DNA of 64,000 bases, taken from Tropicimonas sediminicola (GTDB lineage Bacteria; Pseudomonadota; Alphaproteobacteria; Rhodobacterales; Rhodobacteraceae). The notes below the pieces were generated by a model. That model had not been told where the DNA came from. It saw only the letters and a program-made list of their open reading frames with translations, and made no database searches. Made by a program: the position numbers and the translations under genes. The DNA is taken from the NCBI RefSeq assembly GCF_900188335.1, contig NZ_FZOY01000003.1:1-64000 (forward strand). Reading direction: 5' to 3'. Positions within the stretch are counted from its first letter, which is position 1, and each line of letters opens with the position of its first letter. This document shows positions 1 to 64,000 of the stretch, piece after piece.

Positions 1-39
1 ACCCACACTCCGGCCTGAAATGGCGCTCGCCCCGCGAGT

Positions 40-417
40 TCATAAGGGCCCAAACCGAAACCGCGTAGGTGTCCGGTCAAATGGGGGCAAGTTCAGTGAA
101 TGACCATCACGAGCCAGCCTCACAATAGTTTCAAGATAACCGAGCCGTTCAAAGCTAGGCATAGAATATAGACGCTCTGCCATCCGAGCAGCCAATTCAA
201 ATTTCTCATATTGTTGTCTCGCTTTCGTTGTGCTTGCGGATGCGTTCTCCGGCTTGCTGCGCCGTTGGTTTCTTTTCGAGTGGGTATAACGACACTTCGG
301 AGAACAGTAGGTTTTGTTGGAGCGATATGGGAACAACGCTCCACAGTTCGGGCAAAGGGATTGGGACGGTGGTGAAGTCTTCTCCACCCCCGCACGGTCG
401 ATTTGATGGTCTTTCAT
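40..417 (-). CDS. Small zinc-finger protein, hypothetical
   Basis: A 125-residue protein. Residues ~22-42 carry two CxxC/CxxxC pairs (CPNCG, then YCSPKC), the pattern of a treble-clef or zinc-ribbon finger. A basic stretch (SKRNQRRSK) follows, and the C-terminal half looks helical. This suggests a nucleic-acid-binding protein of a mobile element, but I recognise no family. The ATG has only a weak Shine-Dalgarno sequence. It lies in the AT-richer segment left of the integrase. A plus-strand reading frame over the same bases lacks any domain-like composition, so I prefer this strand. Confidence 0.55.
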   Translation of the reverse strand: MKDHQIDRAGVEKTSPPSQSLCPNCGALFPYRSNKTYCSPKCRYTHSKRNQRRSKPENASASTTKARQQYEKFELAARMAERLYSMPSFERLGYLETIVRLARDGHSLNLPPFDRTPTRFRFGPL

Positions 418-831
418 TAGATGATAGGAATTTAGAACCGATAGACGATAAGTTCACCTGGCTTGCTTACTGTAAGCCCGAGGGTTTTTGCTCGGGCGAC
501 AACTTGGTCTGCACTCGCGGCACGCATGGTGAACAGTCGATTGAGTTTGGTGGACCCTGTAGTTGGGTCTGTGATTTTCATGCTGGCTTCAAATACGGAC
601 ATTGGAACGCCTCCAAATGATCAGGCGATTTCCCGAATGTTCTGGGAAAGCTGAGTTGGTATGAAAAAGGGAGTGGATTGGCACGATAGCGCCAAGCGGT
701 AGGGTCAGAGTGGAATAGGAGCGTGCCTCGGGAATGCCCTGAGTGGGGCTGAGGTGCTTTGGGGTTGTTATGAGTGGTGTCCTGAAAAAGCCGAAGGACG
801 CCCTGGGACATGGTGAGTGCTAGACGAGATT

Positions 832-902
832 GGGTGTCTATTTTCCTAATGGGAAGTTTTCAGGGAAGTGCGGTGTTTGTACCTAATGCGAGGTTTTCAA
901 CC
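832..902 (+). repeat. 71-bp direct repeat, copy A
   Basis: This aligns without gaps to 953-1023. The central part around TTTTCAGGGAAGTGCGG and the following GTGTTTGTACCTAATGC are identical, and the flanks differ at scattered positions. Each copy contains the word CCTAATG twice, about 35 bp apart. Possible roles are integrase arm sites, iterons or a non-coding element; none can be chosen from sequence alone. Confidence 0.85.
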
Positions 903-952
903 GCTCCCGCTCAGCCCAACAAAACAAGGACTTTGGGTGCGCCAGTGCGCAC

Positions 953-1023
953 GGGCGTCTACTTACCTAATGGCAACTTTTCAGGGAAGTGCGGTGTTTG
1001 TACCTAATGCATAGTTATCAACC
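953..1023 (+). repeat. 71-bp direct repeat, copy B
   Basis: Partner of the repeat at 832-902, offset by 121 bp in the same orientation. Spelling differs mainly in the first 25 and last 12 bases, while the core is unchanged. Such conservation of the core against drifted edges hints at a selected binding site rather than a recent duplication. Confidence 0.85.
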
Positions 1024-1077
1024 CCGAGTCCCCCAGGTCACCTCAAGGCCAACCCAAGGTTCACCCCCGCTCCACCT

Positions 1078-1116
1078 AGACGCTCAGCCACCAAGCGTTC
1101 AGCCATCAAGCGGTTC
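1078..1116 (+). repeat. 15-bp repeat cluster 1 (CCRCNAGGCGYTCAG-like)
   Basis: Partial unit AGACGCTCAG, then CCACCAAGCGTTCAG, then a decayed CCATCAAGCGGTTC. The same unit recurs at 1288-1321 and 2469-2513, always inside the mobile element and not noticed elsewhere in the window. Confidence 0.6.
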
Positions 1117-1287
1117 TCTCTTGTTATGGGTGTCCACGCTTTTGGCGCTGGTCACTCAGCCGTTCGGCGGTCAACCCGTACAAGACCCTGACAGCCTCAA
1201 GGTTAACCCTCTGTAATCTCAAGGTTGACTGCGAGTGAACATAATCGAACTCGCTTGTTGTTGTCGTGTCGGAGAGGATCAGCCGAT

Positions 1288-1321
1288 AGACGCTCAGCCA
1301 CGAGGCGTTCAGCCCAATCGG
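1288..1321 (+). repeat. 15-bp repeat cluster 2
   Basis: AGACGCTCAG followed by CCACGAGGCGTTCAG and a decayed CCCAATCGG. The arrangement matches the cluster at 1078-1116, including the AGACGCTCAG lead-in. Confidence 0.6.
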
Positions 1322-1339
1322 ATCAGGCGACACAGAGAG

Positions 1340-1355
1340 CCCCCCCCCCCCCCCC
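1340..1355 (+). repeat. Run of 16 cytosines
   Basis: An uninterrupted poly-C tract in non-coding DNA of the mobile element. Such a tract is prone to slippage in replication and to base-calling error, so its length should be treated as approximate. Confidence 0.9.
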
Positions 1356-1521
1356 TGGCTTGTCTTCGCTGGCAGGGCCTAGGATGTTCGGTCGTGGTCG
1401 CTGGTTGGTTGGGGGTGGGCCTCAGGTGTGTTGGCTGTGGACCTAGGGTGCACCGGGGGAAGACCGACGCGCCCTGCGATATATACCTCTTCAGATTTTT
1501 TGTAGAAAATTCGGCCTAACT

Positions 1522-2259
1522 CTATAACTTGTCGATCACTTCCTGAAACCTCGGCATTGGAACGGAACCTACTTCGATCAGGATTGGAGTATCTATGTTT
1601 CCGTTGATCTCTGACTCCGACACCGGAATGCCCGCAGCCCTCAAGCTATCTGCAAGACAGATAAACTGTGGGGTTTTTTCGCCTATGTGCCCAATCATGA
1701 TTCCGTCATAGACTTGGCCACGATCATCCGTGAAAGGAAGCAAATGCAACACCTTCCAGCCAGCCCTCTCCAATAGGTTTTCGATCTTTTCGGAGAAACC
1801 TTGAGCTTCCCTCGATCGTGATCGAACAACGGTTACTGTGCTTGGTGGAGTCCTGGAAAGATTCATCAGAATAATGGACTGTTGAGTGTCCGTAAGTGTC
1901 CTCTGAGGGGGCGCGCTAGGTTCACGGTTGATAGTGTTATTCCCTCCGGATTGCCCAACCGTGATGATGCCATCGTTGTTAAGCACAGGCTTTCCAGAAG
2001 TGACCATTTGGTGCACTTCTTCCCTTCTGAAAAGGGCCACCAAGAGAGTGAAAATTAAGACTACAGCAACGCCAAGCCAAGGTAGAATTGGGTTCAGGTC
2101 AGAGAGGCAATCTTGCCCGCGTCCAGTTATCCATTGACAGAAATTCAGTTTGACCTCTTCTGGGGTCATTGTGAGCATTACCGTAATAGCAAGGGCCAAA
2201 ATTGTGGGCCCAATCCATGCAGCGAGCCTAAAGAAGGAACTAAAGATTCTCTTATGCAT
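1522..2259 (-). CDS. Two-helix membrane protein of the mobile element, unknown function
   Basis: A 245-residue protein if begun at the ATG at 2259; a TTG at 2319 would add 20 residues. Two hydrophobic segments (IGPTILALAITVMLTM and LPWLGVAVVLIFTLLVALF) anchor it. They are separated by a ~35-residue loop with two cysteines and followed by a soluble domain of about 150 residues. That domain holds a GQSGGNNT phrase, then an alpha/beta-like region ending in ILIEVGSVP. I do not recognise the family. Its place in an integrated element leaves cargo, sensing or defence roles open. No clear Shine-Dalgarno sequence is seen for either start. Confidence 0.6.
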   Translation of the reverse strand: MHKRIFSSFFRLAAWIGPTILALAITVMLTMTPEEVKLNFCQWITGRGQDCLSDLNPILPWLGVAVVLIFTLLVALFRREEVHQMVTSGKPVLNNDGIITVGQSGGNNTINREPSAPPQRTLTDTQQSIILMNLSRTPPSTVTVVRSRSREAQGFSEKIENLLERAGWKVLHLLPFTDDRGQVYDGIMIGHIGEKTPQFICLADSLRAAGIPVSESEINGNIDTPILIEVGSVPMPRFQEVIDKL

Positions 2260-2468
2260 TTTGTCAGAGTGCCTGTAATCCGACGATAGCCAAAGTGGAC
2301 GTGAAGCGTCAGTGGTCAATTGTTGATTAGTTCGTTCTGTTCAAGATGCGAAGCTCAAGGGACAAACACTTATACTCGTATGAAAGGGACCACCGGCGGA
2401 ATACCGATGGCCCCTCAGGTACTACCTCGGGTGCTCAGACAATCAACGGATAACTCCCGCGTGTCCAG

Positions 2469-2513
2469 CCGCTAGGCGCTCAGCCGCTATCCGCTCTGCC
2501 GCTAGGCGTCCAG
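2469..2513 (+). repeat. 15-bp repeat cluster 3, three tandem units
   Basis: CCGCTAGGCGCTCAG, CCGCTATCCGCTCTG and CCGCTAGGCGTCCAG in perfect 15-bp register. The third unit overlaps the stop codon and last codons of the 83-aa gene on the other strand. It is related to the degenerate clusters at 1078 and 1288. Confidence 0.75.
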
Positions 2514-2753
2514 GAGTTCTCCTGCGGGGTGCGCCTCGCCTGTTATCTCTTCGTAAGCCCACAGAGCATCGACCAACTGCTTCTCTAGGTCTTGCCTGTC
2601 GGTGGTTCCTGAGGCTCCGCCATCGTAGCCGACAGACCGGCTCAGGTGGGCGATGTGGTTGGACAGGCAGTCGTCGGCTTCGACCCTCATGTACAGAAGG
2701 CAGATGCGTTCATGGATGCTCTGAGCGATGGTGGTCTTGGCAATGCTGATCAT
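2502..2753 (-). CDS. 83-aa hypothetical protein
   Basis: A small soluble, acidic, probably helical protein with no family I recognise. The ATG at 2753 is preceded by GGAGAAC at suitable spacing, which supports expression. It lies 62 bp downstream of the integrase gene on the same strand, so it may be co-transcribed and could be a recombination-directionality or regulatory factor. That is a guess from position only. Its 3' end runs into a triple 15-bp repeat. Confidence 0.5.
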   Translation of the reverse strand: MISIAKTTIAQSIHERICLLYMRVEADDCLSNHIAHLSRSVGYDGGASGTTDRQDLEKQLVDALWAYEEITGEAHPAGELLDA

Positions 2754-2814
2754 GGTCGTTGTTCTCCAATGAAGAAGTATAAGAGCTCGTTGTTCTTGGG
2801 GATGGTCGGGGGAC

Positions 2815-4053
2815 TCAGGTGGAGACTTGGAGCGCCCCTCCTAGTTCCTCCATCAGTGCCCTGAAGGTCACCAAGACGATTTCCCTGAGGTCGCCATGCT
2901 TGGCGTAGACGTCCATTCCAATGTCGTCCTTATTGGAGTGACCAATCACGAGGTTCCTTGCCTCCTTGGCAACACCTGCGTTGATCAGGGCTGACACAGC
3001 GTTCCTCCTAAAGCTGTGCATGTCCCATGTTCCATCATGCTCGGGGTCCGCTTTCCTGGCAGCCTCCAAGGCTTTCCCGACATACCAATTTGCCTTTAGG
3101 TCGTAACCGCCCCTGCGAAGGCGTGGGAAGAGCATCCCCTTGTTTCGGTGATCGAGAGGCTCAGTGATGAGCGCGAAGCGGATTGTCTCCCTCAGGAGTT
3201 CCATGTCGCTGGCATCGACAATCATCACCACTCGATTGCCAGCGTCGGTCTTGGCCTCTCGGATATTCAACTCGATGTGGTCGCCTCTGTCTTCAATGTC
3301 GGACAGCAACAGGGAGCATACTTCGTTTAGCCGACAGCCGGTCGACCACAGCAGCCGAATGATAACCGTCATTTCGCGCCGGTACTTCATTCGGTCTGCC
3401 CCAGCGATATATGCGAGCAACCTCTCGGCCTCCGCTCGGGTTACCGGGCGTAGAACTCGCGGAGGTCTGTTGACCGTCTTCCGCTTGCCGGGGAGTTTTC
3501 GGTTCAACCCTGAGAAGGGGTTCTTCGCTTCCGGGTCAACGAGGCTCCAGTAGTCCAGGACCTTCCAGAATGAGGCGAGGCAGTTGGTGTAGGAAAGCAG
3601 GGTGCGCTCGCTGATCAGCTTGCCGGTCCGAGGGGAGGGCGTCTGCCGTAGGTGGTCGTAGAACCTCAGGGCCAACTCGCGGTTCAACTCAGAGACACCA
3701 ACGTTTCCCGACCAATTGATGAAGCGACCGAGATACCTCTGGTAGCGATAGCGGGTCGAAGGGCGGATTCCGTCAGCCAGTTGCAGCCAACGATGGGCTG
3801 CTTCCTTCACGGTCGTTTCCTTGTCGCCAGACGGGGGAGCCGTCATTGGCATAGGATTGCCGTTGAGAGCAGTCTTTCTGATTTCGTCCAGAACCATGTC
3901 CCGGCTGTAGACAGCATCGGTTAGGTTCTTGGTCTTCAGCGACCGAACGATTTCCTTTCGGCCCACGGTTGCCACGAGTTCCTGAGGCACAGTGTACCGC
4001 ACGAAAAACGTCTCGCCGCGCTTGAACAGATATTGGGGAAGAGGGCTTACCAT
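2815..4053 (-). CDS. Tyrosine-type site-specific integrase
   Basis: A 412-residue phage-type integrase that would catalyse integration and excision of the element. The N-terminus (YLFKRGETFFVRYTVP) resembles the short beta domain found in many proteobacterial integrases. A SAM-like core-binding domain follows, then the catalytic domain with the first Arg in STGCRLNEV, HSFRRNAV as the HxxR box, and the nucleophile Tyr in MDVYAKHGD. The ATG at 4053 is chosen because upstream codons run into the tRNA gene. It lies 58 bp from the 3' end of tRNA-Tyr on the same strand, the usual geometry for an integrase whose attachment site is the tRNA 3' end. The element therefore extends leftwards beyond the window. 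Confidence 0.93.
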   Translation of the reverse strand: MVSPLPQYLFKRGETFFVRYTVPQELVATVGRKEIVRSLKTKNLTDAVYSRDMVLDEIRKTALNGNPMPMTAPPSGDKETTVKEAAHRWLQLADGIRPSTRYRYQRYLGRFINWSGNVGVSELNRELALRFYDHLRQTPSPRTGKLISERTLLSYTNCLASFWKVLDYWSLVDPEAKNPFSGLNRKLPGKRKTVNRPPRVLRPVTRAEAERLLAYIAGADRMKYRREMTVIIRLLWSTGCRLNEVCSLLLSDIEDRGDHIELNIREAKTDAGNRVVMIVDASDMELLRETIRFALITEPLDHRNKGMLFPRLRRGGYDLKANWYVGKALEAARKADPEHDGTWDMHSFRRNAVSALINAGVAKEARNLVIGHSNKDDIGMDVYAKHGDLREIVLVTFRALMEELGGALQVST

Positions 4054-4111
4054 CTTTGTTAGGGTCCCAACCTTACAGTTTTTGGGGCCAACTAACGGAA
4101 AAGAATGAAGA

Positions 4112-4195
4112 TGGTGGGCGACCCTGGAATCGAACCAGGCATGGGTCTCCCCGGCGGAGTTACAGTCCGCTGCCGCACCTTGCAGCACGTCGCCC
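4112..4195 (-). tRNA. tRNA-Tyr (GTA)
   Basis: An 84-nt gene with CCA encoded. Acceptor GGGCGAC pairs with GTCGCCC, the anticodon stem GCGGA/TCCGC has loop CTGTAAC, and the T-arm is CCTGG/CCAGG with loop TTCGATT. A 14-nt variable region is as expected for a class II tRNA. The integrase gene follows directly, so this is the likely integration target. Confidence 0.95.
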
Positions 4196-4308
4196 GACGC
4201 CGGGCGGGAATAGCTTTGCGGCTGGGCGGGGTCAACCGGAAATTTTCGGTGGTGTGTGGAGATCCGAGCGGCGCTGTGACGGGTAGGGCGCGCGTCGTTT
4301 CCTGCACC

Positions 4309-4323
4309 TGATAATCGTTCTCA
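4309..4323 (+). promoter_or_regulatory. Fur/Mur-like box before troA
   Basis: TGATAATCGTTCTCA matches the 7-1-7 Fur-family palindrome TGATAAT-N-ATTATCA at most positions, with symmetrical TGA-AA and TT-TCA. It lies just upstream of the predicted -35 box. In alphaproteobacteria the manganese regulator Mur uses such boxes before sit/mnt-type importers, so Mn- or Fe-dependent repression is likely. Confidence 0.7.
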
Positions 4324-4329
4324 ATTTCG

Positions 4330-4359
4330 TTGACTTCTTGCGAACGAGTTTCATATACA
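4330..4359 (+). promoter_or_regulatory. Putative sigma-70 promoter of troABCD
   Basis: TTGACT (4330-4335) and TATACA (4354-4359) are separated by 18 bp. They lie 7 bp downstream of the Fur/Mur-like box and about 70 bp upstream of the troA start. Confidence 0.6.
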
Positions 4360-4426
4360 TGTTGCAACGTCGCCGCCCGGTGACCCGGCGCGGCGGGCGG
4401 CGGATCCTGTTTCGGAGAAGGTGGCC

Positions 4427-5392
4427 ATGCAAAGACGAACGCTGTTGGCAGCGATGGGGGCGAGCGCACTCGCCGGCGGGTTGATGCCCCGCGCGGGGTT
4501 GGCCGCGGCGCCGCTCGACGTCGTCGCAACCACGGGCATGATCGCCGACCTGGCGACGCGGGTCGGCGGCGATCTGGTCTCTGTCCGCGGTCTGATGGGG
4601 CCGGGTGTCGACCCGCATTCCTATCGCCAGACCCGCACCGACATCGTCGCCATGACGAAAGCCGATCTGGTCCTCTGGCATGGGCTCTATCTCGAAGCGC
4701 AGATGGAGGAATTCTTCCACAAGCTCGAAAGCCGGGGAAATGTTCTGGCCGTCGCGGATGCGCTGCCGCGGGATCTCCTGCTCAGCCACCCGGATTACGC
4801 CGACAAGTTCGATCCCCATGTCTGGATGGTTCCGGAGATCTGGGCGCAGGTCGTCCCGGTCGTGCGCGAGGCGCTGGCCGGCGTGCTGCCGGGGCAGGAG
4901 GCGGCTCTGGAGGCCAACGCGGAGGCCCTCGAGGCCGATATCGCCCAGCTCGACACCTATGCGCGCGACGTGCTCGCCACGGTGCCCGAGCAGAGCCGGG
5001 TTCTGGTGACGGCGCATGACGCCTTCAGCTATTTCGGCCGCGCGTACGGTTTCGAGGTTCTGGGAATCCAGGGGATCTCGACCGAGTCCGAGGCCGGGCT
5101 CAACCGGATCGGAGAGCTTGTGGATGTGCTGGTCGAACGCGAGGTTGCGGCGGTCTTTGGCGAAAGCTCGGTCTCCGACCGCAACATCCGCGCCCTGATC
5201 GAGGGGGCGGCGGCGCGCGGGCACGAGGTTCGGATCGGCGGGGAGCTCTTTTCCGACGCGATGGGCCAGCCGGACAGCTACGAGGGCACCTACATCGGCA
5301 TGATCGACCACAACGTGACCGTCATCGCGTCGGCGCTCGGAGGCACGGCCCCGGGGCGCGGCATGAACGGCAAGCTCTCTGCCGGGATCTGA
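4427..5392 (+). CDS. troA: TroA-type metal ABC transporter substrate-binding protein
   Basis: A 321-residue periplasmic binding protein that delivers Mn, Zn or Fe to the TroBCD importer. A twin-arginine-like signal (QRRTLLAAMGASALAGG) opens it. The four metal ligands of TroA are matched by His64 (DPHSY), His131 (DPHVW), His197 (TAHDAF) and Asp277 (LFSDAMG). His at the third position follows TroA rather than Glu-type PsaA. The ATG at 4427 sits 5 bp after GGAGAAGG; a GTG at 4421 is too close to that site. It is first gene of a four-gene operon behind a Fur/Mur-like box. The box favours Mn or Fe over Zn, but the fold alone cannot settle the metal. Confidence 0.92.
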   Translation: MQRRTLLAAMGASALAGGLMPRAGLAAAPLDVVATTGMIADLATRVGGDLVSVRGLMGPGVDPHSYRQTRTDIVAMTKADLVLWHGLYLEAQMEEFFHKLESRGNVLAVADALPRDLLLSHPDYADKFDPHVWMVPEIWAQVVPVVREALAGVLPGQEAALEANAEALEADIAQLDTYARDVLATVPEQSRVLVTAHDAFSYFGRAYGFEVLGIQGISTESEAGLNRIGELVDVLVEREVAAVFGESSVSDRNIRALIEGAAARGHEVRIGGELFSDAMGQPDSYEGTYIGMIDHNVTVIASALGGTAPGRGMNGKLSAGI

Positions 5393-5402
5393 GGACAAGG
5401 CC

Positions 5403-6212
5403 ATGGCGCATCTGGAACTCGCAACCGACCACGGCCAGCCCCTGCCGGACGACAGTGTATCGGAAAGCCCGCTGGCGATCCGCGGCCTGACCGTCTCCTA
5501 CGGCGAGAAGCCGGCGGTCTTCTCCGTCGACGCGACCTTCCGCGATGGCTCGATGACGGCGATCATCGGCCCGAACGGCGCAGGCAAGTCGACGCTCCTG
5601 AAGGCGGCGCTCGGGGTGATCCGACCGCTTTCGGGCGCGATCACGGTCTACGGCAAGCCTCTCAGGAACCAGCGGCACCGGATCGCCTATGTACCGCAAC
5701 GCGCCAGCGTGGATTGGGATTTCCCGACCCGCGTCCTCGATGTGGTGCTCATGGGCCTTTACCGGCAACTTGGGCTGCTCGGGCGGCTCAATGCGCAACA
5801 TCGGGCCCGGGCGCTGGACTGCCTCGACCGGGTCGGCATGGCCGACTTCGCCGAGCGCCAGATCGGCCAGCTCTCCGGCGGCCAGCAGCAGCGGGTGTTC
5901 CTGGCCAGGGCGCTGGCGCAGGATGCGGAGCTCTACCTGCTCGACGAGCCTTTCGCCGGCGTGGATGCCGCGACCGAGAAGGCGATCATCGACGTCCTGA
6001 AAACCCTCAATCGGCAGGGCAGGACGGTGGTGGCCGTGCATCATGACCTCGCAACCGTCACCGACTACTTCGACCGGGTCTTCCTGATCAACGTTCGCAA
6101 GGTGGCGGAAGGGGCGGTGGCAGATGCCTTCACCGCGGCCAACCTGCAGGCCGCCTACGGTGGCCGTCTTGCCACCGCGCAAATCGACGATCTCGAACTC
6201 GCGGCCCACTGA
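5403..6212 (+). CDS. troB: TroB-type metal ABC transporter ATPase
   Basis: A 269-residue ATP-binding subunit. Walker A GPNGAGKST lies at ~56-64, the signature LSGGQ at 157-161, Walker B LYLLDEP at ~177-183, and the switch histidine in AVHHD. It begins 10 bp after troA and ends 5 bp before the first permease, so co-translation is likely. An acidic N-terminal tail of ~24 residues precedes the ABC core. It powers metal import through the two downstream permeases. Confidence 0.92.
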   Translation: MAHLELATDHGQPLPDDSVSESPLAIRGLTVSYGEKPAVFSVDATFRDGSMTAIIGPNGAGKSTLLKAALGVIRPLSGAITVYGKPLRNQRHRIAYVPQRASVDWDFPTRVLDVVLMGLYRQLGLLGRLNAQHRARALDCLDRVGMADFAERQIGQLSGGQQQRVFLARALAQDAELYLLDEPFAGVDAATEKAIIDVLKTLNRQGRTVVAVHHDLATVTDYFDRVFLINVRKVAEGAVADAFTAANLQAAYGGRLATAQIDDLELAAH

Positions 6213-6217
6213 TCCCG

Positions 6218-7423
6218 ATGTTCCTCGAGGCGCTGACACTGCAATTGGGTTACAACGCGACCCTCGTCGCGGTCGGGGCTGCCTTGCTGGGCATTTCCGC
6301 TGGTGTCACCGGCACTTTCCTGTTCCTGCGCAAGCGGGCGTTGGTCGCCGATGCGATCAGCCACGCGACCCTGCCCGGCGTGGGCATCGCCTTCATCGCG
6401 ATGGTCGCTCTTGGCGGCGACGGGCGCAACCTGGCGGGGTTGATGCTCGGCTCGGCGCTCTCGGCCTGGATCGGCCTGCTCTGCGTGCAGGCGATCACGC
6501 GCCGCACGCGTCTGGCCGAGGATTCCGCGATCGGGGCCGTTCTGTCGGCCTTTTTCGGGTTCGGTGTCGTGCTGCTGACCGTGATCCAGAACATGCAGGC
6601 GGGGCGCCAGGCGGGGCTCGACGGGCTGCTGCTCGGCTCCACGGCGGGGATGCTGATGCAGGATGCGGTGATCATCGCCACCGGCGGGGCGCTGACGCTG
6701 GCGCTTGTCCTGCTGCTGCGCCGGCCGATGACGCTGGTGGCCTTCGATGCGGATTACGCGCGCTCCATCGGTGTCGATCCGGACCGGGTGGACCTGATGA
6801 CCATGGGCCTCGTTCTGGCGGTGACGGTGGTCGGCCTGAAGATCGTCGGGCTGATCCTGATCGTGGCGCTGCTGATCATTCCGCCGGTCACCGCGCGTTT
6901 CTGGACCGAGCGCAGCGAGCGCGTCGTGGCTTATGCGGGCGTCATCGGCGGGCTTTCGGGCTTCCTCGGGGCGGCGATCTCGGCTTCGGCCCCGGCGCTG
7001 CCGACAGGCCCGATCATCGTCCTCGTCTGCTTCGGGCTCTTCGTGATCTCGCTGTTCTTCGCGCCCGAGCGAGGCGTGCTTGCCGCCTATCTCCGCCACC
7101 GCCAGTTCCAGCGCAAGGTTCACATCCGGCAGGGGCTGCTGGCGCTCGCCCAGGGACAGCCGGTCTACGAGCCGCTGACTATCCGGCTTCTCGCCCGCGA
7201 GGGTCTGGCCCGCCCGGACGGCATCCCGACCGAGGCCGGCCGCGCCCGCGCAGCCCGCGCCCTGCGCGACGAGCACCGCTGGCAGGTGGTGCACCGATCG
7301 CCCGACTACGAGGAGGTCTCCAGCCTGCATGACGGACTGCGGGACATCGAGACCGTGTTGACCCCCGACCAGATCGCCGAGATCGACGACAGGATCGGCG
7401 GCCCGAGGGAGGTGCCGGCATGA
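6218..7423 (+). CDS. troC: TroC-type metal ABC permease with C-terminal winged-helix-like extension
   Basis: A 401-residue inner-membrane permease with about eight hydrophobic segments in the first ~290 residues. The family motif region DAISHATLPGVG is near residue 46. The last ~110 residues are soluble (RQFQRKVHIRQGLL onward, then ALRDEHRWQV, then LTPDQIAEID). They look like a winged-helix or DtxR-type domain, an extension known in TroC/MntB-type permeases but absent from the ~290-residue SitC form. A regulatory or metal-sensing role for the tail is inference. It overlaps the next gene by 4 bp. Confidence 0.88.
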   Translation: MFLEALTLQLGYNATLVAVGAALLGISAGVTGTFLFLRKRALVADAISHATLPGVGIAFIAMVALGGDGRNLAGLMLGSALSAWIGLLCVQAITRRTRLAEDSAIGAVLSAFFGFGVVLLTVIQNMQAGRQAGLDGLLLGSTAGMLMQDAVIIATGGALTLALVLLLRRPMTLVAFDADYARSIGVDPDRVDLMTMGLVLAVTVVGLKIVGLILIVALLIIPPVTARFWTERSERVVAYAGVIGGLSGFLGAAISASAPALPTGPIIVLVCFGLFVISLFFAPERGVLAAYLRHRQFQRKVHIRQGLLALAQGQPVYEPLTIRLLAREGLARPDGIPTEAGRARAARALRDEHRWQVVHRSPDYEEVSSLHDGLRDIETVLTPDQIAEIDDRIGGPREVPA

Positions 7424-8349
7424 GCGGCGCGGAATTCGTCCCCCTGAGCCTGACCCCGATCCTGATCGGGGTGTTCACCGCAGTCGCCTGCGCGCTTCCG
7501 GGCAACTTCCTCGTGCTGCGCAGGCAGGCGCTGATCGGGGACGCGATCAGCCATGTGGTGCTGCCGGGGATCGTCGTGGCCTTCCTGGTGACCGGCACGG
7601 TGACGGCCTGGCCGATGATGATCGGGGCGGCGCTCGCCTCCATCCTCGCCGTGGTGCTGATCGAAGCGATCCGCCGCCTTGGCCGGATCGAGACCGGCGC
7701 CGCGATGGGCGTGGTCTTCACCGCGATGTTCGCGGGCGGGGTGCTGCTGCTGGAGCGGTCCGACACCTCGACCGTTCACCTCGACGTCGAGCATGCGTTG
7801 ATGGGCAACCTCGAATCCCTCATCTGGCTGGACGCGATGGGCTGGGCCTCGCTCCTCGATCCCGTGGCGCTTGCCGGCCTGCCGCCGGAGCTGGGGCGGA
7901 TCTTCATCACCCTGATCGGCGTCTCGGCGTTCCTGTGGCTGTTCTGGCGCCCGCTGAAGATCTCCACCTTCGACGAAGGCTTTGCGCAGGGGCTCGGCAT
8001 GCGCACCGGCGCGCTCGGCATGGCGCTGGTGGTCGTCTCGGCGGTGGCGGCTGTCGCGGCTTTCGATGCGGTGGGCTCGATCATCGTCATCGCGATGTTC
8101 ATCTGCCCGCCGGCCGCCGCCCGGCTGATGACGAACCGTCTTGAGAGGCAGATCGCCTGGTCGGTCGTCTTCGCCGTGATCTCGGCCGTGATGGGCTACG
8201 TGCTTGCCGGTTACGGGCCCCTGTGGCTGGGAGGGACCAATGCGGTCAGTGCGGCCGGGATGATCGCCACAACCTCCGGGCTGATCCTGCTCCTTGCCGT
8301 GCTGTTCGGGCCCTGCCGGTCCAGAACCGGTGCGCCGAGCGAGGGCTGA
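7420..8349 (+). CDS. troD: TroD-type metal ABC permease
   Basis: A 309-residue second permease of the metal importer. The matching motif region GDAISHVVLPG and about eight hydrophobic segments are present, without the soluble tail of its partner. The ATGA overlap with troC indicates translational coupling. Two different permeases, one ATPase and one binding protein form the complete TroABCD set. Confidence 0.9.
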   Translation: MSGAEFVPLSLTPILIGVFTAVACALPGNFLVLRRQALIGDAISHVVLPGIVVAFLVTGTVTAWPMMIGAALASILAVVLIEAIRRLGRIETGAAMGVVFTAMFAGGVLLLERSDTSTVHLDVEHALMGNLESLIWLDAMGWASLLDPVALAGLPPELGRIFITLIGVSAFLWLFWRPLKISTFDEGFAQGLGMRTGALGMALVVVSAVAAVAAFDAVGSIIVIAMFICPPAAARLMTNRLERQIAWSVVFAVISAVMGYVLAGYGPLWLGGTNAVSAAGMIATTSGLILLLAVLFGPCRSRTGAPSEG

Positions 8350-8410
8350 TGCCGCTTCGGCCATGCGGGGTTTGAGCCACCGGCGAAGGAGCTGTCACCG
8401 AGCTCTCGCA

Positions 8411-8440
8411 GAGGTTTTCTTGCCTCCGGCGGGGGTATTT
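8411..8440 (+). repeat. Dispersed intergenic repeat (CTTGCCTCCGGCGGGG), copy 1
   Basis: GAGGTTTTCTTGCCTCCGG followed by CGGGGGTATTT. A near copy lies at 38441-38469. It sits in the gap between troD and rlmB. I recall similar phrases as common intergenic repeats in Rhodobacterales, but only the two copies here are seen. Confidence 0.55.
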
Positions 8441-8517
8441 CCGCCAAGAAGACGCCATCCTGCCGGGGAGGCTTGCCATTTCTCCCGTCGCGGGGCAGGG
8501 GCAGGGGAAGGAAAAGG

Positions 8518-9312
8518 ATGGCTGTGATGAAGAAACCCTCCTGGGTGATCGACAAGGAACGCGCCCGCAGGGCCGCCGCGGCGGAAACGCTCTGGCTTTT
8601 CGGTCTGCACGCGGTGCGGGACGCGCTGTGCAACCCGGCGCGGGCGCGGCTGCGGCTCGTGGTGACGCGCAACGCCGCCGACAAGCTGGCCGAGGCGATC
8701 GCCGAGAGCGGCATGGAGCCCGAGATCGCCGATCCGCGGAAATTTCCAGTGCCGCTGGACCCGGGCTCGGTGCACCAGGGCGCGGCGCTCGAGGTGAAGC
8801 CGCTGGATTGGGGCAAGTTCGAGGATCTCTGCGAGCCGGGGCAGGGTGCGCCGCGTCTCGTGCTGCTGGACCGCGTCACCGATCCGCACAATGTCGGGGC
8901 CATCCTGCGTTCGTCCGAGGTGTTCGGGGCCCGCGCCGTCATCGCCCCCCATCACCATTCCGCGCCGGAAACCGGTGCCCTTGCCAAGACCGCTTCGGGC
9001 GCGCTGGAGCGTCAGGCCTATGTGCGGGTGCGGAACCTGGCCGACAGCATGGAAGTGCTGCGGGACATGGGCTACGTGCTGATCGGTCTGGACGGCGACG
9101 GGGAGGGGGACCTTGCGGAGGCAGCGGCGGCCTTTGCCGATCGCCCGCTTGCGCTGGTGCTGGGTGCCGAGGGGCCGGGATTGCGCGACCGGACCCGCAA
9201 GACCTGCGACCAGATCGTTCGTATTCCCGCCGCCGGTGCGTTCGGCTCGCTCAACGTCTCCAATGCGGCCGCAGTCGCCCTATATGCTACGAGGAAGCAA
9301 GATCAGGGCTGA
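8518..9312 (+). CDS. rlmB: 23S rRNA (Gm2251) 2'-O-methyltransferase, TrmH/SPOUT family
   Basis: A 264-residue SAM-dependent RNA ribose methyltransferase. The N-terminal substrate-binding part contains LWLFGLHAVRDAL. The SPOUT domain carries motif 1 DPHNVGAILRSSEVFG, motif 2 LVLGAEGPGL and motif 3 IPAAGAFGSLNVSNAAAV, which form the trefoil knot and bind SAM. The ATG at 8518 is preceded by AGGGGAAGGA. It is most likely RlmB; related TrmH-family enzymes cannot be fully excluded. It stands alone between the tro operon and a small zinc-ribbon gene. Confidence 0.88.
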   Translation: MAVMKKPSWVIDKERARRAAAAETLWLFGLHAVRDALCNPARARLRLVVTRNAADKLAEAIAESGMEPEIADPRKFPVPLDPGSVHQGAALEVKPLDWGKFEDLCEPGQGAPRLVLLDRVTDPHNVGAILRSSEVFGARAVIAPHHHSAPETGALAKTASGALERQAYVRVRNLADSMEVLRDMGYVLIGLDGDGEGDLAEAAAAFADRPLALVLGAEGPGLRDRTRKTCDQIVRIPAAGAFGSLNVSNAAAVALYATRKQDQG

Positions 9313-9315
9313 CGC

Positions 9316-9606
9316 ATGCACCGAACAACGAAGATCGCCACCTGCTGCTATTGCGGCACCCGGGCTGCCCTGGTGCTGGGCAGCGACCGGCACGAACTCG
9401 TGTGTTCGGCCTGCGGCGCCCCGCTGCGCCAGTTGAAGAGCCTGCCCGCGGATACGGCCGCTCGGACGCCCGTCTCCGCCCCGTCGCGCGGTCAGCTCCA
9501 CGACCGGCCGAAAAAGAAAACCAAGTCGAAAAAGAAGAAGCGCAAATCCTGGATCAAGGATCTCGTCGAAGATGCCTTCGACGAGTTGGGGGACCTGTTC
9601 GATTGA
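9316..9606 (+). CDS. 96-aa zinc-ribbon protein with lysine-rich linker
   Basis: The N-terminus has CCYCG and CSACG pairs forming a zinc ribbon. A lysine-rich stretch (PKKKTKSKKKKRKS) follows, and then an acidic tail (KDLVEDAFDELGDLFD). The pattern suggests an RNA- or protein-binding adaptor; the function is unknown. It starts 3 bp after rlmB and probably shares its transcript, which would fit a link to rRNA or ribosomes, though that is inference. Confidence 0.75.
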   Translation: MHRTTKIATCCYCGTRAALVLGSDRHELVCSACGAPLRQLKSLPADTAARTPVSAPSRGQLHDRPKKKTKSKKKKRKSWIKDLVEDAFDELGDLFD

Positions 9607-9711
9607 CCTGCGAATCTGCTCGAGCAGGATGGCGTAAGCCCTTTGGTAACAAACCCGTTATCCCCCTTATTCGGCCTCTTGGATGTGGCGTTTGCGTAAC
9701 TACATTTGATT

Positions 9712-9800
9712 CACGGGTTGCGGATCTGGAACCTCCGCAACCTGCTGCACTGTCCCTCGTTCCGTACTGGCGCCCGGCGATTGAACCCGGGCGCCTTTTT
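9712..9800 (+). ncRNA. Candidate small RNA ending at an intrinsic terminator
   Basis: TTGGAT (9679-9684) and TACATT (9701-9706) with a 16-bp spacer form a plausible promoter in the gap after the zinc-ribbon gene. Two hairpins follow: GGTTGCGGA/TCCGCAACC, then the terminator stem GGCGCCCGG/CCGGGCGCC with TTTTT. The product would be about 90 nt and stops before the next gene. I do not recognise the family. It could instead be the terminator of the rlmB transcript. Confidence 0.35.
9769..9800 (+). terminator. Rho-independent terminator
   Basis: A perfect 9-bp stem GGCGCCCGG/CCGGGCGCC with an 8-9-nt loop is followed by TTTTT. It ends the rlmB/zinc-ribbon transcript or the candidate small RNA before it. 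Confidence 0.85.
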
Positions 9801-9825
9801 CTTGTGATGGAAGGCTGCAAATCCC

Positions 9826-10281
9826 GTGATCCCGTCCGACGATATCCTGCGTGACATCTTCCGGCGCACCCGCGTCATCGCCTGCGTCGGCGCATCGCCG
9901 CGCCCGGAGCGGCCGAGCCACTACGTGTCGGAGTTCCTGCGCGCCCGGGGCTATCGGGTGATTCCAGTCAATCCTGGTCAGGCCGGCGCTACGCTGTTTG
10001 GCGAACGGGTGGTTGCGCGGCTTTCCGAGATCGACGCGCCGGTGGACATGGTCGACATCTTCCGCCGGTCCGAACAGGTTCTGCCGGTGGTCGAGGAGGC
10101 GCTCGAAAGCCTGCCCGGGCTCAAGACCGTCTGGATGCAGATCGGCGTGCGCAACCCCGAGGCCGCGGCGCTCGCGCAGGCACGCGGCGTCACGGAGGTT
10201 CAGGATCGCTGCCCGAAGGTCGAGCTGCCTCGTCTCTTCGGCTCCATGAGCCTCGCGCAGATCCGGAGCCAGGTGGCCTAG
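9826..10281 (+). CDS. CoA-binding domain protein, YccU type
   Basis: A 151-residue single-domain Rossmann-like protein. The N-terminal CVGASPRPERPSHYV loop matches the CoA_binding_2 family, and VWMQIGVRN is the other typical phrase. Members bind coenzyme A, but no reaction is established. The start is GTG at 9826 with GGAAGG upstream; an ATG at 9807 is out of frame. Its stop overlaps the convergent hisE stop by 4 bp. Confidence 0.82.
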   Translation: MIPSDDILRDIFRRTRVIACVGASPRPERPSHYVSEFLRARGYRVIPVNPGQAGATLFGERVVARLSEIDAPVDMVDIFRRSEQVLPVVEEALESLPGLKTVWMQIGVRNPEAAALAQARGVTEVQDRCPKVELPRLFGSMSLAQIRSQVA

Positions 10282-10586
10282 CGGGCGGCCTTTTCCTCGA
10301 TTCCCGACCGGCCTTCGCGGCGGGCGAGTTCCGCCTCGATCTCCGCGAGCCCGACGTCGCGTGCCGCGCACATGACCAGCAGGTGATACAGCGAATCCGC
10401 CGCCTCGCTGACCAGCCGCGCGCGGTCGCCCTTGACCGCCTCGATGATCGCTTCGACGGCCTCCTCGCCGAATTTCTCGGCGCATTTCTCGGGCCCCTTG
10501 GCGAGGAGCTTCGCGGTCCAGGAGCTTTCCGGGTCTGCGCCCTTGCGGGCTTCGATCGTCTCGGCCAGTCGATACAGGGCGCTCAT
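10278..10586 (-). CDS. hisE: Phosphoribosyl-ATP pyrophosphatase
   Basis: A 102-residue MazG-like all-alpha enzyme that hydrolyses phosphoribosyl-ATP to phosphoribosyl-AMP, the second step of histidine synthesis. The metal-binding signature [13 protein letters not shown] is present, with [11 protein letters not shown] in the next helix. It is a stand-alone HisE, as expected where hisI is separate. It lies 64 bp downstream of hisF on the same strand. Confidence 0.93.
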
Positions 10587-10650
10587 GTCATGTCCTTCTT
10601 CTGTCCGGAGAAGCCGCGGCGGCCGGGTCGGGCCTCGGTCCCGGGCCGGA

Positions 10651-11412
10651 TCAGTTCAGCCGTACGGGAATCCCTGCAGCGGCCATATGTTCCTTGGCCT
10701 CGCGGATGGTGAAATCCCCGAAGTGGAAGATCGAGGCGGCGAGCACCGCACTGGCCCCGCCCTCGGTCACTCCTTCGACGAGGTGGTCGAGTGTGCCGAC
10801 GCCGCCGGACGCGATGACGGGCACGTGGACGGCATCCGAGATCGCCCGCGTGAGCGGAAGGTTGAACCCGGCGCGCGTTCCGTCGCGGTCCATCGAGGTC
10901 AGCAGGATCTCGCCCGCTCCCTTGGCCACCACCGTTCGTGCAAATTCGACCGCATCGATGCCCGTGGGCTTGCGGCCGCCGTGGGTGAAGATCTCCCACT
11001 TGCCGGGGCTCACCGTCTTGGCGTCGATCGCCACCACGATGCACTGGCTGCCGAAGCGTTCCGCCGATTTCGCCACCACATCCGGGTTGGCCACGGCGGC
11101 GGAGTTGAAACTCACCTTGTCCGCCCCGGCAAGCAGCAGCGCCCGCACGTCTTCGGGCGTGCGCACCCCGCCGCCGATGGTCAGCGGCATGAAGCACTGC
11201 TCGGCCGTCCGCGTGGCGAGGTCGTACATCGTCCCGCGGTTCTCGTGGGTGGCGTTGATGTCGAGGAAGCACAGCTCGTCGGCGCCGGCGGCGTCATAGG
11301 CCTTGGCGGCTTCCACCGGATCGCCGGCGTCGACCAGGTCGACGAAGTTCACGCCCTTGACGACACGGCCTTCCTTGACGTCGAGGCAGGGGATGATGCG
11401 GGTCTTGAGCAT
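10651..11412 (-). CDS. hisF: Imidazole glycerol phosphate synthase cyclase subunit
   Basis: A 253-residue TIM barrel, the exact usual length. It uses ammonia from HisH to convert PRFAR into IGP and AICAR. It starts [15 protein letters not shown] with the catalytic Asp in CLDV; phosphate-binding loops are GGGVRTPED and [11 protein letters not shown], and the second catalytic Asp lies in SMDRDGT. The ATG at 11412 fits family starts; longer frames have no homology to the family. It works with hisH, which is encoded 2.7 kb upstream on the same strand. Confidence 0.96.
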
Positions 11413-11523
11413 GGGAAATGCGGTCCTCGGGTGATCACGCGATCTTTTATGGTCATTCGGGGCGAGAGGCCAGAGTGTTGGAGCACGGGGCAAGCGCCCG
11501 CCGGAAACGAGAGGAGATCTGCC

Positions 11524-11976
11524 TTGAAACTGCTCGCTGCGACCGCCCTTGCCGTGACGATGGCAACGACCGCCATGGCCGATGACGACGATTTCGTCCG
11601 GGTCCAGTCCGCGTCGGATGTCGGAGCCACGATGGATGCCCTGGAGGCCGCCGTCGGCAGTGCCGGCGCCACGGTCTTCGCCCGGGTCGACCACGCCGCC
11701 GGGGCGGCTTCGGTCGATATGGAGCTTGCCGATGCGCAGCTGCTGATCTTCGGCAACCCCAAGCTCGGAACGCCCGCGATGCAGGACGACCCGTTGGCCG
11801 GCCTCGTGCTGCCGCTGCGGGTGCTGGTCTACGAGGACGGCGAGGGCAAGGTCTGGCTTGCCTACCAGGAGCCGGAGGAAATGTTCGACGACATGGATAT
11901 CGTCGACGACGCGCCCTACCTCGCCATGATGGCCGGGGCCCTGTCCAAGCTCACGGCAGCAGCGGCCGGCAACTAG
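11524..11976 (+). CDS. Secreted DUF302 protein
   Basis: A 150-residue exported protein with a signal peptide ([18 protein letters not shown]) and then a DUF302 domain (about residues 60-120) with the phrase [15 protein letters not shown]. The family function is unknown. The start is TTG at 11524 behind GAGGAGAT. It is transcribed against the his genes, between hisF and hisA, and its stop overlaps the hisA stop by 4 bp. Confidence 0.83.
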
Positions 11977-12686
11977 AGGGCGGACAGCGCCTCCCGCAGG
12001 TCGATGGCGCCGTCATAGAGTGCCCGGCCCGAGATCGCGCCGGAAATTCCCACAGCGTCGCGCAGGGCGATCAGGTCCGCCAGCGAAGACACCCCGCCGG
12101 AGGCGATCACCGGGATCGTGGTGGCGCGGGCGAGGGCGGCCGTGGCCTCGACGTTCGGTCCCTGCATGGCGCCGTCGCGGTCGATGTCGGTATAGATGAT
12201 CGCGGCGATGCCGGCATCCTCCAGCCGGCCGGCGAGATCGGTCACGGTCATGTCGGTCTCCTCGGCCCAGCCGCGCGTCGCGACCTTGCCGTTGCGCGCA
12301 TCGAGCCCCACGGCGACGCGGCCCGGGAAGAGCTGGGCAGCTTCGCGCACAAGCTCGGGGTTCTCCACCGCAACCGTGCCCAGGATCACCCGGCTCACCC
12401 CCTTGTTCAGCCACATCTCGATGGTCTCGAGCGTGCGGATGCCGCCACCGAGCTGGACCGGCACCGAGACGGCAGCGAGAATCGCCTCCACCGCTGCGGC
12501 GTTCACCGGTTCGCCGGCAAAGGCGCCGTTCAGGTCGACGAGGTGCAGCCACTCGCAGCCGGCTTCCTCGAACTGACGGGCCTGTGCGGCCGGGTCGCTG
12601 CCGAAGACGGTTGCCTTGTCCATGTCGCCCTTGAGCAGGCGCACGCAGTTACCGTCCTTCAGGTCGATGGCGGGATAGAGGATCAT
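11973..12686 (-). CDS. hisA: Phosphoribosylformimino-AICAR-ribotide isomerase
   Basis: A 237-residue TIM barrel catalysing the Amadori rearrangement of ProFAR to PRFAR. It starts [12 protein letters not shown] with the catalytic Asp in [15 protein letters not shown] and [12 protein letters not shown] are the phosphate loops, and DIDRDG holds the second acid. The ATG at 12686 is chosen because family members begin [10 protein letters not shown]; the 20-residue upstream extension is not family-like. It belongs to the scattered his group on this strand. Confidence 0.95.
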
Positions 12687-12819
12687 GGTCGGGGTCCGGG
12701 CTGTTGTTTCGCGTGGGCTTCTGCCACGGCGCGAGGGGAGATGCAAAGCGACGGGACGTCATTGTTGATCGCCGGGCCGCTTGCGCGACAGGCTGGCGCC
12801 AGCAACGGGAGGACACACC

Positions 12820-13209
12820 ATGAAACGCATTGCGACGGCCGCCGCCGGGCTGATTCTGCTGGCGGGCGCCGGCGCCGCCGATCCGGTCTTCGGAACCTGG
12901 AAGACGGAGCCCGGCGACGACGGCAATTTCGCCCATGTCACCATCGCCGATTGCGGCGGGCAGATCTGCGGCACGCTCGGCAAGGCCTTCGACGGCTCCG
13001 GCAAGCCCATCGCCTCCGACAAGGTCGGCAAGCGGATGATCTGGGACATGGCGGCGAACGGCGGCGGCAAGTATTCCGGCGGCAAGATCTGGGCCCCGGA
13101 CCGCGACAAGACCTACAGTTCCAAGATGAGCCTCTCCGGTGACACGCTCAAGGTCTCGGGCTGCGTCGGTCCGATCTGTCGCGGCCAGACCTGGACCCGG
13201 GCGCAGTAA
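12820..13209 (+). CDS. Secreted DUF2147 protein
   Basis: A 129-residue protein with signal peptide (MKRIATAAAGLILLAGAGA) and a DUF2147 domain recognisable by VFGTWKTE near the start and GGKIWAPDRDKTY in the middle. The four Cys (CGGQIC, CVGPIC) could form disulfides. The ATG at 12820 follows GGGAGGA. The family function is unknown. It runs opposite to the his genes. Confidence 0.82.
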   Translation: MKRIATAAAGLILLAGAGAADPVFGTWKTEPGDDGNFAHVTIADCGGQICGTLGKAFDGSGKPIASDKVGKRMIWDMAANGGGKYSGGKIWAPDRDKTYSSKMSLSGDTLKVSGCVGPICRGQTWTRAQ

Positions 13210-13217
13210 TTGATGCG

Positions 13218-13254
13218 GCAAGGCCGTGGGCGGGCGAAACGGCCCACGGCCTGC
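13218..13254 (+). terminator. Hairpin after the DUF2147 gene
   Basis: GCAAGGCCGTGGGC pairs with GCCCACGGCCTGC around a GGGCGAAACG loop directly after the stop codon. There is no T-run, so it may be an mRNA-stabilising or weak termination structure. Confidence 0.5.
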
Positions 13255-13343
13255 CGGCTGTCTGGAGCAGAACGGTTCTGTCGATCTGGAAGGCGACCTT
13301 CATCGAGAAGCCGCGCCTTCCAGCATTTCTCCCGGCGACTCGA

Positions 13344-13832
13344 TTACATCTGGGACGCCTGGCACTCCTCGAGCACCTTCATCGCGTCGTTCGTGCCGGT
13401 CAGGTCGACAACGATTTCGCGGCCGCTCTCCGCGGTAATGGTCAGGGTCTGTTTCTTCGCCAGATCGTAGGCGAACTTCGGATTGTTGAAGTAGACGTAG
13501 CCGCCCTGGTAGGCGCCATCGACCTTTCTGACCGAACCGCCTTCGAACTTCTCACCGTCGAGATCGAAATGGGTGATGATCGTGTCGCGGCTGTCGATGC
13601 CTGCGTCAGCGAGCGTGAAGAGCGCCAGGTAGCCAAGCTCTTCATTGCCGTCGATTCCAATCTGGGTCTGGAAACCGTCGGCATCGGTCCTTTCGATGGC
13701 GCAGCCCTTGAGCCCTTCGCTGATGCGGACATTCCATCCGGCAACTTCAGCGTAGATTTCCTGGCCAATGGCAGCCGTCGACGACACTGCCAGCGCGATT
13801 GCCGCGAACGAGAACTGAGCGAACTTGAACAT
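13344..13832 (-). CDS. Secreted hypothetical protein
   Basis: A 162-residue protein with a clear signal peptide (FKFAQFSFAAIALAVSSTAAIG) and cysteines in GCAIER and EECQAS near the two ends. The mature part looks beta-rich and acidic. I do not recognise a family. The ATG at 13832 follows GGAGGGG. It lies between hisH and hisA on their strand with ~290 bp upstream, so it probably has its own promoter. An inverted repeat near 13883-13910 (GATCGTTC, GAACGATTC) may be its operator. Confidence 0.7.
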   Translation of the reverse strand: MFKFAQFSFAAIALAVSSTAAIGQEIYAEVAGWNVRISEGLKGCAIERTDADGFQTQIGIDGNEELGYLALFTLADAGIDSRDTIITHFDLDGEKFEGGSVRKVDGAYQGGYVYFNNPKFAYDLAKKQTLTITAESGREIVVDLTGTNDAMKVLEECQASQM

Positions 13833-14120
13833 TTGAATCCCCCCTCCGGAAACAGTTGAGTTTGCAACTCGCCGATACTGGACGATCGTTCCCCGTTTGT
13901 GAACGATTCGATCAGCCACCGGGCCAGTTGAGGGGGAGGTCATCCTGGATCGGGCGTGATCGACTATGGCACGCGGGTGCGCAGGACGAACGTAGTCCCC
14001 GCGCAGGTTTCCAACCGGACAGCCCCACAAAACCGGACATCCGGGCCGATCAGGCGAATGCAACAAACGCCGGCCCGGGGCCCGACGCACCCATTCAGAA
14101 GCCTCGGCGGGGATGGGCGC

Positions 14121-14762
14121 TCAAGGCGCCCAGGTCAGGAAGTTCGCGATCATCCGGAGGCCGGCATGCTGGCTCTTCTCCGGGTGGAACTGGGTGCCGA
14201 TCATGGTGTCCCGACCGATGATCGCGGTGACCTCTCCGCCGTATTCGGCGTAGGCGAGCCGCTCGGCCGGGTCGCGCACGACGACCTGGTAGGAGTGGAC
14301 GAAATAGGCGTGGTCGCCCGTCTCGATCCCTTCCAGAACCGGGTGGCTGCCGGTCACGATCAGGTCGTTCCAGCCCATGTGCGGCACCTTCAGCGCCGGA
14401 TCGTCGGGCACGATCGGCACGACCTCGCCGGCGATCCAGTCGAAGCCGGGCGTGTCGCGATATTCACGGCCGACGCTCGCCATCATCTGCATGCCGATGC
14501 AGATCCCCATGAAGGGACGGCCCCGCACCTGCACGGCTTCCTCGATCGCCTCCTGAAGGCCGGAGTGTCCCTCCAGCGCCGCCTTGCAGGCCGGGTAGGC
14601 GCCGTCGCCGGGCAGCACGATCCGGTCGGCGCGGGCCACGTCCTCGGGCCGGCCGCTGATGATCACCTCGCCGGCGCCGGTCTCGGCTGCCATGCGTTGA
14701 AACGCCTTTTCCGCCGAGTGCAGGTTGCCGCTCTCGTAGTCGACCACGACTGTCAGGGACAT
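14121..14762 (-). CDS. hisH: Imidazole glycerol phosphate synthase glutaminase subunit
   Basis: A 213-residue class I glutamine amidotransferase that supplies ammonia to HisF. Oxyanion loop LPGDGAYP, nucleophile Cys in GICIGMQMM and the His-Glu pair in QFHPEKSQ complete the triad. Its start is one base after the hisB stop, so the two are co-translated. Other his genes follow on the same strand after an inserted secreted protein. Confidence 0.95.
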   Translation of the reverse strand: MSLTVVVDYESGNLHSAEKAFQRMAAETGAGEVIISGRPEDVARADRIVLPGDGAYPACKAALEGHSGLQEAIEEAVQVRGRPFMGICIGMQMMASVGREYRDTPGFDWIAGEVVPIVPDDPALKVPHMGWNDLIVTGSHPVLEGIETGDHAYFVHSYQVVVRDPAERLAYAEYGGEVTAIIGRDTMIGTQFHPEKSQHAGLRMIANFLTWAP

Positions 14763-14763
14763 G

Positions 14764-15351
14764 TCAGAGCGTCCCCTTGGTCGACGGGATCGCATCGCCC
14801 TTGCGCGGGTCGGGCTCCACCGCTTCGCGCAGCGCGCGGGCCACGGCCTTGAAGCCGGCCTCGGCGATGTGGTGGCTGTTGAGCCCGTGCAGCGTGTCGA
14901 CATGCAGCGTGATCCCGCCGTGGGTCGACAGCGCCTGGAAGAACTCGCGCACGAGTTCCGTGTCGAAGGTGCCGATCTTCTGGGTCGGGAAATCCATGTT
15001 CCACACCAGGTAGGGACGCCCGGACAGGTCCAGCGCCGCCCGCACCAGCGTGTCGTCCATCGGCAGCAGGCAGGCGCCGTAGCGGCGGATGCCCCGCTTG
15101 TCGCCGAGCGCCTGCGTCAGCGCCTGGCCGAGCGCGATGCCGGTGTCTTCCACGGTGTGGTGGTCATCGATGTGCAGATCGCCCTCGGCGCGAATCGTCA
15201 TGTCGATCAGAGAATGCCTGGCCAGCTGCTCCAGCATGTGGTCGAAAAACCCGACGCCGGTGCGGCAGTCGTAGCTGCCGGTGCCATCCAGATCGACCTC
15301 GACCGAGATCTTCGTCTCGGTGGTGGCCCGTTCGATTTTCGCCTTGCGCAT
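14764..15351 (-). CDS. hisB: Imidazoleglycerol-phosphate dehydratase
   Basis: A 195-residue monofunctional Mn-dependent dehydratase converting IGP to imidazole acetol phosphate. Metal-binding repeats are DDHHTVED and [23 protein letters not shown] is the other family signature. There is no fused histidinol phosphatase domain. It heads the his group here, with about 200 bp of non-coding DNA before the divergent tRNA-Gly. Confidence 0.96.
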
Positions 15352-15560
15352 GCGTTCTCTCCGATCGCTGACCCGCGTTCCTTACAGCCCGTCGGAGCGC
15401 GATCCAAGGGCATCGCGCATGGTGACGGCCTTCTGTGGGCCGCACGGCACAAGGCGCAAAGGGCCGGCCCGGCGGAGGCAATCCTGATTTGCGCCGCAGC
15501 ATCGCATTTCCGCTTGCACCCCCTCCGCGGCATCGCTAGAAGCCCGGAGAACAAAAGGAC

Positions 15561-15635
15561 GCGGGCGTAGCTCAGGGGTAGAGCATTACCTTGCCAAGGT
15601 AAGGGTCGTGAGTTCGAATCTCATCGCCCGCTCCA
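15561..15635 (+). tRNA. tRNA-Gly (GCC)
   Basis: A 75-nt gene with CCA. Acceptor GCGGGCG/CGCCCGC, anticodon loop TTGCCAA and T-loop TTCGAAT are seen. It is identical in sequence to the tRNA-Gly gene at 43576-43650. Confidence 0.96.
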
Positions 15636-16103
15636 TTTTGTTTCCCTCCCCTTGGAATTGAAATGTGCGTCAGGGAATGTCCTGTCGGGTTCCGTAGATC
15701 CGTGTCGGTTGCAACTGCACGATGTGTGCGCGCGCGTCGCCAAAATGACCGGCGTCGATTCGGGAGAGGCCAGGGGGGCTGGCCTGCGAATGCTCCGGAA
15801 ATAGCACGATCCACTTGCGGACTGTCCACCGTCGCTTCGAAAGATCGGAGCGCGGTCGCAGGGAGATGACTGAAGGACAAATCCGCCAGCGCGGCCGAAC
15901 TCTGCCACCCTTGCTGGACTCCAGTATGATGTTTTCATCGCAGGAGAGCGGAAGCGCGGCGTCTCCGGGGCCCTTGGGCGTCCCGGGAACAGAAATGCGC
16001 GGGGGAGGAAAAACCCGGCAAATGGCTGCTTGACGCCGCCCGCAGCGCAGCCTAGAACGCCGCTCACGCCGCGCGATGCGATGTATCGCGCAGCGGGCAG
16101 TGG
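15636..16103. other. 468-bp intergenic region between tRNA genes
   Basis: Open frames here run through neighbouring tRNA genes and have no domain-like sequence. I see no convincing gene, repeat or strong terminator; it presumably holds the tRNA-Asp promoter. Confidence 0.5.
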
Positions 16104-16180
16104 GCGGTTGTAGCTCAGTTGGTTAGAGTGCCGGCCTGTCACGCCGGAGGTCGCGGGTTCGAGCCCCGTCAACCGCGCCA
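16104..16180 (+). tRNA. tRNA-Asp (GTC), copy 1
   Basis: A 77-nt gene with CCA. Acceptor GCGGTTG/CAACCGC, anticodon loop CTGTCAC, T-loop TTCGAGC. Identical to the copy 90 bp downstream. Confidence 0.96.
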
Positions 16181-16270
16181 TCGCTGCCAGACCCGGCCCG
16201 GGTCCGCCTTTCGAGGCTCAAGGGCACCCGTCGTTCAGGCGGTAAGAAGACCCGGCCCTCTGGGCCATGC

Positions 16271-16347
16271 GCGGTTGTAGCTCAGTTGGTTAGAGTGCCG
16301 GCCTGTCACGCCGGAGGTCGCGGGTTCGAGCCCCGTCAACCGCGCCA
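16271..16347 (+). tRNA. tRNA-Asp (GTC), copy 2
   Basis: Identical in all 77 bases to 16104-16180. The spacer between copies contains a GACCCGG/CCGGGTC self-complementary stretch but no gene, so the pair looks like a simple tandem duplication. Confidence 0.96.
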
Positions 16348-16456
16348 CTTCTTCCTTGTCATCGGAAACCTCGGTACTGCTGAAACGGTGGGCGCTTGCA
16401 CGTCGCCCTTGGGCGTGCGCGTTTTGCGAGACGCTGGCAGCAGGGGAGGCTGGGCG

Positions 16457-16678
16457 ATGGCGATTCTGGACAGGGTGTCCTTTCTCATGCTGCTGGTGAT
16501 CGCGCTGACGCTCGGGCTGGCGCCCTTCACGCCGGAACCGCATGTCGTCGAAAAGCTGCGGATGCTGGGGCAGGGAGAGCTTTCCCGCCCGATCGACATC
16601 TTCGACCTGCTGCTGCACGGCACGCCGTGGCTGCTGCTCCTTGCCAAGCTGTTGCGCACGGCAGTTCGCCGCGGGTGA
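16457..16678 (+). CDS. Small two-helix inner-membrane protein
   Basis: A 73-residue protein with hydrophobic segments VSFLMLLVIALTLGLAPF and LLHGTPWLLLLAKLL, joined by a polar loop containing PEPHVVEKLRML and RPIDIFDLL. Short proteins of this pattern are common in proteobacteria and are sometimes labelled RND transporter, a name this size does not support. The ATG at 16457 has GGGGAGG upstream. It converges with the next gene. Confidence 0.72.
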   Translation: MAILDRVSFLMLLVIALTLGLAPFTPEPHVVEKLRMLGQGELSRPIDIFDLLLHGTPWLLLLAKLLRTAVRRG

Positions 16679-16683
16679 CCGGG

Positions 16684-17175
16684 TCAGAAGCCGGCGTCGG
16701 CCATGGCGATGGCGATCACTTCCTGCGGCCCCACTCCCAGCACGAATCCTGTCACCGCGCCGAGTGAAAGCGCCCAGCCCGCATCGCGGCGATAGGCCCG
16801 GAAGGCGGTGCGCTTGATCCGCCAGGCAAAGCCGATCATCGAGGCGCCGATCAGGAGCACCACCGCCAGCATCACGAGATCCTCGTGTGGGCGCAGGGTC
16901 GGGGAGGCGTTCAGGTGGTCCTGGATCGATTGCATTCCGGCTGCGAGGCGCATGGTGGCGAACAGCCAGAGCGCTCCGAGCGTGAACCGCAGGAGCTGGC
17001 CGGAGCGGCCGAGGCGGCTCGCGGAACCATCGGACACTTCAGGATCGGGGGCAGGGGGGCGCGGTGACTCCTTCCCGGAGGAACGGATCGGCCCGGAGGG
17101 CGGGCGCTTCGTCGATGGAGCCGTCCGCTCCTGTGCGAGATTCTGAAGCCGTTCGTCGAATCTGCTGCTTGCCAT
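16684..17175 (-). CDS. Membrane protein with charged N-terminal tail, hypothetical
   Basis: A 163-residue protein. About 60 polar, proline- and serine-rich residues precede three hydrophobic segments (LLRFTLGALWLFATMRLAAG, LVMLAVVLLIGASMIGFAW and ALSLGAVTGFVLGVG). No family is recognised. The ATG at 17175 is preceded by GGAAGAGG, but both lie in a 13-bp inverted repeat (17168-17215) that would fold over the start codon, so translation may be controlled. Confidence 0.7.
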   Translation of the reverse strand: MASSRFDERLQNLAQERTAPSTKRPPSGPIRSSGKESPRPPAPDPEVSDGSASRLGRSGQLLRFTLGALWLFATMRLAAGMQSIQDHLNASPTLRPHEDLVMLAVVLLIGASMIGFAWRIKRTAFRAYRRDAGWALSLGAVTGFVLGVGPQEVIAIAMADAGF

Positions 17176-17215
17176 GATCCTCTTCCGCGCGACTGACGGG
17201 CGGGATCATGGCAAG
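17168..17215 (-). promoter_or_regulatory. 13-bp inverted repeat enclosing an RBS and start codon
   Basis: CTTGCCATGATCC and GGATCATGGCAAG are perfect complements 22 bp apart. In the minus-strand mRNA the 3' arm contains the ATG of the gene at 16684-17175, and GGAAGAGG sits at the loop/stem edge. The hairpin would hide the initiation region. It could also act in DNA as a palindromic operator. Confidence 0.6.
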
Positions 17216-17292
17216 GGATTGCGACCGCCTTTGGGCGAATTCTTGAAAGCTCTGGTTCGGGGCCAGGCGGCCCCGAAGCCATTTCGCCGGGA

Positions 17293-18684
17293 TCAGCCCT
17301 TTTCGGAGAGCGCCGCCAGCACCCGGGCCCAGCTCCGGATGCCCTTGTGGAAGCTCTCCACGTTGTATTTCTCGTTCGGCGAATGGATCGCGTCGTCATC
17401 ATTGGCGAAGCCTATGAGCATCGCGTCCATGCCGAGGATCGACTTGAAATACCCCGCGATCGGAATCGAGCCGCCCATGCCGACAAACACCGCCTCGCGG
17501 TCCCATTCGTCGGTGAGCGCGCCGCGTGCGGCCTCGAATTCCGGGCGCGCAGTGTTCATCACGGCCGCCGGCGAGCCTTCGAGATCGCTGTCCCAGGTCA
17601 CCTTGGCGTCGGGCGAGAGCCGCTCGGCCACATGGGCGCGGATCTTCTCGCGCAGTTTGTCGGGGTCCATGTCTCCCACGAGCCGGCAGGTGATCTTGCA
17701 ATGCGCCTTGCTGGGGATCACCGTCTTGCTGCCGGGGCCCATGTAGCCGCCCCAGAGCCCGTTCACCTCCAGCGTCGGCCGCGCCCATTGCTGTTCGAGC
17801 GTCGAGTACCCCTCTTCGCCGTGCGGCTGGCTGTAGCCGACGCTCTCGAGATAGGTCTTCTCGTCGAAGCCGCAGCTTTCCCACTGGCGCTTCAGTTCTT
17901 CCGGCACTTCGTGGACGCCTTCGTAGAAGCCCTCGACCGCAACCCGGCCGGACTCGTCGTGGAAGGAGGCCACGATGCGGGCGATCTCCTTGAGCGGGTT
18001 CAACCCGGGGCCGCCGTAATGGCCGGAATGCAGGTCGATCCGCGGACCGGTGATGGTGAACTCGTCCTTCAGCATGCCGCGCAGTTGCGAAGCGATCGAA
18101 GGCACGCCGGGCGCGACCATGCCGGTGTCGCAGATCAGCGCGAGATCGGCCGTGAGTTCTTCGGCGTGCTCCTGCATGAACGGGATCAGCGAGGGCGAGC
18201 CGGATTCCTCTTCACCTTCGAGGAAAAAGGTCACCCGTGCGGGCAGGCTGCCATGCACCGCCTTCCAGGCGCGGCAGGCCTCCACGAAGGTCATGAGCTG
18301 CCCCTTGTCGTCGGAGGCGCCCCGGCCGCGGATCACCTTTCCGTGTTCGGTGTCCTCCAGTTCGGGCTCGAAGGGCGGGGTCTTCCACAGGTCCAGCGGG
18401 TCGACCGGCTGAACGTCGTAATGGCCGTAGAAGAGCAGATGGGCCGCGCCGTCGCCACCGTGGCCCACGACCATCGGGTGCCCTGGCGTCGGCCGCGTGG
18501 CGGCGTCGATGCCCAAGGTTGCAAGGTCTTTCGCCAGCCAATCCGCCGCCTGGGCGCAATCCGCCTTGTAGGACGGGTCGGTCGAAATCGACGGGATGCG
18601 CAGCAATGTCATCAGCCGGTCGAGCGCGTCCTGAAGGTCGGCATCGATGCGGTCGAGCACGGGGGCGAGGCGGGAGTCTGTCAT
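17293..18684 (-). CDS. M20-family dipeptidase / metallopeptidase
   Basis: A 463-residue zinc peptidase of the M20/M28 type (dipeptidase lineage). The metal-site phrases are YGHYDVQPV, GRGASDDKGQLM, EGEEESGSPSL with the general-base Glu, CDTGM, and the late SPNEKYNVESF with the last His-associated region AIHSPNE. A dimerisation domain lies between (PRIDLHSGHYGG). It probably cleaves dipeptides or short peptides in the cytoplasm; the exact substrate is unknown. The ATG at 18684 follows AGGAG. Confidence 0.88.
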   Translation of the reverse strand: MTDSRLAPVLDRIDADLQDALDRLMTLLRIPSISTDPSYKADCAQAADWLAKDLATLGIDAATRPTPGHPMVVGHGGDGAAHLLFYGHYDVQPVDPLDLWKTPPFEPELEDTEHGKVIRGRGASDDKGQLMTFVEACRAWKAVHGSLPARVTFFLEGEEESGSPSLIPFMQEHAEELTADLALICDTGMVAPGVPSIASQLRGMLKDEFTITGPRIDLHSGHYGGPGLNPLKEIARIVASFHDESGRVAVEGFYEGVHEVPEELKRQWESCGFDEKTYLESVGYSQPHGEEGYSTLEQQWARPTLEVNGLWGGYMGPGSKTVIPSKAHCKITCRLVGDMDPDKLREKIRAHVAERLSPDAKVTWDSDLEGSPAAVMNTARPEFEAARGALTDEWDREAVFVGMGGSIPIAGYFKSILGMDAMLIGFANDDDAIHSPNEKYNVESFHKGIRSWARVLAALSEKG

Positions 18685-18806
18685 TGGGGAAGCTCCTGTG
18701 GGATTTCGGCGCGACCCTAGCACCGGGCAGCCGACTGTCCAGAGGGGGGTGGCGAGCCGCGGTCGGGCGGGATAGGTTGCGCCCCGAAGAAACGGAGTCG
18801 CCCGAC

Positions 18807-19388
18807 ATGCGGATCATCGAACTGGCCATTGCCGCAACCCTTGCAGCCACCGCCGCCACCGCCCAGACCGTGGACAGCCGCGCCGCCAAGGGGATGCTGT
18901 TCAGCGAAAAGGGCGCGGAAGCACAGGTCGCCGAGAACCTGGACTTCGTCGATGACGCCGTCGCAAAGGCGCTCAAGGCCGTTGCCTCGCAGATCCCGTA
19001 TTACGGTGCGATCGCGGTGTCGCCCGGCGAGCCGACCAGTTCGAACCTCATGTCGACGATGGCGAACTTCCACTCGATCGAAGCCGCCACGCAGGCCGCG
19101 CTGGACAATTGCAATGCCCGCCGCACGACCGGCAAGCCCTGCGTGATCGTCGCGGCGATCACGCCGAAGCGCTACAAGGCGCAGCCGCTCACGCTCTCCG
19201 TCGAGGCCACCAAGGCCTTCAATGGCGATTACCGCAAGCTTTCGTCCCCGAAAGCGATGGCGATTTCGGACAAGGCCGGGGTCTTCGGATATGATCGCGG
19301 CGATGGCGGCAGGGCCATGTCGAGGTGCCAGGCGGCGGCCGCGGAACGCAAGGCGTCAGATTGCCGGCTTGTCATAATCGACAAATGA
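18807..19388 (+). CDS. Secreted hypothetical protein upstream of hemA
   Basis: A 193-residue protein with signal peptide (RIIELAIAATLAATAATAQT). The mature part contains AALDNCNARRTTGKPCVIV and CQAAAAERKASDC, a cysteine pattern like DUF4189-type small secreted domains. No function is known. Its last codons overlap an inverted repeat TTGTC-N6-GACAA (19369-19384) that may belong to hemA regulation. It lies 123 bp upstream of the hemA start assigned here. Confidence 0.68.
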   Translation: MRIIELAIAATLAATAATAQTVDSRAAKGMLFSEKGAEAQVAENLDFVDDAVAKALKAVASQIPYYGAIAVSPGEPTSSNLMSTMANFHSIEAATQAALDNCNARRTTGKPCVIVAAITPKRYKAQPLTLSVEATKAFNGDYRKLSSPKAMAISDKAGVFGYDRGDGGRAMSRCQAAAAERKASDCRLVIIDK

Positions 19389-19429
19389 GTGCACAAAACA
19401 TATTCAATAAATGACAGATGAGCGTCAAT

Positions 19430-19443
19430 TTGCTCCATGTCAA
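19430..19443 (+). promoter_or_regulatory. FNR/FnrL-like site before hemA
   Basis: TTGCTCCATGTCAA matches TTGAT-N4-ATCAA at 8 of 10 defined positions. In Rhodobacter sphaeroides hemA responds to FnrL, so oxygen control here is plausible. The match is imperfect and no promoter boxes are certain. Confidence 0.45.
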
Positions 19444-19511
19444 TGTAAACGACGGCGTTTAGTGTGAAGCACTGTCTTGAAACGCGCCAACAAGAACCGA
19501 GGTTGACCCAG

Positions 19512-20747
19512 GTGACTGATAAAGCCCGCTACGCCGCCGCCGCCGAGAAGGCCATCGACAAGCTGCACGAGGAAGGTCGCTACCGCACCTTCATCGACAT
19601 CGAGCGCGAGAAGGGCAACTTTCCCTGTGCGGTATGGCGCAAGCCAGACGGGTCCGAGAAGGACATAACCGTCTGGTGCGGCAACGATTACCTTGGCATG
19701 GGGCAGCACCCGGTTGTGCTGGCCGCGATGCACGAGGCGCTGGACGCGACCGGAGCGGGCTCCGGCGGCACGCGCAACATCTCGGGCACGACCGTCTATC
19801 ACAAGCGCCTCGAGGCGGAGATCGCCGACCTTCACCGGAAGGAAACCGCGCTTGTCTTCACCTCGGCCTATATCGCGAACGACGCGACGCTTTCGACGCT
19901 GCACAAGCTGCTGCCGGGGCTGATCATCTATTCCGACGAGCTCAACCACGCCTCGATGATCGAGGGGATTCGCCGCAACGGCGGGGCCAAGCGCATCTTC
20001 CGCCACAACGACGTGGCCCACCTACGCGAGCTCCTGGAAGCCGACGATCCGGCGGCGCCCAAGCTGATCGCCTTTGAGTCGATCTACTCGATGGATGGCG
20101 ATTTCGGCCCGATCGAGGCAATCTGCGACCTTGCCGACGAATTCGACGCGATGACCTATCTCGACGAGGTTCATGCCGTCGGCATGTATGGCCCGCGGGG
20201 CGCCGGCGTGGCCGAGCGCGACGGGCTGATGGGCCGGGTCGACATCATCAACGGCACCCTCGCCAAGGCCTATGGCGTGATGGGTGGCTATATCGCTACC
20301 AGCGCCAGGATGTGTGATGCCATAAGGTCTTACGCGCCGGGCTTCATCTTCACGACCTCGCTTCCCCCGGCGATTGCCGCGGGCGCGGCGGCCTCTGTCC
20401 GCCACCTCAAGACCGACCAGGCGCTGCGCGACAAGCAGCAGCTGCACGCACGCATCCTCAAGACGCGGCTCAAGGCGATGGGCCTGCCGATCATCGACCA
20501 CGGCTCGCATATCGTACCGGTGATCGTCGGCGATCCGGTGCACTGCAAGCAGCTCTCCGACATGCTGCTGGAGGAATTCGGCATCTACGTGCAGCCGATC
20601 AACTTCCCCACCGTGCCGCGCGGAACCGAACGCCTGCGCTTCACGCCGTCGCCGGTTCATACGCCCGAGATGCTCGATGGACTGGTGCGCGCCATGGACG
20701 GACTGTGGTCGCAATGCGCATTGAACCGCGCAGAATTGTCCGCCTGA
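19512..20747 (+). CDS. hemA: 5-aminolevulinate synthase
   Basis: A PLP enzyme of about 411 residues that condenses glycine and succinyl-CoA to 5-aminolevulinate, the first step of C4-pathway haem and tetrapyrrole synthesis. [12 protein letters not shown] near the start and [13 protein letters not shown] are strongly conserved; [11 protein letters not shown] binds substrate, YLDEVHAVG contacts PLP, and the Schiff-base Lys lies in [13 protein letters not shown]. The start is uncertain: there is no ATG. GTG at 19512 with GAGG 9 bp upstream gives the family length, while a GTG at 19464 would add 16 residues. Presence of this enzyme supports an alphaproteobacterial origin. Confidence 0.95.
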
Positions 20748-20864
20748 AGTTTCTGCAAGTGCGCTGTTAACAAGGCTGTGTTATCCTGATTCCAAGGGCA
20801 GGTGAAACGTCGAATCATTTGCTCCCTAGGGGACAAGAAATTTGACGCAGTCGAGGATGGGCAG

Positions 20865-22193
20865 ATGATTGGGCGCCGGGAGCAGCCCAAGGCGGAAGAG
20901 GCACAGGCTCTCCAAAAGGGCTTTGACGACTACGAACTCCGTCTTGGTGACGTGATGCGGGGCGAGCGGGCGACCATGGGCAAGTCGCTTCTCGATGTGC
21001 AGCGCGAGTTGAAAATCAAGGCATCTTTCATCGCGGCGATCGAAAACGCGGACGCTTCCGCTTTCGAAACCCCCGGCTTTGTCGCCGGCTACGTGAGATC
21101 CTACTCCCGATATCTTGGCCTCGACCCGGAATGGGCGTTCGAGACTTTCTGCCGCGAGGCGGATTTCGTCTCCGCCTCGACCAAGGACAAGCTGGGCGCC
21201 CCGCCCAGTTCCACCAAGCCGGTCTATCGCAAGCAGCCCACGGTAAAGGCCAAGGGGTATGACCCCTTTGCCGACCCGCGTGTGTCCTTTGCCCCCAAAT
21301 CCGCCAGCCCCCTGGCACAGATCGAACCCCGTGCCATCGGCTCGACACTGGTCCTGCTCGCCCTGATCGGGGCGGTGGGCTATGGCGGCTGGTCCGTCCT
21401 TCAGGAAGTGCAGCGCGTGCAGGTCACCCCGGTCGACCGTGCCCCGCTTGCCATCGCCGCCGTCGATCCGCTGGCCGGCGTCACCCGCCCGGACGAAGAT
21501 GCCGCGCCCGAGATCGCCGCCGCCGCGCCGTCAGCCCGGGATTCACTGGATCGGCTCTACCGGCCGCAGGCGCTCGACGTGCCTGTCATGGTGGCCCGCG
21601 ACGGTCCCATTGCGGCGCTCGACCCGCGCACCGTAGGGGCATTGGCCAGCGCCGTTACCCCGACCGAGCGTGCGCCCGGCCTGCCGATCGACCCGCAGTT
21701 CCTCAATGCCATGCCGGATCGCGGCGAGTCCTATTCCGTTTCCGGCACCGCGATCGCATCCGCCGTCGGTGAAGCGCTGGAAGATGCCACAATGACGCCG
21801 AAGGTCACGGAAGACGTGCCCGAGGTTGTTCTCGTGGCCGTCCGCCCGGCCTGGGTCCGCGTACGATCGGGCGACGGGTCGATCCTGCTGGAGAAAATCC
21901 TCAACCCGGGCGATACCTATGTCGTGCCGCAAACCGAGGCTGCGCCGACGCTGCGCACCGGTGCTGCGGGCGCGGTCTATTTCGCCGTGAACGGCCAGAC
22001 CTACGGCCCGGCCGGCGCCAACGGAGCGGTGGTCGACAAGATCGCGCTCAGCTCCGCTGCGCTGACCGAGAAGTTCGCGCTCGCAAATACCGACACCGAT
22101 GCAGACGCCCGCAAGGCCGTCGAGGTGGCGCAGGCGGCGCTGTTCCCGACCAACGAGGCCGATCCGGCCGATACCGGCGCCGCCCAGCAATAA
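20865..22193 (+). CDS. rodZ: RodZ-like protein with HTH and DUF4115 domains
   Basis: A 442-residue protein. Residues ~25-95 form a helix-turn-helix of the HTH_25 type (GDVMRGERATMGKSLLDVQ, FVAGYVRSYSRYLGLD). One membrane helix (IGSTLVLLALIGAVGYGGW) leads to a long Ala/Pro/Asp-rich periplasmic linker and a C-terminal DUF4115 beta domain (PAWVRVRSGDGSILLEKIL). In RodZ the HTH part binds MreB and helps set cell shape. The ATG at 20865 follows GAGGATGGGCAG; a longer upstream reading is not family-like. Its position before ispG is common in proteobacteria. Confidence 0.85.
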   Translation: MIGRREQPKAEEAQALQKGFDDYELRLGDVMRGERATMGKSLLDVQRELKIKASFIAAIENADASAFETPGFVAGYVRSYSRYLGLDPEWAFETFCREADFVSASTKDKLGAPPSSTKPVYRKQPTVKAKGYDPFADPRVSFAPKSASPLAQIEPRAIGSTLVLLALIGAVGYGGWSVLQEVQRVQVTPVDRAPLAIAAVDPLAGVTRPDEDAAPEIAAAAPSARDSLDRLYRPQALDVPVMVARDGPIAALDPRTVGALASAVTPTERAPGLPIDPQFLNAMPDRGESYSVSGTAIASAVGEALEDATMTPKVTEDVPEVVLVAVRPAWVRVRSGDGSILLEKILNPGDTYVVPQTEAAPTLRTGAAGAVYFAVNGQTYGPAGANGAVVDKIALSSAALTEKFALANTDTDADARKAVEVAQAALFPTNEADPADTGAAQQ

Positions 22194-22290
22194 GGCGGCG
22201 CACGTCTTCGAGAGGGGCGCGGCGCACGCCGTTGCGCCGCCCATTGCGTCCCGGTAGAGAGGGCGCAAGCATCAGGATCGGAGGCCCTCC

Positions 22291-23418
22291 ATGTCGATCA
22301 ACCATGTGCGCCCCTGGCGGAATATCTACCGCCGCGAGAGCCGGCAGATCTCTGTCGGATCGGTCAAGGTCGGTGGCGATGCGCCGATCTCCGTCCAGAC
22401 CATGACCAACACGATCACCACCGACGTGAAGGCGACCATCGCGCAGGTTCAGGCGGCGGCCGAGGCGGGCGCGGACATCGTGCGCGTCTCCACGCCGGAC
22501 GAGGCAAGCGCGCGGGCGCTGAAAGAGATCGTCGCCGAGAGCCCGGTGCCGATCGTGGCCGACATCCATTTCCACTATAGACGCGCGATCGAGGCCGCCG
22601 AGAGCGGCGCGGCCTGCCTGCGGATCAACCCGGGCAACATCGGCGACGCGAGCCGCGTGAAGGAAGTGATCTCGGCCGCGCGCGATCACGGCTGCTCCAT
22701 CCGCATCGGCGTGAATGCCGGCAGCCTCGAGAAGCACCTGCTGGAGAAATACGGCGAGCCCTGCCCGGACGCCATGGTCGAGAGCGGGCTGGACCACATC
22801 CGCATCCTGCAGGACCACGATTTCCACGAGTTCAAGATCTCGGTGAAGGCCTCGGATGTCTTCATGGCCGCAGCCGCTTACCAGCAACTGGCCGAGCAGA
22901 CCGACGCCCCGATCCACCTCGGCATCACCGAGGCCGGCGGGTTGATGTCGGGCACGGTGAAATCCGCCATCGGGTTGGGCAACCTGCTGTGGATGGGCAT
23001 CGGCGACACGATCCGCGTCAGCCTGTCCGCCGATCCGGTCGAGGAAGTGCGTGTCGGCTACGAGATCCTCAAGTCGCTCGGCCTGCGGCACCGCGGCGTC
23101 AACATCATCTCCTGCCCGTCCTGCGCGCGGCAGGGCTTCGACGTGATCAAGACGGTGGAGATCCTCGAAAAGCGGCTGGAGCACATCAAGACGCCGATGA
23201 GCCTGTCGATCATCGGCTGCGTGGTGAACGGCCCGGGCGAGGCGCTGATGACCGATGTGGGCTTCACCGGCGGCGGTGCTGGCAGCGGGATGGTCTATCT
23301 TGCCGGCAAGCAGAGCCACAAGATGAGCAACGACCAGATGATCGACCATATCGTCGAGCAGGTTGAGCAGAAGGCCGCAGAACTCGAGGCGCAAGCCGCG
23401 CTCGACGCCGCCGAATAG
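22291..23418 (+). CDS. ispG: 4-hydroxy-3-methylbut-2-en-1-yl diphosphate synthase (flavodoxin)
   Basis: A 375-residue [4Fe-4S] enzyme of the MEP isoprenoid pathway that converts MEcPP to HMBPP. The TIM-barrel part contains [15 protein letters not shown] and [11 protein letters not shown]; the cluster ligands are the two Cys of CPSCAR and the Cys of [10 protein letters not shown], followed by the essential Glu. Length and order match the bacterial, not the plastid, form. It lies about 100 bp after the rodZ-like gene and ends at a shared terminator. Confidence 0.96.
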
Positions 23419-23445
23419 CGGCCGAGCCGGCAAGCCCCAAATCAA

Positions 23446-23474
23446 AACGCCCGGCAGTGGATGCCGGGCGTTTC
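23446..23474. terminator. Bidirectional intrinsic terminator
   Basis: AACGCCCGGC/GCCGGGCGTT with a 7-base loop, preceded by AAAA and followed by TTT. It lies between the converging ispG and HlyD-type genes and can serve both. Confidence 0.85.
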
Positions 23475-23493
23475 TCGTTTGTTGCGGTGTCGT

Positions 23494-24729
23494 TCAGTGC
23501 CCTGTCAGCACGAGGGTCTGAACCGGAAGCAGCACGGCCTGGATCCGCAGGATCAGCGCGTGCAAAAGGCCCACGGTGTCCACGACATGCAGGAACAGCC
23601 AATGCGCGGTCGAGATGTCCTCGTCGCCGTGCAGGATGTCGTGGTTGTTCGTGTAGAGGTTCGCGATGCACTTGGAACCGGGCAGGATGCGCTCCGTGCC
23701 CCCTTCGAAGAGCGGTTCCATGCGCACCAGAACGGTGCCGGGGCGGGCGCGGTCCTGGATGTCCAGAAGCTGGTCGCTGGGGCGGAACTGGCCGGAGGCA
23801 ACGTAGCCCTGTACCCTGTTCACCTTCATCGGAACGATGGTGTAGGGCAGGGAGGCGCAGGTGATCTCGCCGATCATGCCGACCTCGATCTGCTGGGCGT
23901 TCACCTGCTTGAAGCCGGCCTCGAAATCGCCTTTGCCGACGTCGGACGCCACCAGGATGCCGGCCGGACGCAGCAGCGGGTTGACGATATCCCCCGGCTG
24001 AAGGGCGAATTGCTGGAGGTCGCCGCTGATCGCCGCGTAGATGACGGTCTTGTCTAGCAGCGTCTGGGCCTCGGCGAGCGAGGCTTCGGCACTGGCCTGC
24101 TGGGCCGGGAGTTGGACGTTCAGCTTGGCCTCCACCGCCTGCCGCTGCGCGACAGTTGCATCCAGCGTACCCTGCCGGGCCGCGACGGTGTTCTGCAGGC
24201 GCTCGACCTCGCGGGTGCTGGTCGCCGGGCTGCCCTCGGCCAGAAGCGTGGCGCGCAGGTCCAGTTCTTCCTGTGCCTGCTTCACCGCGTTCTCGGCCTG
24301 GGTGACCTGGCCGGTGGCGGCTGCGAGCTCCGCATCGGCGGCGACGAAGGCAGCCTGGACCTCCTCGACCCGCCGTTTCGCGGTTTCCACGGCGGCCCGC
24401 TGCGAGCTGTCATCGAGCGTGAACAGCACGTCGCCCGCGTCCACGTGCTCGCCGTTCTCGGCCAACACCTCCTTCACGCGCCCGCCGGCTTCCGGCAGCA
24501 CCGTCACGGTGCGGAAGAAGCTCGTCGCGTCGGTGGTGGAGGGGTGGTAGTAAAAGACGATCGTGATCAGCGTGACCGTCAGCATCAGGCAGGCGGTGAT
24601 GCCGTAGCGCAGCTCGTACCAGACCGAGAACAGCGTGATCTCGTGGCCGATGCGCCGGCCTTGCACGTAGCGGCGGTACAGGAAGTCCGGCAGGACCGTG
24701 AACATGCCGCAGAAGAGAAGCTCAAACAT
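23494..24729 (-). CDS. HlyD-family membrane fusion protein
   Basis: A 411-residue periplasmic adaptor. An N-terminal region with TM segment YGITACLMLTVTLITIVFYY leads to a biotinyl-lipoyl-like half (VLPEAGGRVKEVLAENGEHVDAG), a long coiled-coil (about residues 100-200, rich in Ala, Glu and Gln) and the second lipoyl/barrel part (DKTVIYAAISGDLQQF). No exporter or outer-membrane partner is adjacent, only a small membrane protein. The ATG at 24729 overlaps the upstream gene by 8 bp, so the pair is translationally coupled. The substrate is unknown. Confidence 0.83.
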   Translation of the reverse strand: MFELLFCGMFTVLPDFLYRRYVQGRRIGHEITLFSVWYELRYGITACLMLTVTLITIVFYYHPSTTDATSFFRTVTVLPEAGGRVKEVLAENGEHVDAGDVLFTLDDSSQRAAVETAKRRVEEVQAAFVAADAELAAATGQVTQAENAVKQAQEELDLRATLLAEGSPATSTREVERLQNTVAARQGTLDATVAQRQAVEAKLNVQLPAQQASAEASLAEAQTLLDKTVIYAAISGDLQQFALQPGDIVNPLLRPAGILVASDVGKGDFEAGFKQVNAQQIEVGMIGEITCASLPYTIVPMKVNRVQGYVASGQFRPSDQLLDIQDRARPGTVLVRMEPLFEGGTERILPGSKCIANLYTNNHDILHGDEDISTAHWLFLHVVDTVGLLHALILRIQAVLLPVQTLVLTGH

Positions 24730-25165
24730 CCTTGCCCTCCCACTCGTCGCGGTCGACGAAATCGGTCGCCGCGGCACGGGTGTCGCGGGTGACATGGGCC
24801 TGTTCCCGCGGTTCCGGCAGTTCCGAGCCGGACATCTTCTGCAACGACGTCGCGATCGACCGCAGCGGCGTCAGGAAATCCGGGATCGAGATCGCGGCGA
24901 GAAGCAGCGCTCCGATCCAGAACAGGTTGTTATGGGTGAAGAGGCCGATCAGCGCGAGGATCGCGACGAGCTGGTACTGCGCCGGGCTCTTGGAATGCGC
25001 CATCTGCTCGGGCAGGGCGTGCAAGCGGAAGTAGAAGGCGCCGATCAGGAAGACGAGCACCAGAACGAAAATGACCACGACGTTGAAAAGCACGTCGGGT
25101 GATCCGGGCTCCGTTATGAAGCCCGGGTAATGTACCGTCGCGGTACCTGCGGTTTCGGATGCCAT
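24722..25165 (-). CDS. Two-helix membrane protein paired with the HlyD protein
   Basis: A 147-residue protein with hydrophobic segments VLFNVVVIFVLVLVFLIGAFYF and LVAILALIGLF plus a neighbouring LFWIGALLLAAISIP, and an acidic C-terminal tail. The ATG at 25165 follows AGGA; a GTG at 25189 is less likely. It overlaps the HlyD-type gene. Such pairs suggest a small membrane partner of the adaptor, but its role is unknown. Confidence 0.72.
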   Translation of the reverse strand: MASETAGTATVHYPGFITEPGSPDVLFNVVVIFVLVLVFLIGAFYFRLHALPEQMAHSKSPAQYQLVAILALIGLFTHNNLFWIGALLLAAISIPDFLTPLRSIATSLQKMSGSELPEPREQAHVTRDTRAAATDFVDRDEWEGKDV

Positions 25166-25272
25166 GTCCCCATTCCTGTAGATCGCCACGGTTTTGCCGT
25201 GGCTTGTGGGGACAACCTAGCGAAACAGCGACCGCAGGCAAAGCGCCGGTTTCGCATGGCTGGCTGCGCGGT

Positions 25273-26022
25273 TCAGCTGCCTTCGCGCACCTGCTCCACG
25301 ACGTTCATCATGCTCTCGAGTGGCAGGTAGCCGCGCAGCATCTGGTCGCCGACGACGAAGGTGGGCGTGCCGGAGATCTGCATGCGCTGCGCCAGTGCGT
25401 GGTTCTCGGCGATGATGGCGTCGATCTCGGGGCTGTCCATCGCCTCGATGATCGGGTCGGCCTCGAGGCCGATATCGGAGGCGATCGCGCGGATCGTCAC
25501 GTCGTTGATCTCGCCGCGGAAGGCGATCAGCGCGTCATGCGCCGCCTTGTAGGCCTCGTCGCCATGCGCGATCCGGGTTGCCAGCGCCATCCGCGTCGAC
25601 AGGACCGATTGCTCGCCGAGGATCGGGAATTCCTTGAGGATCAGGCGGATGTTGCCATCCGTCGAGACCAGCTGGTCGAGCTCCGGGAAGGCCCTGCGGC
25701 AGTAGCTGCACCGGTAATCGGTGAACTCGACGATGGTCACGTCGCCGTCGGGATTGCCGCCGACCCAGCTTGTTTCGGACTCGAAGAGATCGGCCGCGTT
25801 GGCCTTGACCAGCGCCACGTCGTCCTGCGCCTGCTGATCCTGCTGGCGCTGTTCCAGCACCGCGATCGCTTCCATCAGCACCTCGGGGTTCTCCAGAAGG
25901 TAGGCCCGGACCTCCTCGCGGAAGGCATCCCGTTCGGCGTCGGTCAGGGCGGAGAGGTCCGACGCGGCGGCCGGAACGGCAAGGCCGATCGCGAGTGCGG
26001 CGGCGAGGGGGAGTGCTTTCAT
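25273..26022 (-). CDS. DsbA-family periplasmic thiol oxidoreductase
   Basis: A 249-residue exported protein. Signal peptide (KALPLAAALAIGLAVPAAA), a helical N-terminal part (~25-75), and a thioredoxin fold with the active site YRCSYCRRAF and a cis-Pro in SGTPTFVVGD. This is the DsbA/Com1-like type that forms or isomerises disulfides. The ATG overlaps the stop of the upstream M48 protease gene, so both act in the periplasm and are co-translated. Confidence 0.9.
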   Translation of the reverse strand: MKALPLAAALAIGLAVPAAASDLSALTDAERDAFREEVRAYLLENPEVLMEAIAVLEQRQQDQQAQDDVALVKANAADLFESETSWVGGNPDGDVTIVEFTDYRCSYCRRAFPELDQLVSTDGNIRLILKEFPILGEQSVLSTRMALATRIAHGDEAYKAAHDALIAFRGEINDVTIRAIASDIGLEADPIIEAMDSPEIDAIIAENHALAQRMQISGTPTFVVGDQMLRGYLPLESMMNVVEQVREGS

Positions 26023-27374
26023 TGGCGGGTTTTCCTCTTGGATTGGGTCTCGGCCGCGAGCACGATGTCCTGTGCACGGCGCCACCCGGTGGAACCGCGG
26101 GGCAGCAGCCCCGAGGCGCGTTTGGCATGAACTTCGGCATCCTGCAACCGGCCGGCAAGTGCATAGCGTTCCGCCGTCACGACGGAGGCCATGCCCGGCT
26201 GGCCGGCCCGGGAATAGGCAAGGCCAAGGTCGCGCAGGACGGAGGGGTTCAGTGTGTCCCGGGCGCGTGACCGCTCGAGGATCTCGAGCGCCTTGGTATT
26301 CGATGCGGCGGTGTCCTGGGCAAGCAGCGCACTGCCGTATGCCGCAAGGATCAGCGGTTCGTTGGGCGCCAGGTTCACGGCTTGCGCATAGGTGGCGGCC
26401 GAGGCATCGAACTGGCGCGCCTCCATCAGGATCCAGGCCTTCAGCTCGCGGGCATAGGCGTCTTCGGGCCGCTTGGCGATCAGCTGCTCCGCCGCGGCCA
26501 GCGCGGGCTGGAACTGGCGCGCCTGGTTGTTGGCCACGGCTCTCGCGATCAGCGCGGGGTCGGAGCTGTCGCCCTTGCCGATCCGCCGCAGCGTCCAGCT
26601 CGGATTTCTCATGTAGGCGGACAGCTTTGCATGGGCGCGGGCGTACCAGTAGGCGGAGGCCGCATCGGTGCCCTCGATCCCCTTGCCCTGCGCGGCGGCA
26701 TGGCCCCGCGCTGCGCGCAAGCGATCTCGCGACAGCGGGTGGCTCAACACGTAAGGATCCTGCCGCGCGGCGGAGAGCGCCTCTTGGCCGCTGAAGATCT
26801 CCAGCGCGTCCACCATCCCCTGCGGCGGCACGCCGGCCCGCGCCATGTAGCGAAGGGCCGATTGATCGGCGGAGGCCTCCTCCGCCCGCGTGTGGCTCAG
26901 AAAGACCCGCTGCGCCGAACTCTGGCTGCCGATCGCCAGACCGGCGGCCGCGGCCGGGCTCTGGCTTGCCACCAGCGCGGAGAGAGCCAGTCCGGCCATC
27001 GCCGCGGTGCGGGCGTTCTGCGCGTTGATCGGCCGGCGGGCGAGGTGTCCATTGGCGATATGAGCGACCTCGTGGGCGATCACCCCCTGCAGCATCTCCG
27101 GCCGTTCCATCTTGAGCAGCAGGCCGGAGTGAATGAAGATCGTCCCCGAATCCAGCACGAAGGCGTTCAGGCTGCTGTCCTCCATCACCAGGATGTCGAT
27201 CTGCGCGGGCGAAAGGCCCGCCGCGGCGATGATCGGTCGGGCCAGTTCCCGGAGCGAGCGTTCGAGTTCGGCGTCGCGCAGGATCGTCCGTGCGGAGGTC
27301 GGCAGACTCAAGGCAAGCGACAGCGCCGTGGCCACCGCCAGCGCGCCGAGCCTCTTCGCGATCCCCCCTGCCAT
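26019..27374 (-). CDS. BepA-like M48 metalloprotease with TPR repeats
   Basis: A 451-residue exported protein. Signal peptide, then an M48 peptidase with HEVAHIANGH and the third Zn ligand region AEEASADQSALRYM, then a TPR-like solenoid from about residue 290. In E. coli BepA this layout serves quality control of outer-membrane proteins. The ATG at 27374 starts MAGGIAKRLG with a signal peptide; the longer frame upstream is not protein-like. It is divergent from the aminotransferase gene with a 67-bp gap. Confidence 0.88.
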   Translation of the reverse strand: MAGGIAKRLGALAVATALSLALSLPTSARTILRDAELERSLRELARPIIAAAGLSPAQIDILVMEDSSLNAFVLDSGTIFIHSGLLLKMERPEMLQGVIAHEVAHIANGHLARRPINAQNARTAAMAGLALSALVASQSPAAAAGLAIGSQSSAQRVFLSHTRAEEASADQSALRYMARAGVPPQGMVDALEIFSGQEALSAARQDPYVLSHPLSRDRLRAARGHAAAQGKGIEGTDAASAYWYARAHAKLSAYMRNPSWTLRRIGKGDSSDPALIARAVANNQARQFQPALAAAEQLIAKRPEDAYARELKAWILMEARQFDASAATYAQAVNLAPNEPLILAAYGSALLAQDTAASNTKALEILERSRARDTLNPSVLRDLGLAYSRAGQPGMASVVTAERYALAGRLQDAEVHAKRASGLLPRGSTGWRRAQDIVLAAETQSKRKTRQ

Positions 27375-27441
27375 TGATGCTCCCGCCCCGGTTGAGATAT
27401 GCCCCGCGGGGCAGAATACGGGTCGAGTAAAGGAGAAAGCG

Positions 27442-28581
27442 ATGCGGGCATCAAGGCGTGGCGAGGTCGATCCCTTCATCGTGATGGATGTCATGGAGGC
27501 GGCGCGGCAGGCCGAGGCGGCCGGGCGAAGCGTCATTCACATGGAGGTTGGCCAGCCGGGAACGCCCGCGCCGGCGGGCGCTCGCACGGCGCTTGCCCGC
27601 GCGATGGAAGCGGAGGCGCTCGGCTACACCGTCGCCCTCGGCCTTCCGGCGCTGCGCCAGCGCATCGCCCGGCTCTACCGCGACTGGTACGGTCTCGACC
27701 TGAACCCCGATCGGGTGATCGTCACGCCCGGCTCCTCCGGCGCCTTCCTGCTCGCGTTCACGGCGCTGTTCGAGGCCGGGGACAGGGTGGGCCTGGGCGA
27801 GCCCGGCTATCCATCTTACCGGCAGATCCTGAAAGCGCTGAGCCTTGAGCCAGTCGGCATCCAGACGGCCATGCAGCACCGCCTGCAGCCGCTGCCCGAG
27901 GACGTGCCGGAGGGGCTTGCCGGCCTGATCGTCGCCTCGCCGGCCAACCCGTCGGGCACCATGCTCTCCCGCGAGGCGCTGGCCGGCCTGATCGCGCGCG
28001 CCGCGGAGACTGGCGCGGCCTTCGTTTCGGACGAGATTTACCATGGCATCCAATACGAAGGCCGGGCGATCAGCGCGCTCGAGATCAGCGACGACGTCTG
28101 CGTGATCAATTCCTTCTCCAAGTACTTCTCGATGACCGGCTGGCGTGTCGGCTGGATGGTGGTGCCCGAGGCCGAGGTGCGCCGCTACGAACGGCTTGCC
28201 CAGAACCTCTTCATCTGCCCGCCCCACGCCAGCCAGGTGGCCGCGCTCGCCGCGATGGACTGCGATGCCGAACTGCAGGCCAATCTCGCCGTCTACACCG
28301 AGAACCGCCGGCTGATGCTGGACGGGCTGCCACGGGCCGGCTTCACCCGCATCGCCCCGCCGGACGGCGCGTTCTACATCTATGCCGATGTGTCCGACCT
28401 CACCGCCGACAGCCTCGCCTTCAGCCGCGAGATCCTCGACCAGGCCGGCGTCGCGGTGACACCGGGTCTCGATTTCGACCCGCGCCGGGGGCAGGGCACA
28501 TTGCGCTTTTCCTATGCCCGCGCCACCGCCGACATCGCCGAGGGGCTGGAGCGGCTTCACGACTTCATGAGCCGGCGCTAG
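27442..28581 (+). CDS. Class I/II PLP-dependent aminotransferase
   Basis: A 379-residue fold-type I aminotransferase of the aspartate superfamily. Typical phrases are VGQPGTPAP at the start, GYTVALGLPALR, ASPANPSGTMLS, SDEIYHGIQYEG, and the PLP lysine in NSFSKYFSMTGWRVGW; the Arg that binds the substrate carboxylate lies in LRFSYARA. The amino donor cannot be told. The ATG at 27442 follows AAGGAGAAAG. Confidence 0.88.
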   Translation: MRASRRGEVDPFIVMDVMEAARQAEAAGRSVIHMEVGQPGTPAPAGARTALARAMEAEALGYTVALGLPALRQRIARLYRDWYGLDLNPDRVIVTPGSSGAFLLAFTALFEAGDRVGLGEPGYPSYRQILKALSLEPVGIQTAMQHRLQPLPEDVPEGLAGLIVASPANPSGTMLSREALAGLIARAAETGAAFVSDEIYHGIQYEGRAISALEISDDVCVINSFSKYFSMTGWRVGWMVVPEAEVRRYERLAQNLFICPPHASQVAALAAMDCDAELQANLAVYTENRRLMLDGLPRAGFTRIAPPDGAFYIYADVSDLTADSLAFSREILDQAGVAVTPGLDFDPRRGQGTLRFSYARATADIAEGLERLHDFMSRR

Positions 28582-28754
28582 GGCGCGCGCGCCCGCCGCT
28601 CCCGGCGCACGCCATATCCTTCTTCTGTCACGAAATATCCCGGGGTCCGGGGCAGCGCCCCGGCCGCCCCGCGCGGCCCCCGTGACGCTTCAATTCAAGG
28701 GCAAAACGCGGTAGGGTCGGCCCAACAAACAAACAAACGATTCCGGGCAGGCTC

Positions 28755-29975
28755 ATGATCAGGTTCTTCGCGTTGCTGCTGGCAGCAATGCTATTGATTC
28801 CATGTACAGTTTCGGCGCAGGGGCTGTTCGCCCTGGCGCGGCTCGATCCCGAGCGCTCCGCGATCGTCGATCGCAGCGAGGGGCTTGAGCTGGTGCTGAC
28901 GATCAGCCAGCCGGTGCCCTACCGGGTGCAGACGCTGGCCGATCCGCCGCGTCTGGTGCTGGACTTCCGGGAGGTCGATTTCGACCGGCTGCGCCCGGGC
29001 GATCTCGGCTTCAGCGAGGCGGTGCAGAGCGTGCGTCACGGCACCGTGCAGGCGGGGTGGTCGCGGCTGGTGCTGGACCTTGCCGGGCATTTCGCCGTCG
29101 ACAGCGCCGGAATGGAAACCGATGCCGGCGACGGCAGCGCGCGGATCGAGGTGCGGCTGAGCCGGACCGATCCCACGACCTTTGCCGCCCGTTCGGGCAG
29201 CGACCGGAGCCGCGCCTTCCCGCGGGAAACCGAGAGCAACCGCCCGGCGCGCCGCCGTCTGGGCGATGACGGCCGGCTAACCGTGGTCATCGATCCAGGC
29301 CATGGCGGCATCGACCCCGGCGCGGTGCGCGACGGCGTCCACGAGGCCGAACTTGTGCTGACCTTCGCCCGCGATCTGCGCGAGGCCCTGCTGCGGGCCG
29401 AGGGGTTCGAGGTGGCGATGACCCGTGAAACCGACGAATTCGTCTCGCTCGAGGCGCGGATCGACGTGGCCCGGCGGGCCGGCGGCGAGGTCTTCCTGTC
29501 GCTCCATGCCGACGCGGTCGCCGAGGGGATCGCCCGCGGCGCGCAGGTCTACACGCTCTCGGAGGAAGCCTCGTCGCGCGCCTCCGCCAAGCTCGCCGAG
29601 GGGCACGACCGGGCCGACCTGCTGGCCGGCGTCGATCTCACGGACCAGGACGACGAGGTCGCCCGCGTCCTGATGTCGATTGCCCGGACGGAGACCTCGC
29701 CGCGCACCGAGGCGCTGGCCGAGGCGCTGGTCACCGGGTTTCGGGATGCCGGCGTGCGGCTGCACAAGCGGCCGCGGGAACATGCCGGTTTCTCGGTGCT
29801 GAAGTCGCCTGACATCCCATCGGCGCTGATCGAGCTGGGTTTCATGTCGAGCCCGGGCGAGCTGGAGAAACTGCAGGACCCGGCCTGGCGCAGGTCGGCT
29901 GCCGACGCGATCGTCGCGGGGCTGACGGCCTGGGCGGAGGAGGATCGCGCCCGCGCCGCGCTCAGGCGGCAGTAG
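28755..29975 (+). CDS. amiC: N-acetylmuramoyl-L-alanine amidase, AMIN plus Amidase_3
   Basis: A 406-residue periplasmic amidase that removes stem peptides from peptidoglycan during daughter-cell separation. Signal peptide, then an AMIN targeting domain (~30-130; LVLTISQPVPYRV), a basic linker, and the zinc amidase domain with ligands in IDPGHGGIDPGA, the Glu in HEAELVLTF, His in SLHADA, and the catalytic Glu in ALIELGFMS. It resembles E. coli AmiC in domain order. Its end overlaps a convergent methyltransferase gene by 14 bp, and PBP1A lies 800 bp downstream. Confidence 0.9.
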   Translation: MIRFFALLLAAMLLIPCTVSAQGLFALARLDPERSAIVDRSEGLELVLTISQPVPYRVQTLADPPRLVLDFREVDFDRLRPGDLGFSEAVQSVRHGTVQAGWSRLVLDLAGHFAVDSAGMETDAGDGSARIEVRLSRTDPTTFAARSGSDRSRAFPRETESNRPARRRLGDDGRLTVVIDPGHGGIDPGAVRDGVHEAELVLTFARDLREALLRAEGFEVAMTRETDEFVSLEARIDVARRAGGEVFLSLHADAVAEGIARGAQVYTLSEEASSRASAKLAEGHDRADLLAGVDLTDQDDEVARVLMSIARTETSPRTEALAEALVTGFRDAGVRLHKRPREHAGFSVLKSPDIPSALIELGFMSSPGELEKLQDPAWRRSAADAIVAGLTAWAEEDRARAALRRQ

Positions 29976-30576
29976 GCGCGTATCTCGCCAGCCAGATCGT
30001 GTGCCCGGCACAGTCCGGGTCCTCCGGCGCATAGGCCAGCACCTCATAGCCCTGCGCCGCCATCTCGGCGCGGAACTCCCGGGGATCGAGGCTGGCGTGA
30101 TAGACCGGCGCCCCGGCGACCGCGCCGTAGCGGACGCCAGCCTCCGGGCCGGAGGTGAACATGAGCGCCGCGCCCGGTACCGCGTGCGCGGCGAAGGTTC
30201 GGAACATGCCGCGCTGATCCTCCGGGGGCAGGTGGAAGAAGCTGTTCCACGCCAGGATCGCGTCGAAATGCTCGCCCAGGGCGAGTGTCCGCATGTCGCA
30301 ATGATGCACCGGGCGGTCGGGCAGGGCTCGGGCGAACAGGCGGCACATGGCGGCCGCGCCGTCCACGCCGGTCACCTCCGCGCCGTGGGTCGCCAGCCAA
30401 AGGGCAATGGGCCGGCCGGACCCGCAGCCGAGATCGAGCACGCGCGGCCCCGGCGCCACATCGAGAAACCGCCGCAGCCAACCCGCCTCGAAGAGCGCCT
30501 GCGAGCGCTCGGCGGCCCAGTCGGGGCCGACGCGGTCGTAGGTTGGCAGGATGTCGTCGGGCGAGGGGCGGGGCAT
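29962..30576 (-). CDS. SAM-dependent class I methyltransferase
   Basis: A 204-residue single-domain methyltransferase. Motif I is VLDLGCGSGRPIALWL, motif II AEVTGVDGAAAM, and FDAILAWNSFFHLPPEDQ is the following strand-loop. The substrate is unknown. The ATG at 30576 gives a normal N-terminus (MPRPSPDDILPTYDRVG), while longer frames continue into non-coding DNA. It is divergent from PBP1A with a 200-bp gap. Confidence 0.85.
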   Translation of the reverse strand: MPRPSPDDILPTYDRVGPDWAAERSQALFEAGWLRRFLDVAPGPRVLDLGCGSGRPIALWLATHGAEVTGVDGAAAMCRLFARALPDRPVHHCDMRTLALGEHFDAILAWNSFFHLPPEDQRGMFRTFAAHAVPGAALMFTSGPEAGVRYGAVAGAPVYHASLDPREFRAEMAAQGYEVLAYAPEDPDCAGHTIWLARYAPTAA

Positions 30577-30776
30577 GGCAAACCCTAGGCCGGCCGCCCC
30601 CGGTCCGCCAGTCCGGTTCCAAGGATCGCGGCGCCAACCGCGTCCTACCGTGCAGGCCGCTCTTACGCAGACGTGACCGGAAGGACGGCACCATGCCGCC
30701 GATTCCCGGCCCGGTTGCTTTTGACCCCTCACCGCAGCTTGCGTATAACCGCGTCAAGCACAGACAGGACCCTTGC

Positions 30777-33296
30777 ATGATCCGCGCTCTCTTCAGCCTT
30801 CTCGGCGGAATCTTCACGCTCGTCGTCACCGGCGCGCTCTTCGTGGCGCTGCTGGCCGGCGGCGTCATCTGGATGTACGCCCGCGATCTGCCCGACCACG
30901 AGGAACTGGCGCGCTACACGCCCAAGACGATCAGCCGGGTCTATTCCGGCGAGGGCGAGATCATCGACGAATTCGCCACCGAACGCCGCCTCTTCGTCCC
31001 GGCCGAGGACATCCCGCCGCTGGTGAAGCAGGCCTTCATCTCGGCGGAAGACAAGAACTTCTACGAGCACAAGGGCTATGACCCCGCCGGTATCGCCAAG
31101 GCGGCGCTGGACGCGGCGCAGGGCGGCCGGCTGCGCGGCGCCTCGACCATCACCCAGCAGGTGATGAAGAACTTCCTGCTCAGCTCCGACCGCTCCGTCG
31201 AGCGCAAGATGAAGGAAATCCTGCTCGCCGCCCGCGTGGAACAGGCGCTCGACAAGGAAAAGATCCTCGAGCTTTATCTCAACGAGATCTTCCTCGGCCA
31301 GAACTCCTACGGCGTCGCCGCCGCCGCACAGACCTATTTCAACAAGACCCTCGTGCAGCTTGAGCCGCACGAAGCGGCCTACCTGGCCGCGCTGCCCAAG
31401 GCGCCGTCGAACTACCATCCCGTCACCCAGAAGGAAGAAGCGACGATCCGGCGCGACTTCGTGCTGCGCGAGATGTTCGAGAACGGCTATCTCGACCGCG
31501 AGACCTACGAGGCCGAAGTGGCGAAACCGCTCCGCAGCGTGCAGAACGGAGACTTTCCCTCGTTCCGCCGCAGCCTGCCGCCGCGCGACTACTTCACCGA
31601 CGAGATCCGCCGCCAGCTGTCGAGCGAATTCGGCCGCGACGAGTTCTTCGGCGGCGGTCTGACGATCCGCGCAACGGTCGACCCGGACCTTCAGGTCGAG
31701 GCGGCGCAATCCCTGCGCAAGGCGCTGGAGGATTACGACCGCAGCCGCGGCATCTGGAACAAGAGCCGCCGGAAGATCCCGGCCGAGGCGCTGGAGAGCG
31801 AGGAAAGCTGGCGCGCGGCGCTGGCCGACGTGACCATCGCGCGCGATATCGAGCTGGACGGCACCTGGTATCCGGCCGTGGTGCTCGAGATCGCCGACCA
31901 GTCGATGACCCTCGGCGCCGAGGGGATAGACGGCACGATCGAGGTCCCGCGCGAGGACATCGCCTGGATCAAGGGGGACTTCGCCGCCAATTTCGAGCGC
32001 GGGGACGTGGTCCACGTGCGCCGGATGACCCAGGACGGCGAGTTCCTGCGCTGGTCCCTCCGCCAGGTGCCGCGGGTGCAGGGCGCCTTCGTCGCCATGG
32101 ACGTGCACACCGGCCGCGTGCTGGCGATGCAGGGCGGCTTCTCCTACCAGGCGTCGGTCTTCAACCGCGCGACGCAGGCGACCCGCCAGCCCGGCTCGGC
32201 CTTCAAGCCCTTCGTCTATGCCGCGGCGCTCGATTCCGGCTACACGCCCGCAACCATCGTTGTCGACGCGCCGATCGAGATCGACACGCCCGAGGGCGTC
32301 TGGCGGCCGAAGAACGCGTCGAACAAGTTCTACGGCCCGACCCCGCTGCGCACCGGCATCGAGCGCAGCCGGAACCTGATGACCATCCGCCTCGCGCAGG
32401 AGGTCGGCATGGACACCGTCGCCCGCTACGCCGAGGATTTCGGCGTCTACGATCACCTGGGCCGCTACCTCGCCAACGCGCTCGGCAGCCAGGAGACCAC
32501 GCTCTACAAGATGGTCGCTGCCTATTCGATGTTCGCCAATGGCGGCGAGCGGGTGGAACCGACGCTGGTCGACCGGGTGCAGGACCGCTGGGGCGCCACC
32601 GTCTACCGGCAGGACCAGCGTGTCTGTCCGGATTGCGAACTGGCCTCGCTCGAGCCCGGCTTCGCGCCGCGGATCATCTCGGACCGCAAGCGGGCGATCG
32701 ACGCGATCACCGCCTACCAGCTGACCTCGATGATGCGGGGCGTGGTGGAACGCGGCACCGCGGCCGGCACCGTGGGCGCGGCCAACCTCGGCGTGCCGGT
32801 GGCCGGCAAGACCGGGACGACCAACGACGCCAAGGACGTCTGGTTCGTCGGCTTTACCTCGAACATCGCTGCCGGCTGCTACATCGGCTATGACCAGCCC
32901 CGCCCGCTGGGCAGCGGCGCCTCCGGTGGCGGCATGTGCGGCCCCGTCTTCACCCGGTTCATGCGCGAAGCGGTCGCCAAATACGGCGGCGGCCCGTTCG
33001 AGGTTCCGGAGGGCGGGTTCTTCGTCAAGATCGACCGCTTCAGCGGCGCCCGGCTGTCGGATGACGCAACGGGCGATCACGTCGTCGCGGAATACTTCCG
33101 TATCGGCGAGGATCCGATCTTCGGCATCGGCGCGCTGGTGGACGGCGGGTTTGTCATGGGGGCGAACGTGCCGATGTTCTCGCGCGGCGAGGACGACGCC
33201 ACCGAGAGCACCACCGTCACCACCTCGACCGGCCGCACTGTCCGGATCGCGCCCAAGGCGAGCTTCGGCTCGCTCAGCTCGGGCGGGCTCTACTGA
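30777..33296 (+). CDS. mrcA: Bifunctional penicillin-binding protein 1A
   Basis: An 839-residue class A PBP that polymerises and cross-links peptidoglycan. One N-terminal TM helix, then a GT51 transglycosylase with catalytic Glu91 (EDKNFYEHKG) and GASTITQQVMKN. An OB-like insert precedes the transpeptidase, whose SxxK is in RQPGSAFKPF, SxN-type motif in IERSRNLMT and KTG in GKTGTTND. The ATG at 30777 is chosen because it opens directly into the TM segment. The C-terminal tail is Ser/Thr-rich. It lies just upstream of prfB. Confidence 0.95.
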   Translation: MIRALFSLLGGIFTLVVTGALFVALLAGGVIWMYARDLPDHEELARYTPKTISRVYSGEGEIIDEFATERRLFVPAEDIPPLVKQAFISAEDKNFYEHKGYDPAGIAKAALDAAQGGRLRGASTITQQVMKNFLLSSDRSVERKMKEILLAARVEQALDKEKILELYLNEIFLGQNSYGVAAAAQTYFNKTLVQLEPHEAAYLAALPKAPSNYHPVTQKEEATIRRDFVLREMFENGYLDRETYEAEVAKPLRSVQNGDFPSFRRSLPPRDYFTDEIRRQLSSEFGRDEFFGGGLTIRATVDPDLQVEAAQSLRKALEDYDRSRGIWNKSRRKIPAEALESEESWRAALADVTIARDIELDGTWYPAVVLEIADQSMTLGAEGIDGTIEVPREDIAWIKGDFAANFERGDVVHVRRMTQDGEFLRWSLRQVPRVQGAFVAMDVHTGRVLAMQGGFSYQASVFNRATQATRQPGSAFKPFVYAAALDSGYTPATIVVDAPIEIDTPEGVWRPKNASNKFYGPTPLRTGIERSRNLMTIRLAQEVGMDTVARYAEDFGVYDHLGRYLANALGSQETTLYKMVAAYSMFANGGERVEPTLVDRVQDRWGATVYRQDQRVCPDCELASLEPGFAPRIISDRKRAIDAITAYQLTSMMRGVVERGTAAGTVGAANLGVPVAGKTGTTNDAKDVWFVGFTSNIAAGCYIGYDQPRPLGSGASGGGMCGPVFTRFMREAVAKYGGGPFEVPEGGFFVKIDRFSGARLSDDATGDHVVAEYFRIGEDPIFGIGALVDGGFVMGANVPMFSRGEDDATESTTVTTSTGRTVRIAPKASFGSLSSGGLY

Positions 33297-33413
33297 CACC
33301 TGCGCGTTCCGGCGGGCCGGGGGCTTCGGCTTGCGGCACGCCGGATGCCGGATTATATCAAGGGGCCGCGCGGCACTGCTGTCTGCGTGGCCAGTTTCGT
33401 TACAGGACCCCCA

Positions 33414-34538
33414 ATGCGCGCCGAGACCCAGAATACCGTTGATGCCATCCGCAAGTCGCTGACGCTGCTCGGCCAGAGGATGGACCTCGAGACAGCCGAT
33501 CACCGTCTGGAGGAGTTCAACGCGCGCGTCGAGGATCCGACCCTCTGGGACGATCCGGCCGCGGCGCAGAAGCTGATGCGCGAGCGCCAGATGCTGGTGG
33601 ATTCGATGGCCAGCTATCGGGGCCTCGAGCAGGAGTTGAACGACAATATCGAGCTGATCGAGCTCGGCGAGATGGAAGAGGACGAGGAGGTCGTTAGCGA
33701 GGCCGAGACGGCGCTGAAGGCGCTGGCCGAGAAAGCCGCCGAGAAGGAACTCGAAGCCCTGCTCGACGGTGAGGCCGACGGCAACGACACCTTCCTCGAG
33801 ATCAACGCCGGCGCGGGCGGCACCGAGGCCTGCGACTGGGCGGCGATGCTGCAGCGGATGTATGTCCGCTGGGCCGAGAAGCGTGGCTACAAGGTGGAGC
33901 TGCAATCCGAGGAAGCCGGCGCCGAGGCCGGCATCAAGTCCGTCGCGTACAAGATCTCCGGCCCCAATGCCTATGGCTGGCTCAAGTCCGAGAGCGGCGT
34001 GCACCGGCTGGTGCGGATCTCGCCCTTCGGCAAGGGCACCCGCGAGACTTCCTTCGCCTCCGTCTGGGTCTACCCGGTTGTCGACGACAACATCGAGATC
34101 GAGGTGAACCCGGCCGATATCCGGATCGACACCTATCGCTCCTCGGGTGCCGGCGGTCAGCACGTGAACACCACCGACTCTGCCGTCCGGATCACCCACG
34201 CGCCCACGGGCATCGTCGTGACCTCGTCTGAGAAGTCGCAGCACCAGAACCGCGACATCGCCATGAAGGCGCTGAAATCCCGGCTCTACCAGATGGAGCT
34301 TGACCGCCGGAACGAGGCGATCAACGAGGCCCACGCGGCCAAGGGCTCGGCCGGCTGGGGCAACCAGATCCGCTCCTACGTCTTGCAGCCCTACCAGATG
34401 GTCAAGGACCTGCGGACCAACCACGAGACCTCCGACACGCAGGGCGTGCTCGACGGCGACCTGGACGCCTTCATGGGCGCGACGCTGGCGATGGACGTGG
34501 CCGGCAAGAGCCGCAGCGAGGCCCGGGCCGAGGACTGA
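33414..34538 (+). CDS. prfB: Peptide chain release factor 2
   Basis: A 374-residue factor that reads UGA and UAA and triggers peptidyl-tRNA hydrolysis. The GGQ motif lies in SSGAGGQHVN, with INAGAGGTEACDWA and HRLVRISPFG before it. The reading frame is continuous from the ATG, so the programmed +1 frameshift found in E. coli prfB is absent here. It lies 117 bp after PBP1A. Confidence 0.95.
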   Translation: MRAETQNTVDAIRKSLTLLGQRMDLETADHRLEEFNARVEDPTLWDDPAAAQKLMRERQMLVDSMASYRGLEQELNDNIELIELGEMEEDEEVVSEAETALKALAEKAAEKELEALLDGEADGNDTFLEINAGAGGTEACDWAAMLQRMYVRWAEKRGYKVELQSEEAGAEAGIKSVAYKISGPNAYGWLKSESGVHRLVRISPFGKGTRETSFASVWVYPVVDDNIEIEVNPADIRIDTYRSSGAGGQHVNTTDSAVRITHAPTGIVVTSSEKSQHQNRDIAMKALKSRLYQMELDRRNEAINEAHAAKGSAGWGNQIRSYVLQPYQMVKDLRTNHETSDTQGVLDGDLDAFMGATLAMDVAGKSRSEARAED

Positions 34539-34678
34539 CGCGCCGGCCTCCGGGCCGCAGCGATCGGTCGGGGCGTGCGCAACCGCCCTCGGCACTCCGC
34601 CATCATCCGCAAGGCACTTGATTTGCGCCGCTCCGGGCGGTCATTCTCCCATGGCCGGCAGGCAGGGGAGGACAATGC

Positions 34679-35479
34679 ATGACAGACACCGTGGTGCCCG
34701 AGGCATCGCCACGCCCGGATATCGCCATCCTGGACCGGAGCGACCTGGTCTATGCGCTCGACATGGGGTGGAAGGATTTCCGGAAAGCGCCGTTCTTCGG
34801 CCTCGTCTTCTCGGTGGTCTACGTCCTCGGCGGGCTGTTCCTCGCCTTCGTCTCGGGCGGGTTCGTCACCCAGACGGTCATCCTGGCCCTCGGCTTCCCG
34901 CTGATCGCCCCTTTTGCCGCTGTCGGACTCTACGAGACCAGCCGGCGGATCGAGGAGGGACGGCCGCTCGACCTCTACCAGATCTTCGGCGTGATCTGGA
35001 ACGAGAAGGACCGGCAGATCCCCTGGGTGGGCGCGATCATCGTGATCTACTTCCTGTTCTACAGCTTCCTCGCCCACATGATCTTTGCGCTCTTCATGGG
35101 GCTCTCGGTGATGACCAACGTGACCTCCTCCTACGAGGTCTTCCTGACCTCGAACGGGCTGACGATGATCGGCGTGGAACTCGCCGTGGGCGCGGTGCTG
35201 GGCTTCATCCTGTTCGGCCTCACCGTCTTCTCTCTGCCGCTGCTGGTCGACAAGGAGATCGACTTCATGACGGCGATGCTGCTGAGCTTCGAGGCGGTGC
35301 GGGAGAACGCCGGGGTGATGCTGGTCTGGGCCATCGTGATCGCCGTCTACATCGTGCTGGCGATGATCCCGGCCTTCCTCGGGCTGCTGGTGGCGCTGCC
35401 GGTGCTGGGACACGCGACCTGGCATCTCTATCGCCGGGCGCTGATCCATCCCGGCGAAGAGGACAAGCGCCCGGCGTAA
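34679..35479 (+). CDS. DUF2189 integral membrane protein
   Basis: A 266-residue protein with about six hydrophobic segments and the phrase GWKDFRKAPFFGLVFS near the start, typical of DUF2189. No function is established for the family. The ATG is preceded by GGGGAGGA. It stands alone, converging with the bactofilin gene. Confidence 0.82.
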   Translation: MTDTVVPEASPRPDIAILDRSDLVYALDMGWKDFRKAPFFGLVFSVVYVLGGLFLAFVSGGFVTQTVILALGFPLIAPFAAVGLYETSRRIEEGRPLDLYQIFGVIWNEKDRQIPWVGAIIVIYFLFYSFLAHMIFALFMGLSVMTNVTSSYEVFLTSNGLTMIGVELAVGAVLGFILFGLTVFSLPLLVDKEIDFMTAMLLSFEAVRENAGVMLVWAIVIAVYIVLAMIPAFLGLLVALPVLGHATWHLYRRALIHPGEEDKRPA

Positions 35480-35494
35480 GGCGCCTGCGGACAT

Positions 35495-35528
35495 GAAAAA
35501 ACGGGCGGGGCCTCGTGCCGCCGCCCGT
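35495..35528 (-). terminator. Intrinsic terminator of the bactofilin operon
   Basis: On the minus strand ACGGGCGG pairs with CCGCCCGT and is followed by TTTTTT. It lies about 25 bp after the bactofilin stop codon. Confidence 0.8.
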
Positions 35529-35553
35529 CCGGATGGTTCGCCTCGGTAAGGCC

Positions 35554-36057
35554 TCAGCCTTCGGTCGTCACCTGGGCCTTCGCGGCCGGGCGCTGCTGGC
35601 CGCCGGTGCTGAGCGGATCGTCCTGCCGCTGCACGGAGCCTTCGAAATGCGCACCGCTCTCTATGGCGATGGTCTTGTGGATGATGTCGCCCTCGACCTT
35701 CGCGGTGGAGGTCAGGCGCACCTTGAGGCCGCGCACGCGTCCCACGATCCGGCCGTTGATCACCACGTCGTCGGCGACGCATTCGCCGCGGATGGTGGCG
35801 TTCTCGCCGATGGTCAGCAGGTGGGCGCGGATGTCGCCCTCCACGGTGCCTTCGACCTGGATGTCGCCGGTGGTCTTCAGGTTGCCGGTGATCGTCAGGT
35901 CAGACGACAGAACCGATGCCGGCGGCTTCGCCTTGGGCGCGGCGGGCTGGGTGTCCATCGGGGGCAGACCGCTCGACTTCTTGGCGATGTCGGGCGCCTT
36001 GGACGCATCGGTGTCCTTCGCCGGGCCAGGCTCGTTGATTCGGCTCTTAGAAAACAT
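35554..36057 (-). CDS. Bactofilin
   Basis: A 167-residue DUF583 protein that polymerises into a cytoskeletal scaffold. An unstructured N-terminus of ~45 residues precedes the right-handed beta-helix core (SSDLTITGNLKTTGDIQVEG through GAHFEGSVQ), with its regular six-residue hydrophobic spacing. Bactofilins recruit cell-wall enzymes. The gene overlaps an upstream M23 peptidase by 11 bp, the classic bactofilin-LmdC-type pair that shapes peptidoglycan. Confidence 0.92.
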   Translation of the reverse strand: MFSKSRINEPGPAKDTDASKAPDIAKKSSGLPPMDTQPAAPKAKPPASVLSSDLTITGNLKTTGDIQVEGTVEGDIRAHLLTIGENATIRGECVADDVVINGRIVGRVRGLKVRLTSTAKVEGDIIHKTIAIESGAHFEGSVQRQDDPLSTGGQQRPAAKAQVTTEG

Positions 36058-37366
36058 CTTTGGCTGCCTTGATAAAGTTCATAGGGTTCACGGGCTTTCC
36101 GTTCACATGCACCTCGTAGTGCAGGTGGGTGCCGGTCGACCGTCCGGTATTGCCCATATCACCGATCCTCTGTCCTTTCGAGACCCTTTGGCCCTCTTTG
36201 ACGCGCAGGCGCGACATGTGGGCGTACCAGGTCTCGATGCCGAACTCGTGGCGCAGTTTCACCATCCGTCCGAAACCGGAATGCCAGCCCGCCTGCACCA
36301 CCACGCCATCGGCGGTGGCATAGATCGGCGTGCCGTGGCTGCCGGCGAAATCGGTGCCGTTGTGCATCCGTCCCCAGCGGGGGCCGAAGCCGCTGGTGAA
36401 GCGGAAGGAGTCCTTGAGCGGCATGCCGAACGGCGCCTTTTCGGCGGCGATCCGGTAGAGGTTCATCCGGTCGAGCCCCTTGAGCAGCGTGTTGGCGCGC
36501 GCCTCGTCGGCGGAGGGCTCCATGCCCTTGGTGGAGAAGGAGATCGGCGTCAGCGGGCCGCCCTGGCCGGAATAGCCGCGACGCACCGCGTCCAGCAGGC
36601 GCTCGGGCGGCAGGCCGGCGCTCTTGAACATCTTCTCCAGCGGCTCGACCGAGACGGTCAGCGCCTCCTCGAGCTGGGTGAAGATCTTCTCGTTGCGGTC
36701 GAGGATCAGGTCGCGCTCGTAGGCGGCGGCCTCGGCCTCTTCCAGCGCGGCGGCGGCTTCCTCGGCCATGCTGTCGCGCTCGCTGGCGGTCCGCTCCAGT
36801 GCGGCGTTCAGGAAGTCCAGCGTGGCGTCGACCTCGGCGAGGGACGCCTTTTCGCTTTCGGTCTCCGCGCGGCCTTCGAGCACCGCGACCACCGCTTCCT
36901 TTTCCTGGCGGGCCTGGTCCCGTTCGTTGATCGTGCGGCGCAGCGCGGTCTGGACGACGCCGATGCCGGTTTCCAGCTCGTGGCGGCGGCTTTCGGAGGT
37001 CAGCAGCTGCGACTGCATCGCCGAAACCTGCTCCAGCGCGGCGTTGAACCGCTCGTGGGCGGCCAGTGCCTGGGCCTCTGCGGCTTCGCGCGCCAGCGAC
37101 AGCTCGTTCAGCCGCTCTTCATAGAGCGCGCGGTCCCGGCCGGCCTGTTCGCGGATGTTGCCTGCCCCGATCGAGTCCATCAGCAGCACGGATGAGGCGA
37201 TGATCGCCCAGCCTATCGTCGCGGCCGAGCCGAAGAGGGCGAGCGCCTGTGTCCCGGGGCGCAGCCGGATGAAGCGGGTGTTGTCGTCGGAGCGCAGGAA
37301 CAGGCGCTGTTCCGGAAACCATCGTTCGAAGAAGTTGTGAATGCGGTCGTTCAGTCGCGTGCGCAA
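36047..37366 (-). CDS. M23 peptidoglycan endopeptidase with coiled coil
   Basis: A 439-residue membrane-anchored protein. One TM helix (LALFGSAATIGWAIIASSVLLM), a long coiled coil (~70-230, Glu/Ala-rich), then a LytM/M23 domain with Zn ligands in GRMHNGTDFAG, WYAHMSRL and THLHYEVHVNG. All ligand residues are present, so it should be catalytic rather than an EnvC-like activator. The start appears to be TTG at 37366; no ATG occurs before the TM helix. It is co-transcribed with the downstream bactofilin. Confidence 0.9.
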   Translation of the reverse strand: MRTRLNDRIHNFFERWFPEQRLFLRSDDNTRFIRLRPGTQALALFGSAATIGWAIIASSVLLMDSIGAGNIREQAGRDRALYEERLNELSLAREAAEAQALAAHERFNAALEQVSAMQSQLLTSESRRHELETGIGVVQTALRRTINERDQARQEKEAVVAVLEGRAETESEKASLAEVDATLDFLNAALERTASERDSMAEEAAAALEEAEAAAYERDLILDRNEKIFTQLEEALTVSVEPLEKMFKSAGLPPERLLDAVRRGYSGQGGPLTPISFSTKGMEPSADEARANTLLKGLDRMNLYRIAAEKAPFGMPLKDSFRFTSGFGPRWGRMHNGTDFAGSHGTPIYATADGVVVQAGWHSGFGRMVKLRHEFGIETWYAHMSRLRVKEGQRVSKGQRIGDMGNTGRSTGTHLHYEVHVNGKPVNPMNFIKAAKDVF

Positions 37367-37574
37367 TGCCCGTCCCCGTTCTCAGGATCATCTTGGCGAT
37401 CCGACGTCGTGCCGATCCCCCCGGCCGCCGGTTCGCATCGGGCTTACGGTGCGGTCGGGCTCGGTGCAAGATTTATGGGCGCATCGATTGTTTGGGACGC
37501 AGTTGCACCGCCAAACCGGCAAGTTTTCGCCGATGAATCGGGGACTTCGCAGGCAAGATGCGGCGTATCTGCGC

Positions 37575-38405
37575 TCAGGTCGAACCGGCGCCGTCTGCGA
37601 GCGGCCAGTAGAAATCGGGCGGAATCCCGGCCTCGGCGCGCTTTTCCTCGTTGAAGGGGGGCTTCAGCGGGCCGTGGAAATAGCGGGTCACGAGGTCGTG
37701 GAAGACCTCTACCGGGTCGCGGTTGTCCCGGCCGCAGAGGAAGTGGAACCATTTCGAGCCGTAGGCGACGTGGTGCACCTCCTCGGCATAGATCACCTCC
37801 AGCGCCTCGATGGTCTGCGCGTCGCCGGCCTTGCGGAAGACGTCGATCATCCCCGGCGTCACGTCGAGCCCGCGGGCCTCCAGCACCATCGGCACGACGG
37901 CAAGCCGCCCGAGCAGGTCCTCGGCGGTGTCCTCGGCCGCGCGCCACATGCCGGCATGGGCCGGCAGGGCGCCGTAATGGCTGCCCTGGGCTTCAAGACA
38001 ATCGCATATCAGGTTGAAATGCTTGGCTTCCTCATCGGCAGACTTCACCCAGTCATCGTAGAATCCCATCGGCATGGGCACATGGCCGAACCGGGCGATG
38101 ATGTCCCAGTGCAGATCCACCGCGTTCAGCTCGATATGGGCGACCGCGTGCAGGATGGCGATCCGGCCCTGCGGCGAGCCCGGCCTGCGGCGCGGCACGT
38201 CGCGCGGGTCCAGCAGTTCCGGCCGTTCCGGGCGGGCAGGTTGGAGCGGCGGCGTGCCGGTGCCAACGGGAAGCGGCGTGCCGGCGGCGCGGGCGGCCTG
38301 CCAGGTGGCGGCATGGCGGCGCGCGAGCGCTGTCTTTTGGCGGCCATCGGCCGTCCGGAGCACCTCGCAGGCGAGGTCTGTCAGGGTTGGCCCGGTCTGA
38401 GACAT
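37575..38405 (-). CDS. DUF455 ferritin-like protein
   Basis: A 276-residue ferritin-like helical protein. Di-iron-type ligands are suggested by AHIELNAVDLHWD, SADEEAKHFNLIC and AEEVHHVAYGSKW. Members are uncharacterised; some resemble MiaE-type hydroxylases in fold. The ATG at 38405 is preceded by GAGGGCG. It lies 91 bp downstream of the peroxiredoxin gene, separated by a dispersed intergenic repeat. Confidence 0.82.
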   Translation of the reverse strand: MSQTGPTLTDLACEVLRTADGRQKTALARRHAATWQAARAAGTPLPVGTGTPPLQPARPERPELLDPRDVPRRRPGSPQGRIAILHAVAHIELNAVDLHWDIIARFGHVPMPMGFYDDWVKSADEEAKHFNLICDCLEAQGSHYGALPAHAGMWRAAEDTAEDLLGRLAVVPMVLEARGLDVTPGMIDVFRKAGDAQTIEALEVIYAEEVHHVAYGSKWFHFLCGRDNRDPVEVFHDLVTRYFHGPLKPPFNEEKRAEAGIPPDFYWPLADGAGST

Positions 38406-38440
38406 CTGCGCGCCCTCGTTCTGCTCCGGCTCCTGCGCCG

Positions 38441-38469
38441 GAGGTTTCTTGCCTCCGGCGGGGATATTT
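38441..38469 (+). repeat. Dispersed intergenic repeat (CTTGCCTCCGGCGGGG), copy 2
   Basis: GAGGTTTCTTGCCTCCGG followed by CGGGGATATTT, nearly the same as 8411-8440. It sits between bcp and the DUF455 gene. Confidence 0.55.
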
Positions 38470-38496
38470 CGGGACAGGCGAAGATGCAACGCCGGC

Positions 38497-38958
38497 TCAG
38501 AGCCCGCGAACGGCCTCCAGAACGGCCTCGGCGTGGCCGGGCACCTTCACCTTGGGCCAGACCTGGCGGACGATGCCGTCGCCGTCGATCAGCACGGTGG
38601 TGCGCTCGATTCCCATGAATTTCTTGCCGTACATGCTCTTTTCCTTGAACACGCCGTAGCGCTCGCAGACATCGCTCTCGGCATCGGACAGGAGCGTGAC
38701 ACCGAGATCATGCTTGTCGCGGAACTTGTCGTGCTTCTGCACCGTGTCCTTGGAGACGCCGAGCACGACCGCGCCGGCGGCCTCGAACTCCGGCAGCGCC
38801 TCGGTGAAGGCGACGGCTTCCTTGGTGCAGCCGCTGGTGTCGTCGCGCGGATAGAAGTAGAGCACCACCGCCTTCGGCTTGAGCGCCGACAGGGTGATCT
38901 CGCCGCCACCGTCGCGGGGCAGGGTGAAGTCGGGAGCCGGGGAGCCGGTGTCGATCAT
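38497..38958 (-). CDS. bcp: Thioredoxin-dependent peroxiredoxin (BCP/PrxQ)
   Basis: A 153-residue peroxiredoxin reducing hydroperoxides. The peroxidatic Cys lies in YPRDDTSGCTKEA, where Thr and Cys of the TxxC pattern are kept. The BCP resolving Cys five residues later is replaced, so it is a 1-Cys or atypical form; DVCERYG offers a more distant cysteine. It is followed by the DUF455 gene. Confidence 0.92.
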   Translation of the reverse strand: MIDTGSPAPDFTLPRDGGGEITLSALKPKAVVLYFYPRDDTSGCTKEAVAFTEALPEFEAAGAVVLGVSKDTVQKHDKFRDKHDLGVTLLSDAESDVCERYGVFKEKSMYGKKFMGIERTTVLIDGDGIVRQVWPKVKVPGHAEAVLEAVRGL

Positions 38959-39054
38959 GTGACTGTCATCCTTCGTTGGAGGGCATATGCTTCCTTTCTA
39001 GTTCCCGAACCGCGAAGATAAAGGTCCGGGGAAAAGACCCCGCAAGGGAGAGGC

Positions 39055-42000
39055 GTGAAACAGCAGCAGGACACCGGGATCGCGGACGGCCACGGCGTCT
39101 CCGGATCGGGCGACGGGCAACCGGCGGCCGATGGTGTGCGCAAACCGCGCTCCGCGCGGCGGAAGCGGCGTGCGCTCCTCTGGGTGATCTTTGTCGCCTT
39201 CGATCTCGCTCTTGTTCTGGCGCTCGCGATCCTGCTTGGCGGGCTGATGCTGGCGGGGCGGGATCTGCCGGCGCCGGACTGGGTCGCCGAGCGTGCGGGC
39301 GAGGTGCTTTCCCAGGGGCTCGGCGGCGGGCAGGTAGAGATCGGCGAGGTCACGCTGCGGCTGGAGCACCGCGCCCTGCCGGAGGTCGCCTTCGAAGCGG
39401 TGCGGGTGACCGCGCCGAACGGAGCGGATCTGGCCGAGATCCCGCGCCTCGGTGTTTCCCTCGACAAGAGCGCGCTGCTGCAGCGGCGGGTGCAACCCAA
39501 GGTGCTGACTCTCGACGGCGCGGCCGTGCGTCTGCGTCGCAAGGTCGACGGCTCGCTCGACCTCGGCTTCGGGGGCGGCATGGGAACGGCGCGGCTCGGC
39601 TCGGTGGAGGAGGCGCTCGGCGTGGTCCGCAGGACGTTGGCGCTGCCGGGGATCGCTCCGATCAAGCGCATCGACCTGCGCGGTCTTGACCTGGAATTCA
39701 GCGACGAGCGGGCAGGCGAGGTCTGGCGGGTGCGCGACGGCAACCTGCTGGTCGAGCAGGACGGCGGCGCGCTGTCGGCCGCCGTGGATTTCGACATGCC
39801 CAAGCAAGGCGACGGCGATGCGGAGACGGATGCCACGGTCGCCCTCCGGCTGAGCATTGGCGAGGCGGGGGCGGGCGCGCAGGTCTCGGCGCTGGTCAAG
39901 AACGTGCCGGCGCGGGATATCGCGGCGCAGGCCCCGGCGCTGTCCTGGCTGAAACCGCTCGATGCCGAGGTCTCCGGGGCGCTGATCACCGGGCTCGACG
40001 AGGACGGCCGGATGGAGCCGCTGAACGGGACGCTGGAAATCGGCAGCGGCGTGTTCCAGCCCGAGGCGGCGGCGCAGCCGATCCCGTTCGACGGGGCGCG
40101 GGCCTATTTCGGCTACCGGCCGCGGGAGGAGAAGCTCACCTTCCAGGAACTCGCCTTCAGCGCGCCCGATGGAAGCTTCACCGCCACCGGTCATGCCTAT
40201 CTCGACGGCATGGAGACGGGCTGGCCGGAGGCGCTGGTCGGGCAGTTCCAGTTCACCGACGTGCGGCTCGACCCGCCGGGGTTCCTGCCGCGCCCGGCGC
40301 ATTTCGATGGCGGGGCGGTGGACCTGAAGGTCTCGCTCGATCCGTTCGAGGCGAAGCTTGGCCAGATCGTGCTGACCACCTCCGATCCCGAGGCCGGCGA
40401 GGCCGCGGGTCTGAGCCGGTTGGAGGGATCGGGGCGGGTCACGGCGGATGGCGGCGGCTGGCACGTGGCGCTCGACCTCGGGGTGGACCAGATCGAGGCC
40501 GGCTCGCTCATGGCACTCTGGCCCTTTGCGATGGCGCCGCGCACCCGCGACTGGATCGATCGCAACCTGATCGGCGGGGTGGTGGAGAACGCCAGCGCCG
40601 GGCTGAGGCTCGACCAGGGCGCGCGCCCCGACCTTGCGGTGACCTTCGAGTTCCGCGATGCCGAGGTGCGGGCGCTTCAGAGCCTGCCGACGATCACCAA
40701 AGCCTCGGGATATGCCTCCACCGGGCGCGGGCAGTTCGCGCTCTCGCTGGACGCCGGCCGGGTCGTGCCGCCGCAGGGCGGGCCGCTGGACCTCGCGGGC
40801 TCGGTCTTCAAGGTCATGGACATGACGACGAACCCGCGGATCGCCGAGATCGAGTGGCATTCGTCATCTTCCGTCACCGCCGCGCTGTCATTGCTCGACC
40901 AGGAGCCCTTCCGCTTTCTGCAGAAGGCGGGTCAACCGGTGACGCTGGCCGAGGGCCGGGCGGCGCTGGACGGCACCATCGCCTTTCCCATGAAACGGGG
41001 CATCCGGGGGCCGGACGTGGATTTCGACATCGCGGGCGATCTCACCGGGATCTCCTCCGAGCAGGCGGTGCCCGGCCGGCAGCTCGTCTCCGACCGGCTC
41101 GACCTGGTGGCGCGGCCGGTCGGGCTGACGATCGCGGGGGAGGCGGCACTGGACGGCGTGCCGCTCGATGGCATCTTCGACCTGCCGCTCGGCACCGCGA
41201 CGGGCAGCCGGCCGGTCAACGTGGGCGGGACGATCCGGATCGGCGGGGATTTCGTGCGCGCCTTCGGCATCGGTCTGCCGGAGGGCAGCGTTACCGGGGC
41301 GGGTCCCGCACGGTTCACCGTGGAGCTTCCGGCCGGCGCGCCGCCGCTCTTCTCGCTCGAATCCTCGCTCGAAGGCGTCGGTCTCGCCCTGTCGGCCGTT
41401 GGGTGGTCGTTGCCGGAGGCTGGAGAGGGCTCCCTTTCGGTCTCGGGCAGGCTGGGCGCCAACCCCGCCGTCGATGCGCTGAGGCTGGACGCCGCCGGCC
41501 TTCTGGCGGAGGGCCGCGTGAGCCTTGCCGAAGGCGGAGGGCTCGACCGGGCGGAGTTCCAGCGGGTCTCGCTGGGCGGCTGGCTCGACGCGCCGGTCAC
41601 GCTCCTGGGGCGCGGGCCGGGCCTGTCGCCCGCGATCGCGATCTCCGGCGGACAGATCGATCTGCGCCGCGCCCGCGCTGCGGGTGGCGGTGGGGGCGGG
41701 GGGAGCAGTGCCGGCCGAACCCCGATCTCGCTGGCGCTCGACCGCCTGCGGATCTCGGACTCGCTCTCGCTGGCGCCGTTCCGGGGCGAGCTGACCTCTG
41801 CGGGCGGGCTCACCGGCTCCTTCTCGGGCAACGTGAACGGCGCCGCCCCCGTGGCCGGCACCGTGCGGCCCGGGCGCGGCGGTGCTGCGGCCCTGCGGGT
41901 GCAATCCGAGAATGCCGGCGCGGTCTTCAAGGCCGCCGGCATCTTCCGCCAGGCGGAGGGGGGCAGCATGACGCTGTCGCTCGACCCCCGGGCCGAAACC

Positions 42001-42465
42001 GGTGAATACGACGGCCAACTCGCGGTCAGCGACGTGCGGGTGCGCAGCGCCTCGGGCCTTGCCGCCCTGGCGAACGCGATCTCGCTCGTGGGGCTGATCG
42101 ACGAGCTCAACGGCTCGGGGATCGTCTTCAGCGACGTCGAGGCCGCCTTCCGCTTGACGCCCAGCTACGTGCAGGTCACACGCTCCTCCGGCGTCGGGCC
42201 CTCGCTCGGCATCACGATGGAAGGGGTCTACGACTTGGCAGGCGGCATTCTCGACATGCAGGGCGTCTTCTCGCCCGTCTACATGGTGAACTCGATCGGC
42301 TCGATCTTCACGCGGCGCGGCGAGGGTCTGTTCGGCGTGACCTACCGGATGCGCGGCCCGGCCTCGAACCCATCGGTCGAGGTCAACCCGCTCTCGGCGC
42401 TGACGCCGGGGATGTTCCGCGACCTGTTCCGTGCCCCGCCGCCGACCCCGCGGAACGGAGGCTGA
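39055..42465 (+). CDS. AsmA-like / YhdP-type envelope protein (DUF3971)
   Basis: A 1136-residue protein. A basic cytoplasmic tail and one TM helix ([23 protein letters not shown]) precede a very long beta-rich periplasmic part. The C-terminal ~150 residues ([21 protein letters not shown] to [19 protein letters not shown]) are the AsmA_2-type end. Such TamB/YhdP-like proteins form lipid-carrying bridges between the membranes in E. coli; that role here is inference. The start is GTG at 39055 behind AAGGGAGAGG. A glycine-rich stretch near residue 880 looks like a linker. queA follows after 2 bp. Confidence 0.85.
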
Positions 42466-42467
42466 TC

Positions 42468-43514
42468 ATGCGGCTCTCGGATTTCGATTTCACGCTGCCC
42501 GAGGATCTGGTGGCGACCCGCCCGGCGAACCCGCGCACCTCCGCCCGCCTGCTCGTGGCGGGCCCGGACACGATCACGGACGCCCGGGTTTCGAACCTGC
42601 CCGATTTCCTGCGCCCCGGCGACCGGCTGGTGCTCAACAATACCAAGGTGATCCCGGCCCGGCTCTCCGGCATTCGCCGACGCGACGGGGGCGAGGGCGT
42701 CACCGAGGCGCGGATCGAGGTCACCCTGCTCGACCCGCGCGGCGACGGTAGCTGGCAGGCGCTGGCGAAGCCCGCCAAGAAAGTGCGCGACGGCGAGGAG
42801 ATCCACTTCGGACCCGGGTTCTCGGCCCGGGTTCTGGGCCGGTCCGAGGGGCAGCTGACGCTCGGTTTCACGCTGAAGGGCGATGATTTCGATGCCGCGC
42901 TCGATGCGGCCGGCGCGATGCCCCTGCCGCCCTACATCGCCGCCAAGCGCGCCGCGGACGCGCAGGACCGCACCGACTACCAGACCGTCTTTGCGCGCCA
43001 CTCGGGCGCCGTCGCGGCCCCCACGGCGAGCCTCCATTTCGACCGGCCGCTGCTGGAGCGGATTGCCGCCATGGGGGTGGATTTCACCGAGGTCACACTG
43101 CATGTCGGCGCGGGCACCTTCCTGCCGGTGAAGGTCGACGACGTCTCCGAGCACAAGATGCATGCCGAGTGGGGCGAGGTGACCGGGGCCGCCGCCGCCG
43201 AGATCAACGCCACCCGCGCCGCGGGCGGGCGGATCATCCCCGTGGGCACCACCGCCTGCCGGCTGATCGAGAGTGCGGCCACCGATGCGGGCCTCGCTCC
43301 CTGGCGGGGCGAGACCGACATCTTCATCCGCCCCGGCTTCCGCTTCCGGGCGACCGACGCGCTGATGACCAACTTCCACCTGCCGAAATCGACGCTGATG
43401 ATGCTGATCTCGGCGCTGATGGGGCGGGAGCGGGTGATGGAGATCTACGACCACGCGATCTCCGAGCGCTACCGTTTCTTCTCCTACGGAGACGCGTCGC
43501 TGCTGATCCCGTGA
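42468..43514 (+). CDS. queA: tRNA preQ1(34) S-adenosylmethionine ribosyltransferase-isomerase
   Basis: A 348-residue enzyme that transfers and isomerises the ribosyl part of SAM onto preQ1 in tRNA, giving epoxyqueuosine. Family phrases [49 protein letters not shown] and [16 protein letters not shown] are all present. It starts 2 bp after the AsmA-like gene. Confidence 0.96.
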
Positions 43515-43575
43515 CACGCGCATCGCGCGTGGCCGGGGTTGGCCGCATGTACTGTCGATGTCCTGAAGATCTCTT

Positions 43576-43650
43576 TGGAGCGGGCGATGAGATTCGAACT
43601 CACGACCCTTACCTTGGCAAGGTAATGCTCTACCCCTGAGCTACGCCCGC
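43576..43650 (-). tRNA. tRNA-Gly (GCC), second copy
   Basis: 75 nt with CCA; acceptor GCGGGCG/CGCCCGC and anticodon loop TTGCCAA. All 75 bases equal those of 15561-15635, and the first bases upstream (AGGAC) match as well. Confidence 0.96.
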
Positions 43651-43759
43651 GTCCTAGAGTGAGCGGGGATTTAGCGAGTGGCGCGGGGGGCTTCAAGGGG
43701 AAAACGCGCCTCCCGCGCGAAAAATCGCCCAGCCCGCCCGGAGGCCGCGACGGGGCGGG

Positions 43760-44146
43760 TCAGAGGATCGACAGGTAGATGTTGGCCAGCGCCGCCAGCA
43801 CCAGCATTACGAAGGTCAGCACCATCCCCACCTGCCGGGCCTGCATGATCTGCGGCTCGGAGCCGAGACCCACGGCATGGCTAACCCGCCCCAGAAACAG
43901 CATCGCGCCAAGCCCGTGAACGCTCCAGCCCGGCATCCCCTGAAGCTCGGCCATGGCAAGCAGGAGCAGGCCGAAAGGCGCGTATTCCGCGCAATTTGCC
44001 TGCACGCGCACCCGTTGCAGGAAAGAGGCGTCGGCGCCGTCGCCGATCGAGACATTGGCCGCGATGCGTTGGCGGATCACCCGCGCACTTAGCGCAACGA
44101 AGAGGAGGGCCAGCAGGCCGGCGTAGAATGGCGTGATTTCAAGCAT
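43760..44146 (-). CDS. MAPEG-family membrane protein
   Basis: A 128-residue four-helix membrane protein. The MAPEG pattern is seen in FVALSARVIRQR, the loop RVQANCAEYAPFGLLLLA, and LFLGRVSHAVGL. Bacterial members include glutathione-linked enzymes, but the substrate is unknown. The ATG at 44146 begins MLEITPFYAGLL; longer upstream codons are not family-like. Confidence 0.85.
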   Translation of the reverse strand: MLEITPFYAGLLALLFVALSARVIRQRIAANVSIGDGADASFLQRVRVQANCAEYAPFGLLLLAMAELQGMPGWSVHGLGAMLFLGRVSHAVGLGSEPQIMQARQVGMVLTFVMLVLAALANIYLSIL

Positions 44147-44344
44147 TACATTGGACAATCTGGTTTCTGGCGGAAAAGGAACGGAACGACCACGCGCACC
44201 TTGGGGCATTCGATCAGGGACCCGCCGGACTGGCATCACTGGGGGACTGGTCTCAATCTACATACAGGAAATGCGACGTTGTCGGAAATCTGGGCTCTGC
44301 CTCCTGAACGAAAGATACGCGTCCTGTCGAGGTGTGCCGTTTCG

Positions 44345-44527
44345 TCAGTTGCTGCCGGTGAAGGACCAGATCACGTTGAAGATAAGGACGACGCCAAAGA
44401 TCATCCCGGCCAACTTCCAATTGAAGCGCCTGTTCTCCCCACCGATGATGCCCATCCGTTTCGCGACGGCGAAGGTGGCAAGTATCAGCGCGGCGGTAAT
44501 CAGCGCGTGAAGAACATCAAACTGCAT
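44345..44527 (-). CDS. 60-aa two-helix membrane protein
   Basis: A small protein with segments LHALITAALILATFAVA and LAGMIFGVVLIFNVIWSF and a short polar loop GIIGGENRRFNWK. The ATG at 44527 follows CGGAG. No family is recognised. It lies 25 bp downstream of the secreted protein gene at 44553 on the same strand, so they may share a transcript. Confidence 0.6.
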   Translation of the reverse strand: MQFDVLHALITAALILATFAVAKRMGIIGGENRRFNWKLAGMIFGVVLIFNVIWSFTGSN

Positions 44528-44552
44528 ATGAACTCCGATCAGGCGAAACCCG

Positions 44553-44957
44553 CTACTGGATTGAAAGGTCGACGTTGTATCCGACCGTCGCGCCTGCATC
44601 GCGGTCATTGCCCATCAGGTAGACCCGGATCGTGTAGGTGCCATCGGACGGTAGCTCTACGGTTGTGCTGTTGCCATCCATCGAGCTGTTGTAGATCGCC
44701 ACGCCATCGCTGCCGGGCGGAAGGATGTTGAAAAACACGCTGCCGTTGCCGTTGGTGCCTGCAACGGAAAGGTCCACGAACATCTGCTGGCCGCCGCTGG
44801 CGCCAAGCCGATAGTCGAAATACTCGTCGCCAGTGATCGTGCCGCTGACCATTGTGCCGTAGTTCCCCGACTGAAACCGAACATCCGCGGTCATTTGCGC
44901 CGTGCCGGGACCTGCCCCCAGCATGACAAGAGACGCGAAGACGAGCTGTCGAAGCAT
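44553..44957 (-). CDS. Secreted beta-sandwich protein, possibly a lysozyme-inhibitor type
   Basis: A 134-residue protein with signal peptide (RQLVFASLVMLGAGPGTAQ). The mature domain shows GTITGDEYFDYRLGASGGQQM, FFNILPPGSDGVAIYN, and TYTIRVYLMGNDRDAG. The pattern is shared by a common family of small exported proteins, some annotated as g-type lysozyme inhibitors; I hold this as tentative. Here the usual basic RxxARR stretch after YLM is acidic or neutral. The ATG at 44957 follows AGGAGGG. Confidence 0.65.
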   Translation of the reverse strand: MLRQLVFASLVMLGAGPGTAQMTADVRFQSGNYGTMVSGTITGDEYFDYRLGASGGQQMFVDLSVAGTNGNGSVFFNILPPGSDGVAIYNSSMDGNSTTVELPSDGTYTIRVYLMGNDRDAGATVGYNVDLSIQ

Positions 44958-45076
44958 TGGATACCCTCCTGGATTGGCGAAACTCTGCGGATGCCAAGAG
45001 GAAGTATAGGGCATGGAGGCAGCCCGTCATCTTCTGAGTAGAGGGCGGCGAAGCTCATGCCTCGCCGCTCGCATTA

Positions 45077-48000
45077 TCACTCCAGCTCGATCAGCAGGTC
45101 CTTGGCGTCGATCTGCTCGCCGGGGTGGACGTGCACGGCCTTCACCGTCGCGTCGCGCTCGGCGTGCAGGCCGGTCTCCATCTTCATCGCCTCGATGGTG
45201 ATCATCAGGTCGCCCACCGAGACCTTCTGGCCCACGTGGACGCCGACCGAGGCGATGGAGCCCGGCATCGGCGCGCCGATGTGATCGGGGTTGCCGACCT
45301 CCGCCTTACGCCGCGCCGCGACCGCGCTCTTCACCTTGCGGTCGGGAACGCGGATGGTGCGCGGCTCGCCGTTGAGCTCGAAGAACACCTTCACGATGCC
45401 TTCCTCGTTGGTCTCCGACACTGCCTGCAGGCGGATCTCCAGCGCCTTGCCCGGCTCGATCTCCGGCGTGATCTGCTGGCTCGGCTCCATGCCGTAGAAA
45501 TAGGTATGGGTCGGCAGCACCCGCACCGGGCCGTATTCCCCGTGCCGCGCCACGTAATCGGCGAAAACCTTGGGATACATGAGGTATCCGTTGAGATCCT
45601 CGTCATCCATCTCCATGTCGAAGCGCTTCGCGGCTTCCGCGCGCGCCACTTCCAGATCGACCGGCGGCACGCCCTCGCCGGGGCGGGCGGTCATCGGCTT
45701 CTCGCCCTTGAGGATCTTGGCCTGCAGCGCGGTGGGCCAGCCGCCCGGCGGCTGCCCGAGGTTGCCGCGCATCATGTCGACGACGGAATCCGGGAAGGAG
45801 ACCTCGCGCTCGGGATCCTCGACATCGGCGCGGGTCAGGCCCTGGCTGACCATCATCAACGCCATGTCGCCCACGACCTTGGAGGAGGGTGTCACCTTCA
45901 CGATGTCGCCGAACATCTTGTTCACCTCGGCATACATGTGCGCGACCTCGTGCCAGCGCTCTTCGAGCCCCATCGACCGGGCCTGCGCCTTGAGGTTGGT
46001 GAACTGACCGCCCGGCATCTCGTGCAGGTAGACCTCGGAGGCCGGCGCCTGCATGCCGCTCTCGAAGGCGACGTAATGGGCGCGGACCGCCTCGAAATAG
46101 TTGGAGATCTGGCGGACCTCCTCGATGTCGATGCCGGTATCGCGCTCGGTATGGGCCAGCGCCTCGACGATGGTGCCGAGCGTGGCCTGCGAGGTGTTGC
46201 CGGAGAAGGCGTCCATCGCGCAGTCGACCGCATCCACCCCGGCTTCGGAGGCCGCGAGAATGGTGGCGCAGGCGATGCCGGCGGTGTCGTGGGTGTGGAA
46301 GTGGATCGGCATGCCGACCTCCTCCTTCAGCGCCTTGATCAGGATGCTGGCGGCGGCGGGCTTCAGCAGGCCGGCCATGTCCTTGAGCCCGAGCACATGC
46401 GCACCGGCGGCCTTCAGCTCCTTGGCCATCGCGACGTAGTACTTCAGGTCGTACTTCGCGCGGTCCGGGTCGAGGATGTCGCCGGTGTAGCAGACCGTGC
46501 CCTCGCAGACCTTCTCGGCCTCGATCACAGCGTCCATCGCCACGCGCATGTTCTCGACCCAGTTGAGCGAGTCGAACACGCGGAAGACGTCGACGCCGGT
46601 CTCGGCGGCCTGCTTGACGAAAGCGCGCACGACGTTGTCGGGGTAGGTGGTGTAGCCCACGCCGTTGGCGCCGCGCAGCAACATCTGCGTCATCAGGTTG
46701 GGCATCGCGGCGCGCAGGTCGCGCAGGCGCTGCCAGGGGCATTCCTGCAGGAAGCGATAGGCCACGTCGAAGGTCGCGCCGCCCCAGCATTCCACGGAGA
46801 AGAGCTGCGGCATGTTCGCGGCGTAAGCCGGGGCCACGCGGATCATGTCGATCGAGCGCATCCGGGTGGCGAGCAGGCTCTGGTGCCCGTCGCGCATCGT
46901 GGTGTCGGTGATCAGGAGCTGCTTCTGCTCCGCCATCCAGTCCGCCACCGCCTGCGGCCCGAACTCCTCGAGGATGTTGCGGGTGCCCGGGGTGGGGAAG
47001 TCGGTCTTGAGCGGCGGAACCTTGGGCTGCCGGATCTCGGCCGGGGGCTTGGGCCGGCCGGCCACGTCGGGATGCCCGTTCACGGTGATGTCGGCGATGT
47101 AGCGCAGCAGCTTGGTCGCCCGGTCCTTGCGGCGCGGGAAGTGGAACAGCTCCGGCGTCTCGTCGATGAACTTTGTGTGGTACTCGTTGTTCAGGAACTT
47201 CGGATGCTGCAGCAGGTTGTCGACGAAGTTGATGTTGGTCGCCACGCCGCGCACCCGGAATTCGCGCAGGGCGCGGCTCATGCGGGAGATGGTGGCCTCG
47301 GGCGTCGGCGCCCAGACCGTCAGCTTCTCGAGCAGCGAGTCGTAGTAGCGGGTGATCACTGCGCCCGAATAGGCGGTGCCGCCGTCGAGCCGTACGCCCA
47401 TGCCGGTCGCGCCGCGGTAGCCGGTGATCCGGCCGTAGTCGGGGATGAAGTTGTTGCGCGGATCCTCGGTGGTGATCCGGCACTGCATGGCGTGGCCCGA
47501 GAGCTCCACGTCATACTGGCTGGCGACGCCGGTGGCCTCGACGAGGCTCTTGCCTTCGGTGATCAGGATCTGGGCGCGCACGATGTCGATGCCGGTTACC
47601 TCCTCGGTCACCGTGTGCTCCACCTGCACGCGCGGGTTCACCTCGATGAAGTAGAACTCGCCCGAGTCCATATCCATCAGGAACTCGACCGTGCCGGCGC
47701 ACTGGTAGTTCACGTGTTCGCAGATCTTCTTGCCGAGGTTGCAGAGCTTCTCCCGCTGCGCGCTGGAAAGGTAGGGCGCGGGGGCGCGTTCCACGACCTT
47801 CTGGTTGCGGCGTTGAACCGAGCAGTCGCGCTCCCAGAGGTGATAGATCTTGCCGTGATGGTCGCCGAGGATCTGCACCTCGACGTGACGGGCGCGGGTG
47901 ATCATCTTCTCGAGGAAGCCCTCGCCGTTGCCGAATGCCGCCTCGGCCTCGCGCCGGCCCTCGAGCACCTTCTCGACCAGCTCTTCTTCCTTGTAGATCG

Positions 48001-48517
48001 GGCGCATACCCCGCCCGCCGCCGCCCCAGGAGGCCTTGAGCATCAGCGGGTAGCCGATCTCGGCCGCCTGGCGCTTGATCTCGTTCATGTCGTCGCCCAG
48101 CACCTCGGTCGCCGGGATCACCGGCACGCCCGCTTCGATGGCGATGTGCCGGGCGCTGGCCTTGTCGCCGAGCTGCCGCATGGTCTCGGATTTCGGGCCG
48201 ATGAAGGCGATGCCGTTGGCCGCGCAGGCATCGACGAACTCGGGGTTCTCGGAGAGCAGGCCGTAGCCCGGGTGGATCGCGTCCGCACCGCATTTCTTGG
48301 CCACGCGGATGATCTCGTCGATCGAGAGATAGGCCGCGACCGGTCCAAGGCCCTCGCCGATCCGGTAGGCCTCGTCGGCCTTGAACCGGTGCAGCGAGAG
48401 CTTGTCCTCCTCGGCGTAGACGGCGACGGTCCGCTTGCGCAGTTCGCTCGCCGCGCGCATCACGCGGATGGCAATCTCTCCGCGGTTGGCGACGAGGACT
48501 TTCTTGAAATCGGGCAT
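45077..48517 (-). CDS. pyc: Pyruvate carboxylase
   Basis: A 1146-residue single-chain biotin enzyme making oxaloacetate from pyruvate and bicarbonate. Order: biotin carboxylase (starts MPDFKKVLVANRGEIAIRV; MLKASWGGGGRGM is the ATP-grasp loop), carboxyltransferase TIM barrel (DTTMRDGHQSLLATRMR; zinc site HFHTHDTAG), allosteric/tetramer region, and the C-terminal biotinyl domain with the lysine in IEAMKMETG. The ATG at 48517 follows AAAGGAG. It is divergent from the uvrD-type helicase gene, with an inverted repeat between them. Confidence 0.97.
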   Translation of the reverse strand: MPDFKKVLVANRGEIAIRVMRAASELRKRTVAVYAEEDKLSLHRFKADEAYRIGEGLGPVAAYLSIDEIIRVAKKCGADAIHPGYGLLSENPEFVDACAANGIAFIGPKSETMRQLGDKASARHIAIEAGVPVIPATEVLGDDMNEIKRQAAEIGYPLMLKASWGGGGRGMRPIYKEEELVEKVLEGRREAEAAFGNGEGFLEKMITRARHVEVQILGDHHGKIYHLWERDCSVQRRNQKVVERAPAPYLSSAQREKLCNLGKKICEHVNYQCAGTVEFLMDMDSGEFYFIEVNPRVQVEHTVTEEVTGIDIVRAQILITEGKSLVEATGVASQYDVELSGHAMQCRITTEDPRNNFIPDYGRITGYRGATGMGVRLDGGTAYSGAVITRYYDSLLEKLTVWAPTPEATISRMSRALREFRVRGVATNINFVDNLLQHPKFLNNEYHTKFIDETPELFHFPRRKDRATKLLRYIADITVNGHPDVAGRPKPPAEIRQPKVPPLKTDFPTPGTRNILEEFGPQAVADWMAEQKQLLITDTTMRDGHQSLLATRMRSIDMIRVAPAYAANMPQLFSVECWGGATFDVAYRFLQECPWQRLRDLRAAMPNLMTQMLLRGANGVGYTTYPDNVVRAFVKQAAETGVDVFRVFDSLNWVENMRVAMDAVIEAEKVCEGTVCYTGDILDPDRAKYDLKYYVAMAKELKAAGAHVLGLKDMAGLLKPAAASILIKALKEEVGMPIHFHTHDTAGIACATILAASEAGVDAVDCAMDAFSGNTSQATLGTIVEALAHTERDTGIDIEEVRQISNYFEAVRAHYVAFESGMQAPASEVYLHEMPGGQFTNLKAQARSMGLEERWHEVAHMYAEVNKMFGDIVKVTPSSKVVGDMALMMVSQGLTRADVEDPEREVSFPDSVVDMMRGNLGQPPGGWPTALQAKILKGEKPMTARPGEGVPPVDLEVARAEAAKRFDMEMDDEDLNGYLMYPKVFADYVARHGEYGPVRVLPTHTYFYGMEPSQQITPEIEPGKALEIRLQAVSETNEEGIVKVFFELNGEPRTIRVPDRKVKSAVAARRKAEVGNPDHIGAPMPGSIASVGVHVGQKVSVGDLMITIEAMKMETGLHAERDATVKAVHVHPGEQIDAKDLLIELE

Positions 48518-48626
48518 CGCGGTCTCCTTTTGCGGTCGCAGCATTTTTGTAAGGTGCATCTGGACGGCATGGCAATACAGCAGAACTGGGTAGCCTGCGA
48601 CTGGTTTGTCGATGTTTTGGAGTAAT

Positions 48627-48650
48627 GCGTCAAAACGTCGGTATTGACGC
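48627..48650. promoter_or_regulatory. Inverted repeat between pyc and the uvrD-type gene
   Basis: GCGTCAA and TTGACGC are perfect complements 10 bp apart in the 226-bp divergent region. The symmetry suggests a dimeric repressor operator, more likely for pyc, which lies about 110 bp away. The regulator is unknown. Confidence 0.5.
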
Positions 48651-48687
48651 CGGATGCTACCTTGGCGACTTCATGCGTGTTTGATAG

Positions 48688-48702
48688 GAACAAATGGAGA
48701 AC
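48688..48702 (+). promoter_or_regulatory. LexA (SOS) box of the uvrD-type gene
   Basis: GAAC-AAATGGA-GAAC is a perfect match to the alphaproteobacterial LexA motif GTTC-N7-GTTC read on the other strand. It lies 41 bp upstream of the helicase start, as expected for a DNA-damage gene. Confidence 0.8.
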
Positions 48703-48743
48703 ACAGGTTTTCCTTCTCCAGTGCGCAGGCTAGAGTGCGTCCC

Positions 48744-51104
48744 ATGAGCACATTCGACGAAAGCGAGGCCTTCGAGGCCGCCGTTCCGCTGTCCCGCCGC
48801 GCGATGGCCGGCCGGCCCGCCCCGTATCTCGACGGCCTCAACCCCGCGCAGCGCGAGGCGGTGGAGGCGTTGGAGGGGCCGGTGCTGATGCTGGCCGGGG
48901 CCGGAACCGGCAAGACCAAGGCGCTGACCACCCGAATCGCGCATCTGCTCAATACCGGCGCCGCCCGGCCCAACGAGATCCTCTCCGTCACTTTCACCAA
49001 CAAGGCGGCGCGGGAGATGAAGGAGCGGGTGGCAGGATTGCTCGGCGAGTCGGTGGAGGGCATGCCCTGGCTCGGCACCTTCCATGCGATCTGCGTCAAG
49101 CTGCTGCGCCGCCATGCCGAGCTGGTGGACCTCAAGTCGAACTTCACCATCCTCGACACGGACGACCAGATCCGCCTGCTCAAGCAGCTCATCATCGCCG
49201 CGAATATCGACGAGAAGCGCTGGCCGCCCCGGCTGCTGGCCAATGTCATCGACAACTGGAAGAACCGCGCCTGGCTGCCCGAGAACGTGCCTGCCGCCGA
49301 GGCAGGCGCCTTCGACCACAAGGGCGTCGCGCTCTACGCGGAATACCAGCAACGCCTGCGCACCCTGAACGCGGTCGATTTCGGTGACCTGCTGCTGCAT
49401 GTGGTGACCATCTTCCAGCGCAACGACGACGTGCTGCAGCAATACCGGCGCTGGTTCCGCTTCATCCTCGTCGACGAGTACCAGGACACCAACGTCGCAC
49501 AGTATCTATGGCTGCGGCTGCTCGCCGGCGGGCACCAGAACATCTGCTGCGTGGGCGACGACGACCAGTCGATCTACGGCTGGCGCGGCGCGGAAGTGGG
49601 CAACATCCTGCGGTTCGAGAAGGATTTTCCCGGAGCCAAGGTGATCCGGCTGGAGCAGAACTACCGCTCCACGGCGCACATCCTGGCCGCGGCCTCCGGC
49701 GTGATCGCCTCCAACAAGGGGCGGCTGGGCAAGACGCTCTGGACCGAGGCCGAGGGCGGCGAGAAGGTCCGGCTGATCGGCCACTGGGACGGCGAGGAGG
49801 AAGCGCGCTGGATCGGCGAGGAACTCGAGGCCATGGGGCACGGCACACGCGGCCTGCCGCCGATGAGCCTCAACGACTGCGCCATACTCGTGCGCGCCTC
49901 GCACCAGATGCGCGCCTTCGAGGACCGCTTCCTGACCATCGGCCTGCCGTATCGCGTGGTCGGCGGCCCACGCTTCTACGAGCGTCTCGAGATCCGCGAT
50001 GCGATGGCCTATTTCCGCCTCGCTGTCTCGCCCGACGACGATCTGGCTTTCGAGCGGATCGTCAACACGCCCAAGCGGGGGCTGGGCGACAAGGCGCAGC
50101 AGAAGATCCAGGTAGCGGCGCGCGCCAATGGCGTGAACCTCGTCGACGGCGCGCGGGTGCTGCTGGCGGCCAAGGGGCTGACCGGCAAGGGCGCGACCGC
50201 GCTGGCGCAGCTGGTGGCCGGCATCGACCGCTGGCACGTCGCCGCGCGCAACCCGGAGCAGAGCCACATCGAGCTGGCCGAGCAGATCCTCGAGGAATCG
50301 GGCTATACCGAGCATTGGCAGAACGACAAGACGCCGGAGGCGCCGGGGCGGCTGGAGAACCTCAAGGAACTGGTCAAGGCGCTGGAGAACTTCGACAATC
50401 TTCAGGGCTTCCTGGAGCACGTCGCGCTGATCATGGACAACGAGACCGAAGACGCCGAGGCCAAGGTCACGCTGATGACGCTGCACGCCGCCAAGGGGCT
50501 GGAGTTCCCGGCGGTGTTCCTGCCGGGCTGGGAGGACGGGCTGTTTCCCTCACAGCGGGCGATGGACGAGACCGGCCTCAAGGGGCTGGAGGAGGAGCGG
50601 CGGCTCGCCTACGTGGGCATCACGCGGGCCGAGGCGCTCTGCACCATCTCCTTCGCCGCCAACCGCCGGATCTATGGCCAGTGGCAGTCGGCGCTGCCGT
50701 CGCGCTTCATCGACGAGCTGCCGGAGGAGCATGTCGACGTGCTCACGCCGCCGGGCCTCTATGGCGGCGGCTATGGCGCCGCAGCGCAGCCGGCCCGTTC
50801 CGACCTGCACGAGAAAGCCTCGCGCGCCGATGTCTACAACTCTCCGGGCTGGAAACGGATGCAGGCCCGCGGCGAAACCCGCGGGATCAGCCAGCCGCGG
50901 GAAAGCCGCAACGTGGTGATCGACCTCGAGGCCGTTTCGTCTTTCGGAGAGGGGGACCGGGTGTTCCACAAGAAATTCGGCTACGGCGCCGTCGTGGGGG
51001 TAGAGGGCGACAAGCTCGAGATCGCCTTCGACAAGGCCGGCGTGAAAAAAATCGTGGCCCATTTCGTGGTTCCCGCTGCGTCCGCTGACGATGTGCCCTT
51101 TTGA
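48744..51104 (+). CDS. uvrD: UvrD/PcrA-type DNA helicase (superfamily 1A)
   Basis: A 786-residue 3'-5' helicase for excision and mismatch repair. Walker A AGAGTGKT at 51-58, Q-motif LNPAQREAV, motif II VDEYQDTN, motif III DDDQSIYGWRGA, motif IV EQNYRST, motif V LMTLHAAKGLEF and motif VI AYVGITRAE. The C-terminal FGYGAVVGVEGDKLEIAF is the Tudor-like RNA-polymerase-binding end of UvrD/PcrA. The ATG at 48744 starts just after the LexA box, so SOS control is likely. Confidence 0.95.
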   Translation: MSTFDESEAFEAAVPLSRRAMAGRPAPYLDGLNPAQREAVEALEGPVLMLAGAGTGKTKALTTRIAHLLNTGAARPNEILSVTFTNKAAREMKERVAGLLGESVEGMPWLGTFHAICVKLLRRHAELVDLKSNFTILDTDDQIRLLKQLIIAANIDEKRWPPRLLANVIDNWKNRAWLPENVPAAEAGAFDHKGVALYAEYQQRLRTLNAVDFGDLLLHVVTIFQRNDDVLQQYRRWFRFILVDEYQDTNVAQYLWLRLLAGGHQNICCVGDDDQSIYGWRGAEVGNILRFEKDFPGAKVIRLEQNYRSTAHILAAASGVIASNKGRLGKTLWTEAEGGEKVRLIGHWDGEEEARWIGEELEAMGHGTRGLPPMSLNDCAILVRASHQMRAFEDRFLTIGLPYRVVGGPRFYERLEIRDAMAYFRLAVSPDDDLAFERIVNTPKRGLGDKAQQKIQVAARANGVNLVDGARVLLAAKGLTGKGATALAQLVAGIDRWHVAARNPEQSHIELAEQILEESGYTEHWQNDKTPEAPGRLENLKELVKALENFDNLQGFLEHVALIMDNETEDAEAKVTLMTLHAAKGLEFPAVFLPGWEDGLFPSQRAMDETGLKGLEEERRLAYVGITRAEALCTISFAANRRIYGQWQSALPSRFIDELPEEHVDVLTPPGLYGGGYGAAAQPARSDLHEKASRADVYNSPGWKRMQARGETRGISQPRESRNVVIDLEAVSSFGEGDRVFHKKFGYGAVVGVEGDKLEIAFDKAGVKKIVAHFVVPAASADDVPF

Positions 51105-51177
51105 CCCGCGGCAATCTGTGTATAACTTGTAAGTCCTGACTGGCTCCCCTTCGCCAGTCGAGCCTCGGAGCACGTGC

Positions 51178-51591
51178 ATGAGAGTACTGGTTGTCCAGGA
51201 CGACCCGAACGTCCAGTCTCTTTGGTCAGGAATCCTGGAGGAGTCCGGACACGAGGTCGTTTTGGTCGAGACCGAATCCGCCGCTCTGAAAACGCTTCAG
51301 ACAAGCGCCTACGACCTCGTCCTGCTGGACCTTTGCCTGAACGGCCGCGATGCGCTTGCCGTCACGACCTTCGCGACCTATCGCAATCCGTCCTGCAAGG
51401 TGGTCGTGGTCTCCGGCTCGGCGGTCTTCTCGCAGAAGAAGCTCTTCGCCATGTCGCCGGCGGTGGCCGCCGCGCTGCGCAAGCCGGTGGATATCGAGGA
51501 TCTTGTTGCTGTATGCGACCGGGTGCACCGGAACGAGCGCAGCCCCGCGGTTCCGGTCATGGCGTCCAGCGACATCGAATTCCGGCCCTGA
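51178..51591 (+). CDS. Stand-alone receiver-domain protein
   Basis: A 137-residue protein with a CheY-like receiver and no output domain. Acidic residues QDD near the start, the phosphorylatable Asp in LVLLDLCLNG, Ser/Thr position in VVSGSAV and the conserved Lys in ALRKPVD are present. It could relay phosphate or bind a partner. It lies 73 bp after the helicase and upstream of the DUF1127 block, with no histidine kinase nearby. Confidence 0.85.
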   Translation: MRVLVVQDDPNVQSLWSGILEESGHEVVLVETESAALKTLQTSAYDLVLLDLCLNGRDALAVTTFATYRNPSCKVVVVSGSAVFSQKKLFAMSPAVAAALRKPVDIEDLVAVCDRVHRNERSPAVPVMASSDIEFRP

Positions 51592-51664
51592 CGCCGGCCC
51601 CCCTCCGCAATCGTCTCGTGAGCCCGCCGCCTGACCGCGCAGGTCAGGCCATGTGGCGTTCCCC

Positions 51665-51737
51665 AAAAAAGGAACGGCCGCGCCAGGGAGGATGGCGCGG
51701 CCGGTAAACCGGGACAGCAGGGAGGAGGAAGCTGCCC
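51665..51737 (-). ncRNA. Cuckoo (CcsR-type) sRNA downstream of the first DUF1127 gene
   Basis: Two hairpins on the minus strand. Stem GGGCAGC/GCTGTCCC encloses TTCCTCCTCCCT (51711-51737), then GGCCGCGCC/GGCGCGGCC encloses ATCCTCCCT (51676-51702), with a T-run at 51665-51670 acting as terminator. Twin hairpins exposing CUCCUCCC define the cuckoo RNA family of Rhodobacterales and Rhizobiales. It starts 22 bp after the DUF1127 stop. Confidence 0.85.
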
Positions 51738-51759
51738 CAGAAAGGGAATGCTGTGCGTA

Positions 51760-51978
51760 TCAGGCCATTTCGGCGGCCTGGCGAGCCAGGTCGCGCAGGC
51801 TGGCGCTGCTGATGCCAAGGTCGTTCAGCTCACGCTCGGACATCGACTGCAGCTCGCCAAGCGTGCGGCGATAGACTTCGCGGCGGCGGGCGGCTTCGCG
51901 GTACTCGGCGATGCGGGCGTTGATCCAGCGGGACAGGCCGTTGGGGCGAACTTGGGCGGCGGTGTTGACGTAGGCCAT
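51760..51978 (-). CDS. DUF1127 small protein (1 of 4)
   Basis: A 72-residue arginine-rich protein. The N-terminus is variable (AYVNTAAQVRPNGLSRW), a helix AEYREAARRREVYRRTLGEL follows, and the DUF1127 core is MSERELNDLGISSASL. In R. sphaeroides the CcsR-linked member CcaF1 is an RNA-binding protein that affects sRNA maturation. One cuckoo RNA follows. The leader contains the GCGCTAAC word shared by all four DUF1127 genes here (52050-52057). Confidence 0.9.
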   Translation of the reverse strand: MAYVNTAAQVRPNGLSRWINARIAEYREAARRREVYRRTLGELQSMSERELNDLGISSASLRDLARQAAEMA

Positions 51979-52156
51979 CGAATGAAATCCTTTTCTGTAA
52001 CCGAGGACCCATTTCCCCGGCTCGGTCGGTGAGGCGCTGTGGGAGGGATGTTAGCGCTCTCTTCGACACTCAATCTAACGATTGGACCGGTATTCAGTAG
52101 CCCCAGTCTCGGAAGGCCCGCTATGCATTTGCTGCACATAGCCATGATGTTAGCGG

Positions 52157-52232
52157 CAAAAGAAAACGGCGGTGCCCTGGGAGGAAGGCACCGCCGTCAT
52201 GCTCGAAGAACCCGAGGGAGGAGGAACGGGTC
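52157..52232 (-). ncRNA. Cuckoo (CcsR-type) sRNA downstream of the second DUF1127 gene
   Basis: Hairpin GACCCG/CGGGTT with loop TTCCTCCTCCCT (52208-52232), then ACGGCGGTGCC/GGCACCGCCGT with loop TTCCTCCCAG (52166-52197), followed by TTTTCTTTTG as terminator. It begins 24 bp after the DUF1127 stop and ends just before the promoter region of the first DUF1127 gene. Confidence 0.85.
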
Positions 52233-52256
52233 TCCGAAATCCTGTCGTCCGCGCGA

Positions 52257-52469
52257 TTACTTCGCGTAGGCGGTTTCGCGTGCCACGCTGCGGATCATCG
52301 AGCGGCTCAGGCCGAGGTCGGCCAGGTGACGGTCGCTCAGCGAGCTCAGCTCGCGCACCGTCTGGCGGTACAGGCGATACTGGGCGAGACGGGTCCGGGC
52401 AGCGCCGAACACGCCGGTGAGAGCGGAGTTGCCATTGATGGCGGCGGAGGAGCGAATTGCGTTTTCCAT
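52257..52469 (-). CDS. DUF1127 small protein (2 of 4)
   Basis: A 70-residue protein with N-terminus ENAIRSSAAINGNSALTG, helix LAQYRLYRQTVRELSSL and core SDRHLADLGLSRSMIRSVA. The core is close to that of copy 4 (SDRDLRDLGLSRAMIRSVA), and both have the same TGCTGCTATGCAGCA palindrome upstream, so these two are probably the most recent duplicates. The start follows AGGAAACAGG. One cuckoo RNA follows. Confidence 0.9.
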   Translation of the reverse strand: MENAIRSSAAINGNSALTGVFGAARTRLAQYRLYRQTVRELSSLSDRHLADLGLSRSMIRSVARETAYAK

Positions 52470-52606
52470 TGTCCTGTTTCCTTTTTCGAGCCGGCCTGGA
52501 GCCGGAAATCCTGCTGTTTGCGTCCGGAGTTTCAGTGCTCCGTTAGCGCTATCTTGCTATCAAAAGTAATGCCTTGGCGCGCTGTTGCAACGGCCCGTTT
52601 GGTCAA

Positions 52607-52621
52607 TGCTGCTATGCAGCA
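52607..52621. promoter_or_regulatory. 15-bp palindrome upstream of DUF1127 copy 2
   Basis: TGCTGC-TAT-GCAGCA, identical to 54158-54172. It lies 58 bp from the leader word GCGCTAAC (52542-52549), nearly the same distance as at copy 4. The CTGC-N3-GCAG core resembles sites reported for the PHB regulator PhaR, which is only one possibility. Confidence 0.6.
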
Positions 52622-52672
52622 ATTGGAGGGCTGTTCCGCGGAGTGGCTGCAAAACGCGCAGCTTGGCACATG

Positions 52673-52701
52673 AAAAAGGCGGCGCTGAAACAGGCGCCGC
52701 C
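52673..52701 (-). terminator. Intrinsic terminator of DUF1127 copy 3
   Basis: On the minus strand GGCGGCGC and GCGCCGCC pair around an 8-base loop, then TTTTT. Here an ordinary terminator stands where the other three copies have cuckoo RNAs. Confidence 0.85.
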
Positions 52702-52723
52702 GTTTTGGTGGTCGGGCAAGGTT

Positions 52724-52939
52724 TCAGGCGGACCGGGATGCGGTGCGGGCGATCGCGGAGATGTCCGCGCGGTTGAAACCCAGGTCCGCCAGCTCGCGGT
52801 CGGTCAACTCCTTCAGTTCGCCCGTGGTGCGGAGATAGCTGGCCTGCCGGCGGTAGAGCGCCTTCAGGCCGTCGAGGGCGGAAGCAAGAAACGTCCGGCT
52901 GGCGCCGGCGGCGATGGGGGAGTTTGCAGCGTAGTCCAT
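52724..52939 (-). CDS. DUF1127 small protein (3 of 4)
   Basis: A 71-residue protein starting MDYAANSPIAAGASRTF, with helix LKALYRRQASYLRTTGEL and core LTDRELADLGFNRADISAIA. It is the most divergent core of the four. The ATG at 52939 follows GAAGGATC; the longer frame reading into the sRNA array is not protein-like. No cuckoo RNA follows. The promoter region resembles that of copy 1 (GTGCAG-AA-GCAT-GCGGGC). Confidence 0.88.
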   Translation of the reverse strand: MDYAANSPIAAGASRTFLASALDGLKALYRRQASYLRTTGELKELTDRELADLGFNRADISAIARTASRSA

Positions 52940-53120
52940 TCGGTCGATCCTTCGTCGGATCCCGGACCCCTGTCCGGGACTTCCAAGAGGGCGCCGGGGG
53001 AGGGAAGTGTTAGCGCTCTCTTGTGCCCCAGAGATAGCCATCGCCGCGCCGTGGACAATTCCACAAACAGGTATGCCCGCCATGCGCTTTCTGCACGAAG
53101 GGAGCGTCGTTCCGGTGCCG

Positions 53121-53200
53121 GGAAAGAAAAAGGCGGCGACACCAGGGAGGAGGAAGGTGTCGCCGCCGAAATACAGACAACCCAGGGAGGAGGACGGGTT
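53121..53200 (-). ncRNA. Cuckoo sRNA, array unit 6 (last, with terminator)
   Basis: Hairpin AACCCGTCC-loop-GGGTT (53179-53200) and hairpin GGCGGCGACACC/GGTGTCGCCGCC with loop TTCCTCCTCCCT (53132-53166). It is followed by TTTTTCTTTCC, an intrinsic terminator that ends the whole array transcript. Confidence 0.88.
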
Positions 53201-53243
53201 CTCTGATCTCATGTCTGCCGGCCTTGGCCGGCGGTGTAGGGGT

Positions 53244-53312
53244 GGCGACGACACCAGGGAGGAGGGAGGTGTCGCCGCCGAAATACAGACAACCCAGGGA
53301 GGAGGACGGGTT
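53244..53312 (-). ncRNA. Cuckoo sRNA, array unit 5
   Basis: Twin hairpins at 53291-53312 and 53244-53279 with CCTCCTCCC loops. It belongs to the group of four near-identical ~112-bp units; one loop base differs (CTCCCTCCTCCC instead of TTCC). Confidence 0.88.
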
Positions 53313-53356
53313 CTCTGATCTCATGTCTGCCGACCTTGGCCGGCGGTGTAAGGGGT

Positions 53357-53425
53357 GGCGACGACACCAGGGAGGAGGAAGGTGTCGCCGCCGAAATACA
53401 GACAACCCAGGGAGGAGGACGGGTT
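53357..53425 (-). ncRNA. Cuckoo sRNA, array unit 4
   Basis: Hairpins at 53404-53425 and 53357-53392, almost the same as units 3, 5 and 6. Between units a GCCGGC/GCCGGC-type hairpin recurs and may guide processing into single RNAs. Confidence 0.88.
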
Positions 53426-53468
53426 CTCTGATCTCATGTCTGCCGGCCTTGGCCGACGGTGTAGGGGT

Positions 53469-53537
53469 GGCGACGACACCAGGGAGGAGGAAGGTGTCGC
53501 CGCCGAAATACAGACAACCCAGGGAGGAGGACGGGTT
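53469..53537 (-). ncRNA. Cuckoo sRNA, array unit 3
   Basis: Hairpins at 53516-53537 and 53469-53504 with CTCCTCCC loops and linker TGTCTGTATTTCGGC. Offset to unit 4 is exactly 112 bp for both hairpins. Confidence 0.88.
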
Positions 53538-53579
53538 CTCTGATCTCATGTCTGCCGGCCTTGGCCGGCGGTGTAGGGG

Positions 53580-53650
53580 GGCGGCGCACCAGGGAGGAGG
53601 AGGGTGCTGCCGCCGAAACCGAACCCAGGGAGGAGGAGAGGGCTGGCTTC
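53580..53650 (-). ncRNA. Cuckoo sRNA, array unit 2 (divergent)
   Basis: Hairpin GAAGCC-CCC/GGG-GGTTTC around TCTCCTCCTCCCT (53615-53650), with an internal loop, and GGCGGC-GCACC around TCCTCCTCCCT (53580-53614). Stems differ from units 3-6 but pair through compensating changes while the loops stay fixed. Confidence 0.82.
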
Positions 53651-53680
53651 GTATGTCTGCCCTTTCGGGCGGTGTTCTGT

Positions 53681-53747
53681 GGCGGTGACACCAGGGAGGA
53701 GGAGAGGTGTCACCGCCGATCAGATAACCCAGGGAGGAGGACGGGTT
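53681..53747 (-). ncRNA. Cuckoo sRNA, array unit 1 (divergent)
   Basis: Hairpin AACCCGTCCTCCTCCCTGGG-type at 53726-53747 and a 12-bp stem GGCGGTGACACC/GGTGTCACCGCC around CTCCTCCTCCCT (53681-53717). It lies 20 bp after the stop of DUF1127 copy 4, so it is transcribed from that gene's promoter. Confidence 0.86.
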
Positions 53748-53767
53748 TCTGAACTCTGTATCTCTTG

Positions 53768-53977
53768 TCAGGCCGCCTGCGCGGCCTCCTTCGCAACCGA
53801 CCGGATCATCGCACGGCTCAGGCCGAGGTCCCGCAGGTCCCTGTCGGACAAAGCCGAGAGGCTGCGAACCGTCTGGTGGTAGACACGAGCTTGCGCGATG
53901 CGGGCGCGGACGCTGTCGATCAGCGAAAGAGCGCGGTTCTGGCCCAGGCCGAAGTCTGCGTTGTGCGTCGTCGTCAT
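53768..53977 (-). CDS. DUF1127 small protein (4 of 4), head of the sRNA array
   Basis: A 69-residue protein: TTTHNADFGLGQNRALSL, helix RARIAQARVYHQTVRSLSAL, core SDRDLRDLGLSRAMIRSVAKEA. By position it is the counterpart of R. sphaeroides CcaF1 (RSP_6037), which precedes CcsR1-4. The ATG at 53977 follows AGGAAAC; a longer frame upstream is leader sequence. Its leader and promoter hold GCGCTAAC (54092-54099), a likely -10 TATCTT with -35 TTGCGC at 16-bp spacing, and the 15-bp palindrome. Confidence 0.92.
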   Translation of the reverse strand: MTTTHNADFGLGQNRALSLIDSVRARIAQARVYHQTVRSLSALSDRDLRDLGLSRAMIRSVAKEAAQAA

Positions 53978-54157
53978 CACGCGTTTCCTACTCGAGTCGC
54001 CGGGCGTGGCCCGATCCGTATGCCGCCGGGATAAGACCCGATCTTGCTGTTTCGTTTCCTGTGAGCGCTGCTTCCGTCCGTCGAAGCTTGTGTTAGCGCC
54101 CTCGTTGAAACCAAAGATAGCTACCAATCGTGGTTGCGCAATCAGTCGAAACCTCAA

Positions 54158-54172
54158 TGCTGCTATGCAGCA
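54158..54172. promoter_or_regulatory. 15-bp palindrome upstream of DUF1127 copy 4
   Basis: TGCTGC-TAT-GCAGCA, the same word as at 52607-52621 and at the same distance (59 bp) from the GCGCTAAC leader word. It lies just upstream of the predicted -35 box and probably binds a regulator. Confidence 0.6.
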
Positions 54173-54300
54173 ATTGCATGTGTCCTGCTGACCTATTTTC
54201 GGGCGATTTGCACATTACGTGAGCGTAAATGTAAGGCGGGTTGCGTCCGGCGCGTGGGGGTATACCTAGAATCCGGAAATTACGGCTGATGGAGTGGGCG

Positions 54301-55383
54301 ATGGCGGTTTCGCGTGAAGATGTTGTCAAGGCATTGGGGGCCGTTTCCTTGCCCGATGGTGGCAATCTGGTCTCAAACGATCTGGTGCGGGCGCTGACGC
54401 TCGATTCGAGCGGGCGGGTTTCCTTCGTGCTGGAGGCGCCGACTCCCGAGGCGGCGCGGGTGATGGAGCCGGTGCGCCAGGCTGCCGAGGCCGCGGTGGC
54501 GCGTCTCGACGGCGTGCAGGGCGTTTCCGTTGTCCTTACCGCGCACGGCCCCGCTGGGGCGCCGGCTTCCGCGCCGCCCAGCCTCAAGATGGGACGCCAT
54601 CCCACCCCGCAATCCTCCGGTCCGGCCAGCGTTTCCGGTATCGGCCGCATCCTGGCGGTCGGCTCGGGCAAGGGCGGGGTCGGCAAGTCCACGGTTTCGG
54701 CGAACCTCGCGGTCGCGCTGGCGCGTCAGGGGCGCAAGGTGGGGCTGCTCGACGCCGACATCTATGGTCCGTCGCAACCGCGCATGATGGGCACCACCGC
54801 CAGGCCGGGCTCGCCGGACGGCAAGAAGATCGAGCCGCTGCGCGCGCACGGGGTGACGCTCATGTCCATGGGGTCGCTGCTCAAGGAGGCCGAGGCGGTA
54901 ATCTGGCGGGGGCCGATGCTGATGGGCGCGCTGCAGCAGATGCTGGGCGACGTGAACTGGGGCACGCTCGACGTCCTGATCATCGACCTGCCGCCGGGCA
55001 CGGGCGATGTGCAGCTCACCCTGGGCCAGCGCTACAAGCTGACCGGCGCGATCGTGGTCTCCACGCCGCAGGACGTGGCGCTGATCGACGCCCGCCGTGC
55101 GATCAACATGTTCGGCAAGCTCAACGTCCCGGTGCTCGGGCTGATCGAGAACATGTCTACTTATATATGCCCCAGCTGCGGCCACGAGGCGCATCTGTTC
55201 GGCCATGGCGGCGTGATGGCCGAGGCCGAGGCGCTCGGTGTCCCGTTCCTCGGGGCGCTGCCGCTGGAGCTGGAGACGCGGCTCGCGGGCGATGCCGGTG
55301 CGCCGGTGGCCCTGGGCGACGGAGCGGCTGCGGCGGCCTATGCCGATCTGGCGCGGCGCTTGATCGGCGGTGGGATGGCCTGA
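54301..55383 (+). CDS. mrp: Mrp/ApbC-type iron-sulfur carrier ATPase
   Basis: A 360-residue P-loop NTPase that carries and transfers [4Fe-4S] clusters. The N-terminal MIP18-like domain (~1-85), then the deviant Walker A GSGKGGVGKST, switch phrase DADIYGPSQPRMM, IDLPPGTGDVQLT and the cluster cysteines in YICPSCGHE. The ATG at 54301 has GGAG 8 bp upstream; an ATG at 54289 is an alternative. It is divergent from the DUF1127 block. Confidence 0.94.
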   Translation: MAVSREDVVKALGAVSLPDGGNLVSNDLVRALTLDSSGRVSFVLEAPTPEAARVMEPVRQAAEAAVARLDGVQGVSVVLTAHGPAGAPASAPPSLKMGRHPTPQSSGPASVSGIGRILAVGSGKGGVGKSTVSANLAVALARQGRKVGLLDADIYGPSQPRMMGTTARPGSPDGKKIEPLRAHGVTLMSMGSLLKEAEAVIWRGPMLMGALQQMLGDVNWGTLDVLIIDLPPGTGDVQLTLGQRYKLTGAIVVSTPQDVALIDARRAINMFGKLNVPVLGLIENMSTYICPSCGHEAHLFGHGGVMAEAEALGVPFLGALPLELETRLAGDAGAPVALGDGAAAAAYADLARRLIGGGMA

Positions 55384-55615
55384 CACTCGGCCCGAGGTTC
55401 GGCATTGCGACGGGAGGGGCTGGCCCCTCCCGTTGTCGTTTCGGGCGCCGCGATCGGGGTGGTGCATGGGATCAGGTGGGAAATGCTCCCCCCAATGGGA
55501 ATTCATGACACCGAGCCTTCACCCCGTGGTCCGTCAAAGAATCGCGATTCCGGCAGGGCCCACGATTCGTCTGCGATTCCATGGGGATTCGAGTGGGAAT
55601 TCATGGGATCGACCT

Positions 55616-55677
55616 GTCGGGAGGCTGTGTTTCGGCCTCTCCGTGGGGCGGAGTGGTGCCTCCCGACCAAATTTTTT
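55616..55677 (+). terminator. Long intrinsic terminator in the mrp-mraZ gap
   Basis: GTCGGGAGGC pairs perfectly with GCCTCCCGAC. The ~32-base interior holds a second small stem CTCCG/CGGAG. CAAA and TTTTTT follow. It ends the mrp transcript or a separate leader RNA. Confidence 0.75.
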
Positions 55678-55782
55678 GCGCGGATTGGTGTGGCATATCT
55701 TGTGCCTAAAGTCTCGGGAGTCGCTATAGCTTCCAATTCTTAACCTCTCCCAAGGGGGCGCTGTGGCATCTGAGGCACGGAG

Positions 55783-55797
55783 TGGGAAGGGGTGGGG
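55783..55797 (+). promoter_or_regulatory. MraZ-type binding repeats
   Basis: TGGGA-AGGGG-TGGGG fits the TGGGN-N5-TGGGN pattern of MraZ operators. It lies about 300 bp upstream of mraZ, next to the candidate promoter TTGATT (55808) with TAAAGA (55833). Autoregulation by MraZ is known in E. coli. Confidence 0.55.
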
Positions 55798-55845
55798 CAA
55801 AGTGTTATTGATTTCTAAGAGGTGCCACGGCATAAAGAATTCACA

Positions 55846-56051
55846 CGATGAGGACGGGCACAGAAAAGGGGCGACAGACCCCGAAACTTCCCAAAGTCAG
55901 GTTTCATACAGGCACCCGCTTTTCATCGAACAAAGAGATCCGACGCGTGAGCGAGCAGACATCCCCCCAGGTGGCACGCGCGATCGGACGCACCCAGTGA
56001 TGGGACGAGGGCGGCGGATCAGACAGTGGCAGCAGTCTGATCCGCCGTTTT
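55846..56051 (+). ncRNA. upsM: Candidate UpsM-type leader RNA upstream of mraZ
   Basis: In R. sphaeroides the abundant 206-nt sRNA UpsM arises from the mraZ 5' leader by termination before the dcw genes. Here a strong terminator ends at 56051, 48 bp before mraZ, and a weak promoter (TTGATT, 19 bp, TAAAGA) would start RNA near 55845, giving a similar length. The 5' end is inferred from the promoter guess, and I cannot compare the sequence itself. Confidence 0.45.
56012..56051 (+). terminator. Intrinsic terminator/attenuator just before mraZ
   Basis: A perfect 13-bp stem CGGCGGATCAGAC/GTCTGATCCGCCG with a 10-base loop, followed by TTTT. It lies inside the likely leader of the dcw operon, so partial read-through must feed mraZ and the genes behind it. 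Confidence 0.85.
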
Positions 56052-56099
56052 CATTCCGGAGGGCCGGGAACGAGGCAGAGGCAGCAAGGAGCGCAGTCC

Positions 56100-56603
56100 T
56101 TGGCGCGAGTGTTCAGAGGTCAAGGCCGCCACAAGGTGGATGGAAAGGGCAGGGTGTCTGTCCCTGCGACCTTCCGCCGTGTGCTTGAAGCCTCCGATCC
56201 CGACTGGACCGAGGGCCTGCAGCCCAACCTGGTGATCCACTACGGCACCGCCAAACGCTTCAAGTATCTCGAATGCTATACGATGGAGGCGATCGCAGAG
56301 GTCGACGCCAAGATCGGTGCGCTCCAGCGCGGCTCGAAGCAGCGCCGCACGATGGAAGCCTATTTCAGCGCCCAGACCCATCCGGTCGTCGTCGACGACA
56401 ACGGCCGCATGCTGATCCCCACCTGGATTCGCGAGATGATCGGCCTGGACGGGGAGGCGCTCTTCGTCGCTGCCCATGACACCTTCCACATCTGGAACCC
56501 CGAGACCTACGAAGGCGAGATCGCGCCGCAGACCGAAGCGCTGCTCGACGATCTGCCCGACGACGTGGACCCGCTGGTTCTTCTGGAGGAGGGAGGCTTC
56601 TAG
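56100..56603 (+). CDS. mraZ: Division/cell-wall cluster transcriptional regulator MraZ
   Basis: A 167-residue protein with two AbrB-like half-domains (FRGQGRHKVDGKGRVSVPATF and HPVVVDDNGRMLIPTW). MraZ binds TGGG-type repeats at its own promoter and represses the dcw operon in E. coli. The start is TTG at 56100 with AAGGAG 8 bp upstream. It is followed by rsmH after 3 bp. The C-terminal acidic tail is slightly longer than in E. coli. Confidence 0.93.
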   Translation: MARVFRGQGRHKVDGKGRVSVPATFRRVLEASDPDWTEGLQPNLVIHYGTAKRFKYLECYTMEAIAEVDAKIGALQRGSKQRRTMEAYFSAQTHPVVVDDNGRMLIPTWIREMIGLDGEALFVAAHDTFHIWNPETYEGEIAPQTEALLDDLPDDVDPLVLLEEGGF

Positions 56604-56606
56604 GCG

Positions 56607-57611
56607 ATGGCTGCTGCTGCCCGTACCCCCGAGAACGACAAGGCCCCTCACATTCCCGTGCTGATCGACCCGCTGATCGAGGCCGTTGCGCCGGTCGGCG
56701 GGCTCTGGCTTGACGGCACCTTCGGCGCCGGCGGCTATACCCGGCGTCTGCTGGAGGCCGGGGCGGAATGCGTGATCGGCGTCGACCGCGATCCGACGGC
56801 GCTGGCCATGGCCGCTCCGATGCAGGAGGAATTCGGCGATCGCCTGCAGCTGGTCGAGGGGCAGTTCTCCGAGCTCGATCTCCATGCCGGCGCGCCGCTT
56901 GACGGCGTGGTGCTCGATCTCGGCGTCTCCTCGATGCAGCTCGACCAGGCCGAGCGCGGCTTTTCCTTCCAGAAGGCCGGGCCGCTCGACATGCGGATGA
57001 GCGGGCAGGGGCCTTCTGCCGCCGATCTCGTCAACACGCTGCCCGAGGCGGAGCTGGCCGACATTCTCTATCATTACGGCGAGGAGCGCGCTGCGCGCCG
57101 GATCGCCCGCGCCATCGTCGCCGTCCGCCCCTTCGACAACACGCTGCAACTGGCCGAAGCGGTCTCCGCCTGCCTGCCGCGTCCGCGTCCGGGGCAGATC
57201 CACCCCGCCACCCGCAGCTTCCAGGCCATCCGCATCGCCGTGAACGACGAGTTCGGCGAGCTGATCGCGGGGCTTCAGGCCGCCGAGCGGGCGCTGAAGC
57301 CGGGCGGCAAGCTGGCGGTGGTCACCTTCCATTCGCTGGAGGACCGCGTGGTCAAGCGCTTCCTCCAGGCGCGCTCCGGCAGCACGGCGCGGGCGAACCG
57401 CTATGCCCCGGAGGCCGCGGAAGAGGCGGCGCAGTTCCGGCTGCTGTCGCGCCGCGCCATCGGTCCGTCGGATGAGGAAATAGCCCTCAACCCCCGCGCC
57501 CGCTCCGCCAAGCTGCGCGTCGCAGAGCGGACTGACGCCCCGATCACCCCTATCGACCGCACCGCCCTCGGCCTCCCCGGCCCGAAGGACTGGTGGAAGG
57601 AGGCGACATGA
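56607..57611 (+). CDS. rsmH: 16S rRNA (cytosine1402-N4)-methyltransferase
   Basis: A 334-residue SAM-dependent enzyme (MraW). [13 protein letters not shown] at the start, motif [39 protein letters not shown] and [12 protein letters not shown] are family signatures; a helical insert lies at ~100-200. It sits in its normal place after mraZ. Its stop overlaps the ATG of the next small gene. Confidence 0.96.
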
Positions 57612-57904
57612 ACAAGCCGATCTACCTGACATCCGTGCTCGCCGTGACCGGCGTGGCCGTCTGGGCGTTCCAGGAGCAGGACACGCCGCGCAACGAGGCC
57701 GCCCCGGCCATCGGCGCGCTGCGCGAGACGCTGCAGGCCCAGGTCCGCCTGCTGTCGCGCCACCCGAACCGCACCGCCGGTGAGGGCGAGGCCGAGCAAT
57801 CGCCGGCACGCACCGCCGGCCTTTCCGATATCGACGGGGCCCGCGCCCCGAACACCCCAACCGCTCGAACCGCCCCCGGGCTGCCCGCCCCGCAGGGCCG
57901 GTGA
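57608..57904 (+). CDS. FtsL-like partial duplicate, 98 aa
   Basis: This small gene sits between rsmH and ftsL. Its first ~20 residues ([22 protein letters not shown]) align with those of FtsL (KTLFYLTSALVVMGLAFWAYQE), and IGALRETLQ matches IGTLRETLA of the FtsL coiled coil. The ribosome binding regions are alike too (AAGGAGGCGAC, AAAGGAGACGCC). After that point it diverges into a Pro/Ala/Thr-rich tail without the coiled coil. It looks like a tandem duplication of ftsL that lost the C-terminal half. The ATG overlaps the rsmH stop, so it is translated with the operon if at all. I know no described role. Confidence 0.7.
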
Positions 57905-57915
57905 AAGGAGACGCC

Positions 57916-58272
57916 GTGAAGACGCTTTTCTACCTGACGTCGGCCCTTGTCGTGATGGGGCTCGCCTTCTGGGCCTACCAGGAAAACTACCGCACCCAGG
58001 CGGCGCTGAAGGAATCCGCTGCGCTCAAGCGCGAGATCGGCACCCTGCGCGAGACGCTGGCCGTGCTCGAGGCCGAATGGGCCTATCTCAACCGTCCCGG
58101 CCGGCTGGCCGAACTCGCCGAGATCAACTTCGACAGCCTCGGCCTGCTGCCGCTGCGCCCCGAGCAGTTCGGCTCGGTCGAGCAGGTGGCCTTTCCGCCG
58201 CCGCCGATGCTGCCCGTCACCATGCCGATCGAAGTCGCAGGTCACCTGAAGGTCGGAGGACAATTCCCTTGA
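57916..58272 (+). CDS. ftsL: Cell division protein FtsL
   Basis: A 118-residue bitopic divisome protein. TM helix FYLTSALVVMGLAFWAY, then a periplasmic coiled coil (LKREIGTLRETLAVLEAEWAYLNRPGRL) and FDSLGLLPLRPEQ, the typical FtsL end. It bridges FtsB/FtsQ and FtsI/FtsW. The start is GTG at 57916 behind AAAGGAG. The gene overlaps ftsI by 4 bp. Confidence 0.9.
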   Translation: MKTLFYLTSALVVMGLAFWAYQENYRTQAALKESAALKREIGTLRETLAVLEAEWAYLNRPGRLAELAEINFDSLGLLPLRPEQFGSVEQVAFPPPPMLPVTMPIEVAGHLKVGGQFP

Positions 58273-60053
58273 TCCGCACGCCGCTGCGCCCGCTCGCGCG
58301 CATCCTCTCCGCACGCGAGAAGGGCGAGAATCCCGACGCCATCGAACGCGAGAACCTGCGCCTGCGCCACGAGGCGATGCGCGACCGGATGCGCCACCGC
58401 GCCGAGGGCCGGCTCTTCGTGCTCGCGCTCTGCTTCGTCTGCGCCTACTCGGTGATCGGCGTTCGCATGGGGCTGCTGGCCGCCGGCGAGCCCTCCGAGG
58501 TGCAGGTCGCCTCCACCGGCTCCGAGATCGTGGCGCAGCGCGCCAACATCGTCGACCGCAACGGCCGAATCCTTGCGACCAACCTGTCGACCCACTCGCT
58601 CTATGCCCAGACCCGCGATCTCGTGGACCCGGAGCGCGCCGCGCACGAACTGTCGCTGATCTTTCCCGACCTCGACGAGGCGGAGCTGCTGAAGGACTTC
58701 ACCGGGTCTCGCAAGTTCCTGTGGATCAAGAAGAAACTCAGCCCGGAGCAGATGCAGCTGGTGCACGACATCGGCGAGCCCGGCCTGCTCTTCGGCCCGC
58801 GCGAGATGCGGCTCTACCCGAACGGCCAGCTCGCCGCCCACATCCTCGGCGGCGCCAGCTTCGGCCGCGAGGGGGTGCATTCGGCCGAGGTGATCGGCAC
58901 CGCCGGCGTCGAGAAGCAGTTCGACGCCTGGCTGCGCGACCCGGCCAACAAGGGCGCGCCGCTGCAGCTGTCCATCGACCTGACCGTGCAGGCGACCTCC
59001 CGCGAGATCCTCGAAGCCGGCATGAAGCTGATGAACGCAAAGGGCGCCAGCTCGGTTCTGATGGACGTGCACACCGGCGAGATCTTGTCGATGATCTCGC
59101 TGCCCGATTTCGACCCCAACGACCGCCCGACGCCGCTGGTCAAGGGCGATCCCGGCGACAGCCCGCTGTTCAACCGCGCCGTGCAGGGCGTCTATGAACT
59201 GGGGTCGGTGTTCAAGATCTTCACGGCCGCGCAGGCGATGGAGCTCGGCCTGGTCAACCCCGAGACCATCATCGACGCCAACGCGCCGATGCGGTGGGGC
59301 AAGTTCAACATCAAGGAATTCCGCAACAAGAACTACGGCAAGCTCTCGGTCACCGACGTGATCGTGAACTCCTCCAACGTCGGCACCGCCAAGATGGCGC
59401 TGGCGATCGGGGCGGAGCGCCAGCAGGCCTTTCTCGACAAGCTCGGCTTCCTCAAGGCGACCGACCTCGAGATGGTCGAGGCGCCCACCGGCAAGCCGCT
59501 GCTGCCGCCGCGCTGGACCGAGATCAGCACCATCACCGTCTCCTACGGCCACGGCATCTCCTCGAGCCCGGTGCACCTGGCGGCGGGATACGCCTCGCTG
59601 CTGAACGGCGGCACGAAGGTCACGCCGACGCTGTTGCGGCGCCCCAACCCCCAGCCCGGCGAACGGGTGGTGAGCGAACGCGTCTCCGAGGAGGCGCGCA
59701 AGATGCTCCGCGCCGTCGTCAGCCGCGGCACCGCCAGCTTCGGCGATGTGCCGGGCTACGCGGTGGGCGGCAAGACCGGCACCGCCGACAAGCCCAAGCC
59801 CAACGGCGGCTATTACAGCGACAAGGTGATCGCCACCTTCGCCACGGTCTTTCCCGCCCATGATCCGAAATACGTGCTGATCGTGACGCTCGACGAGCCG
59901 GTCGAGACCTCCGGGTCGACGCCGCGCCGGACCGCCGGCTGGACCTCGGTCCCCGTCGCCGCCGAGATCATCGAGCGGACCGCGCCGCTTCTGGGCCTGC
60001 GTCCCGCGCCGGAACCCGAGGCCGAGGTGGCGGTCGTCCGCACGTCGAATTGA
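58269..60053 (+). CDS. ftsI: Septal peptidoglycan transpeptidase FtsI (PBP3)
   Basis: A 594-residue class B PBP. A basic N-terminus and TM helix (LFVLALCFVCAYSVIGV), the pedestal domain with RANIVDRNGRILATNL, and a transpeptidase with SxxK in YELGSVFKIF, SxN in VNSSNVGTA and KTG in GGKTGTAD. It cross-links septal wall with FtsW. The start is TTG at 58269 overlapping the ftsL stop, with GGAGGA upstream. Longer frames reading through ftsL are rejected. Confidence 0.94.
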   Translation: MIRTPLRPLARILSAREKGENPDAIERENLRLRHEAMRDRMRHRAEGRLFVLALCFVCAYSVIGVRMGLLAAGEPSEVQVASTGSEIVAQRANIVDRNGRILATNLSTHSLYAQTRDLVDPERAAHELSLIFPDLDEAELLKDFTGSRKFLWIKKKLSPEQMQLVHDIGEPGLLFGPREMRLYPNGQLAAHILGGASFGREGVHSAEVIGTAGVEKQFDAWLRDPANKGAPLQLSIDLTVQATSREILEAGMKLMNAKGASSVLMDVHTGEILSMISLPDFDPNDRPTPLVKGDPGDSPLFNRAVQGVYELGSVFKIFTAAQAMELGLVNPETIIDANAPMRWGKFNIKEFRNKNYGKLSVTDVIVNSSNVGTAKMALAIGAERQQAFLDKLGFLKATDLEMVEAPTGKPLLPPRWTEISTITVSYGHGISSSPVHLAAGYASLLNGGTKVTPTLLRRPNPQPGERVVSERVSEEARKMLRAVVSRGTASFGDVPGYAVGGKTGTADKPKPNGGYYSDKVIATFATVFPAHDPKYVLIVTLDEPVETSGSTPRRTAGWTSVPVAAEIIERTAPLLGLRPAPEPEAEVAVVRTSN

Positions 60054-60166
60054 GCTGTGGACCCCGCGGCCAAAAGGATCGAAAAGGGGCCCCATCGGAT
60101 GCAGGAGCGGTCCGGGGCGCGCCGCCGCGGCAGCGCCCGGACCCTTGTGATATGGGGTGGGACGGC

Positions 60167-61654
60167 ATGAGTGAGACAAAGACGAGATCCCTGGCCGCGC
60201 TTGGCCTGACAGCGCAGGGCGGGGCCGAGGCGGTCGTGACCGGGCTTGCCGTCGACAGCCGCAAGGTGAAACCCGGCCACCTGTTCGCCGCGCTGCCCGG
60301 CAGCCGCGTGCACGGCGGCGAATTCATCCAGTATGCGCTGCGCATGGGCGCCGGCGCCGTCCTGACCGATGCCGAAGGCGCGCGCATCGCCGCCGATCAT
60401 CTCGCGGGCAGCCCCGCTGCGCTGGTGGTGGTCGAGGATCCGCGCGCCGCGCTGGCCTATGCCGCCGCGCTCTGGTTCGGCGCCCAGCCTGAGGTCGTGG
60501 TCGCCGTGACCGGCACCAACGGCAAGACCTCCGTGGCGAGCTTCACCCGGCAGATCTGGTCCGCGATGGGGATTCCGGCGGTGAACATCGGCACCACCGG
60601 CGTCGAGGGCGCCTGGGAGGCCCCGCTCGGCCACACCACGCCGGAGCCGATCACCCTTCACGGCGTTCTGGCCGAGGCCGCGGCCGCGGGGGTGACCCAT
60701 GCCGCGATGGAGGCCAGTTCCCATGGCCTCGCGCAAAAACGTCTCGACGGGGTGCGTCTCGCCGCGGCGGGCTTCACCAACCTCACCCAGGACCACCTCG
60801 ACTACCACGCCGATTTCGACGACTACTTCGCCGCCAAGGCCGGCCTCTTCGCGCGCGTCCTCTCCGAGGACGGCGTGGCGGTGATCCAGATGGACAGCCT
60901 CCGCGGCCCCGAGATGGCCGAGGTCGCCGAGAACGCCGGGCTGGAGGTGATCCGCGTCGGCCGGGGCGAGAACAACCACCTGCGTATCCTGGGCCTGCGG
61001 TTCGACAGCACCGGGCAGGACCTGCGGTTCTCCTGGAACGGCACGGTCCACCAGGCGCGGCTTGAGCTGATCGGCGGTTTCCAGTCGGAAAACGTGATGG
61101 TGGCCGCGGGCCTCGCCATCGGCTCCGGCAGCGATCCGGCCGAGGTCTTTGCCGCCCTGCCGCAGCTCAAGGGCGTGCGCGGCCGGATGCAGCTTGCCGC
61201 GACCCGCAGCAACGGCGCGTCGGTCTTCGTCGATTACGCGCACACCCCCGATGCGCTGGCGACGGCGCTCAAGGCGTTGCGCCCGCATGTCATGGGGCGG
61301 CTGATCTGCGTCTTCGGTGCCGGCGGCGACCGGGACACCACCAAGCGGCCGCTGATGGGGGAGGCGGTTGCCGAGAACGCCGATGTCGCCTTCGTCACCG
61401 ACGACAACCCCCGCACCGAGGATCCCGCGGCGATCCGCGCCGCGGTGCTCGCCGCCTGTCCCGAGGCGGTCGAGGTTGGCGACCGGGCCGAGGCGATCCT
61501 GCGCGGTGTCGATGCACTGCAACCGGGCGACGCGCTGCTGATCGCCGGCAAGGGGCACGAACAGGGGCAGACCGTGGGCGACGTGGTCTATCCCTTCGAT
61601 GACGTGGAACAGGCCAGCGTCGCCGTGGCCGCTCTCGACGGACACCTGACATGA
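60167..61654 (+). CDS. murE: UDP-MurNAc-L-Ala-D-Glu:meso-DAP ligase
   Basis: A 495-residue Mur ligase adding meso-diaminopimelate to the stem peptide. ATP loop VTGTNGKTS, the middle-domain TTPEPITLH, MEASSHGLAQ, FVDYAHTPDAL and the DAP-specific DNPRTEDP are present, so the substrate is meso-DAP rather than lysine. The ATG at 60167 is chosen; an ATG at 60152 would add five residues. It overlaps murF by 4 bp. Confidence 0.95.
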   Translation: MSETKTRSLAALGLTAQGGAEAVVTGLAVDSRKVKPGHLFAALPGSRVHGGEFIQYALRMGAGAVLTDAEGARIAADHLAGSPAALVVVEDPRAALAYAAALWFGAQPEVVVAVTGTNGKTSVASFTRQIWSAMGIPAVNIGTTGVEGAWEAPLGHTTPEPITLHGVLAEAAAAGVTHAAMEASSHGLAQKRLDGVRLAAAGFTNLTQDHLDYHADFDDYFAAKAGLFARVLSEDGVAVIQMDSLRGPEMAEVAENAGLEVIRVGRGENNHLRILGLRFDSTGQDLRFSWNGTVHQARLELIGGFQSENVMVAAGLAIGSGSDPAEVFAALPQLKGVRGRMQLAATRSNGASVFVDYAHTPDALATALKALRPHVMGRLICVFGAGGDRDTTKRPLMGEAVAENADVAFVTDDNPRTEDPAAIRAAVLAACPEAVEVGDRAEAILRGVDALQPGDALLIAGKGHEQGQTVGDVVYPFDDVEQASVAVAALDGHLT

Positions 61655-63099
61655 CCGCGCTCTGGACCTCCGACGACGCCGCCCGCGCCACCGGCGGGCA
61701 GGTCACCGCCCCGTGGGAAGCGACCTCCGTCTCGATCGACACCCGCTCGCTCGAACCCGGCGCGCTCTTCGTGGCCCTGAAGGATGTACGCGACGGCCAT
61801 GACTTCGTGGCCGATGCGCTGGCGCGCGGCGCGGCCGCCGCGCTGGTCAGCCGGGTGCCGGAGGGCGTGGCCCCCGATGCGCCGCTGCTGGTGGTCGAGG
61901 ACGTGCTGACGGGGCTGGAGGCGCTCGCCGCCGCCGCGCGGGCCCGTACCGCCGCCAAGGTGATCGGTGTCACCGGCTCGGTCGGCAAGACCTCCACCAA
62001 GGAAATGCTGCGCGCCATCCTCGGCGGGCAGGGCAAGGTCCACGCGGCCGAGAAGAGCTACAACAACCACTGGGGCGTGCCGCTGACGCTGGCGCGGATG
62101 CCGTCCGATGCCGAGTACGCGGTGATCGAGATCGGCATGAACCACCCCGGCGAGATCTCCCCGCTCGCGCGGCTCGCTGACCTCGACGCCGCGATCGTCA
62201 CCATCGTCGCGCCGGCGCATCTCGAAGCCTTCGAGAGCGTCGAGGGCATCGCCCGCGAGAAGGCCACGATCATGGACGGGCTGCGCCCCGGCGGCGTGGC
62301 CGTGCTCAATGCCGATATCGAGACCGCGCCGATCCTGCAGGCGGCCGCCGAGGCGCGGCAGGCCCGGATCCTGCGGTTCGGCACCTCCGGCACCGAGGCG
62401 CAGCTGCTCGACGCCTTCCTGAAGGACGGCCAGACCGTCGCCCGGGCCCGGCTCGCCGGCCCCGACGGCGTCGCGCATCCTCTGCTCTTCAAGATCGGAT
62501 CGCCGGGGCGGCACTTCGCCATGAACGGCCTCGCCGCGCTCGCGGTCGCCACGGCGCTCGGCGCCGACATGGCGCTGGCTGCCGGCGATCTCGGCCGCTG
62601 GCTGCCCTACGAGGGAAGGGGCGTGCGCGAAACCATCGCGCTCGACATCGTCCAGGACGCGCTGACCTTCGACATGATCGACGATTCCTACAACGCCAAC
62701 CCCGCCTCGGTGGGCGCCGCGCTCGACATGCTGGCGGCCAGCACGCCCGTTGACGGCGTCGGCCGCGTCAGCCACGGGCGGCGCATCGCGATCCTCGGCG
62801 ACATGCTGGAACTCGGCCCGCGCGAGGCGGAGCTGCACGCGGCCCTGGCCAGCCATCCGGCAATGGAGTCCATTGACCTCGTCCATTGCGTCGGTCCCCG
62901 CTCGCGCGCGCTTTGGGAAGCGCTGCCGCGGGCGCGCCGTGGCCGCTGGACCGAGGACAGCACCGCCATGGCGGGCGAGGTCCATCACCTGATCGACGCC
63001 GGCGACATCGTGCTGGTCAAGGGATCGCTCGGCATCCGGCTCGCAAGGGTTGTTGACGCGATCCGAAAACTGGGACAAGCGCTCCCGGATGAAACTTGA
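61651..63099 (+). CDS. murF: UDP-MurNAc-tripeptide:D-Ala-D-Ala ligase
   Basis: A 482-residue Mur ligase that completes the pentapeptide precursor. ATP loop VTGSVGKTSTKEML, with KSYNNHWGVPLTLARM, EIGMNHPGEISPL and DSYNANPASVGAAL, identifies MurF. It is coupled to murE by an ATGA overlap and precedes mraY by 12 bp. Confidence 0.95.
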   Translation: MTALWTSDDAARATGGQVTAPWEATSVSIDTRSLEPGALFVALKDVRDGHDFVADALARGAAAALVSRVPEGVAPDAPLLVVEDVLTGLEALAAAARARTAAKVIGVTGSVGKTSTKEMLRAILGGQGKVHAAEKSYNNHWGVPLTLARMPSDAEYAVIEIGMNHPGEISPLARLADLDAAIVTIVAPAHLEAFESVEGIAREKATIMDGLRPGGVAVLNADIETAPILQAAAEARQARILRFGTSGTEAQLLDAFLKDGQTVARARLAGPDGVAHPLLFKIGSPGRHFAMNGLAALAVATALGADMALAAGDLGRWLPYEGRGVRETIALDIVQDALTFDMIDDSYNANPASVGAALDMLAASTPVDGVGRVSHGRRIAILGDMLELGPREAELHAALASHPAMESIDLVHCVGPRSRALWEALPRARRGRWTEDSTAMAGEVHHLIDAGDIVLVKGSLGIRLARVVDAIRKLGQALPDET

Positions 63100-63111
63100 G
63101 GGGCAGGGGCG

Positions 63112-64000
63112 ATGCTCTACTGGCTGACAGAGCTTTCCGACGGCGGTGATTTCTACAACCTGTTCCGGTACATCACCTTCCGGACGGGCGGCGCCTTCTT
63201 CACCGCGCTGATCTTCGGCTTCCTGTTCGGGCGTCCGTTGATCAACCTGCTCCGCCGCAAGCAGGGCAAGGGCCAGCCGATCCGCGCCGACGGCCCCGAG
63301 GGGCATTTCGCCAAGGCCGGCACGCCGACCATGGGCGGCGTGCTGATCCTCGGCGCGCTGATCGTCTCGACCCTGCTCTGGGCGCGGCTCGACCACACCT
63401 TCGTCTGGGTCGTGCTCTTCGTGACCATCGGCTTCGGCGCGATCGGCTTCGCCGACGATTATGCGAAGGTTTCCAAGAACAACACCGCCGGGGTTTCGGG
63501 CCGGATGCGGCTCGGTCTGGGCTTCTTGATCGCCGCCATTGCGTCGGGGCTCGCGGCATGGGCACACCCGGCGGAGCTGACCAACCAACTCGCCCTGCCG
63601 GTCTTCAAGGACGCGCTGATCAACCTCGGCTTCTTCTTCGTCCCCTTCGCGATGATCGTGATCGTGGGCGCGGCGAACGCGGTGAACCTCACCGACGGGC
63701 TCGACGGGCTGGCGATCATGCCGGTGATGATCGCCGCCGGCACGCTGGGGCTGATCGCCTATTTCGTGGGCCGTGCGGACTATACGGAGTATCTCGGCCT
63801 GCACTACGTGCCCGGCACCGGCGAGCTGCTGGTCTTTGTCGCCGGCCTGATCGGCGGCGGGCTCGGCTTCCTGTGGTACAACGCTCCGCCCGCGGCCGTG
63901 TTCATGGGCGACACCGGTTCGCTCGCCCTCGGCGGCGCGCTCGGCGCCATCGCGGTCTCGACCAAGCACGAGATCGTGCTGGCCGTCGTCGGCGGCCTCT
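63112..64000 (+). CDS. mraY: Phospho-MurNAc-pentapeptide transferase MraY, 3' part beyond window
   Basis: The first ~296 codons of an integral membrane enzyme that makes lipid I from UDP-MurNAc-pentapeptide and undecaprenyl phosphate. It starts [43 protein letters not shown] with the catalytic Asp pair, [13 protein letters not shown] and [12 protein letters not shown] are the conserved cytoplasmic loops. The ATG at 63112 follows GGGGCAGGGG-type sequence. The frame is open to the window edge, so the gene is truncated here only by the sampling. Confidence 0.95.

Follow-up and report, generated by a model that had tools for sequence, protein, structure and literature searches.

A four-gene DUF1127/cuckoo-RNA locus in Tropicimonas sediminicola with a common promoter design pointing to a candidate LsrB-like regulator

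Described anti-Shine-Dalgarno RNA loci and the Tropicimonas variant

The CcsR/cuckoo RNAs of Rhodobacter have been described as RpoH-controlled stress RNAs, and the rhizobial NfeR1 as an LsrB-controlled nitrogen-stress RNA. For ccaF1-CcsR in Rhodobacter sphaeroides, passages of PMC10253847 and PMC8307010 describe an RpoHI/RpoHII promoter, and processing is treated in parts of these two papers and of PMC8625941. CcaF1 is described as binding RNA and influencing how CcsR matures, and CcsR as a partner of Hfq (passages of PMC8307010). The word 'LysR' has no occurrence in PMC8307010, PMC8625941 and PMC10673084. In the rhizobial system, sections of PMC10746234 report that LsrB binds TGCA-N6-GCAT at -72 to -60 of PnfeR1, that this box is needed for activity and that the anti-Shine-Dalgarno (aSD) loops of NfeR1 pair with the ntrB translation start, silencing ntrB. 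LsrB itself was called unique to Rhizobiales in 2025, in a section of PMC11975290 whose tree covers three LsrB sequences and nine of OxyR, and part of PMC7486931 reports direct activation of the AbcR1 sRNA, and of a small protein, by VtlR in A. tumefaciens.

The window (the whole stretch of DNA analysed, 64 kb) carries what is, judged by its sequence, a cuckoo-RNA locus of the CIN1/CcsR type, with four DUF1127 genes, each preceded by a promoter-like region of its own; aSD twin hairpins lie behind three of the genes (Table 1). Like the 'CIN1' locus ccaF1 (RSP_6037)-CcsR1-4 of R. sphaeroides, it has ~70-aa DUF1127 genes followed by aSD hairpins on the same strand, but it combines four DUF1127 genes with 6+1+1 RNA units instead of one gene with four units, and in the promoter-like region of each gene the second box (box B) is decayed and an element, GCGCTAAC, is added. 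It is a variant of the ccaF1-CcsR1-4 type, not an identical arrangement, and genes, units and loops agree with the original prediction of a DUF1127/cuckoo-RNA locus of this kind. A relative, Cereibacter johrii, has one DUF1127 gene and eight aSD hairpins, that is, four twin units (a fifth match to the model, at E 0.0085, is weak), preceded by both boxes, box B with one mismatch. NfeR1 and its counterparts in Sinorhizobium meliloti (alpha-r14, SmelA075, SmelA099) also have several hairpins, CCUCCUCCC loops and variable stems (passages of PMC10746234 and PMC3927594), and the NfeR1 promoter box is the one found in the window promoters; NfeR1, however, is a stand-alone three-hairpin RNA, whereas the window units have two hairpins and lie behind DUF1127 genes. 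This kind of locus is already known; here all four genes have one switch design in common, which points to a particular regulator.

Table 1. Coordinates of the locus features in the window and of the candidate regulator gene elsewhere in the genome
Feature	Position	Strand	Details
DUF1127 copy 1	51760..51978	minus	72 aa; Pfam match above cut-off
DUF1127 copy 2	52257..52469	minus	70 aa; Pfam match above cut-off
DUF1127 copy 3	52724..52939	minus	71 aa; Pfam match above cut-off
DUF1127 copy 4, head of six-unit array	53768..53977	minus	69 aa; Pfam PF06568, 52 bits
Copy 3 intrinsic terminator, plain	52678..52701	minus	terminator scan
Unit A1, aSD twin hairpin	53681..53752	minus	covariance model R1, E 2.1e-12
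Unit A2, aSD twin hairpin	53579..53649	minus	covariance model R1, E 2.8e-9
Unit A3, aSD twin hairpin	53468..53543	minus	repeat period 112-113
Unit A4, aSD twin hairpin	53356..53431	minus	covariance model R1
Unit A5, aSD twin hairpin	53243..53318	minus	covariance model R1
Unit A6, aSD twin hairpin	53131..53206	minus	covariance model R1
Single aSD twin-hairpin unit behind copy 2	52164..52240	minus	covariance model R1
Single aSD twin-hairpin unit behind copy 1	51670..51742	minus	covariance model R1
P4 box A TGCAATTGCTGCAT, LsrB-type, inferred centre near -65	54165..54178	minus	motif scan
P3 box A TGCAGAAAGCGCAT	53082..53095	minus	motif scan
P2 box A TCCAATTGCTGCAT, 1 mismatch	52614..52627	minus	motif scan
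P1 box A TGCAGCAAATGCAT	52123..52136	minus	motif scan
P4 GCGCTAAC element, 79 bp below box A start	54092..54099	minus	
P3 GCGCTAAC element, 79 bp below box A start	53009..53016	minus	
P2 GCGCTAAC element, 78 bp below box A start	52542..52549	minus	
P1 GCGCTAAC element, 79 bp below box A start	52050..52057	minus	
LsrB-like LysR-type gene	contig C25:261043-261903		own genome

DUF1127 genes and twin-hairpin units

The four DUF1127 genes predicted on a single strand were found as four minus-strand ORFs scoring above the Pfam cut-off (copies 4 and 2 are 52% identical), and the eight predicted twin-hairpin units were recovered as the array A1-A6 (53752-53131), which follows copy 4, and as single units after copies 2 and 1. 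Two traits of the cuckoo RNA family are thereby present, a DUF1127 gene linked to the RNAs and lying upstream of them in the same orientation, as in the CIN1 locus, and serial hairpins with CCUCCUCCC-type loops, here in eight twin units. Units A3-A6 are mutually 96-100% identical and therefore recent tandem copies. Transcription may stop at the second hairpin of A6, after which comes TTTTTCTTT (its loop exceeds the length that the terminator scan allows); the second hairpin of the unit behind copy 2, at 52165-52198 and with TTCCTCCC in its loop, likewise resembles a terminator, and that of the unit behind copy 1 (51675-51703, loop with ATCCTCCC) is followed by a T run. The plain terminator of copy 3 has the loop TGTTTCA, which is devoid of aSD sequence. 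RNAs had been placed behind copies 1, 2 and 4 only, consistent with a copy 3 lacking an aSD loop.

The loops are as alike as predicted, with CTCCTCCC in 14 of 16 and TCCTCCC in the other two, which are the terminator-like second hairpins of both single units. Of the 15 occurrences of CTCCTCCC in the window, 14 fall inside the locus (shuffling gives an expectation of 4.1 and a maximum of 11 in 100). The proposed resemblance to the aSD holds as well: the loops contain the CCTCCT core present in TGGATCACCTCCTTTC, a sequence with one site in the genome that we take to be the 16S 3' end.

A covariance model made from the eight units finds each of them at E 2.8e-9 or better, which is by construction, and the next match in the 5.17-Mb genome, among 150 candidates scored, is a single aSD hairpin at E 0.01. 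Rfam gives no gathering-level match at the locus, its matches in the window being four tRNAs elsewhere. In an alignment made up of 142 distinct rows, all taken from relatives and none from the window (fitted to the model and so biased towards its structure), 95.4% of cells pair and 17/17 pairs have changed on both sides, compared with 76.1% and 12.9 pairs in shuffles, 0/500 of which reach the observed value. The stems thus vary with their pairing kept, as in the cuckoo family, and the loop sequence stays fixed, CCTCCTCCC being present in 445/516 detected hairpins, although detection itself required CCTCC. The eight units are likely to be small RNAs, as far as their sequences tell.

A promoter design common to the four genes and its distribution

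TGCA-N6-GCAT is exact in three of the four promoters and has one mismatch in P2; it lies at about -72 to -60, a position reckoned from a -10-like sequence and hence relative to an inferred start, and GCGCTAAC would sit just past that start. GCGCTAA has five sites in the window, with a box at the four in the locus and none at the fifth. Genome-wide, an exact box combined with GCGCTAAC (gap 40-70) occurs four times, three of them at the locus (reversed control 0), the fourth being outside the window, before a DUF1127-type gene that scores 21.5 bits (cut-off 23.3). A standard sigma-70 scan gives 0 matches at the locus, and the VtlR consensus of Brucella/Agrobacterium (GCAT-N3-TG-N3-T) is found in 0/4 window promoters and 8/64 family promoters. 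Reading GCGCTAAC as a LacI-type palindrome was tried and rejected: TGTTAGCGCTAACA, with up to 2 mismatches, has 12 sites per strand versus 17 for the reversed control, hence no sign of a LacI-type regulon.

In the family, two exact boxes 39-40 bp apart are present in 137/394 genomes and absent from 257/394 (reversed control 0/394). When spacing is left unconstrained for boxes with up to 1 mismatch that precede array loci of other genera than the window's, 31 pairs stand at 39 or 40 bp, and the next commonest distance has five. Both boxes, with up to 2 mismatches together, precede 37/43 array loci outside the genus versus 0/13 array-less DUF1127 genes, and they are kept in 0/35 DUF1127 upstream regions within the genus, where box B has decayed. 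Among 30 of the tandem-box loci found, a DUF1127 gene lies within 450 nt in 28; the other two (L170, L178) drive stand-alone twin aSD hairpins.

Candidate regulator, proposed mechanism and competing readings

The box equals the published LsrB site of NfeR1 and lies at a matching distance from the inferred start, which makes an LsrB-like protein the candidate regulator. Such a gene is present in 384/394 family genomes, each with a single match whose E value is 1e-70 or better, and in 10/10 of a smaller set. Like Rhizobiales LsrB/VtlR, with which they cluster (98/96 versus the next LysR group, in a tree of 21 rows with limited sampling), these proteins have a closely similar HTH (75-77% identical to that of LsrB in five correctly parsed Rhodobacteraceae rows); NCBIfam has no equivalog for the protein of the own genome (best 149.5 bits, cut-off 470). 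The Rhodobacteraceae proteins differ from the Ferirhizobium one at two of its Cys columns, with V and A in each of the ten sequences; the Cys are also missing from the three other Rhizobiales sequences. We read this pair of columns as C144/C273 of A. tumefaciens. The own gene also differs in position: a location next to trxB was considered and rejected (no LysR ORF by eye in the 3.9-kb trxB locus), and its neighbours, named by eye, are murein transglycosylase-like and acyltransferase-like. No box with up to 1 mismatch lies upstream of it, and an exact box is found there in 1/10 Rhodobacteraceae (L138). The LsrB-like gene is present in 135/137 tandem-box genomes (G035 and G223 are without a match), but since almost every genome of the family has it, finding it says little and the co-occurrence test is uninformative.

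We lean, with modest confidence, towards the following mechanism, whose building blocks in the sequence are the genes, the units, their covarying stems and fixed loops, the common promoter architecture and its conservation. An LsrB orthologue of the LysR type would (i) bind TGCA-N6-GCAT, ~65 bp ahead of the start site, activating the four promoters together, (ii) with modulation by the genus-typical second element, GCGCTAAC, just downstream of the inferred start. The DUF1127-aSD transcripts would then be (iii) cut by RNase E, their maturation being affected by the DUF1127 (CcaF1-like) protein, by analogy with R. sphaeroides, and (iv) the freed aSD loops would prevent translation of selected mRNAs by pairing with their G-rich Shine-Dalgarno regions, near-identical units possibly providing a higher dose of one RNA. 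A broader proposal, which we put forward tentatively and would not quite wager on, is that the aSD RNAs of Rhizobiales (NfeR1) and Rhodobacteraceae (CcsR/cuckoo) belong to one ancient circuit driven by LsrB through TGCA-N6-GCAT ~65 bp before the start, with two boxes 39-40 bp apart in much of Rhodobacteraceae, where the aSD locus is the main exact tandem-box site; in the window's genus the second box would have disappeared, GCGCTAAC would have been acquired at a fixed spacing, and multiplication of the unit would have produced four promoters that answer to a single command. A conserved LsrB-type box pair before Rhodobacteraceae loci would link two separate literatures and give a specific and cheap test in R. 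sphaeroides, and the reported range of LsrB would widen if such control holds in this family. The multi-promoter form of the genus also supplies a natural dosage series with which to ask what number of aSD copies a cell can tolerate.

The boxes might be real operators for another regulator, of the LysR type or not, for example the LysR whose gene diverges from an orphan DUF1127 gene at C17:537734. LysR regulators in general use T-N11-A boxes (section of PMC10746234), the genome is LysR-rich (LsrB has 10 matches in it with E no higher than 1e-25) and one LysR gene does adjoin an orphan DUF1127 gene, but the HTH of that neighbour is just 46% identical to that of LsrB, the intergenic region is without a box at up to 1 mismatch, and the exact box and its inferred position agree with the published LsrB site, which leaves this reading rather unlikely. 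The L006 LysR gene was rejected as a weaker candidate. Sole control by RpoHI/RpoHII, with the boxes accessory or vestigial, would follow the promoter described for R. sphaeroides ccaF1-CcsR (passages of PMC10253847 and PMC8307010). Many promoters indeed have an inferred -10 of CCATCTT or CTATCTT, and a loose TTG-N18-20-[CT]AT.T occurs in 55/64 family promoters and in two of the four in the window (P3, P4). The strict RpoH pattern, in the form CTTG-N16-19-C[CT]AT, is nevertheless found in 0/4 window and 1/64 family promoters, and two boxes recur at a spacing that was not imposed; we regard this explanation as unlikely.

That the hairpins do not pair with mRNA, and serve mainly in processing, stability or termination or in holding a protein (CcaF1-like, Hfq), fits the T-rich stretch after the last hairpin in three groups and the reported RNA binding of CcaF1, its effect on CcsR maturation and the CcsR-Hfq interaction (passages of PMC8307010). 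It is improbable, however, given stems that change and covary around a fixed loop (CCTCCTCCC in the above proportion of hairpins, CCTCC being required for their detection), which a terminator does not need, and given the silencing of an mRNA through pairing by the aSD loops of NfeR1 (section of PMC10746234). Very improbable, finally, is the reading in the original prediction of a strain-specific enlargement into a dose-dependent sponge with several promoters for different stress inputs. An aSD-like loop can pair with the SD sites of mRNAs and not with the ribosome's own aSD, which leaves the sponge unsupported, and box A plus GCGCTAAC at 78-79 bp in all four promoters makes a shared input more likely than different ones. 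The near-identity of A3-A6 does speak for recent local expansion, but enlargement by this strain is contradicted by its congeners, 8/8 of which have 5-9 covariance-model matches genome-wide (8 in the own genome), and by longer single arrays in other genera: with one DUF1127 gene each, the single arrays of Paracoccus yeei and of a Cereibacter-like genome (G058) have 7 and 8 model matches (the last of the 8 weak), compared with six in tandem at the window locus. Only the extra DUF1127 copies look genus-typical, with 2-6 matches per congener in the fetched loci (n=8) and exactly one in 43/43 array loci outside the genus.

Hairpin units, their conservation and their spread

The four DUF1127 genes and eight twin-hairpin units of the original prediction are all present according to Pfam and hairpin detection, with a promoter-like region (P1-P4) upstream of each gene, six units in tandem behind copy 4 (A1-A6), and one unit each behind copies 2 and 1. 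Their anti-Shine-Dalgarno (aSD) loops read CTCCTCCC in 14 of 16 cases and TCCTCCC in the remaining two. Units A3-A6 are 96-100% identical (45-81% for the other pairs) and the array repeats with a period of 112-113 bp, which argues that part of it arose recently. Behind copy 3 stands a plain terminator, and an aSD hairpin may have been lost there, judging by gene order in the congener G001, where the gene adjoining the array is followed by an aSD-loop hairpin.

Coordinates of the features discussed
Feature	Position	Strand
Four DUF1127 genes and eight twin-hairpin units, window	54.2-51.6 kb	minus
Response-regulator receiver-domain gene, window, convergent with the locus	51178-51591	plus
aSD-loop hairpin, congener G001	L059 3380-3414	
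Tandem-box locus L029, own genome	G000:C25:470270 onward	
Orphan DUF1127 gene L008, own genome	G000:C17:755788	
Orphan DUF1127 gene L006, own genome	G000:C17:537734	
aSD-loop hairpin L017, own genome	G000:C17:491877-491945	

A covariance model derived from the eight units (R1) recovers all of them, by construction, at E 2.8e-9 or better, and nothing comparable was found outside them among 150 candidates scored in the own genome. In 33 loci of relatives, which were chosen for having arrays, R1 gave 160 matches with E of 0.01 or below. In an alignment of 142 distinct rows from the best 150, whose fitting to the R1 structure favours that structure, 95.4% of stem cells pair (76.1% in shuffles), changes on both sides are seen in 17 of 17 stem pairs, and pairing falls to 35-53% when partners are slid by 1-3 columns. 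The full CCTCCTCCC is found in 445 of 516 hairpins detected near DUF1127 genes by a procedure that required CCTCC. If TGGATCACCTCCTTTC, which occurs once in the own genome, is the 16S 3' end, as we take it to be, the aSD loop contains CCTCCT of that end.

R1 matches occur in 59 of 120 genomes (own included), that is, in 59 of 72 from the same family (Rhodobacteraceae) and in 0 of 48 outside it, though R1, being derived from the own genome, would not pick up distant forms. Every one of the nine genomes of the genus has matches, 5-9 in total (8 in the own genome) and not always at a single locus, and the fetched loci of eight congeners hold 2-6 DUF1127 matches each. Outside the genus, all 43 array loci (many from Paracoccus) have one DUF1127 gene, and arrays comprise four twin units in Cereibacter johrii, seven R1 matches in Paracoccus yeei and eight, one of them weak, in a Cereibacter-like genome (G058). 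Since array length is variable and congeners have this many matches, tandem enlargement, which the original prediction had ascribed to this strain, is not peculiar to it.

A tandem box upstream of the arrays

The promoter form found outside the genus consists of box A (TGCA-N6-GCAT), a second such box (box B) 39-40 bp lower, and a -10-like CCATCTT or CATGTT. With at most one mismatch and free spacing, the distance between paired boxes is 39 or 40 bp in 31 cases (5 for the next commonest distance). Allowing two mismatches together, both boxes are present in 37 of the 43 array loci outside the genus (the others being L075, L087, L098, L112, L116 and L120), in none of the 13 DUF1127 genes that lack an aSD array, and in 0 of 35 DUF1127 upstream regions of the window's genus because box B decayed there. 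The exact tandem box occurs in 137 of 394 genomes, at a single site each except for two in G012, and is absent from the other 257; the reversed pattern occurs in none of the 394. By eye, TTGTGCA at box B is common to the matches listed except four (two in G012, one in G154, one in the own genome). Among 30 fetched tandem-box loci, 28 have a DUF1127 gene no more than 450 nt away, and 29 have one or more aSD hairpins within 1500 nt; L171, with no aSD hairpin within that distance, stops at a contig end. At L170 and L178, the promoter runs directly into a twin aSD hairpin RNA that stands alone, without a DUF1127 gene, and resembles NfeR1 of rhizobia; this links the promoter no less to the RNA than to the protein.

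In the window, box A is found above all four genes (with one mismatch in P2), 79, 79, 79 or 78 bp above GCGCTAAC, an element at about +7 relative to the inferred start, for which a palindromic LacI-type operator was considered and is not supported. GCGCTAA has five sites on both strands of the 64 kb, the four with a box being P1-P4. Genome-wide, the exact box with GCGCTAAC has four sites (control 0), namely P1, P3, P4 and a DUF1127-type gene outside the window, which scores slightly below the Pfam cut-off (21.5 versus 23.3 bits). In the own genome, the sole exact tandem box belongs to a divergent DUF1127-type gene at L029, outside the window; its boxes are 40 bp apart and are accompanied by GCGCTAAC. 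Box and GCGCTAAC at the window's spacing recur in 3 of 394 family genomes (control 0), which are both genus members in that draw and G346.

LsrB as candidate regulator and a possible mechanism

In Sinorhizobium meliloti, the LysR-type regulator LsrB is reported, from pull-down and gel-shift experiments and mutated reporters, to bind TGCA-N6-GCAT at -72 to -60 of the aSD RNA NfeR1 (PMC10746234). Taking the conserved TANNTT as the -10 would place box A at the same distance from the start here. Queried with a Ferirhizobium LsrB whose gene adjoins trxB, 10 of 10 Rhodobacteraceae genomes have one clear relative (40-42% identical; next LysR proteins about 30%), which forms a joint clade with Rhizobiales LsrB (support 98/96, 21 rows) and has a 75-77% identical HTH (five rows). 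Such a gene is present in 384 of 394 family genomes, which disagrees with the claim in PMC11975290 that LsrB is unique to Rhizobiales; presence of VtlR/LsrB in many Alphaproteobacteria is already stated in PMC7486931. Against LsrB count the absence of the Brucella/Agrobacterium VtlR consensus from all four window promoters, an own-genome gene that does not adjoin trxB, and two Cys columns not conserved in the LsrB-like proteins. In titles and abstract openings of the papers retrieved, LysR control of Rhodobacteraceae DUF1127-aSD loci is not described, though these motifs may be mentioned in PMC4615179 (cuckoo RNA), PMC8034643 (CcaF1) and PMC4402390 (CcsR). The word 'LysR' does not appear in PMC8307010, PMC8625941 or PMC10673084.

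Most likely, a putative LsrB-like activator switches on all four transcripts at once. RNase E would then release the units, with DUF1127 protein modulating release as CcaF1 does in Rhodobacter sphaeroides (PMC8625941, PMC8307010, PMC10253847), and the aSD loops would block SD regions. Given the loop redundancy of NfeR1, unit number is by analogy a plausible dose control. DUF1127 proteins may also act via proteins, since small members from Agrobacterium tumefaciens bind PhoR and can be replaced by CcaF1 of R. sphaeroides (PMC12501420).

Three further loci were observed in the own genome. The orphan gene at L008 has TGCACGTGCAGCAT upstream, GTTAGCGCTC (the GCGCTAAC element on the opposite strand) below and, by eye, is followed by another small ORF of similar kind; an aSD hairpin was looked for there and none was found. 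The orphan gene at L006 and a LysR-type gene diverge from each other; LrhA is the solved protein nearest to the latter in sequence. At L017, a single aSD-loop hairpin and then a plain terminator directly follow a gene resembling those of phasins (Phasin_2 at E 6.6e-5, a little below cut-off) and precede a PHB accumulation regulator gene, making this hairpin a possible 3'-UTR aSD RNA in PHA metabolism.
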